From Gammaproteobacteria bacterium (GTDB taxonomy: Bacteria; Pseudomonadota; Gammaproteobacteria; QNFE01), in contig QNFE01000014.1 in assembly GCA_003645455.1 (NCBI GenBank), positions 1 to 38,553 on the forward strand: a DNA stretch of 38,553 bases. Direction: 5' to 3'. Positions 1 through 38,553 of the stretch are shown here, piece after piece (the stretch's first letter is position 1; every line of letters starts with the position of its first letter). Under the pieces are notes generated by a model. It was not told the origin of the DNA. It searched no databases and worked only from the letters and a program-made list of their open reading frames with translations. The position numbers were made by a program, and so were the translations under genes.

Positions 1-5
1 ATTAT

Positions 6-383
6 TTAGTTGTTTTTTTTAATAGGTTTTTTTGCCTTTCTTGTTGTCGATGTTGATGTTTTTAAGCTACCTTTTGGCAATACATTTGCTATGGCTTGTT
101 TTTGAATCTTAACAACTATTGAGCTTGCAATCTCTATATCCACAAAATTTTCATCAACTGTTTTAATTTTGCCAACCAAACCACCAGCTGTAACTATCTC
201 ATCTGATTTTTTTAAAGATCCAAGTAATGATTTGTGCTCTTTTGCTTTTTTTTGTTGGGGGCGAATAAAAACAAAATAAAATACTGCCAATAGGATAATA
301 GGGAAAAGTAAAGACATAGCTGAGCTATCATTACCTAAGATACCTGCACCCTCTGCAATTGCATTTGTGATAAAAAAATCCAT
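6..383 (-). CDS. yajC: Sec translocase accessory subunit YajC
   Basis: A 125-residue protein of the YajC family, the small membrane partner of SecDF in protein export. One membrane segment is visible at about residues 24-41 (SLLFPIILLAVFYFVFIRP), followed by the typical basic RPQQKK stretch and a cytosolic domain with the EIVTAGGLVGKI motif. The C-terminus is a Lys/Ser/Thr-rich tail. The length fits the family (about 110-130 residues). secD would be expected downstream, beyond the left edge of the window. Family knowledge supports a helper role in the holotranslocon; YajC is not essential in E. coli. The assignment is secure. Confidence 0.95.
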   Translation of the reverse strand: MDFFITNAIAEGAGILGNDSSAMSLLFPIILLAVFYFVFIRPQQKKAKEHKSLLGSLKKSDEIVTAGGLVGKIKTVDENFVDIEIASSIVVKIQKQAIANVLPKGSLKTSTSTTRKAKKPIKKNN

Positions 384-405
384 AATTACTCCTTAGTTTG
401 TTATA

Positions 406-567
406 GGAAGGTCTGAATAACCCCAATAATTATTAAAACAGCCACTTTATGCTTGCTTGTTTTTTTTTAAAAAACCAGTAGAACCTTGCTATAACTGCCT
501 TCTTAAAAAAATACAAACAAACACAAATTGACTATTTTTCTAACCGCTGGGGTTATTCAGAACTTCC
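406..567. mobile_element. Miniature inverted-repeat element (MITE), copy 1
   Basis: A 162-bp non-coding element with 19-bp terminal inverted repeats: ggaaggtctgaataacccc at 406-424 and its complement at 549-567, 18 of 19 matching. It is flanked on both sides by TATA (402-405 and 568-571), which may be a target duplication or an extension of the palindrome, since TATA is self-complementary. The interior shares blocks with the element at 9431-9596, for example attaaaacagccacttt and cacaaattgactatttttct. The GGAAG termini resemble IS5-family ends, so it may be moved in trans by an IS5-type transposase (inference). It sits between yajC and the citrate synthase gene and breaks neither. Confidence 0.85.
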
Positions 568-612
568 TATAGTTACCCCCATATAACTTTAAAGATAAAA
601 ATATCTGTAAAA

Positions 613-1737
613 CTATATAGGAGTTTTATACTTGCGACTACCCTCTCCTACATATATTTGTGTAGGTCTAAAAATTTTATTTTCTTCAATTTGTTCAAAA
701 AAATGAGAAATCCAGCCAGTTGCTCTGGCGATAGCAAAAATTGCTGTATATTGATCAGAATCTATACCCGAAATAGAGTAAACAATACCTGAATAAAAAT
801 CAACATTAGCATAAACTTTTTTATGATTTAAAAATTTTGCACTTTGTAATTCTATCTCTAAAGCAATCGCGAGCATTTTACTATATTTTTTATCTAATGT
901 ATCAATTTTTTCTTTTAACATTCTCTCTAAAATGACAGCTCTGGGATCTTTGGTAGAATATTCTCTGTGTCCCATGCCCCATATTACCTTTTTATTTTTT
1001 AATTGTTGAGCCACCCATGATTCAACGTTTTCAACCGCAGATATAGTTTTTAACATCTGCATTACTTTTTGATTGGCGCCACCGTGCAATTCTCCGGCAA
1101 GTGTCCCTATTGCCCCTGCAATAACTGATGGTAGGTTTGCTAATGTTGATGTTGCAACCAATGCTGATAAGGTTGAGGCATTTATAGTGTGTTCTGCATG
1201 TAAAATCAAACACACGTCCATAATTTTTATCATATCTTTGTTAGGTTTTTTTGCTGTCATCATATGCAAAAAATTTTCTGCATAGGATTTATTGTGTTGT
1301 GGCAAAATTGGAGATTTATCGTTGCGAATATTCTGCCAAGATGAGACAATTGTTCCCATTTTTGCAATGATATTTATCGCCTGCTCTTCTTTGCTCTGTT
1401 TATTGTTTAATGTTGCAATCGCAGAACAACATATCTGCAAAACTGTCATGGGATGTGAATTTTTTGGCAACACTTTCATCAAGCCTAACAACACATCGTC
1501 TAATTTTTGTCTATCCCAAATATCCTTTTTGAATTTATCAAGTTGTTTTTTTGTAGGAATATCTGCGTATAACAATAAATATGATACCTCTTCAAAACTA
1601 CTGCTATTGGATAAATCTTCGATGTCATAACCACGATAAGATAGGATGCCGTTCTTCCCGTCTACATTTGATATAGATGATTTTGTCGCTATTACCCCTA
1701 CCAATCCTGGATTAAATTGTAGTGAATCTTTTGGCAA
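613..1737 (-). CDS. gltA: Citrate synthase (short, 2-methylcitrate-synthase-like class)
   Basis: Condenses acetyl-CoA with oxaloacetate. About 374 residues, the length of the short citrate/2-methylcitrate synthase class rather than the ~430-residue E. coli type. Catalytic blocks are all present: LHGGAN (first active-site His), GMGHREY (second His) and VDFYSG (Asp). The N-terminal PGLVGVIATKSSIS is the usual start region of this class. No ATG is available near the start. The open frame reaches a TTG at 1773 inside erpA, but that start would add a stretch translated from the erpA 3' end, so I place the start at the TTG at 1735-1737, just after the erpA stop. Whether it prefers oxaloacetate with acetyl-CoA or propionyl-CoA cannot be read; no prp genes are nearby, so citrate synthase is the likelier role. 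Confidence 0.88.
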   Translation of the reverse strand: MPKDSLQFNPGLVGVIATKSSISNVDGKNGILSYRGYDIEDLSNSSSFEEVSYLLLYADIPTKKQLDKFKKDIWDRQKLDDVLLGLMKVLPKNSHPMTVLQICCSAIATLNNKQSKEEQAINIIAKMGTIVSSWQNIRNDKSPILPQHNKSYAENFLHMMTAKKPNKDMIKIMDVCLILHAEHTINASTLSALVATSTLANLPSVIAGAIGTLAGELHGGANQKVMQMLKTISAVENVESWVAQQLKNKKVIWGMGHREYSTKDPRAVILERMLKEKIDTLDKKYSKMLAIALEIELQSAKFLNHKKVYANVDFYSGIVYSISGIDSDQYTAIFAIARATGWISHFFEQIEENKIFRPTQIYVGEGSRKYKTPI

Positions 1738-1745
1738 TCTCAGAT

Positions 1746-2093
1746 TTATGATGGCGAAAAAGATGATCCACAACCACAGGTTGTATTAGCATTGGGATTT
1801 TTTATGACAAATTGTGATCCCTCTAAACTTTCTTTATAGTCCACCTCAGCTCCTACAAGATACTGATAACTCATAGGGTCAATTAGTAGCTTTACTCCTT
1901 TGTTTTCAACAGTTGTATCGTCATCTTTTATCTTCTCGTCAAATGTAAAGCCATATTGAAAACCAGAACACCCTCCGCCTGTAATAAATATTCTCAAATT
2001 TAATTTATCATTTTTCTCCTCTTCTATTAAAGATCGGACTTTTGTGGCGGCATTGTCGGTAAAATTCAATGGTGCTGGAATTTTTTCACTCAT
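1746..2093 (-). CDS. erpA: Iron-sulfur cluster insertion protein ErpA
   Basis: A-type Fe-S carrier of 115 residues that delivers clusters to apo-proteins. The three cluster-binding cysteines fall at positions 42 ([11 protein letters not shown]), 106 and 108 (TTCGCGSSF), the same numbering as E. coli ErpA. A longer reading frame starts at 2123, but the ATG at 2093 follows a strong ribosome site (gaggaga, 5 bases upstream) and gives the normal family length. It lies downstream of the bactofilin gene; its stop is 8 bp from the likely citrate synthase start, so the genes are probably co-transcribed. Confidence 0.95.
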
Positions 2094-2119
2094 AATTTTC
2101 TCCTCGAAAGTAGTTAAAG

Positions 2120-2563
2120 TCAAATAGGGATTATTGGTTTTGTAATATTCTTAGACTTATTTTTATGTTCCAATTTTGGGTTTTGCTCGTTTGGTTTATA
2201 AACTAAACTGCCGTTAATTTTAGCTCCTGCTGACATTTTTAAAACACTGTAATACACGTTTCCTGTAATGCTTGCTTTTGTTGATAATTCTAAATGTCCG
2301 CTGGCAAAAACATCACCATCTACTCTGCCATTGATAACGATATTAGGAACCTTTATGATTCCTTTTATTTGTGATGTGGAGCTTAGAATCAATAAAGAAT
2401 TTGAGCTACTGTTAGCCTCAATATTGCCGATAATCTTGCCGTCAACATTTAACCCTCCTTCAAATGAAATGTTGCCTTTTATTATCATCATGTTGCCAAT
2501 CAAGCCATCTACACTAACTTTTTTATTAGCTGTGTATGATGATAAGAAGTTTGCTTTAAACAT
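2120..2563 (-). CDS. Bactofilin (polymer-forming cytoskeletal protein)
   Basis: A 147-residue protein with a central bactofilin domain (about residues 17-120): repeating short beta-strand units such as [21 protein letters not shown] and [17 protein letters not shown], the pattern of the right-handed beta-helix. Bactofilins self-assemble into filaments at the membrane and scaffold cell-wall or polar proteins. The tail is short and Lys/Pro-rich. The gene follows the DUF6776-like gene by 4 bp and precedes erpA, an arrangement common in gammaproteobacteria. Family assignment is strong; the specific cell role is unknown. Confidence 0.88.
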
Positions 2564-2567
2564 ATTT

Positions 2568-3269
2568 TTATTCCTTTTTTTTATTTAGTATTTCTGTCCA
2601 AGTATAGTCATTTATTATGTCTTTATACCTACTATTAGTAGAATTTATTTTTACTTGCAAGCTATTGGGGTAAAAATTATTAGGAATGTATAAGTTTCCT
2701 TCTATTTCTTGAATTACTTTAAAATTAAATTTTTTATTACTAATATCTAATAGTTTATTATTAAGTAAGGTCTTTTTATTATTTTTCAAGCCATCCACTT
2801 TAAACTCTATCACTCCTTTGGCAAAACTGCCATCATAGGTTTTTGCTAAAAACAAACTATATCTATATGTTTTGTCGCTAATTTTTTTAAATATGAAAGA
2901 CTTTACAAAAATCTGGTTTTTATTTTTCTGGCTGGTGTCCATCAATTTTTTATAGAAAGTTAATTCATTTTGGATGCCAACCATGTCTTTTTCTTTTTGT
3001 TCTAATTTTTGTTGTAGTTTTTCTGATATTTTTTTATCAATTGCACTCGAAGTTTCAAATTTAGCATTTGCATTAACAAGTTTATTGTTTATTTTTTGTA
3101 TATTTTTGATTTTTTGAGTCAAAAAAACTTCATTATAATCGTTATTTTTATTGTTATCAGTTTGTTTAAATATGCAAACTCCCACCGCAGTAGATAAAAT
3201 AATTATAAATGCATATTTTATAAATATTTGTTTTTTGCTTTTGTTTTGAATTTTAAATTTATAATCCAT
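2568..3269 (-). CDS. DUF6776-like membrane-anchored coiled-coil protein
   Basis: 233 residues. A basic N-terminus and one membrane segment at about residues 18-35 (IKYAFIIILSTAVGVCIF) are followed by a heptad-rich coiled coil (about 50-115) and a beta-rich C-terminal domain. This architecture, and the position directly upstream of a bactofilin gene, matches the gammaproteobacterial family annotated DUF6776. The function of that family is not established. The partnership with bactofilin (a membrane anchor for the filament or a shared wall role) is inference from synteny. The start ATG lies 5 bp after the argC stop. Confidence 0.6.
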   Translation of the reverse strand: MDYKFKIQNKSKKQIFIKYAFIIILSTAVGVCIFKQTDNNKNNDYNEVFLTQKIKNIQKINNKLVNANAKFETSSAIDKKISEKLQQKLEQKEKDMVGIQNELTFYKKLMDTSQKNKNQIFVKSFIFKKISDKTYRYSLFLAKTYDGSFAKGVIEFKVDGLKNNKKTLLNNKLLDISNKKFNFKVIQEIEGNLYIPNNFYPNSLQVKINSTNSRYKDIINDYTWTEILNKKKE

Positions 3270-3274
3270 AAAAT

Positions 3275-4315
3275 TTACATTATATTAGGTGCAACACTAA
3301 GAGCTGTATTTTCAGAAAAATTACACATAATGTTCATATTTTGCACTGCCTGTCCTGCGGCTCCCTTTGTTAAGTTATCAATCACAGAAAGTATGACTAT
3401 TTTACCGGAGTCCAATTGTTTAATAGAGATACGACAAATATTACTATTTGTCACCGTTTTGGTTTGGGGGTATCTTCCAACTGGCAAAATATCAACAAAC
3501 AATTCGCCATTATACTTTTTTTGATATAACTTTTGCAAATCTATTTTTTGTTTTTTGTCTAAAAGATCAACATAGATGGTAACAAACATTCCTCTTTTCA
3601 GCGGAATTAAATGCGGAATAAAAGTGAGATTTATATTTTTTTTATTATTGTTTAACTTTACCATCTCTTGCTGTATTTCTGGCAAATGCCGATGTCCGTC
3701 CACCCCATATGCTTGTAGATTTTCAGAGACCTCACATAATAAATTATTAATATTCGCCCCGCGTCCTGCACCACTTACGCCTGATTTTGCATCAACTATT
3801 ATGTTAGTCGTGTCAATCAACCCTGCCTCCAACAAAGGCATTATGCCAAGCAGGGTTGCTGTAGGATAACAGCCGGGGTTTGCTACCAAATTTGCATTTT
3901 TAATTTTTAAACGATTTATTTCAGACAAACCATATACTGATTTTGCTAATAGTTGCGGACATTCGTGGGGGATTTTATAAACCTCATTCCATAATTTTAT
4001 ATCATCAAATCTAAAATCCGCCGCTAAATCAATTATTTTTTTACCATCTTTTAAAAGTTGTTCTGCCATACGACAAGCGGTGCCATTAGGGGTGGCAAAA
4101 AATATAAAATCGGCATTTTTTAAATTTTTTATATCAGGTAAGCGTAGTTTTTTATCAACAATGCCTCGCAAAGAGGGATAAATATCAGATAACAAAAAGT
4201 CATCATCCGACCTTGATGTAATTGTGTCTATCTCTACATCAGGGTGGGATGATAAAATCCTTATCAACTCAACTCCGGTATAACCTGTAGCCCCTACTAT
4301 TGCAACCTTAATCAT
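3275..4315 (-). CDS. argC: N-acetyl-gamma-glutamyl-phosphate reductase
   Basis: 346 residues, the usual length of ArgC. Reduces N-acetylglutamyl phosphate to the semialdehyde in arginine synthesis, using NADPH. The Rossmann motif GATGYTGVELIRIL starts at residue 8, and the catalytic cysteine is C149 in NPGCYPTAT. The C-terminal domain carries HRHLPEI and the KGAAGQAVQNMNIM stretch typical of the family. No other arg gene is in the window. It shares a 90-bp divergent intergenic region with thiC. Confidence 0.97.
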   Translation of the reverse strand: MIKVAIVGATGYTGVELIRILSSHPDVEIDTITSRSDDDFLLSDIYPSLRGIVDKKLRLPDIKNLKNADFIFFATPNGTACRMAEQLLKDGKKIIDLAADFRFDDIKLWNEVYKIPHECPQLLAKSVYGLSEINRLKIKNANLVANPGCYPTATLLGIMPLLEAGLIDTTNIIVDAKSGVSGAGRGANINNLLCEVSENLQAYGVDGHRHLPEIQQEMVKLNNNKKNINLTFIPHLIPLKRGMFVTIYVDLLDKKQKIDLQKLYQKKYNGELFVDILPVGRYPQTKTVTNSNICRISIKQLDSGKIVILSVIDNLTKGAAGQAVQNMNIMCNFSENTALSVAPNIM

Positions 4316-4369
4316 TATTTATCAAAAACAAAAAAAGCAAATTATAACAAAATAAAATAAAATATTTTG

Positions 4370-4375
4370 TATAAT
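4370..4375 (+). promoter_or_regulatory. Possible thiC -10 box; no TPP riboswitch seen
   Basis: TATAAT at 4370-4375 lies about 30 bp before the thiC ATG, with no convincing -35 hexamer at the right distance. The leader is too short (about 25 nt) to hold a TPP riboswitch, and no CUGAGA-type element is visible in the 90-bp gap. The promoter call is weak; the lack of room for a riboswitch is direct. Confidence 0.35.
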
Positions 4376-4387
4376 GTTGGACTTTAA

Positions 4388-6088
<1,701 letters not shown>

Positions 6089-6185
6089 ACACAACAAAAA
6101 AGTTTTAAGTTGTAAGTTTTAAGTTTGCCGAAGTTAGTCATTGTTGCATTTGTATTTTTCTGTGTTATGATATAGTTTTTTTTAA

Positions 6186-6274
6186 GGAAGCTCTGATTAA
6201 CTGCCAAGAACAAACAACAAATGCAGTTATAGCAAGGGGACATGTCCCCTTGTTAGTGGTTAATCAGAGCTTCC
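6186..6274. mobile_element. Miniature inverted-repeat element, short form, with a 20-bp palindrome
   Basis: An 89-bp element with perfect 16-bp inverted repeats: ggaagctctgattaac at 6186-6201 and its complement at 6259-6274. It is flanked by TTAA on both sides (6182-6185, 6275-6278). The ends resemble those of the 406-567 element (ggaag-tctga-taac). The centre holds a perfect palindrome, caaggggacatgtccccttg, at 6233-6252; the same 20 bp recurs in the unrelated insertion at 6610-6706. It lies between thiC and the hicB-like gene. Confidence 0.8.
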
Positions 6275-6321
6275 TTAAACACAATAAGACCTTTGCATGA
6301 TTTATTAAATAAGGATAAAAT

Positions 6322-6525
6322 ATGAAAATAGACATTTTAATTTACAAAGCTCAAGAGGGAGGATACTGGGCAAAAGTGCCGGCTTTGTCAGGTTGTGTTT
6401 CAGAAGGAGAAACCAAAACAGAGGTATTATCCAACATTAAAGAGGCTGCATTAGGTTGGTTAGAAGTTGCCTCTGCAAGACACAAGAAATCTAAAATTGC
6501 CCAGCTTGTGCAAATGGATATATGA
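6322..6525 (+). CDS. HicB-like antitoxin (short, N-terminal domain only)
   Basis: 67 residues with the HicB/UPF0150 partial-RNase-H fold: an initial beta-strand (MKIDILIYK), GGYWAKVPALSGCVSEGETKTEVLSNIKEA, then a helix. No DNA-binding domain follows, as in many short HicB proteins. A ribosome site aagga lies 6 bases upstream. It overlaps the broken hicA gene by 4 bp (ATGA), in the order hicB-hicA, the reverse of the classical hicA-hicB order. Because the toxin is inactivated, this is probably an orphan antitoxin. Confidence 0.75.
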   Translation: MKIDILIYKAQEGGYWAKVPALSGCVSEGETKTEVLSNIKEAALGWLEVASARHKKSKIAQLVQMDI

Positions 6526-6822
6526 AAGCGATATCTGGAGCAAAATTTTGTAAACTTTTAAAACAAAATGGCTGGAAATTACAAAGGAATTCGTGGGAGT
6601 CATTATATTAAACTGGCAACAATAAACTTCTCTATTTTGACAAGGGGACATGTCCCCTTGTTGGTTCTTATGGGAAACTGAATACATGTATTTAACTGCC
6701 GAGTTAATATTTTTAGCAAAGACGGTAAAAAGGAAATATTGACAGTTCCAGTGCACGGCAACAAAGATTTAAAAATTGGCACCCTGAGTCAGTTGTTAAA
6801 AAATGCAGATTTAGTTTTATAA
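6522..6822 (+). pseudogene. hicA toxin gene broken by a frameshift and a 97-bp element
   Basis: Starts with MKAISGAKFCKLLKQNGWKL, the conserved HicA N-terminus. One extra A at about 6588-6589 shifts the frame; correcting it gives RIRGSHYI, including the catalytic His of the GSH motif. The frame is then interrupted at 6610-6706 and resumes with FSKDGKKEILTVPVHGN and DLKIGTLSQLLKNADLVL. Removing the 97-bp insert and one copy of its ATATT duplication, plus the extra A, leaves 66 codons: a 65-residue HicA of normal size. The encoded mRNA interferase is therefore inactive as read, unless the extra A is an assembly error and the insertion is recent. Confidence 0.82.
6610..6706. mobile_element. 97-bp insertion in hicA with a 5-bp target duplication
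   Basis: The element is bounded by direct repeats ATATT at 6605-6609 and 6707-6711. Its ends are imperfect inverted repeats: aaactggcaa on the left; the right end reads taactcggca when complemented. The middle contains the perfect palindrome caaggggacatgtccccttg (6641-6660), identical to that in the 89-bp element at 6186-6274. Excision restores the HicA reading S-H-Y-I-F-S-K-D exactly. The termini differ from the GGAAG elements, so this is a separate family. Confidence 0.8.
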
Positions 6823-6923
6823 TATTTTTTCTAAACTTGTTTTTGTGTTTTTGCTGACAAAAATTAACAAATGTAAAGTGAAAGTTGAAAATCTGTTATT
6901 ATGGTTAGAAGAGGCATATTAAA

Positions 6924-7124
6924 ATGATGACACAAACAATGACACAACAAGAAATTCGCCAAACAGGCATAGAAATACTTAGCGAACACATTGGCGTAGT
7001 TGGTATGATTCGCTTCCTACAACAAAATGATTTAGGATATGGCAATTATACAAAAGATAAAGAATCCATATTAAAAGAATCGTCTGTTGAAGAGTTGGTA
7101 AAAAAAATTCAACAAACATATTGA
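6924..7124 (+). CDS. Small conserved protein of antitoxin-like context
   Basis: 66 residues: an N-terminal QQEIRQTGIEILSEHIGVVGMIRFLQQ helix-rich part followed by YGNYTKDKESI and an acidic-to-basic helix. I do not recognise a characterised family, although small proteins with the GVVGMIRFLQQ-x-GNYTK pattern are widespread. Its stop overlaps the start of the DUF2442 gene (TTGA). The pairing and the surrounding modules suggest a toxin-antitoxin-like two-gene unit, but neither partner has a proven activity, so the role is inference. Confidence 0.6.
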   Translation: MMTQTMTQQEIRQTGIEILSEHIGVVGMIRFLQQNDLGYGNYTKDKESILKESSVEELVKKIQQTY

Positions 7125-7366
7125 GACCTTTGCACAAAACAATTACACAGGTTAAAGCCACCGATGATTATAAATTAGTTTTATTATTTGGCAACAACGA
7201 GACACGGATTTTTGATGTTAATCCTCTTTTAAAATGGGGCAGATTTGCAGAACTTCAAGATATAAATATATTCAAAAAAGTTAGTGTATGTTTTGACACC
7301 ATTCAATGGGAAAATGGCTTAGATTTAGACCCTGAATATCTTTACAAAAAGAGCAAACAAACATAA
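7121..7366 (+). CDS. DUF2442 family protein
   Basis: 81 residues with the DUF2442 pattern: ITQVKATDDYKLVLLFGNNETRIFDVNPLL, a GRFAELQD turn, then FKKVSVCFDTIQWENGLDLDPEYLY. These small proteins often sit beside DUF4160 or antitoxin-like genes. The only start is TTG at 7121, overlapping the upstream stop. The first codons (gagacctttgca at 7122-7133) match the terminal sequence seen at 14698 and near 6287, so the original 5' end may have been replaced by an element remnant. Function unknown. Confidence 0.65.
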   Translation: MRPLHKTITQVKATDDYKLVLLFGNNETRIFDVNPLLKWGRFAELQDINIFKKVSVCFDTIQWENGLDLDPEYLYKKSKQT

Positions 7367-7417
7367 AACAAAATACAATTGAGTTTTTTAAAAACAACAA
7401 CAAAAGGTTAAAAAATT

Positions 7418-7633
7418 ATGAGTATAAAACAAGTTGAAAACAATGCTTTGAATTTAACCTCATCTCAAAGAGCAGCGTTGGCACACAAATTATTGATAAG
7501 TCTTGATATGCCAAACTCTTATGATGATGAAAATTCTATTTTAACAGAAATAAATCGCCGTGCAGATGAAATTGATAATGGCGAAGTTCAGTTGGTTTCA
7601 AGTGCGTCAGTTTCAAAAAAAGCCCATTTATAG
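7418..7633 (+). CDS. Addiction-module antitoxin (TIGR02574-like)
   Basis: 71 residues: NALNLTSSQRAALAHKLLISLDMP matches the N-terminal helix pair of the 'putative addiction module component' family, and EINRRADEIDNGEVQLVSS fits its C-terminal toxin-binding part. The final residues (SVSKKAHL) diverge from the usual ending. It is followed 5 bp later by a 16-residue stub of what looks like a ParE/RelE toxin, so the antitoxin appears to have lost its partner. Confidence 0.7.
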   Translation: MSIKQVENNALNLTSSQRAALAHKLLISLDMPNSYDDENSILTEINRRADEIDNGEVQLVSSASVSKKAHL

Positions 7634-7638
7634 ATAGA

Positions 7639-7689
7639 ATGAATTATTATTTTCATCCTCTTGCAACAGACAATAATTTAAAACTATAA
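7639..7689 (+). pseudogene. Stub of a ParE/RelE-type toxin
   Basis: Reads MNYYFHPLATDNNLKL then stop. The first nine residues are typical of the beta-strand that opens ParE/RelE toxins paired with TIGR02574 antitoxins (M-x-Y-x-F-H-P-x-A). The remaining ~80 residues are missing; no continuation is visible in other frames before the next gene. The position directly after the antitoxin supports the call. Short length keeps confidence moderate. Confidence 0.45.
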
Positions 7690-7778
7690 ATTAGCAACAT
7701 GTTATAATTCCAGTTTTTTAACACAACACAAAATATTAAATTTTTATGGTTAATGACAAATTAAATAGGTAAAAAATT

Positions 7779-8495
7779 ATGAGTATTATTAAAAAACTTT
7801 TTGAAAAAAGCAGCGATATTATTAAAGGTGATAATTTATCTGTTGACGAGATAAAAATGCAACTGGCAAAAAATAAAGCATCAGAGATGTTTTATGAAAA
7901 AGCTATGAGTGAAATTGCGGAGGACAACAAAAAACCAGGGATTTGGGCTCAGGCTATGACAGAGGCAAATTTTGATGAAAACTCTGCCCGTCAATCCTAT
8001 ATGAAAATCCGTGTTGCCTCTTTGCAAGATGAGGCAGTTGAAATGGCGATTAAAAAGCAAGAACAAGCCATAGAAAAACAAGAATTGGTGCAAAAATTTT
8101 TACAAAAACAAGAACAAGAATTGTTATTAAAACAAAAATTAAGAGATTTTACATTTATTGATAAAAACACAAATTTAATGTGGAAAAGACATCACGAGCC
8201 AAACAAAATGGACTGGGATAAGGCAATGGATTATGCAAAAAATCACGAATTTGCAGGATATGATGATTGGCATTTGCCGAGCATTGATGAGTTAAAAACT
8301 ATTGTAAAAAAAAGTAGGAAACCAACTATTGACTCCGAGGTATTTCCTAATACACCTGCCGACATTTTTTGGTCGTCAACACCAAGTTCCAATAATTCAA
8401 GCAATGCATGGTGGCTGGGTTTTATCAGTGGCTACAATCACAACGACTGTCGCACTAATTCCTACTATATTCGTTTGGTTCGCGCCGGAGAGTGA
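7779..8495 (+). CDS. DUF1566 (Lcl C-terminal domain) protein with coiled-coil linker
   Basis: 238 residues. The N-terminal part (1-70) is helical and unrecognised; 75-125 is a Gln/Glu/Lys coiled coil. The C-terminal 110 residues are a DUF1566/Lcl-type C-lectin-like domain: FIDKNTNLMWKR, then W-x-KAMDYA, GYDDWHLPSIDELKTIV, FPNTPADIFWSST and the closing YYIRLVRAGE. There is no signal peptide, so the protein is probably cytoplasmic. The stretch between FWSST and YIRLVR is Asn/Ser/Tyr/His-rich and encoded largely by NNY codons, reminiscent of diversity-generating-retroelement target regions, but no reverse transcriptase or template repeat is in the window. Confidence 0.7.
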   Translation: MSIIKKLFEKSSDIIKGDNLSVDEIKMQLAKNKASEMFYEKAMSEIAEDNKKPGIWAQAMTEANFDENSARQSYMKIRVASLQDEAVEMAIKKQEQAIEKQELVQKFLQKQEQELLLKQKLRDFTFIDKNTNLMWKRHHEPNKMDWDKAMDYAKNHEFAGYDDWHLPSIDELKTIVKKSRKPTIDSEVFPNTPADIFWSSTPSSNNSSNAWWLGFISGYNHNDCRTNSYYIRLVRAGE

Positions 8496-8564
8496 TTTTT
8501 TTTCTTTAATGCAAAAAATGAATTTAAAGCAAAACTCCTGCCATAACAAGCAAAACAAAAAAAA

Positions 8565-8685
8565 CGTCATCGCGAGGAGGAACAACGAAGCGATCTCATC
8601 GTAGTATACGGATAATTTTCAAGAGATTAACCACGGCGGTTAATTATTTGCCTTACATCGTTTTATCCGTCCGCCTCGTTATGAC
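8565..8685 (+). repeat. 121-bp dispersed intergenic repeat, copy 1
   Basis: Begins cgtcatcgcgagga and ends cgcctcgttatgac. The same 121-bp unit occurs inverted at 38086-38206, with shared blocks gaagcgatctcat, ccacggcggtt and ccgtccgcctcgttatgac. The 'GTCAT-GCGAGGA' type of sequence is a recurrent dispersed palindromic repeat in many Gram-negative genomes (general knowledge). It is GC-richer than its surroundings. With the flanking sequence it fills the 276 bp between the DUF1566 gene and the next fragment. Confidence 0.75.
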
Positions 8686-8771
8686 AGATTCTTTTTTTGT
8701 TCGGTAAGTTATGTAAGATTTAGTTATTTCATAGTCCTGTGGTGTAGGATTATAAAAAACAACAGATTTAA

Positions 8772-8894
8772 AAAAATGCCTACCAGCAAGCTTTTATAAA
8801 AATTAATTTACAAAAAGACAGCAATAAAGCTAAACCTTATCAAGTTAAACAGGTTCGTAATATTATTTTAAAATATAAACTAAGGGGTATTTAA
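8772..8894 (+). pseudogene. C-terminal fragment of a HicA-like small toxin
   Basis: An open frame without a proper start reads INLQKDSNKAKPYQVKQVRN then IILKYKLRGI and stop, 2 bp before the ATG of the next hicB-like gene. The AKPYQVK block closely resembles AKPYQIK in the 5'-truncated hicA fragment at 10055-10171, and the position directly before a hicB fits the hicA-hicB order. The N-terminal part is missing. The family assignment rests on this resemblance only. Confidence 0.45.
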
Positions 8895-8896
8895 TT

Positions 8897-9109
8897 ATGT
8901 ATAAATATGAAACTATTGTTTATTGGAGCGATGAAGATGATGCTTTTATTGCAGAGGTGCCACAACTTGCAGGTTGCACAGCACATGGTGCATCCGCCCA
9001 AAAAGCATTATCTAATGTTAATGAAGCCATCAAATTATGGATAGATACGGCACATGAATTTGGCGACAATATTCCTGAATGCAAAGGTCAAAGACTAATG
9101 TTGGCCTGA
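8897..9109 (+). CDS. HicB-like antitoxin
   Basis: 70 residues with the HicB fold signature: MYKYETIVYWSDEDDAFIAE then VPQLAGCTAHGASAQKALSNVNEAIKLWIDTA. A good ribosome site (aagggg) precedes the ATG by 9 bases. The partner upstream survives only as a C-terminal fragment. The protein ends before any DNA-binding domain. Likely an orphan antitoxin. Confidence 0.75.
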   Translation: MYKYETIVYWSDEDDAFIAEVPQLAGCTAHGASAQKALSNVNEAIKLWIDTAHEFGDNIPECKGQRLMLA

Positions 9110-9280
9110 TAAATCAAACAAATAAATGAGATATTTTTTGTTTTTTGTTTTTCAATTTACCAAAAAACAATAAAATTAAATTTGATAATTCGTTATAATA
9201 TTGAATTATTGATAAAAAATAAAATATGAAAATAATTAGAAAAATAAGAACAGTATCTTTAAATAAGCAGGGTTAAAATA

Positions 9281-9662
9281 ATGAAATATTTAATAGTAAT
9301 TGAAAAAACGGCAACTGGTTATTCTTCTTATTCGCCTGATATGGATGGGTGCATTGCCGCAGGCAAAACCACCGAAGAGGTTCAAAAAAATATGCAAGAG
9401 GCTTTGCAGTTTCATATTGATGGTTTAAAAGGAAGCTTATAAACAACTACGATAATCATTAAAACAGCCACTTTGCACTTACTTGCAATTTTTTAAAAAA
9501 GCCCACAGAACCTTGCTATAATGGGCTTTTAAAAAAAATCACAATTAAGCACAAATTGACTATTTTTCTAATCACCGCAGTTATTCATAAGCTTCCTAAA
9601 TGGAGCAAATTAAAAGACCGCAACCACATTCTTTTTCAAGTTTTGTGGAAGTTAGAGTATAA
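9281..9662 (+). pseudogene. HicB-family gene interrupted by a miniature element
   Basis: The 5' part (9281-9430) encodes MKYLIVIEKTATGYSSYSPD, a GCIAAGKTTEEVQKN block and QEALQFHIDGLK, a clear HicB domain. The frame then runs into the element at 9431 and stops as GSL at 9442. After the element, codons from 9600 read MEQIKRPQPHSFSSFVEVRV and stop at 9662, the normal HicB C-terminus. Joining the two parts gives a family-length protein of about 70 residues. Removing the element with TAAA (present on both sides) does not restore frame perfectly, so a small indel must also have occurred. A truncated 53-residue product may still be made. Confidence 0.8.
9431..9596. mobile_element. Miniature inverted-repeat element (MITE), copy 2, inside a hicB gene
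   Basis: 166 bp with inverted ends ggaagcttataaacaac (9431-9447) and gttattcataagcttcc (9580-9596), 15 of 17 paired. The interior matches the 406-567 element in several blocks: attaaaacagccacttt, agaaccttgctataa and cacaaattgactatttttct. It contains TGCTATAAT, an extended -10 promoter shape pointing right. TAAA occurs on both sides (9426-9429, 9597-9600) but is not a clean duplication. Confidence 0.85.
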
Positions 9663-9726
9663 AAATTTAATGCAACAAAAAAGGGCAAAATATTATTTCA
9701 ATAAAAGTATTTTTGTAAAATAATTT

Positions 9727-10062
9727 TCAAGCGACCGCCTCTTTTTGCAAAACATTACTCGCCCATTGATTGATGCTTTGATTATGTGATGAGGCAATGC
9801 TGGCAATATTTGCATGAACATCTGGTGTGAGACTTATAGTTAAATCGCCTGAAAAAGATTTTTGTGGTGTTTTGTCCGCCTTGTTGCAAGTTTGCAAATA
9901 ATCATCAACGGCTTCATAAAATGCCTCTTTTAGTTTTGCAACTGAGCTGGCATGAAAACCTACAATATCATCTATCCCATATAAATGCCCTATAAAACAA
10001 TCATCCTCTTCGCTAAATTCAATTTTTGCAGAGTAGTTTTTATATGTTAAAAAATTATTCAT
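9727..10062 (-). CDS. hicB: HicB antitoxin with C-terminal ribbon-helix-helix domain
   Basis: 111 residues and apparently complete. The N-terminal domain (about 5-58) has the HicB core: YSAKIEFSEEDDCFIGHLYG and FHASSVAKLKEAFYEAVDDYL. The C-terminal part, FSGDLTISLTPDVHANIASIA plus SINQWASNVLQ, is a ribbon-helix-helix DNA-binding domain, as in HicB_lk2-type proteins that repress their own operon. Its hicA partner upstream is reduced to a 3' fragment, so the antitoxin no longer has a local toxin. Confidence 0.85.
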   Translation of the reverse strand: MNNFLTYKNYSAKIEFSEEDDCFIGHLYGIDDIVGFHASSVAKLKEAFYEAVDDYLQTCNKADKTPQKSFSGDLTISLTPDVHANIASIASSHNQSINQWASNVLQKEAVA

Positions 10063-10171
10063 AAATTATTCCAATTTGAGTTAAAAATAAACGAGCATCT
10101 TTGATTTGATAAGGCTTTGCCTCTTTGGCAGGATGCGGTCTGTGAAATGTCGCTACAACATTATTTTTCAT
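10055..10171 (-). pseudogene. 5'-truncated hicA toxin gene
   Basis: A 38-residue open frame reads VVATFHRPHPAKEAKPYQIK then DARLFLTQIGIIYE and overlaps the hicB start by 8 bp. The FHRPHP-KEAKPYQIKD block is the typical C-terminal half of HicA toxins paired with ribbon-helix-helix HicB. The first ~45 codons are absent; upstream sequence (10172-10308) shows no matching coding potential. The toxin is presumed inactive. Confidence 0.7.
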
Positions 10172-10242
10172 ACTCATTTTGTAAATTATAAAATATACTA
10201 TTCAATAAATCAAGTTATTATAATATTTTATCTAAAAATTAC

Positions 10243-10272
10243 TTGATAAATTTTATATCTTTCTATTATAAT
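10243..10272 (+). promoter_or_regulatory. Promoter of the relBE-like module
   Basis: -35 TTGATA at 10243-10248 and -10 TATAAT at 10267-10272 with an 18-bp spacer, 37 bp before the antitoxin ATG. A ribosome site (aaaggt) lies shortly before the start. This is a near-consensus sigma-70 promoter. Confidence 0.6.
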
Positions 10273-10308
10273 ATCTGCATTTAATGCAACAAAAAAAAGG
10301 TAAACAGT

Positions 10309-10545
10309 ATGCACAATATTTCAATCAAAGTCAAAGATAGCTATTATCCAAAATTAATGTTATTTATTAAAAATAGTAAAAATAATGTTGAGATAACTGA
10401 TAATAATTTGCTTTATGATAAAACAGACGAGTTTAAAATTGATGAAGATTATTGTTTGAAAATGGCAGATAAAATTAAAAGCGGTGATTTGGCAGGATTC
10501 AAAGAGGTTACCGCTGATGAGTTAATGGCAGAGATAAAGCAGTAA
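10309..10545 (+). CDS. RelB-like antitoxin
   Basis: 78 residues, acidic and helix-rich in the C-terminal half (DYCLKMADKIKSGDLAGFKE then VTADELMAEIKQ), which resembles the toxin-wrapping tail of RelB/YafN-type antitoxins. The N-terminal half (MHNISIKVKDSYYPKLMLFI) is unusual: it reads like a beta-strand plus helix rather than a standard ribbon-helix-helix. The stop codon directly abuts the toxin start, indicating translational coupling. The call rests on this pairing. Confidence 0.7.
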   Translation: MHNISIKVKDSYYPKLMLFIKNSKNNVEITDNNLLYDKTDEFKIDEDYCLKMADKIKSGDLAGFKEVTADELMAEIKQ

Positions 10546-10818
10546 ATGTATAAAATTATAAGAACTGATAGTTTTGTAAAAAAAGCTAATAAATTTTTAA
10601 AAAAACATCCGGATTTACAAAACAAACTTGAAAATATTATCAATTTATTGACCGTCAACCCATTTGATTCTTCGCTTAAAACTCACAAGTTAAAAGGAAA
10701 CATGAAAGAATTTTACTCTTGCAGTTTGGATTATAAGTTTAGAATCATTTTGTCAATAATTGTTGTTGAAAACAAGGTTTATCTAATTGATATCGGCTCT
10801 CACGATGAAGTTTATTAG
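10546..10818 (+). CDS. RelE/YafQ-type mRNA interferase toxin
   Basis: 90 residues with the RelE/ParE superfamily pattern: YKIIRTDSFVKKANKFLKKHP, LLTVNPFDSSLKTHKLKGN, FYSCSLDYKFRIIL and the closing VYLIDIGSHDEVY. The conserved basic and aromatic residues near the end (H-K-L-K-G, R-I-I, H-D-E-V-Y) are those expected of active ribosome-dependent RNases of this group. Full-length and uninterrupted, so this is the only apparently intact toxin in the island. Toxicity is inference from family. Confidence 0.85.
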   Translation: MYKIIRTDSFVKKANKFLKKHPDLQNKLENIINLLTVNPFDSSLKTHKLKGNMKEFYSCSLDYKFRIILSIIVVENKVYLIDIGSHDEVY

Positions 10819-10856
10819 ATCAAGTGTTGTAGTTAACCCATGCGAACTCAATCTTA

Positions 10857-12209
10857 ATGAAAATAATGAAATTTTTTAAAATAGGTTTTTTAATTGTATT
10901 TATAATAGGTGTGGTTTGGTGGGTTTTTTTGCCACAACAAACTATCGTTGTCTCGCCTCGTGCTGGTTTGCCTTTTATTAGCACGCAGTTTAATCGCCTT
11001 GATATTGAATATCAAAAATCAGTGCCATTTTTTAAAGAAGATTATAAAATTTATCTCAAACAACCTTTGAATAAAAAATATTATAGTCTTAAAATTTTGG
11101 AACATAATCTCAATGTTAATCAAGGACATATTGTCGCAGGATTACGCGGGATGCCGGTCGGCAGATATGATTTATTATTAAAATACGGCGATAATAAAAA
11201 AACCAAAAATATCGGTGCAGTTTTTATTAAAGCAAAAATAACCGATGATTTAAAAATAATCCAAATTGCTGATTTGCCAAAAATCAACGAGATAAAAATT
11301 TTGAAAAAAATCATCGGTGAGATAAATGTTATCAACCCTGATGTTGTTTTGATTACCGGAGATTTGACATATAGAAAAAAGTCAAAATCAATGAAGAAGT
11401 TAAAAAAACTACTTAATCGCTTGAATCCCCCTTATATCATAGCCCCCGGCAACCACGAATACGAAGATTGGCACCAATATTTAAAACACTATCGCAAAAC
11501 TCGCCATATCAATACTTTTGGCAATTTTGTCGTGACAACTTTGAACTCCGGACACTATCGTGACCAGATGACTTATAGCCAGCTCCAATGGGTTAAAGAT
11601 GAATTAAAAAACCATAAAAATAAAACAATTTTTTGGCAAATTCATCATAGTCTTTTTGGAATTTGGAGTTTGAAAAACTTACAACAAGAGTTAGTTAGCT
11701 TAATCGAGCAATACCAAAGCCCGTTTGTGGTATCAGGGCATAATCATGCTGATGATGTTTTTGATAAAGCCGGCAAAAAAAGATCAAAAGAATGGGATTT
11801 TGATGGCACAAAATATATAATAACAACAACCGCAGGGCGAGATTTACGCCCTAAGATTGGTAGTTGCTCGCCTCATTATGGTTATAGGCTGCTCAGAATA
11901 AAAAATCGCAAACTTATAAATTACACCTATGATTATGACGGAGACGGCACACGAGAGCCATCTTGTTCGGTTGAATTTAATAATATCAAAGTCTCATATC
12001 CGGACCTCAACCAGATTAAAATTATCAACAATAGTAATGAGAGTTTTAAAAAAGCCATGGTTTCAATAAGTTATGATGGCGACCGAGACAAAAAAACAGA
12101 TATAGGAGAGATTATTTATAAATACACGACAGAAAAATCCACCTATTTTTTTATTGAATTTGATTTGCCCAAAAAATCTACTGTTTTTATAAATCTTACC
12201 GACTTATGA
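10857..12209 (+). CDS. Membrane-anchored calcineurin-like metallophosphoesterase
   Basis: 450 residues. One N-terminal membrane segment (about residues 6-24) is followed by a beta-rich domain (30-130) and a metallophosphoesterase domain (130-335): GDLTY at 168-172, GNHE at 198-201, HH at 263-264 and GHNH at 294-297. The first metal motif, normally D-x-H, reads IADLP (137-141), so a metal-binding His is missing. A C-terminal domain of about 110 residues includes YDYDGDGTREP and SYDGDRDKKTDIGE, Asp-rich loops that could bind calcium. It overlaps the next gene by 4 bp (ATGA). The substrate is unknown; the catalytic domain is probably extracytoplasmic. Confidence 0.75.
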   Translation: MKIMKFFKIGFLIVFIIGVVWWVFLPQQTIVVSPRAGLPFISTQFNRLDIEYQKSVPFFKEDYKIYLKQPLNKKYYSLKILEHNLNVNQGHIVAGLRGMPVGRYDLLLKYGDNKKTKNIGAVFIKAKITDDLKIIQIADLPKINEIKILKKIIGEINVINPDVVLITGDLTYRKKSKSMKKLKKLLNRLNPPYIIAPGNHEYEDWHQYLKHYRKTRHINTFGNFVVTTLNSGHYRDQMTYSQLQWVKDELKNHKNKTIFWQIHHSLFGIWSLKNLQQELVSLIEQYQSPFVVSGHNHADDVFDKAGKKRSKEWDFDGTKYIITTTAGRDLRPKIGSCSPHYGYRLLRIKNRKLINYTYDYDGDGTREPSCSVEFNNIKVSYPDLNQIKIINNSNESFKKAMVSISYDGDRDKKTDIGEIIYKYTTEKSTYFFIEFDLPKKSTVFINLTDL

Positions 12210-13150
12210 TAAATAATTTAAAAATTTTGAACTATCCTTTAATTGCGATTTTATCTTTGGTAATTTTGTTAGCCAACTATGGTTCTGATTTTGAATCTGC
12301 GGCAGGTGTTATTCATATCTTATCTTTATTTTATATCTTGTTTGCCAAAAAAATCCACGACTTTATTCCTATCAATAATAAGATAATTTATCTAATTTTT
12401 TTGATAATAGGGGTTGTATGCTCGGTTGGATTATATCAACAATTACATATGGGTTTTTGGCAAGAACATTCAATTTATCAAGCCTTGATGATGCTGGTTA
12501 TAATAATAAGCAGCTCCGTGATGGCACAAAAAACAGACAATACTTTTAATGGGACAGGCTTGGTAATTGCTTTATTTTTGCTGTCAATTTTATGGCTTTT
12601 AAGTTATTATTATCCTTTTATTATTTTGCTTTTTTTATCAATTATTTTTATATATGAAATATTAAATCAAAACAATCTGACAAAAATAACAAAAATAAAG
12701 TGGAATAAATTCAATAACAATAAATTGATTTTGTTCTTAGTGAGTTTGGAATTATCTTTAATGTTATGGGATTATCAAGAAATTACAATCTGGGCTAATC
12801 ATCTTTTTTTAATTTTAATATCCGCAGGTTTTGGAGCTTTTTTGCATATAAATTATAAAATTGGCAGATATAATATTTGGGTTTTGTCCGCCATAATTAT
12901 TGCCTCTTCGCTCTACCCATTTTGGATTATTCATTACTCTCATAGTGCCTTAATAGGACTATCATTAGGTTTTGTATTATCACAAGAATCAACAGAAAAA
13001 ACTAATATTCAAAGTTTAACAACAATATTTTTTATAGGATTATTCACAGGGGTTTTATTGTATTTAAAATTAGACATTATGCCCTACAAAGCACTATTTT
13101 TATTAGCTTTGTTTTGGCAACTAAAGACACAAAATAAACAAAAAAATTGA
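12206..13150 (+). CDS. Multi-pass inner-membrane protein of unknown function
   Basis: 314 residues, almost entirely hydrophobic, with about 9-11 predicted membrane helices separated by short loops and a basic C-terminus (KTQNKQKN). I do not recognise the family. Translationally coupled to the phosphoesterase gene (ATGA overlap), so the two probably act together, for example as an anchor or a transporter for what the phosphoesterase handles. It converges with trmB. Confidence 0.6.
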   Translation: MINNLKILNYPLIAILSLVILLANYGSDFESAAGVIHILSLFYILFAKKIHDFIPINNKIIYLIFLIIGVVCSVGLYQQLHMGFWQEHSIYQALMMLVIIISSSVMAQKTDNTFNGTGLVIALFLLSILWLLSYYYPFIILLFLSIIFIYEILNQNNLTKITKIKWNKFNNNKLILFLVSLELSLMLWDYQEITIWANHLFLILISAGFGAFLHINYKIGRYNIWVLSAIIIASSLYPFWIIHYSHSALIGLSLGFVLSQESTEKTNIQSLTTIFFIGLFTGVLLYLKLDIMPYKALFLLALFWQLKTQNKQKN

Positions 13151-13167
13151 AGTAAAATTTTTATTAA

Positions 13168-13848
13168 TTATATTTTTTTGAAAATCATATCGTAAATTTT
13201 GTGTCCTAATTTTAAACCTCTTTTTTCAAATTTGGTCTTAATTCTGTGGGGTGGATTTTGCATATAATCAAACTTTGAGCTTTTATTTTGCCATCTCTTG
13301 TCTTTATTTAATGTATCTAATGTATGCTCTGCATAATCCTGCCAATCGGTCGCTATGTGCAAATCTCCTGCTGTTTTTAATTTTTTATACATCACATCTA
13401 TGTTTTTTTTGTTGACAAATCTGCGTTTGTTGTGTTTTTTTTTGTGCCAAGGATCAGGGAATAAAAGAAATATTTTATCCATACTATTGTCGGTAAAGTT
13501 ATAGGATAAAACCTCAATCGCATCTTCACGACTTATTTTAAGATTAGGCAATGGATCTAATTTTAATTTTTGGAGCAATATTCCTATCCCAGACAAATAA
13601 ACCTCAATGCCGATAAAATTTATATGAGGATTATTCTTTGCCATATGGTATAGATTTTCTCCATCACCAAAACCTATCTCTAACCAGCTAGGTTGTTTTT
13701 TTAAAAATAAATCTGGAATATTTTTTTGATTTTTAACATCGATTCCATATAAATCCCAACAACTATCAATAGCTCTTTTTTGTGCTTTGGTCCATCTTCC
13801 TTGTCTGCGAACAAAAGAGCGAATTTTTCTATTTTTATTATTGCACAA
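13168..13848 (-). CDS. trmB: tRNA (guanine-N7)-methyltransferase TrmB
   Basis: 226 residues; methylates G46 in the tRNA variable loop using S-adenosylmethionine. The SAM-binding motif EIGFGDG is at 57-63 and the family signature FPDPWHKKKHNKRR at 130-143; the N-terminal RSFVRRQGR is also typical. The only start giving this length is TTG (13846-13848), 8 bp after the thiG stop, with ggag in the end of thiG as a distant ribosome site. Probably co-transcribed with thiG. Confidence 0.95.
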   Translation of the reverse strand: MCNNKNRKIRSFVRRQGRWTKAQKRAIDSCWDLYGIDVKNQKNIPDLFLKKQPSWLEIGFGDGENLYHMAKNNPHINFIGIEVYLSGIGILLQKLKLDPLPNLKISREDAIEVLSYNFTDNSMDKIFLLFPDPWHKKKHNKRRFVNKKNIDVMYKKLKTAGDLHIATDWQDYAEHTLDTLNKDKRWQNKSSKFDYMQNPPHRIKTKFEKRGLKLGHKIYDMIFKKI

Positions 13849-13856
13849 AATAAATT

Positions 13857-14636
13857 TTAAAAAAAAGCTCCATCAATTGGTGAGGAGGCACTGGCATATC
13901 TTTTTCTATCCATTCTGCCTGCAAGGTAAGCTTCCCTACCTGCTATTGTTGCTTTTTTCATAGCAGATGCCATTAAAATAGGATTTTTAGCACAGGCTAT
14001 GGCAGTATTCATCAAGACTCCATCACAACCTAACTCCATGGCCTTTGTCGCATCAGATGCAGTTCCCACTCCTGCATCAACAATAATAGGCACACAGGCA
14101 TTTTCAATTATACTTAATAAGTTATATTTATTTTGAATTCCGAGTCCTGAGCCTATGGGGGCAGCTAATGGCATCACCGCTATACAACCAATTTGCTCTA
14201 ATTCCTTGGCAATTATTAAATCATCGCTGGTATAAACCATAACATCAAAACCATCTTTTACTAAAACTTCGGCAGCTTTTATGGTATCGATAACATTGGG
14301 ATAGAGAGTTTTCTCATCTCCCAATACTTCCAATTTTACTAAGTTATGACCATCTAATAACTCTCTTGCCATATGACAAGTTCTGATTGCATCTTCGGCA
14401 TTATAACAACCTGCGGTATTTGGTAGAATAGTCCATTTTTCAGGAGATATAACATCAAGAAGATTTGCTTCATTTTTATTTTGACCTATATTAGTGCGAC
14501 GAATGGCGACAGTTACTACCTCTGCACCTGATTTTTTTATTGCATCTGCCGTTTGTTTTAAATCTTTATATTTACCAGTTCCTACTAATAATCTAGATTC
14601 AAATTCATACTTGCCAACTTTCAATATATCACTCAT
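13857..14636 (-). CDS. thiG: Thiazole synthase ThiG
   Basis: 259 residues, normal for ThiG. Forms the thiazole ring of thiamine from deoxyxylulose phosphate, dehydroglycine/iminoglycine and ThiS-thiocarboxylate. The Schiff-base lysine is K101 in VKLEVLGD; other blocks are [50 protein letters not shown] and [11 protein letters not shown]. thiS, often just upstream, is not here. With thiC at 4.4 kb the window covers both branches of the pathway but in separate transcription units. Confidence 0.97.
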
Positions 14637-14697
14637 AAAAAATTCCCAAAAATAATCCTATATACTAACATTTTTTAAAAAATATAATATAATAATA

Positions 14698-14856
14698 GAG
14701 ACCTTTGTATAAATCAAGCACGCTTTATAACAACAATAAAATGCACCTATTTTACCAAAAAATTCATTAAAGGACTTGCCATTTTCCTTATTTTTTGATA
14801 AAATATGCACCATTTTCTTGTTATCCTAAAATGCACTTGATTTATACAAAGATCTC
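14698..14856. mobile_element. 159-bp terminal-inverted-repeat element forming the prepilin leader
   Basis: The left end reads gagacctttgtataaatcaa from 14698; the right end, complemented, reads gagatctttgtataaatcaa, 1 mismatch in 20. No coding potential inside. GAGACCTTTG is a known type of IS5-family (IS1031-like) terminus, and remnants of it appear at 7122 and near 6287. The element ends 3 bp before the prepilin ATG. The flanks (TA on the left, AA on the right) do not show a clear duplication. Confidence 0.75.
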
Positions 14857-14859
14857 AAA

Positions 14860-15564
14860 ATGAATAAAAAAAATTATGGCTTCACTTTGATTGAGCTTAG
14901 TATCGTTCTTTTAATAGTTGGAATATTATTGGCAGGTGCGATCAAACCAATTAGTTGGCAAATTGAAAATAGTCGCAATAAAGAGAGCTTAATACAATTA
15001 GAGCAGATAAAGCAAGCCTTGTTAGGTTTTGCTGCCTCATCAGGTTACTTGCCTTGTCCTGCGAGCATCACAAGTTACGGCACCCAAGATCGTCCAAATA
15101 TAAACAGCAACTGCAATCTTGTTGCAGGTTATGTCCCCTACAAAGATTTGGGAATAAACCCCAAAACAAATAAGGGAATTTTACAGGATGCTTTTAATCA
15201 GCCAATTATATATGCCCTTAATAATTATAAAATTTCAGGGTCGCAGGTTTTTGCCAAAATTGATGGCATTAAAAATGCTGGAATTCATAACTTATATAAA
15301 AAAAATCTCTTGAATGTATGCACTTTGTCACCTTGCAATAGTAGCACAGCAAGCACCAATAGGCTCACAAATCACCTACCTATAGTTTTAATATCACAGG
15401 GCAAGAAAAATAACAATACAAGCATAACAGAGAGTGAAAACATTGATAACGACAAGTATTTTATTATGCAAGACTATAGGATGGATGGTTTTAATGATAT
15501 ATTTGTGTGGGTATCTGTGCATAATATTTTTGCAACAATGTTAAGCTCTCATATACTGCCTTAG
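14860..15564 (+). CDS. Type IV prepilin-like protein (class III signal)
   Basis: 234 residues. MNKKNYG|FTLIELSIVLLIVGILLAG is a prepilin leader: cleavage after G7, methylated Phe8 and the invariant Glu at +5 (E12), then the hydrophobic assembly helix. IKQALLGFAASSGYLPCPAS is the motif of a prepilin group found in type II secretion/MSHA-like systems. Cys residues in PCPAS, NSNCN, NVCTLSPCN could form disulfides in the globular domain. No other pilus gene is adjacent. The start lies 3 bp after a miniature element and lacks a recognisable ribosome site, so expression may depend on, or be impaired by, the element. Confidence 0.8.
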   Translation: MNKKNYGFTLIELSIVLLIVGILLAGAIKPISWQIENSRNKESLIQLEQIKQALLGFAASSGYLPCPASITSYGTQDRPNINSNCNLVAGYVPYKDLGINPKTNKGILQDAFNQPIIYALNNYKISGSQVFAKIDGIKNAGIHNLYKKNLLNVCTLSPCNSSTASTNRLTNHLPIVLISQGKKNNNTSITESENIDNDKYFIMQDYRMDGFNDIFVWVSVHNIFATMLSSHILP

Positions 15565-15576
15565 ATTTTTAAATTA

Positions 15577-16644
15577 TCAATCAAACAAAGCAACACTTTT
15601 TATTTGCACATATACTTGTTTATTTATTTTTAATGATAAAATACCTGCAGATTTATTGGTAATCTTAGCAAATATCTCATCGTCTGCTATTTTTAATTTT
15701 ATTAATTTTTGTGATAATCCTGCGGGTTTGATGTTTGTTACACGGGCTTTAAATATATTTAATATACTCGTATTATTGTTGTATGCTGTTGCAAGGCTTA
15801 CATCTTTTGCCACGATTCTCAGGCGAATTTTTTGTTTCATATTTAAGTCGGTTCTTGCCACTTGGAACATTCCTCCTGAAAAACCTAAATAACTGATAGC
15901 ATATTTTTTATCTATTTTCGCAACTTCCGTCTTTATAATGACTGATGTTTCATCACTTTGAGCAAAATAAATATCGTCATTAGCAAAAATTTTGGCTGTT
16001 TTGCCGTAGGTTATTATTTTGCCATTATCCATTAAAACTAGATCATCGGCAATTTGAGATACTTCTTGGATGTTGTGGCTGATAAAAACTATTGTTATAT
16101 TGTGTTTTTGTGGAACTTTTAGAATGCATTTAATTATATTTTCTCTTTTTTTGATATCTATTGACGACAATGTTTCATCCAATAGTAATATTTTAGGAGA
16201 TGACAATAATGCTCTTGCTATGGCTATTTGACTCTGTTCGCCACCAGATAACATAGCAGGTTTTTTTGTTAATAAATTCTCTAATTGTAAATCATTTATT
16301 ATGTCTTTAATTTTTATTTTTATATCTGCCTTACTGACTCTCTTATAGCCATATTCTAAATTTTCCATAACACTTTTATGAAAAAAAAGATTATTATCTT
16401 GAAAAACCGTTGCTATTTGTCTTTTGTGAGGCAAAATAAAAACATTTTCATCTTGATAAATTGTATCGTCACAGACAAAACATCCGGTTGTGTTAGGTTC
16501 CAATCCATTGAGACACCTTAATAATGTGCTTTTTCCCGATCCTGATTTACCATAAATAGCTGTAATTTTATTTTCTCTAATAGAAAAATTAACATCCAAG
16601 GTAAATTTATTTTTTACAAGCTTCAACTTAACTTTAATTGACAT
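15577..16644 (-). CDS. modC: Molybdate ABC transporter ATPase ModC
   Basis: 355 residues. Walker A GKSGSGKST at 32-40, Q-loop Q81, signature LSGGEQ at 131-136, Walker B ILLLDE at 151-156. A C-terminal Mop/TOBE domain (about 290-350, starting SILNIFKARVTNIKPAG) binds molybdate and distinguishes ModC from other ATPases. The signature continues QSQIAIARALL rather than the usual RQRVALARALL, a mild divergence. The start overlaps the end of modB by 11 bp. Powers uptake of molybdate for molybdopterin enzymes. Confidence 0.95.
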   Translation of the reverse strand: MSIKVKLKLVKNKFTLDVNFSIRENKITAIYGKSGSGKSTLLRCLNGLEPNTTGCFVCDDTIYQDENVFILPHKRQIATVFQDNNLFFHKSVMENLEYGYKRVSKADIKIKIKDIINDLQLENLLTKKPAMLSGGEQSQIAIARALLSSPKILLLDETLSSIDIKKRENIIKCILKVPQKHNITIVFISHNIQEVSQIADDLVLMDNGKIITYGKTAKIFANDDIYFAQSDETSVIIKTEVAKIDKKYAISYLGFSGGMFQVARTDLNMKQKIRLRIVAKDVSLATAYNNNTSILNIFKARVTNIKPAGLSQKLIKLKIADDEIFAKITNKSAGILSLKINKQVYVQIKSVALFD

Positions 16645-17320
16645 AATTAAAATGTGAATATTTGTTGTTAAAAAAATAAACCAGCATTAGTAAAACAAAA
16701 GATATAGTTAACATTATAGCTGATAACGAATGTGCAGAGGCATACTCCACAGCTTCTACATGATCATAGATTGCTATGGATAAAACTTTTGTTTTTCCTG
16801 GAATATTGCCACCTATCATCAGCACCACACCAAATTCTCCTAAGGTATGGGCAAACCCTAAAATTGCAGCTGTAATGAATCCAGGGCTTGCCATAGGAAC
16901 CTCTATACTAAAAAACCTATCTAACTTTGAGGCACCCAAAGTTGCCGCTACATCCGATGAATGATTACCGTTTGCCATAAAAGAGCTGTAAATTGGTTGC
17001 ACGACAAATGGCAAACTGTATATAATCGATCCTATTAGAAGACCTGAAAAACTAAAAGCCAAAATTCCTAACCCCATAAAATTAGTAATATCTGCCAAAG
17101 GACCATTTTGTCCTAAAAAAATTAACAAATAAAAACCTAATACAGTCGGTGGCAACACCAAAGGCATAGATATTAAAGTCTGAATCACAGGTTTTAAAAA
17201 AAATTTACTCTTAGATAACCACCATGCCAGAGGTGTGCCGATTATCATTAAAATTATAGTGCTGAATGTGGATAGCTGAATACTTAACCATAAAGCACTT
17301 ATATCTGCATCACTTATCAT
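16634..17320 (-). CDS. modB: Molybdate ABC transporter permease ModB
   Basis: About 228 residues with five to six membrane helices. The EAA-like coupling loop, AATLGASKLDRFFSIEVPMASPGF, contacts ModC. PLVLPPTVLGFYLLIFLGQNGP and LGEFGVVLMIGGNIPGKT are ModB signatures. An upstream ATG exists at 17341, but the ATG at 17320 has a better ribosome site (gggg about 9 bases upstream), the standard N-terminus (MISDADISALWLS) and an 11-bp overlap with modA like that of modB with modC. Confidence 0.95.
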   Translation of the reverse strand: MISDADISALWLSIQLSTFSTIILMIIGTPLAWWLSKSKFFLKPVIQTLISMPLVLPPTVLGFYLLIFLGQNGPLADITNFMGLGILAFSFSGLLIGSIIYSLPFVVQPIYSSFMANGNHSSDVAATLGASKLDRFFSIEVPMASPGFITAAILGFAHTLGEFGVVLMIGGNIPGKTKVLSIAIYDHVEAVEYASAHSLSAIMLTISFVLLMLVYFFNNKYSHFNYVN

Positions 17321-18062
17321 GTGGCATAACCCCAAAACCATTTTTTTTTATTACTGTGATTGCATCCTTACTTCTTAGAAAATTCATAAAAAGTTTAACA
17401 TTTTTTTTCTCGTTCAAAGCAATTACATTTTGTCGAATTGGTTGATAAAAATTTTGAGGTATAATTACATATTGTCCGATGGTTTTTTTATCTGTTTTAA
17501 AATCTGATAGGCTTAAAATTGCAAACTTAGCATTATTTGTTTGGGATAAAGAAAATGCTGCGAGAATATTTTCTGGCTTTAGGGTTTTATGGATTATTTT
17601 ATCAAATATTTTTAATTTTTTTAAATATTCAACGGCTGCTAATCCATAGGGGGCAAGTTTTTCGTTGGCAATAATTATATGGTTAAATTTTTCATATTTG
17701 ATGCTATCGTATTTTAAATCCATACTATCGTCATTGGTCCATAAGATTAATTTACCTATTGCATAGATCCGAGATTTTATGTTATTTTTTTCTAATAATT
17801 TAGGACGTTTTTGGTCTGCTGAAAAAAAAATATCGAAAGGAGCACCGTTGATTATCTGTGCATAGTGCTTGCCCGATGATCCTTTTATTATAACAGTCTT
17901 TATTTTGGTTTTTTTATAAAATAAACTGGCAATTTCAAGAGTCGTATTGTAAAAACTCGATGCAACTGCCACGATAATTATTGGTGATTTTTTGTTCGCA
18001 GCATAGGATACACTATAATTACAACAAACAATTATCAGTATTATTATTATTTTTTTGAACAT
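17310..18062 (-). CDS. modA: Molybdate-binding periplasmic protein ModA
   Basis: 250 residues from the ATG at 18062. A signal peptide is visible (MFKKIIIILIIVCCNYSVSYA|A). Core blocks: VAVASSFYNTTLEIA, IIKGSSGKHYAQIINGAPFD, FFSADQKRP and the C-terminal KDAITVIKKNGFGVM. The Ser residues of the first two blocks bind the oxyanion in known ModA proteins. A longer frame begins with TTG at 18098 inside truA; the ATG start gives a normal signal peptide and lies 4 bp after the truA stop. Confidence 0.93.
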   Translation of the reverse strand: MFKKIIIILIIVCCNYSVSYAANKKSPIIIVAVASSFYNTTLEIASLFYKKTKIKTVIIKGSSGKHYAQIINGAPFDIFFSADQKRPKLLEKNNIKSRIYAIGKLILWTNDDSMDLKYDSIKYEKFNHIIIANEKLAPYGLAAVEYLKKLKIFDKIIHKTLKPENILAAFSLSQTNNAKFAILSLSDFKTDKKTIGQYVIIPQNFYQPIRQNVIALNEKKNVKLFMNFLRSKDAITVIKKNGFGVMPHDK

Positions 18063-18066
18063 TGTT

Positions 18067-18855
18067 TTATAAAAATGGTAGAGTAATTTTGTTATCAATC
18101 TTGTATTTTTTTGGATATTCGACTCCTACAAAGTATAAACCATAGGGAGGAGTTGTTTCTCCTATGTGGTTTCTTTGTTGCAACTTTAATATCTCATCTA
18201 TCCAAATGGGCTTTTTGTTTCCTGTCCCTATTTGTAACAAACAACCGACAATAATCCTTATCATATTGTGCAAAAAAGCATTTGCTGTTATATCAACATA
18301 AACAAGATTTTTATTTTTTGTAATTGTTATTTTGTGAATATTTCTTATGGCATGTTTTGCTTGACATTGAGAAGTGCGATAAGCATTAAAATTATGCTCG
18401 CCTATGAGGTAGTTTGCCCCTTTTTGCATTTTTTCAAGATCTAATTTTGTTCTTATCCAATAAACTTTTTTGTTTAATATTGGGCTTGAACTCAAAGATT
18501 GTAATAAAATATAACGATAAGAGCGAGTTATAGCACTAAATCTCGCATCAAAATCATTACTTACTTGAAATATTTTTTTGATTTTTATATCTGCTGGTAG
18601 ATTAGAATTTATACCAAAAATCCACGATTTTTTATCCCTGTGTTTGGGGGTTTCAAAGTGAAAAACCGCAGAGGTAGCATGCACTCCAGCATCAGTTCTG
18701 CCTGCTGTTGTAATTTTAACCTGATGGTTGGCAACATAGGATATTGATTTTTCTAACTCATCTTGGATTGTTGCAATGTTTTTTTGTGATTGCCATCCTG
18801 CGTACCCACAACCATCATATTCAACCTTGCAGGCAAATTTGACATTCTTTTTCAA
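18067..18855 (-). CDS. truA: tRNA pseudouridine synthase A
   Basis: 262 residues. Converts U38-40 of the anticodon stem to pseudouridine. The catalytic Asp is D55 in AGRTDAGVHA; WIFGINSNLPADI, RSYRYILLQ, FNAYRTSQCQAKHAIR and FLHNMIRIIVG are family blocks. The sequence offers only TTG (18853-18855) as start, with no clear ribosome site. It follows fimV, as in many gammaproteobacteria where fimV, truA and trpF cluster. Confidence 0.95.
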   Translation of the reverse strand: MKKNVKFACKVEYDGCGYAGWQSQKNIATIQDELEKSISYVANHQVKITTAGRTDAGVHATSAVFHFETPKHRDKKSWIFGINSNLPADIKIKKIFQVSNDFDARFSAITRSYRYILLQSLSSSPILNKKVYWIRTKLDLEKMQKGANYLIGEHNFNAYRTSQCQAKHAIRNIHKITITKNKNLVYVDITANAFLHNMIRIIVGCLLQIGTGNKKPIWIDEILKLQQRNHIGETTPPYGLYFVGVEYPKKYKIDNKITLPFL

Positions 18856-18887
18856 ATATATATCAATTTTTATAAAACTAATTCTAT

Positions 18888-20816
18888 CTATACAATTGAA
18901 CTTATGAGTTTGCGAGCCTGTTGTTTTTGTGCTTCATTACCTTCATCTAATACCTCTTCTAATGTTTGTTTGGCATTTTCATGGTCTTGAATATCTATGT
19001 AGGTTTTTGCTAACTCTAACATAGTATCTACTTCATTTTGCCTATTGTTATTTGCAGAATCCCTATCGTAATAATCATTTTTCATAACAGTTGAATCATT
19101 ACCATCAGATACAGGAGATACAGGTTTGTCAAAAACATCAATTAAGTCATCGTCTGTATTTTTGTCTTCATATATATCAACAAAAGATTTATCGTTAGCA
19201 TTAGATTTTTCATCTTTCATATCTTTTAACATTTCCACAATTTCTTTATCATCCTGTTCGTGTGTATCCATCAAATCATTATCATCTGTGGTAGAATGAG
19301 ATGGATCTGATCCGTCTAATCGAGGCATATCTGGCACATCATCGACAAAACCATCAAAATTATTAGCTTGTTTATGCGCTCTTTGATTGTGTTCTTTATT
19401 GTTTTTGATAAGCACAACAATAACTAAAATTATTAAAATAGTGGCGCCTGTGGAAATCCATACGAATTTAGAATATAGTATATTTTCAAGGCTAGGATTT
19501 TCTGATATACTACTTATTTCTGATTCTATTTCTTCATTGACATTAATATCATCACTATCTTTTTGATTTTGTAAATTAGCTAACTCTTGTTCTTTTAAAT
19601 CCAATAATTTTTCATTTTTTTCCTCTACTTGCTCTAAATTTTTAATATCTTTTTGGATTTCTTGCTCTTCTTCTTGTTTTGAATCTAAGATACCTTGCTC
19701 TAATGCAATTTGTTGCGATATAATCTCTGGTGTTTTTTTATCATTATCTTCTCCTGTTTTATTGGCACTATCTGCACTGGCATCCTCTGGCTTTAATAAC
19801 TCTAATTCTTTTTTATCCTCAGGTTTTGTTATATTTTCTGTTTCATCACTTGTCATGTTCTTGTTATCTGTGGATGGATTTGTATCAGTTTTAATTTCGG
19901 TTTGTTCGTTATTGTTGTTGTTATTTTCCTGCTGCTGTTCCGCTTCTATTGAATCTGTTTGTGCTGATGATGTTATCCCTTTTATTCTATTGACATAGTC
20001 TCTGTATAATTTATTGTGTTTGCGAACCAATCTTAGAGCTTGTTTTTTGCTTAGGCTTTTATAGGCTGTTTTGTTATCTGGAATTCTTAAAATAACTCCT
20101 TTTTTTAAACGATTTATATTTCTGCCGACAAAAGCTTCTTTATTGTATTTGTATATTGCCATCATCATTTGGTTTGTATCTGATTTACCTTTTTGAATTT
20201 CATCTGTGATATCCCAAAGAGTGTTTCCTCTGATGGTTGGCCCGAATTGATCTACCATTTCAAAACTGTCAGATTTTTTTATTACTATATCTTTTTTTTG
20301 TTCTATTTCTTTACGGTTTATTTCTTTTTTTATTTTAGAATCTGTTACGGAATCAGTTGTTGTTGTCTTAGATCCTGATGATAGTAAGATTGAATATTGT
20401 TTTAATAGTTGCCCAGATGACCATTTAACGTCTAATAAAAAAGTTAGGACATTTTTTTTAATAGGTTGCTCTGAATACACCAATATAATTGGTTGTTTAT
20501 TTTTGTCAGTAGTTAGTTTTAATTTTAATTTTCTCAAAGATGTTGATGGTTTTATGCCAGAATCAAGCATGGCTCTATCGGATGACAATTTTACTTTCAT
20601 ACTTATTATGTCTCCTTTTTGGGTGTTTAATAGGCGAATACTGGCTTTTAAAGGCTCGTTTAATTTTGATTGAACGGCAATTGTGCTGAGAGTTAAAGCA
20701 AAAGATGTCTCTATGTTTGCAATAACTATTAACATTAAAAACAATGTTTTAAGTGTAATTTTTTTGATAAAAGCAATATTCATAATCGTATTAAAAAACA
20801 AAGATAAAGACTGCAT
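18888..20816 (-). CDS. fimV: FimV-like polar hub protein
   Basis: 642 residues. Signal peptide to about residue 40, then the FimV N-terminal domain (LSTIAVQSKLNEPLKASIRLL), a LysM peptidoglycan-binding segment (about 190-246, GNTLWDITDEIQ through GVILRIP), a low-complexity coiled-coil region rich in Gln/Glu/Asn (280-425), one membrane helix (451-471) and an acidic cytoplasmic part ending in the conserved FimV TPR-like motif (MLELAKTYIDIQDHENAKQT and on). In Pseudomonas, FimV organises type IV pili and polar signalling; the prepilin at 14.9 kb is a possible but unproven link. Shorter than the ~900-residue Pseudomonas protein. Confidence 0.88.
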   Translation of the reverse strand: MQSLSLFFNTIMNIAFIKKITLKTLFLMLIVIANIETSFALTLSTIAVQSKLNEPLKASIRLLNTQKGDIISMKVKLSSDRAMLDSGIKPSTSLRKLKLKLTTDKNKQPIILVYSEQPIKKNVLTFLLDVKWSSGQLLKQYSILLSSGSKTTTTDSVTDSKIKKEINRKEIEQKKDIVIKKSDSFEMVDQFGPTIRGNTLWDITDEIQKGKSDTNQMMMAIYKYNKEAFVGRNINRLKKGVILRIPDNKTAYKSLSKKQALRLVRKHNKLYRDYVNRIKGITSSAQTDSIEAEQQQENNNNNNEQTEIKTDTNPSTDNKNMTSDETENITKPEDKKELELLKPEDASADSANKTGEDNDKKTPEIISQQIALEQGILDSKQEEEQEIQKDIKNLEQVEEKNEKLLDLKEQELANLQNQKDSDDINVNEEIESEISSISENPSLENILYSKFVWISTGATILIILVIVVLIKNNKEHNQRAHKQANNFDGFVDDVPDMPRLDGSDPSHSTTDDNDLMDTHEQDDKEIVEMLKDMKDEKSNANDKSFVDIYEDKNTDDDLIDVFDKPVSPVSDGNDSTVMKNDYYDRDSANNNRQNEVDTMLELAKTYIDIQDHENAKQTLEEVLDEGNEAQKQQARKLISSIV

Positions 20817-20904
20817 AATTTACACTAAAAAATAACATATTGCAAGTTTTATATGTGTTTTTTTACTTTTTTCTCATTTTATGGTAAAAATTATTACCAG
20901 CACT

Positions 20905-23900
20905 CTAAGGGAAAAGTGATTTCAAAATTTTAGTTTTTCTCCATATTGATGTGTTGCTATAACATTTCCAGCCCCACACTAACCATTTTAATAACATAAT
21001 CGCCAACCACAAAGACCATAACAACATTCCTATTTTATAAACAAATAAAGGGATTGAATAGATGGTAGTTTGTGGTAATATTGGTAGGTTTTTATCTTGA
21101 TACCAGTTCATCGCATAGGATGATGATAGGTTACCTGTTATCGACATATCTGGGTTGCCAAGCAATCCATTTTCAATTGTGGCAAATAGGGTTATTATTG
21201 CAACTATTGATAATAATAAAATTACCACTTGGATTGCATTGAATTTTAAATCCGATAACCTGTCCACTTTTATAGTTTTTCGCCACCCTAACAACAACAA
21301 CCAACCAACTATTATTAAACTAAAAATAACATGTAATTGTGCCACGACCAAAGAGAGCAACACCCATTGATAGGTTTTTATGGGAGTGATTTTTATCCTA
21401 CCTAAGACTAATGAAATTAAAATTATAACTAACATATTGCCCCAAAATAAAACCGCAGGACCCATCAGCGGACCTGATACAAACAATACCCACCTGTTGT
21501 GCGGTGTTTGTAATTTTATTTGATGATTCATGCTGCTTTTATTTAAATTTACCAGTGAGGTTTGATACTTAAATTTTAACTTCTTTTTTTCAATAAAATT
21601 AATTTTTATATTATTTTCACCTGGGTTTATGGGTAGGTCTATCTTGCCATTTTTAAGGCGGATTGATTGTTTTTTATTGTTTATTTTTATATCTTTTAGT
21701 TTTGCATTTTTATTAAGATTTATTTGGTGGGTATAAGCTTGGCTAGCATAAATATTTAGCTTTAATTCTGTGGCGGTATTTTGTGATTCTGGTATAATCT
21801 TCAATGAACTTTGTTTGATAGTTGATATTTCTCCTGCGACCCCTACAGGTTTTATGATATCTAAAACAACAGATTCACCACCCATAGGTTGCCATTTTTT
21901 AATTCTGACATTGCCACTTTTATAATCCACTGAATTTATGCCAGAGATCTGTTTAAAATGCCATAAACTGCTGGGGTTTAAATACCAGGTTTCATTCCAG
22001 TTATCTGTATCAGGGGCAGTTAATTTTATTTGGGGAGTTTTATCAAGTTTTGATATCCAACTATATTCTCTCATATGCTCGGACATATTCACCAAAACAT
22101 TATTGTTTTTAATATTTTTATTTTCATCTAATATTGTCTCACCATCCAATAGAGGAATTTCTATAATAATCGGGGTATTCGTAGGCGAGAGCCTCTGGAC
22201 TTTGGTAAATACCTGCCAATCGTGTCCTAACACCAAAGTTCGTTCAACCTGCATAAAAGGTGGTAATTTTCCCGTTGTTAATTTTTTATTATCCTTTGCT
22301 GTTTGTATTTTTGATAATTTTAATTGTCTGTCAAATTGATCTTTATGGATTCCTGTTGTTGTCCACCCCTCTATATCGCTATATAATGTTATGGGTTGTA
22401 AATTGAAAGGCAACTGAATTTGACTGACATCGGCTAATAGACCTTCTAATTGTATATAACTTATACCGGAGGGGATATTTAACCAGCGAACCTCTTTTTT
22501 GTCCTTATATAATGCACCAGCATTTTGTAATAAAATATTTTTATCATTCAATAATAATTTTTTTAAAAAAATAGTGCTGGTGTTACCAAATAGCGGAATT
22601 GCTGTATTTATCTCACTATGCACTTGGAATTTAATTTTAACTGTCTGATTTCTTATGATTAAATTCATATCAGATATAGTGGCACAATTTGGCAAACAAA
22701 CAGGTTTTTTACTGATTTTGTTTTTTAATTGTTGCAATAGTTTTTGATCTGGATAAAACCCTGATTTTGCTTGAATTTCTTGTTTTTGAACTTTTGGTGG
22801 TGGTATTTTTTTGGCATAGGTATCAGCTGAAAATATTAACAACGGCACGGCAAACAATAACAATACAGCAACCGATGATTTTTTAACTTTTTTACTAACA
22901 CTTGCTAATAAATTTATTTTTTTAGGAATTATTGACAACAACAGAAAAAGAGTTATAATCCCCACCATAATAGATCTTAAAAAACTTAAAATCCTATTAG
23001 TTGTCGGTGAGATAAGGTATAAATTTAATTTCGCATCAGATGAGACTGCTCCATTAAAAAAAATATTTGCCCTATTCCATTGCCATTGTGGTTTGCCCGC
23101 TCCGGTTTGCATAATGTTTTTGGTGTCAATCTGCAAGGATTGTGAAAAATTTCTATTAGAAGTTCTTTGTTTTAATTTGATATTATCCGATTTTTCAAAA
23201 CTAAATGAATCTTTAAAGTTTTTAGATTCTTGTTGTTGTTTATATCTTTTTTTGCTGGCAGGTTTTTTATTTTTATAGTCATGACGATCAGAACTCAAAT
23301 GAGATGATATAGTTTTATTGGCATATTCTAATTGTGGATATAGCCCTACTCTTGCTTGTTGAACCATAAAAACTAAACTAACAGCTATCAGAGCAAAAAA
23401 TGATATATTGCGATAAATTGTAATGATTTTGGTAAAAAGTAAATTTGCAGGCAGGGCTTTCAATAAAGCCAAACATAACAAAATATTCAACCATAAAAAT
23501 GGGATAATCTCTGCTTTGTGATAAACAAGCAATAAAGAAATAAATACAAATATTGCCCATTTATAGTTAAATAATTTAAAAGTTGCCATTGATAAAATCA
23601 ACACAATAAACATATCAAGCAAAGAACTCCAATTATCAAAATAAGTGTTGTCAGTTTTATCAGCACCGCTTATATGCCAAAGCCCCCAACCAGGCGGTAA
23701 GTTAATTTTTATATCTAATTTACTTGCCTCTTTCAACCAACCTACCGCCTGCAACTTATCAGTTTTTTTAAGGCGACTATCTGCTTTTAAGGTAAATTTT
23801 CCCTCTCTTATTTCAACACCAGATAAATTATCAGAAGGTAAAGAGGTTATAAATCTGTCGGTATTATTAACCCTCACTCTGCCAAGTTTGGTATTTTTGT

Positions 23901-25092
23901 CCACATTCAAACGCCAGTTTTTATTCATAACTCCATTGATTTCATCAGATATACTCCAGCCATCTCCATCTGAATCTAACCAAAATTCTCGTGATAGATT
24001 TATATTGTCTGGCACAGGGTCAGGATTTCCTTGGATTTTTTTTGTTATTTTAAACTCATCACCAATAGACACTTTATAGGCTTGATATTTTTGCCATTTT
24101 TTAGGGATTGAAGTGTTTTGTGAATTGATGGTTTTGACCCCTGTTACTTTTGAAATATGCAAATTATTTTTGGGAGTAAAAATCCATATTTCTTCATATT
24201 TTTGAGATTTATTTTTATGATTTATAGCCTGTTTGATTTGCAAAATATTCGCTTTGCCTTTGTGGCGTGCTTTGATGGTAATTTGCCAAGATCCAGGGCG
24301 AGTTTTGATTTTTAAGACTCCATTAGAATCTAATTTTGCAGGTAATTTGCTGATGATTTCTATCGGCACAAATTTTGTGTTATCAAAAATAGAACCTAAT
24401 TCTATTTCACGATTTTTACCAAATATTTTTAAATCAAGATGGGTATTTAAATATAGTGGAATATCATCAACAACTTGCCGATAAACTCTAATGTCCACAA
24501 CATCATCATCATTATAAGTTTTGTTATCTTTTTTGAGCCATAATTTTCCTTGTTTATCAATTACAGGATACGGTATTATTTCTTTATTTATTTTTAAGTT
24601 TACTATGGATATATTAGCAGGTAATTGTAAATAATTAGTTGTAATTTTGTGGGATATTATGCCTTCAATTGTATAATTACCTGCTTTTAAAAATACCGCA
24701 GGTTTGCCATTTTTATTGATAACATTTAGTCTCTTGTTGTCTGTTATAACATTTTGTGGCCAGTTTTTAATATTACCCACTATAAAACTAAAACCGTCAT
24801 TATATCTTTTTATATATTGTTTGAAAGTTGTGTTGTTTTCTTTTATATCAAGCTCTAAATTAGTTTGCCATTCGCATATTTGTATTTTTTTATCATTAAA
24901 AACATAGGGACAATTTATTTTTTTATCATTATCCAAAACCCATGGCACCCAGTCTTTTAAAGATTCTGGCACAGATGACAAATCAGTTTTTGCCATCAAA
25001 TCAAAAGATGTAAAAAATAATATACCGAGCAGCATTATTGTTATGGTTTTTTGAAAATTTTTAATCTTAATCATTATTTTTATACTCCTCAT
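20905..25092 (-). CDS. Giant envelope protein of unknown function (1395 residues)
   Basis: A signal peptide or anchor lies near residues 16-34. Residues 35-490 form a beta-rich extracytoplasmic region with a DSDGDGWSISDE loop (about 373-384) that looks like an EF-hand/thrombospondin-3 calcium site. Four membrane helices follow (about 488-580), then a charged linker, two more helices (about 703-723, 740-757), a second large beta-rich region (760-1215) with a CLPNC pair at 799-803, and a cluster of C-terminal helices (about 1220-1380). Similar large hypothetical proteins occur in gammaproteobacteria, but I know no assigned function. Possible roles are a cell-surface sensor or envelope scaffold; this is speculation. 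Confidence 0.7.
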   Translation of the reverse strand: MRSIKIMIKIKNFQKTITIMLLGILFFTSFDLMAKTDLSSVPESLKDWVPWVLDNDKKINCPYVFNDKKIQICEWQTNLELDIKENNTTFKQYIKRYNDGFSFIVGNIKNWPQNVITDNKRLNVINKNGKPAVFLKAGNYTIEGIISHKITTNYLQLPANISIVNLKINKEIIPYPVIDKQGKLWLKKDNKTYNDDDVVDIRVYRQVVDDIPLYLNTHLDLKIFGKNREIELGSIFDNTKFVPIEIISKLPAKLDSNGVLKIKTRPGSWQITIKARHKGKANILQIKQAINHKNKSQKYEEIWIFTPKNNLHISKVTGVKTINSQNTSIPKKWQKYQAYKVSIGDEFKITKKIQGNPDPVPDNINLSREFWLDSDGDGWSISDEINGVMNKNWRLNVDKNTKLGRVRVNNTDRFITSLPSDNLSGVEIREGKFTLKADSRLKKTDKLQAVGWLKEASKLDIKINLPPGWGLWHISGADKTDNTYFDNWSSLLDMFIVLILSMATFKLFNYKWAIFVFISLLLVYHKAEIIPFLWLNILLCLALLKALPANLLFTKIITIYRNISFFALIAVSLVFMVQQARVGLYPQLEYANKTISSHLSSDRHDYKNKKPASKKRYKQQQESKNFKDSFSFEKSDNIKLKQRTSNRNFSQSLQIDTKNIMQTGAGKPQWQWNRANIFFNGAVSSDAKLNLYLISPTTNRILSFLRSIMVGIITLFLLLSIIPKKINLLASVSKKVKKSSVAVLLLFAVPLLIFSADTYAKKIPPPKVQKQEIQAKSGFYPDQKLLQQLKNKISKKPVCLPNCATISDMNLIIRNQTVKIKFQVHSEINTAIPLFGNTSTIFLKKLLLNDKNILLQNAGALYKDKKEVRWLNIPSGISYIQLEGLLADVSQIQLPFNLQPITLYSDIEGWTTTGIHKDQFDRQLKLSKIQTAKDNKKLTTGKLPPFMQVERTLVLGHDWQVFTKVQRLSPTNTPIIIEIPLLDGETILDENKNIKNNNVLVNMSEHMREYSWISKLDKTPQIKLTAPDTDNWNETWYLNPSSLWHFKQISGINSVDYKSGNVRIKKWQPMGGESVVLDIIKPVGVAGEISTIKQSSLKIIPESQNTATELKLNIYASQAYTHQINLNKNAKLKDIKINNKKQSIRLKNGKIDLPINPGENNIKINFIEKKKLKFKYQTSLVNLNKSSMNHQIKLQTPHNRWVLFVSGPLMGPAVLFWGNMLVIILISLVLGRIKITPIKTYQWVLLSLVVAQLHVIFSLIIVGWLLLLGWRKTIKVDRLSDLKFNAIQVVILLLSIVAIITLFATIENGLLGNPDMSITGNLSSSYAMNWYQDKNLPILPQTTIYSIPLFVYKIGMLLWSLWLAIMLLKWLVWGWKCYSNTSIWRKTKILKSLFP

Positions 25093-25107
25093 AAGTTAAA
25101 ACAACTT

Positions 25108-25191
25108 GATTCCACATCATAAATGCAACATAAAAAAACCTATGCCGGTTTTCTTGATAAAGACTCCAGCGGACTATCACAACGTAAATAT
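25108..25191. repeat. Dispersed repeat, copy A
   Basis: The stretch from 25108 (ttgattccacatcataaatg) to about 25191 resembles 38437-38530: both carry cacatcataa-tgcaaca, tatgcc-gtttt and aaagac followed by ctat-a-aac. The two copies are diverged. The 'cacataagtgcaacac' type of sequence is reminiscent of IS30-family ends, but I see no transposase. Together with trailing sequence it fills the gap between the giant gene and the next one. A 52-codon open frame here (from 25123) looks like a by-product of the repeat. Confidence 0.5.
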
Positions 25192-25283
25192 TTTTTTATT
25201 TTTAATGAGTCTGTCGCGGCAAAAGAATGTTGTCACACTCCAATCACAAAGGCAGATGTTTGTTGTTTGCAGTATAGCAAAAA

Positions 25284-25856
25284 TTAAGGCAAAAAACTAT
25301 TAAATTTTGACATGGGACGGCTAATGTTTTGTGACATTTTCCCGAAACTGCGACGCATATTATAGTTAGAATTAGACATGTTGGCAACCGATAATTCCAT
25401 TGATTGCATGCTTTTATTTATCTTACCCATCTGATTCTTCATATCTTTGATTTTGCCACTCATTGAGATCATTTTATTGCTAATTGATGACATATTAGTT
25501 AACATTAAATCCAAATTATCCATATTTGTAGCTATAATTTGCATATCTTTATTCATTAGGTTGATGTTTTCTGCCATTTTTGATGCATTTGAGGATACAC
25601 TAAAAACCACATAAAAACCAAATAATGCTAATACCATAAAAGCTATAATAATCGGCACGACTACTTTTTCCCACATTCTTGTGCTCTGCTTAAAAAGATC
25701 GGCAATTTTTTCTAAATCATTAAAAAGTGATGGGGTAGCTTCGTTTAATTTTTTTAAAGATTCATTGGTTTTTTTTGATGAACTGTATGAATGAAGTTTG
25801 TCATCTGTTGTTTCGGCATATCCTGCTGTATTGATTTTAAATTTTTTAGTATCCAT
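25284..25856 (-). CDS. Membrane-anchored coiled-coil protein of unknown function
   Basis: 190 residues. A soluble N-terminal part (1-60) precedes one membrane helix at about residues 66-86 (VVVPIIIAFMVLALFGFYVVF). The rest is a Met/Asn/Ser-rich coiled coil with a repeating M-x-N-x-D/K pattern (NLMNKDMQIIATNMDNLDLM, MSSISNKMISMSGKIK). This resembles signalling or methyl-accepting-type helical bundles in outline only. I do not recognise a family. It lies 5 bp downstream of folE2, so it may share that transcript. Confidence 0.6.
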   Translation of the reverse strand: MDTKKFKINTAGYAETTDDKLHSYSSSKKTNESLKKLNEATPSLFNDLEKIADLFKQSTRMWEKVVVPIIIAFMVLALFGFYVVFSVSSNASKMAENINLMNKDMQIIATNMDNLDLMLTNMSSISNKMISMSGKIKDMKNQMGKINKSMQSMELSVANMSNSNYNMRRSFGKMSQNISRPMSKFNSFLP

Positions 25857-25861
25857 AGTTT

Positions 25862-26650
25862 TTAGTTTTTTTGAATTAAAGCATAGGCAGAATGGTTATG
25901 AATTGATTCATAATTTTCCACTTCTAACTTATAAGATTTTATGTTTTGATTTTTGTTTAAATCTATTGCTATGTCCCGGATTATATCTTCAACAAATTTA
26001 GGGTTATCATAGGCTTTTTCGGTAACATATTTTTCATCTTCTCGTTTTAGAGTGCTGTATAAATCACAGGAGGCTTGTTTTTCTATCATAATTATTATAT
26101 CCTCAATAAATATATTATCATCAATTGTGGCTGTGATTGTAACCTGTGATCTTTGGTTGTGGGCACCATATTTTGATATTTCTTTGGAGCAAGGGCAAAG
26201 ACTTGTCACAGGTATGGCAACCTTTAAATTCAAAATAAAATCGTCATCAGTTTGCTCTCCTACAAGAGAAATATTGTAATCTAAAAAACTTGATATTTTG
26301 CTTATTGGTGCTTTTTTGCTGATAAAATATTTAAAAGAAAACGAAGCTTTACCTTTATCTGATGAAAGCCTTGATAACATAGATTGCATAAATTTTTTAA
26401 AATTTTTAATGCTAATTTCCAATTGTCTCTCATTGATAAGCTCAACAAATCTTGACATATGAGTGCCTTTTTTACTCTCATCAAGATAAACACTAAGAGT
26501 GCTACTTGAAACAGTATAACATTTTTTATTATCCTTGTCTATAATTATAATAGGGTGTTGAATATCTTTAATCCCTACTTGATTGATTGATATATTACGA
26601 ATATCATTATCATTTTGCATGTCTTTTAGTTTTGGTTTATTAGTTATCAT
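25862..26650 (-). CDS. folE2: GTP cyclohydrolase IB (FolE2)
   Basis: 262 residues of the COG1469 family. Converts GTP to dihydroneopterin triphosphate, the first step to folate and queuosine. The motif PVTSLCPCSKEISKYGAHNQRSQV carries the metal-binding or catalytic Cys (C152/C154 region). FolE2 can use metals other than zinc and is often used under zinc limitation (family knowledge). It overlaps the queD stop by 1 bp (TAATG), so both are one operon; this pairing points to queuosine synthesis as at least one use. Confidence 0.93.
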   Translation of the reverse strand: MITNKPKLKDMQNDNDIRNISINQVGIKDIQHPIIIIDKDNKKCYTVSSSTLSVYLDESKKGTHMSRFVELINERQLEISIKNFKKFMQSMLSRLSSDKGKASFSFKYFISKKAPISKISSFLDYNISLVGEQTDDDFILNLKVAIPVTSLCPCSKEISKYGAHNQRSQVTITATIDDNIFIEDIIIMIEKQASCDLYSTLKREDEKYVTEKAYDNPKFVEDIIRDIAIDLNKNQNIKSYKLEVENYESIHNHSAYALIQKN

Positions 26651-27021
26651 TATGTTTCAGAATAAGTTACATTGCATCTGTTATTTTCCCACAGGGTAAT
26701 GGCTTTTATTTTAACATTTTCAGAATTTATTAACTCACCTATTTGTCTATAAATATATTTTGCTATATTTTCTGCTGTGGGATTCATATCTTTAAAAACC
26801 TCTAAATCATTTAAATTTGTATGGTCTAACTTGTTAATTACCTGCTCTGTTGTGTTGCGAATTTGTTTAAAATCAATCGCTATACCAATTTGGTTTAACT
26901 TTTTTGCCTCTACTATGGTTTCAACCTGCCAGTTGTGTCCGTGTAGATTTTTGCAATCACCATCATAATCTTTTAAAAAATGTGCCGATGAAAATTCATT
27001 TATTGTTTTTAGTTTATACAT
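26650..27021 (-). CDS. queD: 6-carboxytetrahydropterin synthase QueD
   Basis: 123 residues of the PTPS superfamily. Zinc ligands H14, H27 and H29, catalytic Cys C23 in the C-x3-HGH motif (CKNLHGH) that marks QueD rather than PTPS-III. LDHTNLND and PTAENIAKYIYRQI are further family blocks. Makes the second intermediate in the preQ0/queuosine pathway from the product of FolE2, its immediate downstream partner. queC and queE are not in the window. Confidence 0.93.
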   Translation of the reverse strand: MYKLKTINEFSSAHFLKDYDGDCKNLHGHNWQVETIVEAKKLNQIGIAIDFKQIRNTTEQVINKLDHTNLNDLEVFKDMNPTAENIAKYIYRQIGELINSENVKIKAITLWENNRCNVTYSET

Positions 27022-27028
27022 TTGTTAG

Positions 27029-27895
27029 TTAAATAATCTCTTGCAAACCAGAACCCAATTCAGCAGGGGACTTAACGACATTAACACCTGCATATTCCAA
27101 AGCTTTTATTTTTGAGAGAGCATCACCTGATCCTTTTGATACTATGGCACCTGCATGCCCCATTCTTCTGCCCTTGGGTGCATTTGTGCCTGCTATGTAT
27201 GCAACCATCGGTTTTTTAATATATTCTTTTATGTATTCGGCAGCTTCTTCCTCGGCACTCCCGCCTATCTCTCCTACCATAATTATCGCTTCGGTTTCAT
27301 CGTCTTCGTTAAATAGTTTTAAGATGTCAATAAATGATGAACCTGCAATCGGATCACCGCCTATTCCTACGACTGTGCTTTGTCCCAAACCTATTTTTGT
27401 GCTTTGGTCTACTGCCTCATAAGTTAAAGTCCCGGAGCGTGATACTATGCCGACATTGCCTTTTTTGTGAATAACAGCTGGCATAATACCAATTTTACAT
27501 TCATCAGGGGTAATAATCCCCGGGCAATTAGGACCGATTATCCGAGCATTTGCCAAATCTGCCACAGGTTTTATAGCCAACATATCCAAGACAGGAATCC
27601 CCTCTGTGATACAGACTATTAGTTTTATGCCACCGTCTATTGCCTCTAAGATCGAATCTTTACAAAAAGCAGCCGGTACATAGATGACACTTGTATGGGC
27701 ATGGGTTTCTTGCACAGCATCTGAGACGGAATTAAAAACAGGTAAGTTTAAATGAGTGCTGCCACCTTTGCCAGGGGTTATACCACCGACAATTTTGGTG
27801 CCATAATCAATTGCCTGCTCTGAATGGAATGTTCCTTGTTTACCAGTAAATCCTTGGCATAAAACCTTAGTATCTGCATTGATTAAAATACTCAT
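27029..27895 (-). CDS. sucD: Succinyl-CoA synthetase alpha subunit
   Basis: 288 residues. CoA-binding domain at the N-terminus ([20 protein letters not shown]), [10 protein letters not shown], and the phosphorylated active-site His in MGHAGAIVS near residue 246. Acts with SucC to interconvert succinyl-CoA and succinate with nucleotide phosphorylation in the TCA cycle. Overlaps sucC by 4 bp (ATGA). 7 bp separate it from queD, so the four genes sucC-sucD-queD-folE2 could share a transcript. Confidence 0.97.
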
Positions 27896-29055
27896 TTTTT
27901 TGCTACCTGGACTGATTTTATAGCAGCATCTGTAAGATTTTCTGGAATCATTATATCTATATCCGATTTTTTTAATAACTCTATCCCAATTTCAGCCATA
28001 TTGCCCTCCAATCGCACAATTAAAGGCACAAGATTTGTCGTGTTGCGAGCCGCCTCAATAATCCCCTCTGCAATTAAATCACAACGTACTATACCACCGA
28101 AAATATTAACAAGAATAACTTTGACATTTTTATCTGATAGAATAATTTCAAAAGCTTTGGCTACACGCTCTGAGGTGGTAGAGCCTCCTACATCCAAAAA
28201 ATTAGCAGGTTCGCCGCCGTGCAGTTTTATCAAATCCATAGTAGCCATAGCAAGCCCTGCCCCGTTTACCATACAACCTATATCTCCATCAAGACTTATG
28301 TAGTTTAATTCCCATTTATCAGCTTCAATTTCTCGTGCATCTTCTTGGCTTAAATCTCTTTTTGTCAATAATTCTTCTTGCCGACACAGAGCATTATCAT
28401 CAATATTTATCTTGGCATCCAAACACACTAAATCATCATCTTTATTTATTATTAAAGGGTTTATCTCCAATTGGCTCAAATCTTTTTCAACAAAAAGATG
28501 ATATAAATTTGTTAAAAATGATGATAATTGCTCAAATGGTTTAGAATCTAATTTTAAGAAAAAACCGACTTTACGAATATGATAAGGGCTTATACCGATA
28601 TTTTGCTCGATATTGATATTTATTATTTTTTCAGGATTTTTTTGGGCGATATCTTCAATATTCATCCCGCCATCAGAGCTTGCAACAATATTTATTTTTT
28701 GGCTTTGACGATTGATTGCAAAAGATAGATATATCTCTTGTTTGATATCAGATGCCTCCTCAATCCAGATACTGTTGATAAGCAAGCCTTTTTTTGTGGT
28801 CTGGTGAGTGATTAAATTGGTGCCAATTTTGTTTTTAATAAATTGTTGGATATCATTTTTATCAGAGCTTACTAAAACTCCGCCTGCTTTACCACGAGCA
28901 CCTGAGTGTATTTGCACTTTGGCAACCCACTTATGGACTTTAAGATTATCCAATACTTGGGGATTAAAATTATTATCCTCTACCAAAAACCCACGAGGGA
29001 CTTTGATATTATATGAGGATAATAATTCTTTGGCTTGATATTCGTGCAGATTCAT
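27892..29055 (-). CDS. sucC: Succinyl-CoA synthetase beta subunit
   Basis: 387 residues. ATP-grasp domain opens with [66 protein letters not shown] and [11 protein letters not shown] are family blocks. Forms the SucCD heterodimer/tetramer. No sucAB is present in the window, so SucCD may serve an incomplete or reductive TCA segment; that cannot be judged from this window. A 6-bp gap separates it from the peroxiredoxin gene upstream. Confidence 0.97.
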
Positions 29056-29061
29056 ATTTTT

Positions 29062-29667
29062 TTATAAACTACTTGCATTGTCTTTTAAATATGCGGCAAC
29101 ACCATCGGGAGATTCTTTCATTCCACGGTCTCCATCATTCCAACCAGCAGGACATACCTCGCCGTGTTCGTCGTGAAATTGTAGAGCATCAACCATTCTC
29201 AACATCTCGTCAATATTGCGTCCCAAAGGCAAGTCGTTTACCACCTGATGCACGACAATTCCTGCTTTATTAATTAAAAAAGATCCTCTGAAAGCTACAG
29301 CACCATCTGGGGTTTCAACTCCATAGGATTGAATTATATCATGATTCATATCAGCCACTAATGGATATTTAACTGCTCCTATGCCACCTTCATTGATGGG
29401 GGTATTACGCCAGGCATTATGGGTAAAATGTGAATCAATTGAAACTCCGATAACAGCGGTATTTCTTTTTTCAAATTCGCCAATACGATGATCAAAGGCG
29501 ATAAGTTCAGAGGGGCAAACAAAGGTAAAATCCAAAGGATAGAAAAACACTACTGCATATTTGTCTTTGATAGTGTTGTTGAGATTAAAATCATCAACTA
29601 TATTGCCGTCTCCTAAAACTGCAGGAGCGGTAAAATCAGGGGCGGCACACCCTACTAAAATACTCAT
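29062..29667 (-). CDS. Typical 2-Cys peroxiredoxin (AhpC/Prx1 group)
   Basis: 201 residues. Peroxidatic Cys C51 in FYPLDFTFVCPSE; resolving Cys C172 in GEVCPAGW. RGSFLINKAGIVVHQVVNDL is typical of the Prx1/AhpC subgroup. Reduces hydrogen peroxide and organic peroxides with thioredoxin- or AhpF-type reductants; no ahpF is adjacent. Preceded by a ribosome site (ggagag) about 9 bases upstream of the ATG. Confidence 0.93.
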   Translation of the reverse strand: MSILVGCAAPDFTAPAVLGDGNIVDDFNLNNTIKDKYAVVFFYPLDFTFVCPSELIAFDHRIGEFEKRNTAVIGVSIDSHFTHNAWRNTPINEGGIGAVKYPLVADMNHDIIQSYGVETPDGAVAFRGSFLINKAGIVVHQVVNDLPLGRNIDEMLRMVDALQFHDEHGEVCPAGWNDGDRGMKESPDGVAAYLKDNASSL

Positions 29668-29737
29668 ATTAAAACTCTCCGTATAAATTAAAAACCGATA
29701 TTATACAAAATTATAAATAACCTTGTTTGAATAATTA

Positions 29738-30436
29738 TTAAGTTATGGCAATTATCTGCCCTGTTTCTTGATTATTTTGAATTATTTGTATGTATTTTTG
29801 GGCTATGTTTTGAGGATTGGCAAGATTTACAAAATCATCGGCAGGATGGGTTATCGCCCGCATATTAGTCCGCATTACAGGAGGAATTATACCGTTGACT
29901 TGAATTTTTATGGTGGTTACTGACAGTTCATTGGCTAATATTTTGACCATAGTTTTGATGGCATTTTTACTGATAGCATAAGCACCAAAATAAGCTGTAT
30001 TTTTATTATCAATCGTAAAATAGATTTGTGGTTTTGCAGTTTTTTGCAATAATGGATATAAATATTTTGTCATAAGATAGGGTGCATTTAGATTTGTCTG
30101 CATAACTTTTTGCCATATTGCATATTCATAACCTATGATAGTTTTGCTTGTCCCAAAAAAGGCGGCATTATGAATTATTAAATCTAATTTACCAAACTCA
30201 TTAAAAATTTCAGTGGCAAGATTTTTATAATCCTGCTCTGTTGCCTCCGATAAATCAAGTGGATATAAAGCAGGAGTTGGATAATTTTGCTCTGTTATTT
30301 TATCATAAACTGCCTCTATTTTGCTTTTATTTTTTGATAATAAAATAATTGTGCCACCGATTTTGGCAACCTGCATACTTAATTCTCGCCCCAAACCATC
30401 ACCTGCCCCTGTGATTAAAATTATTTTATTTTTCAT
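29738..30436 (-). CDS. Short-chain dehydrogenase, YciK-like
   Basis: 232 residues. Rossmann motif TGAGDGLGRE (9-18), HNAA at 89-92, and the active-site Y153-x3-K157 in GAYAISK. It aligns best in my memory with YciK (GASDGIGRE, VWQDVMQVNVNA, GAYAASK). The catalytic Ser usually found 12-13 residues before the Tyr is not present; F140-T141 occupy that spot, so a Thr may substitute or activity may be altered. Substrate unknown. It overlaps the next gene upstream by 11 bp. Confidence 0.82.
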   Translation of the reverse strand: MKNKIILITGAGDGLGRELSMQVAKIGGTIILLSKNKSKIEAVYDKITEQNYPTPALYPLDLSEATEQDYKNLATEIFNEFGKLDLIIHNAAFFGTSKTIIGYEYAIWQKVMQTNLNAPYLMTKYLYPLLQKTAKPQIYFTIDNKNTAYFGAYAISKNAIKTMVKILANELSVTTIKIQVNGIIPPVMRTNMRAITHPADDFVNLANPQNIAQKYIQIIQNNQETGQIIAIT

Positions 30437-30767
30437 TTTTTTCTTGGTGAATTAACTGGGCTTTTAACATAGAGATAATGCAGTCGCCAATATTGTCATA
30501 TTCTTTTTTCTCGGTGCTATATTGCTGAAAACTGCGATAAAAAAATTGACATCTAAATTTATTTATCCCTGATTTTATAACTACATAATTACAATTTTTA
30601 ACCTGCCACATTATTATCGGACACTGGGCCAACTCTTTATCCGCAGGAAATAAACGAACCTCTGAATCTGCTAATTTATATTCTATTTTGTCGTCCTCCC
30701 ATCTCTCATCCAATATTTGACGAACAGTCCATAACTGTGCTGAGGTAAAGTCTTCTATTAAATTCAT
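30426..30767 (-). CDS. Small conserved protein of unknown function
   Basis: 113 residues, soluble, with no signal peptide. Begins MNLIEDFTSAQLWTVRQILDERW, and contains a basic FRCQFFYRSFQQYSTEKKEYD segment and CP-x3-W. I do not recognise the family. It overlaps the SDR gene by 11 bp, so the two are translationally coupled. Its upstream region is shared with the divergent membrane-protein gene and its palindromic operator. Confidence 0.6.
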   Translation of the reverse strand: MNLIEDFTSAQLWTVRQILDERWEDDKIEYKLADSEVRLFPADKELAQCPIIMWQVKNCNYVVIKSGINKFRCQFFYRSFQQYSTEKKEYDNIGDCIISMLKAQLIHQEKNEK

Positions 30768-30824
30768 TTTTTAACAAAAAATAAAATATTATACATTTTT
30801 TTTAAAAGAAATTTAATAAAAAAC

Positions 30825-30852
30825 TTGATTATTGTGCATTGAGCCCTATAAT
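30825..30852 (+). promoter_or_regulatory. Sigma-70 promoter of the membrane-protein gene
   Basis: -35 TTGATT at 30825-30830, 16-bp spacer, -10 TATAAT at 30847-30852. The predicted start of transcription is near 30859, immediately before the palindrome at 30861-30880, and the leader then runs to the ATG at 30926 with an AGGAG ribosome site at 30912-30916. Confidence 0.6.
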
Positions 30853-30860
30853 ATTTTACT

Positions 30861-30880
30861 ATATTAGAATATGCTAATAT
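30861..30880. promoter_or_regulatory. 20-bp palindromic operator (ArsR/BigR-type shape)
   Basis: ATATTAGAATATGCTAATAT is palindromic in 18 of 20 positions (arms ATATTAG / CTAATAT, central ATAT). It lies just downstream of the -10 box, the place of a repressor site. The shape resembles operators of sulfur-responsive ArsR-family repressors (BigR/YgaV); this identity is inference from memory of those motifs. No such regulator gene is in the window. Confidence 0.55.
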
Positions 30881-30925
30881 ACTTATGTTATTGTTTTTAA
30901 TTTTATTTTTTAGGAGTTTTTTATT

Positions 30926-32104
30926 ATGTTGAAACGCAATCTTGGTGAAAAATATTCACCTTTGTATTTTTTATCAGCCTTAGGGGCAGGTGGTCTTAGT
31001 GTCTCATTTTTTGTTTATCTTACTTTTATGGTGCCACATCAAGGCACACCCATAATTTCCTTTAAACACTTGATGATATTTTTTAATAACAATTCGATGG
31101 CTTTGAATATTTTGGTTATTACAGTTTTAACGATTATCGCTGTTTTGGCATTATTACATTTATTTTTGCTGTGGTGGAACATTAGCGAACTGAATCAATT
31201 CAAAACAACCAAAGCCTATGAGATATTACATTCTAGCAATACCGAGATTACCATGATGGCTATTCCGCTTACTCTTGCTATGACAATCAATGTTATGTTT
31301 GCCGTAGGTTCACTTTTTGTACCAGGACTGTGGACTGTCGTGGAATATCTATTTCCTGTGGCAATTTTATCCTTTTTGGCAGTTGGTCTGTATGGTTTGA
31401 AATTATTTTTAAAATATCTACAAAGGCTGATGTTAAATGGAGATTTTGACTTATCAAATAACAATAATCTCTCGCAAATGTTATCTATTTTTGCCTTCTC
31501 TATGGTGGCAGTAGGTCTAGCAGCCCCTGGTGCTATGAGCCACATTAAAATCGTCAATGCTATCGCTATGTTTGGTTCTATTTTCTTTTTATCGGTTGCC
31601 ATTTTATTCGGAATTATGAAATTAGTTTTAGGATTTCGGGCAATTTTATCTCATGGATTAGCCGAGGCAACCTCACCGAGTATCTGGATGATTATTCCGA
31701 TTTTAACCTTAATCGGCATTACCTTGGTACGTTTGAAGTTTGGTATGAATCACGGCTTAGGGGCACAGGTGCAGATGCCTGATTTTTTCGTGTTAACTTC
31801 GGTTATATTGTCAATTCAACTTTTATTCGGTTTTATGGGATATAGTGTGCTTAAAAAATTAGGTTATTTTAAAGATTATTTAAACGGCAATAAAGCTAAT
31901 GCAGGATCTTATGCTTTGGTTTGTCCAGGAGTAGCTTTTAATGTTTTTGGACAATTTTTTATATTTTTTGGTTTAGTCAAAAATAATATTTTACCGATTG
32001 ACAGCATCGCTTTTTATATGTTTCTTACACCATTTGTAGTTGTGCAATTTTTTACGATTAAGACCTTATTTAAACTAAACAATAAATTGATTTTTACAAA
32101 ATAA
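30926..32104 (+). CDS. Ten-helix-type membrane protein, possibly TehA/SLAC1-like
   Basis: 392 residues with roughly ten membrane helices arranged in pairs and no large soluble domain. The N-terminal LYFLSALGAGGLSVSFFVYL and paired helices recall the TDT/SLAC1 anion-channel superfamily, but I cannot confirm this by motif. The gene stands alone behind a strong promoter with a palindromic operator, which implies inducible expression, perhaps by a sulfur compound or other anion. Function unassigned. Confidence 0.65.
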   Translation: MLKRNLGEKYSPLYFLSALGAGGLSVSFFVYLTFMVPHQGTPIISFKHLMIFFNNNSMALNILVITVLTIIAVLALLHLFLLWWNISELNQFKTTKAYEILHSSNTEITMMAIPLTLAMTINVMFAVGSLFVPGLWTVVEYLFPVAILSFLAVGLYGLKLFLKYLQRLMLNGDFDLSNNNNLSQMLSIFAFSMVAVGLAAPGAMSHIKIVNAIAMFGSIFFLSVAILFGIMKLVLGFRAILSHGLAEATSPSIWMIIPILTLIGITLVRLKFGMNHGLGAQVQMPDFFVLTSVILSIQLLFGFMGYSVLKKLGYFKDYLNGNKANAGSYALVCPGVAFNVFGQFFIFFGLVKNNILPIDSIAFYMFLTPFVVVQFFTIKTLFKLNNKLIFTK

Positions 32105-32199
32105 ACTAATTAAATTTATTGGGAAAAGAGAAAAGAGGAATTTTAAAAAATATTTAATGTTATAATTTTGCTTTTTTTTTGAATTCTATTTTTTAATTT

Positions 32200-32481
32200 A
32201 TGAATATTGATGACGTGCGGTTAAGTGCTGATTTATCCAAGATAACCATTGATGATAAAAAAATTGACTCATATCTAACTGATATGCAAGATATATTAAA
32301 ATTTATCGAGCAAATGAATGCGATAGATACTGACAATATAACTCCTATGGCACATCCTTTTGATTTATCGCAAAGATTGCGCGAGGATAAAGCTGTCGCA
32401 CAAATTGATCGGCAAATTTTACAATCTAATGCGAAAAACATAGAAAATGGTTTGTTTTTGGTGCCGAAGGTAATTGAATAA
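32200..32481 (+). CDS. gatC: Asp/Glu-tRNA amidotransferase subunit C
   Basis: 93 residues of the GatC family: [39 protein letters not shown] and the conserved [17 protein letters not shown]. Stabilises the GatA-GatB interface of the complex that turns Glu-tRNA(Gln) into Gln-tRNA(Gln) or Asp-tRNA(Asn) into Asn-tRNA(Asn). First gene of a dense run. A possible -10 TATAAT lies at 32161-32166. Confidence 0.93.
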
Positions 32482-32482
32482 T

Positions 32483-33946
32483 ATGCACACAAAAAGCATC
32501 AAAGAACTTCACAAGCTATTAACCGATAAAAAAATATCTGCTGTTGAATTAGCTCAACACTTCATTGACAGAGCTTTGAAACATAACCCATCACTTAACT
32601 GTTATATCAATATTTTAAGTGATGAGGCAAAACAACAGGCAAAAATTGCCGATGATAAGATTTTTAAAAAAGAGGGAAGTTTATTAACTGGCATTCCTTT
32701 TGCTTTAAAAGATATTTTTTGCACCAGTGACATGCTTACCACCTGTGGCTCAAAAATGCTTAGTGATTTTATCCCACCATATGATGCAACAGCTTATAAA
32801 AATTTAAAATCCTCTGATATGGTGTTGCTTGGTAAAACTAATATGGACGAGTTTGCGATGGGCTCATCAAATGAAAATTCGTTTTTTGGTTGTGTGCAAA
32901 ATCCTTGGGATTTGGATTGTGTGCCGGGTGGTTCATCAGGGGGATCGGCGGTGGCGGTGGCGGGCGGATTATCCCCTGTGGCAATTGGCACAGATACTGG
33001 TGGCTCGATCCGACAACCTGCCTCATTTTGTGGAATTACTGGCATCAAACCTACCTATGGGCGAGTCTCTCGATATGGCATGATAGCTTTTGCATCAAGC
33101 TTGGATCAAGGCGGAGTTATGGCAAAATCTGCCGAAGATTGTGCATATGTTTTGCAGAGTTTATCAGGTTATGATAAAAAAGATAGCACGAGCATGCCAG
33201 AGGACGTTCCATCTTATACTGAATCTTTAAATAACTCTATCAAGGGCAAAAAAATCGGGCTACCTACCGAATATTTTGCTAATCTGGATGATGATTTAAA
33301 ACAAATTATAACTACTCAGATTAAAGAATTTGAAAAATTAGGGGCAATTATTGTTGATATAAGTCTGCCCCATACAGATTTATCCGTGCCTGCTTATTAT
33401 GTTATCTCTTCTGCCGAGTGTTCGTCTAACCTCGCCAGATATGATGGAGTGCGATATGGATATAGTGCTAAAAATCCGAAAAATTTAGAAGACTTATATT
33501 TAAAAACTCGCACGGAAGGTTTTGGCGACGAGGTAAAAAGAAGAATTTTAATTGGCACTTATACATTATCAGCAGGATATTATGATGCTTATTATATTAA
33601 AGCCCAGAAAATTCGCCATCTAATCGCCGATGATTTTAACCAAGCATTTGCCCAAGTGGATATTTTATTAACTCCAACAACTCCTACGACAGCTTTTAAA
33701 AAAGGCGACAAACAAAACCCATTAGAGATGTATTTATCTGATATCTATACAGTTGCGGTAAATCTCTCAGGATTACCTGCGATCTCAATCCCTGCGGGAT
33801 TTCACCAAAAAATGCCGGTAGGAATGCAACTTATCTCCCCTGCTTTTTGTGAACATAGATTGTTAAATTTCGCCCATATGTATCAAGCCCAGACGGACCA
33901 TCATTTGCAAACTCCATCACAGGTTCCACAGGAGAAAATTTTATGA
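32483..33946 (+). CDS. gatA: Asp/Glu-tRNA amidotransferase subunit A
   Basis: 487 residues. Amidase-signature enzyme that releases ammonia from glutamine. The Ser-cisSer-Lys triad is K76 (FALKDIF), S151 ([15 protein letters not shown]) and S175 ([16 protein letters not shown]). A TTG start at 32474 inside gatC would add three residues; the ATG at 32483, just after the gatC stop, is preferred. Overlaps gatB by 4 bp. Confidence 0.96.
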
Positions 33947-35376
33947 AATATGATGTTGTTATAGGTTTAGAGATTCATGCTCAACTTAATACTGAATCAA
34001 AAATATTCTCCTTGTCTCCTACCAGATTCGGTGCGGATGTAAATACCCAGGCAAATGAGGTGGATTTGGCTATGCCAGGGGTATTGCCGGTTTTAAACGA
34101 GCAGGCTGTGATAAAAGCTATTAAATTTGGCATAGCGACAGATTGCAAAATAAATAATCGCAGCATTTTTGAGCGAAAAAATTATTTTTATCCAGACTTA
34201 CCCAAAGCTTATCAAATCTCTCAATTTGAATATCCGATTGTAGGGGCAGGTATATTAGAAATCACCAACGAGAAAAATGAGCTTAAAAATATCGGTATAA
34301 CTCGCGCCCACTTAGAAGAAGACGCAGGCAAATCTCTGCATGAAAATTTTACCAAACACAGTGGAATTGATTTAAACCGAGCAGGCACACCCTTATTAGA
34401 AATAGTATCAGACCCTGATTTATCATCGGCAAAAGAGGCAGTTATTTATGCTAAAAAAATTCATGCACTCGTGGTGTATATTGAAATTTGTGATGGCAAT
34501 ATGCAAGAGGGATCGTTCCGCTGTGATGCCAATGTTTCATTAAAACCACGAGGAACAAAAGAATTAGGCATAAGATCTGAGATAAAAAATATCAATTCAT
34601 TCAAATTTTTAGAAAAAGCTATTAACTATGAAATCAACCGTCAAGAAAATATATTAGACGATGGCGGTAGGGTCGTGCAAGAGACGAGGTTATATGATGC
34701 CGATAAAAACGAGACCAGATCAATGCGTTCCAAAGAAGAGTCCAACGATTATAGATATTTCCCCGACCCTGATTTGTTGCCGGTTATTATTGATAATAAG
34801 TTGATTCAAAACATAAAAGACAAAATGCCAGAGTCTCCTTATAACCGCTTAAAAAGATTTATTGATGATTTAGATTTAAAAGAAGAAGATGCAAACCTAT
34901 TATGTTCTGATATAAAAATTGCTGATTATTTTGAAAATATTATAAAAATTGGCAACTTAAAACCAAAATTAGTTGCTAATTGGATTATTGTCGAGTTGAT
35001 GGGAATTATTAACAAAAACAACAAAAAATGGCAAGATAATAAAATCAACGAACAGGATTTTGCAACTTTATTACAACGGATAACGGACAATACAATCTCT
35101 GGTAAAATAGCCAAACAGGTTTTTGCTGTTATGTGGGATAAGGGCGATAAACCTGATAATATTATCAAAAAAGAAGGCTTGCAACAGCTTGATAATGATG
35201 ATGAAATAAAATCTATTATCACGGATATAATAAATAAAAATCCCGCCCAGGTGCAACAATATAAAGATGGCAAACATAAAATTATAGGTTTTTTTGTCGG
35301 GCAAATAATGCAACAAACAAAAGGCAAAGCTAACCCCGCCAAAGTGCAAGAGATTTTAAAACAACAATTATCATAA
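33943..35376 (+). CDS. gatB: Asp/Glu-tRNA amidotransferase subunit B
   Basis: 477 residues. Kinase-like domain that activates the mischarged t[59 protein letters not shown] and [11 protein letters not shown]. The C-terminal helical and YqeY-like tail (about 330-477, ending [12 protein letters not shown]) binds tRNA. Full-length. Confidence 0.97.
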
Positions 35377-35379
35377 TAA

Positions 35380-36102
35380 ATGAAAAAAAATGCAAAATTT
35401 AAAGATATAGTGGACTGCAAACATTGCGGCCTGCATGACATATGCCTACCAGTGAGTTTAAGCTCCGCTGATTTGGATCTATTTGATAACATCATAAAAC
35501 GCAAAACTATCTTTGAAAAAAACAAAATAATTTATAATTACGGCGATAATTTTAAGTCAATCTATGCTATCAAAAGTGGATCCATTAAAACAATTAAAAC
35601 CGATGCTAAAAATACTCAAATTATAGGATTTTATCTGCCAGGTGAATTATTAGGGTTAGATGCAATTAGTAGCAACCGTCACTCTTGTTCTGCAATCGCA
35701 ATTGAAACCACAGCTCTTTGTGAGATTCCATTTGCTGCATTGGATGAGATGGTAATAAAAATCCCAGGGTTGGGCAGACAGTTAATAAAAATTATGAGCC
35801 GTGAAAAAGAATCGGACGAGATTAGAATGACAATTTTAAGCCATAACTCTGCCAAAACAAGGCTTGCTCGTTTTTTAATCAACCTATCTAATCGTTTCTC
35901 TAATAGAAGCCTATCCAAAAAAAGCTTTAAAATCAGTATGTCAAGAATTGATACTGCAAATTATTTGGGATTAGCATTGGAGACCGTAAGTCGTATTTTT
36001 TCAACATTTAAACAGGATAAAATAATAAATATTGATAATAAAATTATTACAATTTTAAATGGAAAACAACTTTATAAAATAGGGCAAATAACTCAACAAT
36101 AA
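35380..36102 (+). CDS. fnr: FNR/Anr-type oxygen-sensing transcription regulator
   Basis: 240 residues of the CRP-FNR family. N-terminal cluster cysteines C13, C16 and C22 (DCKHCGLHDIC) plus C114 match the four ligands of the oxygen-sensing [4Fe-4S] cluster of FNR. The cyclic-nucleotide-like fold holds ALKSGSIK-type and FYLPGELLGLDAI segments. The helix-turn-helix recognition helix reads ETVSRIFS (E-x2-SR), typical of FNR-box (TTGAT-N4-ATCAA) binders. Located 3 bp after gatB and 1 bp before moaB. Confidence 0.92.
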   Translation: MKKNAKFKDIVDCKHCGLHDICLPVSLSSADLDLFDNIIKRKTIFEKNKIIYNYGDNFKSIYAIKSGSIKTIKTDAKNTQIIGFYLPGELLGLDAISSNRHSCSAIAIETTALCEIPFAALDEMVIKIPGLGRQLIKIMSREKESDEIRMTILSHNSAKTRLARFLINLSNRFSNRSLSKKSFKISMSRIDTANYLGLALETVSRIFSTFKQDKIINIDNKIITILNGKQLYKIGQITQQ

Positions 36103-36103
36103 T

Positions 36104-36619
36104 ATGGGACACACACACAGCAAACAAAAATTTATAGCTTTGAAAATCGGTGTCTTAACTGTGTCAGATACACGCACAGCAGACACGGATAAATCCGGAC
36201 AATATCTGGTAGATTCTCTCATCAAAGAGGGCCATATTTTATCTCATAAAAAAATAGTTCCAGATGATATTTATCAAATCAGAGCCACAGTCTCAAACTG
36301 GGCGGTGGACAAAAATACTCAAATAATAATAATCACAGGTGGCACAGGAATCACACACAGAGATATAACACCAGAGGCTGTAAAGATATTATTAGACAAA
36401 GAAATATATGGCTTTGGAGAATATTTTCGCACCATATCTATCCCCATAATTGGAAACTCTGCGATTCAATCCAGAGCTTTGGCAGGTATCATCAATCATA
36501 GATTATTATTCGCATTGCCAGGCTCCACAGGGGCGGTTAAAGATGCCTGGGAAGGGATTTTAAAAGAGCAGTTAGATAAAAGCACGAAACCTTGTAATTT
36601 AGTTGAAATGATGGAGTAA
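36104..36619 (+). CDS. moaB: Molybdenum cofactor protein MoaB (adenylyltransferase)
   Basis: 171 residues of the MoaB/Mog fold. KIGVLTVSDTRTADTDKSGQ, IIITGGTGITHRDITPEAV and LFALPGSTGAVKDAWEGIL are the family's molybdopterin-binding blocks. Adenylylates molybdopterin before molybdenum insertion by MoeA, whose gene follows 5 bp later. Confidence 0.93.
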   Translation: MGHTHSKQKFIALKIGVLTVSDTRTADTDKSGQYLVDSLIKEGHILSHKKIVPDDIYQIRATVSNWAVDKNTQIIIITGGTGITHRDITPEAVKILLDKEIYGFGEYFRTISIPIIGNSAIQSRALAGIINHRLLFALPGSTGAVKDAWEGILKEQLDKSTKPCNLVEMME

Positions 36620-36624
36620 AAAAT

Positions 36625-37866
36625 ATGAGCAATTGTGATTGTGGTGATAACCCTACCGATGATTTAATCAGCATCAAAGATGCGAAAAAAATATTGTTTG
36701 ATAATGCCTCTTTAATTGACGATAGTGAAATTGTATCAATTAAAAATACCACAGGACGGATTTTATCAGAATCTTTGATAGCAAAAATATCGGTGCCGTC
36801 ATTTGATAATAGCGCCATGGATGGTTTTGCTTTTGCTTTTGATGGCATAACAGATAATAACAAAAAAATCCCAATAAGCAACAGAATCCCTGCTGGCAAA
36901 AATCCCGCTAAACTTGATCCTAACACAGTTGCCAGAATATTTACAGGAGCCTGTATTCCAGAGGGAGCGGACACAGTAATCAAACAAGAATCTTGCCAAT
37001 ATGATAATGATAATCTAATTATTAAAGATATGCCAAAAAAATGTGCCAATGTCCGTTATGCCGGCGAAGATTTTAAAGAGCAAGATGTTTTAATTAAACA
37101 AGGGGCAATCATCAAACCCCAAGATCAAGGAATTGCCGCCTCCACAGGCAACAGCAATTTAAAGGTAAAAAGAAAAATAAAAATTGCTATTTTTTCAACC
37201 GGAGACGAGTTATTGGACTTGGATGAAAAAATATCTCATGGCAAAATTTATGACTCCAATCGTTATACCCTGATGGGGCTTTTAGATAATCCTGCGATTG
37301 AAGTTATAGATCTGGGTAAAATCAAAGATGATTATAATGAAACTAAAAACACTTTAATACAAGCCGCTAAAATTTGTGATCTAATTTTAACCTCTGGCGG
37401 TGTCTCTGTCGGAGAAGAGGATTATATTAAACAAGCCATTATGGATAACGGCAAGTTAAACCTATGGCGGATAAAAATTCGCCCAGGCAAACCATTAGCA
37501 TTTGGTAGGATAAACAACACCCCTATTATTGGCATTCCTGGCAACCCCGTGTCCTTATTTATAACTTTTTTAATTTTTGTCAAGCCTTATATTTTTCACT
37601 CATTAGGGGCAACAGATTTCAAGCAAAGATCATATAAAATTCCGGCAACTTTTGCCTGTCATAAACTAGATAAAAGAGAAGAATATATTCGTGCTCGTGC
37701 TGTTATAAACAACAAAGGAATATTAGAATTACATTCATTCAACACCAGATCATCAGGGGTTTTAACCTCAACAACCTGGGCGGATGGTCTGGCAAAAATC
37801 CCACCTAACCAAACCCATACAATCAATGACTTAGTTGATTTTATGCCTTTTTATGGCATTCTCTAA
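36625..37866 (+). CDS. moeA: Molybdopterin molybdenumtransferase MoeA
   Basis: 413 residues. Inserts molybdate into adenylylated molybdopterin. VPSFDNSAMDGFAF, RIFTGACIPEGADTVIKQE, FSTGDELLDL, LTSGGVSVGEEDYI and IGIPGNPVSLFITFLIFVKP are MoeA signatures. The N-terminus carries a short CDCG stretch (MSNCDCGDN) that is not usual and may be incidental. Last gene of the gatCAB-fnr-moaB-moeA run. Depends on ModABC for molybdate. Confidence 0.96.
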   Translation: MSNCDCGDNPTDDLISIKDAKKILFDNASLIDDSEIVSIKNTTGRILSESLIAKISVPSFDNSAMDGFAFAFDGITDNNKKIPISNRIPAGKNPAKLDPNTVARIFTGACIPEGADTVIKQESCQYDNDNLIIKDMPKKCANVRYAGEDFKEQDVLIKQGAIIKPQDQGIAASTGNSNLKVKRKIKIAIFSTGDELLDLDEKISHGKIYDSNRYTLMGLLDNPAIEVIDLGKIKDDYNETKNTLIQAAKICDLILTSGGVSVGEEDYIKQAIMDNGKLNLWRIKIRPGKPLAFGRINNTPIIGIPGNPVSLFITFLIFVKPYIFHSLGATDFKQRSYKIPATFACHKLDKREEYIRARAVINNKGILELHSFNTRSSGVLTSTTWADGLAKIPPNQTHTINDLVDFMPFYGIL

Positions 37867-37934
37867 TAATTTCTAATAATTATGACAGACTGTAAAATAA
37901 CTAATCCGCACACAATCGCCCCACCAAAAATAGT

Positions 37935-37954
37935 CCGTCATAACGAGGCGGACG
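37935..37954. repeat. Partial copy of the 121-bp repeat end
   Basis: ccgtcataacgaggcggacg at 37935-37954 matches the left end of the inverted 121-bp repeat at 38086. Only about 20 bp are present, so this is a truncated copy or a half-palindrome. A related gtcactgcgagcgaac segment lies at about 38054-38069. Confidence 0.55.
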
Positions 37955-37973
37955 AGAATAATTAATAATTAAC

Positions 37974-38023
37974 AGTTATTAGTTTAAAATCCGCTATTAA
38001 TTTTTAACTATTAACTAATAACT
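37974..38023. repeat. Inverted repeat in the terminal intergenic region
   Basis: agttattagtt at 37974-37984 pairs perfectly with aactaataact at 38013-38023 across a 28-bp spacer. It lies about 110 bp after moeA; without a following T-run it is not a convincing terminator. Confidence 0.4.
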
Positions 38024-38085
38024 ATATAAACTGCCATATCTCTTGTTACTGTCGTCACTGCGAGCGAACTTGTGAGCGTATTACT

Positions 38086-38206
38086 GTCATAACGAGGCGG
38101 ACGGAATAAGTATGTAATGTAGGATAGTAAACCGCCGTGGTTATCTCTTGTTATTGTCCGTTAGCCCCTATGAGATCGCTTCGTCTCTTCGTTCCTCGCG
38201 ATGACG
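38086..38206 (-). repeat. 121-bp dispersed intergenic repeat, copy 2 (inverted)
   Basis: Same length as, and complementary in order to, the copy at 8565-8685: begins gtcataacgaggcggacgga and ends cgttcctcgcgatgacg. Interior agreement includes aaccgccgtgg and atgagatcgcttcg. Fills part of the 686-bp stretch after moeA (37867-38553), which otherwise holds only smaller repeats and the fragment below. Confidence 0.75.
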
Positions 38207-38243
38207 ACTTCTTTTTTGTTCGTTCGCAATAACAGGGTTTTTT

Positions 38244-38396
38244 TTACCTCTCCAACCAAAACAACATTTTCAACATAATATCCCTTTCACGACTATTTAA
38301 TTTGCGATAGCTTTTAATCATTGAAAGCTCACTATCATTGATAAAAAATTTATCATTTTTTTGCAAAACCAAATTTATGTATTTATTTTTTTCCCA
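38244..38396 (-). pseudogene. Fragment of a small unrecognised protein
   Basis: A 50-codon open frame without ATG at its beginning reads NDSELSMIKSYRKLNSRERD then IMLKMLFWLER and stop. The ELSMIKSYRKL-x-RERDIMLKM pattern recalls the C-terminal helix of small XRE-type regulators (…LIEAYR-L-x-DRE-ILR…), so it may be a remnant of such a gene. The resemblance is weak and the upstream part is absent. Confidence 0.3.
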
Positions 38397-38436
38397 TTAA
38401 TTGCATAATATCTATTTTTTTATTAAATAATTTCTT

Positions 38437-38530
38437 AGATTCACATCATAAGTGCAACACTTGACCTAAAAAATATCTATGCCAGTTTTTTTGGCAAAGA
38501 CCTCAAATGGGCTATTATAACATAAACATT
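38437..38530. repeat. Dispersed repeat, copy B
   Basis: From 38437 (agattcacatcataagtgca) this stretch parallels 25108-25191, with a few extra bases (cttgacct) after the gcaacac block. It carries tatgccagtttttttggcaa, aaagacctcaaatgggctat and taacataaacat. It runs to near the window edge, so the element may continue beyond. Confidence 0.5.
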
Positions 38531-38553
38531 TTCTCGGTCTTGAATTTATTAAA

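What the first reader, a model, noticed from the sequence alone, without database searches (positions are those of the whole stretch)
6522..6822. hicA broken by a 97-bp element whose removal rebuilds a normal HicA
Exact ATATT duplications (6605-6609, 6707-6711) flank the insert. Deleting insert plus one duplication, and one extra A near 6588, yields a 65-residue HicA with all expected blocks. This captures a datable inactivation by a non-coding element, with a known target-site length of 5 bp that can help identify the transposase family.
Basis: seen in the sequence. Interest (0 to 1): 0.68.

Follow-up and report, generated by a model that had tools for sequence, protein, structure and literature searches.

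The report
Toxin gene broken by mini-transposon
A bacterial toxin gene (hicA) is interrupted by a 100-bp mobile DNA element that lands at the two letters TA; about twenty relatives of it are scattered through the same genome, one of which has cut a CRISPR gene, so the event is real but of a well-known kind.

Summary
In detail: hicA (start 6522) is interrupted by a foreign 102-bp net insertion, and a separate +1 frameshift lies upstream of it. The interpretation needs correcting. The insert belongs to a family of at least 14 near-full-length and several partial copies in the same genome. Aligning them shows the element is 100 bp (6608-6707), with imperfect 11-bp terminal inverted repeats (TTAAACTGGCA/TGCCGAGTTAA), flanked by a 2-bp TA duplication. 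The 5-bp ATATT is TA plus element ends plus chance; only 2 of 14 copies show it. The closest sibling (97%) interrupts cas1: removing 100 bp plus one TA gives a gapless 329-aa Cas1, while a TTAA duplication or no duplication does not. This makes it a Correia/RUP-like MITE, with IS630-type mobilisation inferred. No intact IS630 transposase was found, only one fragment. 'Datable' is not supported: the frameshift alone would kill hicA and the order is unknown. The element is not always destructive: its net 34 codons are read in frame in a type III methyltransferase and in a SoxB/5'-nucleotidase-like gene. Its palindromic core occurs 52 times, including inside a RAYT-like domain nested in a type IIG restriction gene; 7 of 8 coding sequences carrying it are DNA methyltransferases.

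The parts
6181..6279 (.). second, different MITE-like element (type B; ends TTTAAGGAAGCTCTGATTAAC / GTTAATCAGAGCTTCCTTAAA) carrying the same palindromic core, 42 bp upstream of hicB
   Evidence: inverted ends and shared core seen in sequence; related copies elsewhere in the genome
6322..6525 (+). hicB antitoxin, 67 aa, intact
   Evidence: PF15919 HicB_lk_antitox E 7.5e-7
6522..6587 (+). hicA 5' piece (22 codons)
   Evidence: PF07927 positions 2-17, E 0.038; start overlaps the hicB stop
6588..6594 (+). zone of the +1 frameshift in hicA
   Evidence: 7 nt where 6 are expected between the conserved Arg and GSH; frames compared
6606..6607 (+). left target TA
   Evidence: family alignment
6608..6707 (+). 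MITE, 100 bp; imperfect terminal inverted repeats 6608-6618 and 6697-6707
   Evidence: family alignment of copies; inverted arms 6605-6618/6697-6710
6640..6661 (.). 22-bp perfect palindrome ACAAGGGGACATGTCCCCTTGT in the centre of the MITE
   Evidence: I16; 52 genome-wide matches to its 18-bp core
6708..6709 (+). right target TA (duplication)
   Evidence: family alignment
6710..6822 (+). hicA 3' piece with stop
   Evidence: PF07927 positions 25-58 of 58, E 3e-9 for 6712-6819

Best explanation
A non-autonomous 100-bp TA-targeting MITE of the Correia/RUP type, most likely mobilised by an IS630-family (Tc1/mariner-like) transposase, inserted at a TA inside hicA and duplicated it. The insertion plus a separate one-base frameshift leave hicA unable to encode full-length HicA while hicB stays intact. 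Shown: the insertion, the family, the ends, the TA duplication and that no full IS630 transposase was detected in this 98%-complete assembly. Inferred: mobilisation by an IS630-type enzyme that has since been lost, and loss of toxin activity.
For: Copies with common termini TTAAACTGGCA...TGCCGAGTTAA and unrelated flanks; TA on both sides in 11 of 18, no longer duplication outside the conserved ends. The nearest sibling (97%) interrupts cas1, and taking out 100 bp plus one TA gives a 329-aa protein covering PF01867 1-283/283 (E 7e-68) with no gap at the junction; net 96 (TTAA) gives a stop and net 104 a frameshift. The HicA profile independently demands a net 102-bp insertion plus 1 base, and HicA paralogues in the genome show R-Q-K/R-G-S-H followed by two residues. 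An IS630 transposase fragment (NF033545 positions 28-110/299) directly abuts one MITE copy on C76.
Against: No autonomous element with the same ends was found: DDE_3 gave no hit and IS630 gave one fragment only. The assembly is in 83 contigs, and several copies lie near contig ends, so a multi-copy IS could be hidden in gaps. No empty hicA site in a related strain was available.
Confidence: 0.9

Rival explanations
1. One reading: a 97-bp element (6610-6706) from a transposase that makes 5-bp duplications (ATATT).
For: The 5-bp repeat is exact at this locus and gives the same net length of 102 bp.
Against: Only 2 of 14 copies show it in this register; the TT and A it counts as target are conserved element ends in the other copies; the cas1 copy has no 5-bp duplication yet restores exactly with TA.
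Confidence: 0.03
2. The element is a protein-coding-compatible palindromic insert, as in Rickettsia palindromic elements, and hicA still makes a functional fused protein.
For: Net insertion is 34 codons and antisense frames are open in most copies; sibling copies are read through in a type III methyltransferase ORF on C16 and a SoxB/5'-nucleotidase-like ORF on C46.
Against: In hicA the element lies in the orientation whose forward frames contain stops: TAA at 6609 in the start frame, and a TGA inside the element in the GSH frame; a frameshift is also present.
Confidence: 0.03
3. hicA was already a pseudogene from the frameshift, and the MITE landed neutrally in dead DNA.
For: The frameshift upstream of the MITE is sufficient on its own; the neighbourhood holds several HicB-type or addiction-module antitoxin genes for which I identified no adjacent toxin.
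Against: The 3' hicA piece is still well conserved (E 3e-9), which suggests that decay is recent; nothing orders the two events. This rival changes the order of events, not the nature of the element.
Confidence: 0.4
4. Assembly or MAG artefact: a chimeric join at a repeat, and a sequencing error for the extra base.
For: Draft genome of 83 contigs, repeat-rich; no reads available.
Against: The two flanks are complementary parts of one HicA (profile 2-17 and 25-58) and the copy is distinct in sequence from every other copy. The extra base is not in a long homopolymer.
Confidence: 0.05

Closest known systems
Correia repeat enclosed elements / NEMIS (Neisseria), 107-bp form
   Same: About 100 bp, TIRs with terminal TA, target duplication, intragenic in-frame fusions reported (PMC2229807)
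   Different: Different sequence; TIRs shorter and imperfect here (11 bp against 24 bp); core is a short perfect palindrome found independently elsewhere in the genome
RUP (Streptococcus pneumoniae)
   Same: 107 bp, TA target, proposed mobilisation by IS630-Spn1 (PMC2229807)
   Different: No intact IS630 partner found here; RUP has stops in all six frames, whereas this family keeps antisense frames open
Rickettsia palindromic elements (RPE)
   Same: 105-146 bp, palindromic, found in frame inside protein genes (PMC2229807, PMC10969869)
   Different: TA ends and TA duplication clear here; unrelated sequence; only some copies are in frame
REP elements / RAYT (for the palindromic core only)
   Same: Short palindrome in about 50 copies, next to a REP-associated tyrosine transposase domain (NF047646)
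   Different: Perfect palindrome without the GT(A/G)G head described for REPs (PMC2817692); the RAYT-like domain is nested inside a type IIG restriction enzyme gene

Membership tests
TA-targeting MITE (Correia/RUP type) | Short multi-copy element without coding capacity for a transposase | tested here: met
   100 bp; at least 14 near-full-length copies plus partial ones
TA-targeting MITE (Correia/RUP type) | Terminal inverted repeats | tested here: met
   6608-6618 / 6697-6707, imperfect
TA-targeting MITE (Correia/RUP type) | TA target-site duplication | tested here: met
   TA on both sides in 11 of 18 copies; cas1 empty-site test
TA-targeting MITE (Correia/RUP type) | Autonomous IS with the same ends in the genome (usual, not defining) | tested here: inconclusive
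   TIR scans and IS630 family searches found none, one IS630 fragment only; draft assembly, so absence is not proof
Correia elements (CREE) proper | Neisseria-specific TIR sequence of about 24 bp | not tested
   TIR here is 11 bp, TTAAACTGGCA; the TIR length of CREE is from PMC2229807, sequences were not aligned
HicA toxin | PF07927 match with GSH motif | tested here: met
   Pieces match positions 2-17 (weakly) and 25-58; GSH at 6595-6603; gene is interrupted
Rickettsia palindromic element | In-frame insertion in a protein gene at this locus | tested here: not met
   Stops in the hicA frames; met for sibling copies on C16 and C46
REP (core palindrome) | GT(A/G)G head next to the palindrome | tested here: not met
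   Contexts show no such head
REP (core palindrome) | Association with a RAYT gene | tested here: met
   The only Y1 domain in the genome carries three tandem copies; functional link untested

The most novel reading that the evidence does not exclude
The palindromic core of the MITE is the mobile substrate of a RAYT-like transposase domain that is itself nested, in frame, inside a type IIG restriction-modification enzyme. This palindrome spreads into TA-MITEs and, in frame, preferentially into other restriction-modification genes, so that two unrelated mobility systems share one palindrome.
Probability: 0.2. Interest if true: 0.65.

Novelty: new member of a known kind. Interest (0 to 1): 0.33.

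Why it matters
It corrects the duplication length, and with it the transposase family (TA, IS630-like, not a 5-bp duplicator). It gives a clean pair of sibling insertions in a toxin gene and in cas1, and shows that one MITE family can act both as a gene breaker and as a 34-codon in-frame cassette. The side observation, that nearly all coding sequences carrying the core palindrome are DNA methyltransferase genes and that one contains a RAYT-like domain, is less ordinary and worth following.

Tried and rejected
5-bp duplication: rejected by the family alignment and the cas1 site. TTAA duplication: equally consistent with the ends alone (14/14), rejected because it leaves a stop in cas1 and adds two residues to HicA. 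Naming the organism by a genome contigs pattern scan: four hits in unrelated phyla, judged chance matches for a 21-base AT-rich pattern. Relatives with an empty site: none in 35 other genomes, and no copies of the element in 368 others of the class. Rfam: nothing significant; one sub-threshold hit to a miRNA model over the type B element. A literature search for the palindrome string found nothing. The first HicA paralogue alignment used wrong reading frames for some loci and was repeated.

Full report
Observation. The window holds hicB (6322-6525) followed by hicA starting at 6522. The hicA 5' piece matches PF07927 weakly at positions 2-17 and the 3' piece strongly at 25-58. Pieces were searched apart. 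Between them lie 124 nt where the profile needs 21, so 103 nt are surplus: a 102-nt insertion plus one base. The GSH motif shares its frame with the 3' piece and not with the 5' piece, so the extra base lies in 6588-6594. The frame from 6522 ends after 29 codons at a TAA that begins in the element.

What the insert is. A DNA search of the same genome gives many copies. Those with well-kept ends were aligned with their flanks: nearly all share TTAAACTGGCA at the left and TGCCGAGTTAA at the right, with unrelated sequence beyond a TA on each side. The element here is 6608-6707 (100 bp) and the TAs are 6606-6607 and 6708-6709. TA is present on both sides in 11 of 18 copies examined, the others having altered or misregistered ends.

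Decisive test of the duplication. Because the ends read TATTAA...TTAATA, a TTAA duplication would also fit the ends alone. The closest sibling (97% identical, contig C3) sits in cas1, beside what look like cas2 genes (cas2 by eye). Joining its flanks with one TA gives a 329-aa protein that covers the whole Cas1 profile (E 7e-68) and aligns to solved Cas1 without a gap at the junction. The TTAA model leaves a stop and the no-duplication model a frameshift. The hicA profile spacing independently asks for the same net 102 bp.

How it moved. TA duplication and size fit the Correia/RUP type of MITE, for RUP linked to IS630 (PMC2229807). A DDE_3 search found nothing. The IS630 model finds one fragment (positions 28-110 of 299), directly abutting a MITE copy on C76; on the other side of that copy lies a Gp49/RelE-like toxin gene (PF05973 E 2.3e-12) whose frame ends in the MITE. 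Mobilisation by a since-lost IS630 is therefore an inference, and a draft assembly in 83 contigs could hide a partner.

Breaker and cassette. Of the six frames, forward frames usually contain stops and two antisense frames are open in most copies. hicA and cas1 carry the element in the forward orientation and are truncated. In contrast, a copy on C16 is read in frame in a type III methyltransferase ORF of at least 1030 codons, and a copy on C46 is read in frame near the start of a SoxB/5'-nucleotidase-like ORF, where it falls in what looks like the signal peptide (signal peptide by eye). A copy on C44 is fused to the start of a HAD-family ORF. An RHS-repeat ORF also ends in a copy. Whether the fused proteins work is not known.

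The core palindrome. ACAAGGGGACATGTCCCCTTGT lies at the centre of the element. Its 18-bp core occurs 52 times in this genome and once in one of 398 other genomes of the phylum. It also sits in a different MITE-like element 42 bp upstream of hicB (6181-6279), alone between genes, and in frame in eight ORFs. Seven of the eight are DNA methyltransferase or type IIG/III restriction-modification genes by Pfam and PADLOC; the eighth (C55) has an NPPY motif but no family match. The only Y1 transposase domain found in the genome is REP-associated by NCBIfam (E 1.5e-12, below that model's curated cut-off). It is nested in frame inside one of these type IIG genes on C17 and carries three tandem palindromes. 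Some family copies have the same MITE ends but a different core (C42, C7, C17, C4). Whether the palindrome is a RAYT substrate is untested; it lacks the usual REP head (PMC2817692).

Verdict. A real MITE insertion in hicA, correctly spotted, with wrong ends and duplication length and an over-reading as 'datable'. It is a new member of a known kind.

Noticed in passing
L054:1925-4630 (G000 C17), minus strand: A RAYT-like Y1 transposase domain is nested in frame inside an Eco57I-type IIG restriction-modification gene, with three tandem in-frame copies of the palindrome (54-bp period) and a 24-bp tandem array at the 5' end.
   Followed up: partly
L038, L045, L054, L061, L062, L063, L064, L065: All eight ORFs that carry the palindrome internally look like DNA methyltransferases / restriction-modification genes (seven by profile, one by NPPY motif only), read as peptides such as TRGHVPL or QGDMSPC.
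   Followed up: partly
L060:3053-3697 and G000 C3:63954-64057: cas1 interrupted by the closest sibling of the hicA element, next to cas2-like genes.
   Followed up: yes
L008:2-1816, minus strand: A MITE copy read in frame near the N terminus of a SoxB/5'-nucleotidase-like ORF, apparently within its signal peptide.
   Followed up: partly
window 6181-6279: A second MITE-like element with different ends but the same palindromic core, 42 bp upstream of hicB; it could affect hicBA expression.
   Followed up: partly
window 7121-10062: A cluster of antitoxin-like genes (Unstab_antitox 7418, HicB-like 8897, 9281 and 9727) for which I identified no adjacent toxin; a DUF2442 gene lies at 7121.
   Followed up: no
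L052:1189-1382 (C42), L049 (C7), L054:about 1600-1785 (C17), L056 (C4): Longer elements with the same MITE ends but a different core (GGAAGTGGTGC...CCACTTCCAA) in place of the palindrome.
   Followed up: no
L095:2117-2479 (C76): A Gp49/RelE-like toxin gene ends in a MITE copy whose other side abuts an IS630 transposase fragment.
   Followed up: partly
copies aligned: Core variants GGGGACATGTCCCC and GGGGGCATGCCCCC differ by paired changes that keep the palindrome perfect.
   Followed up: no
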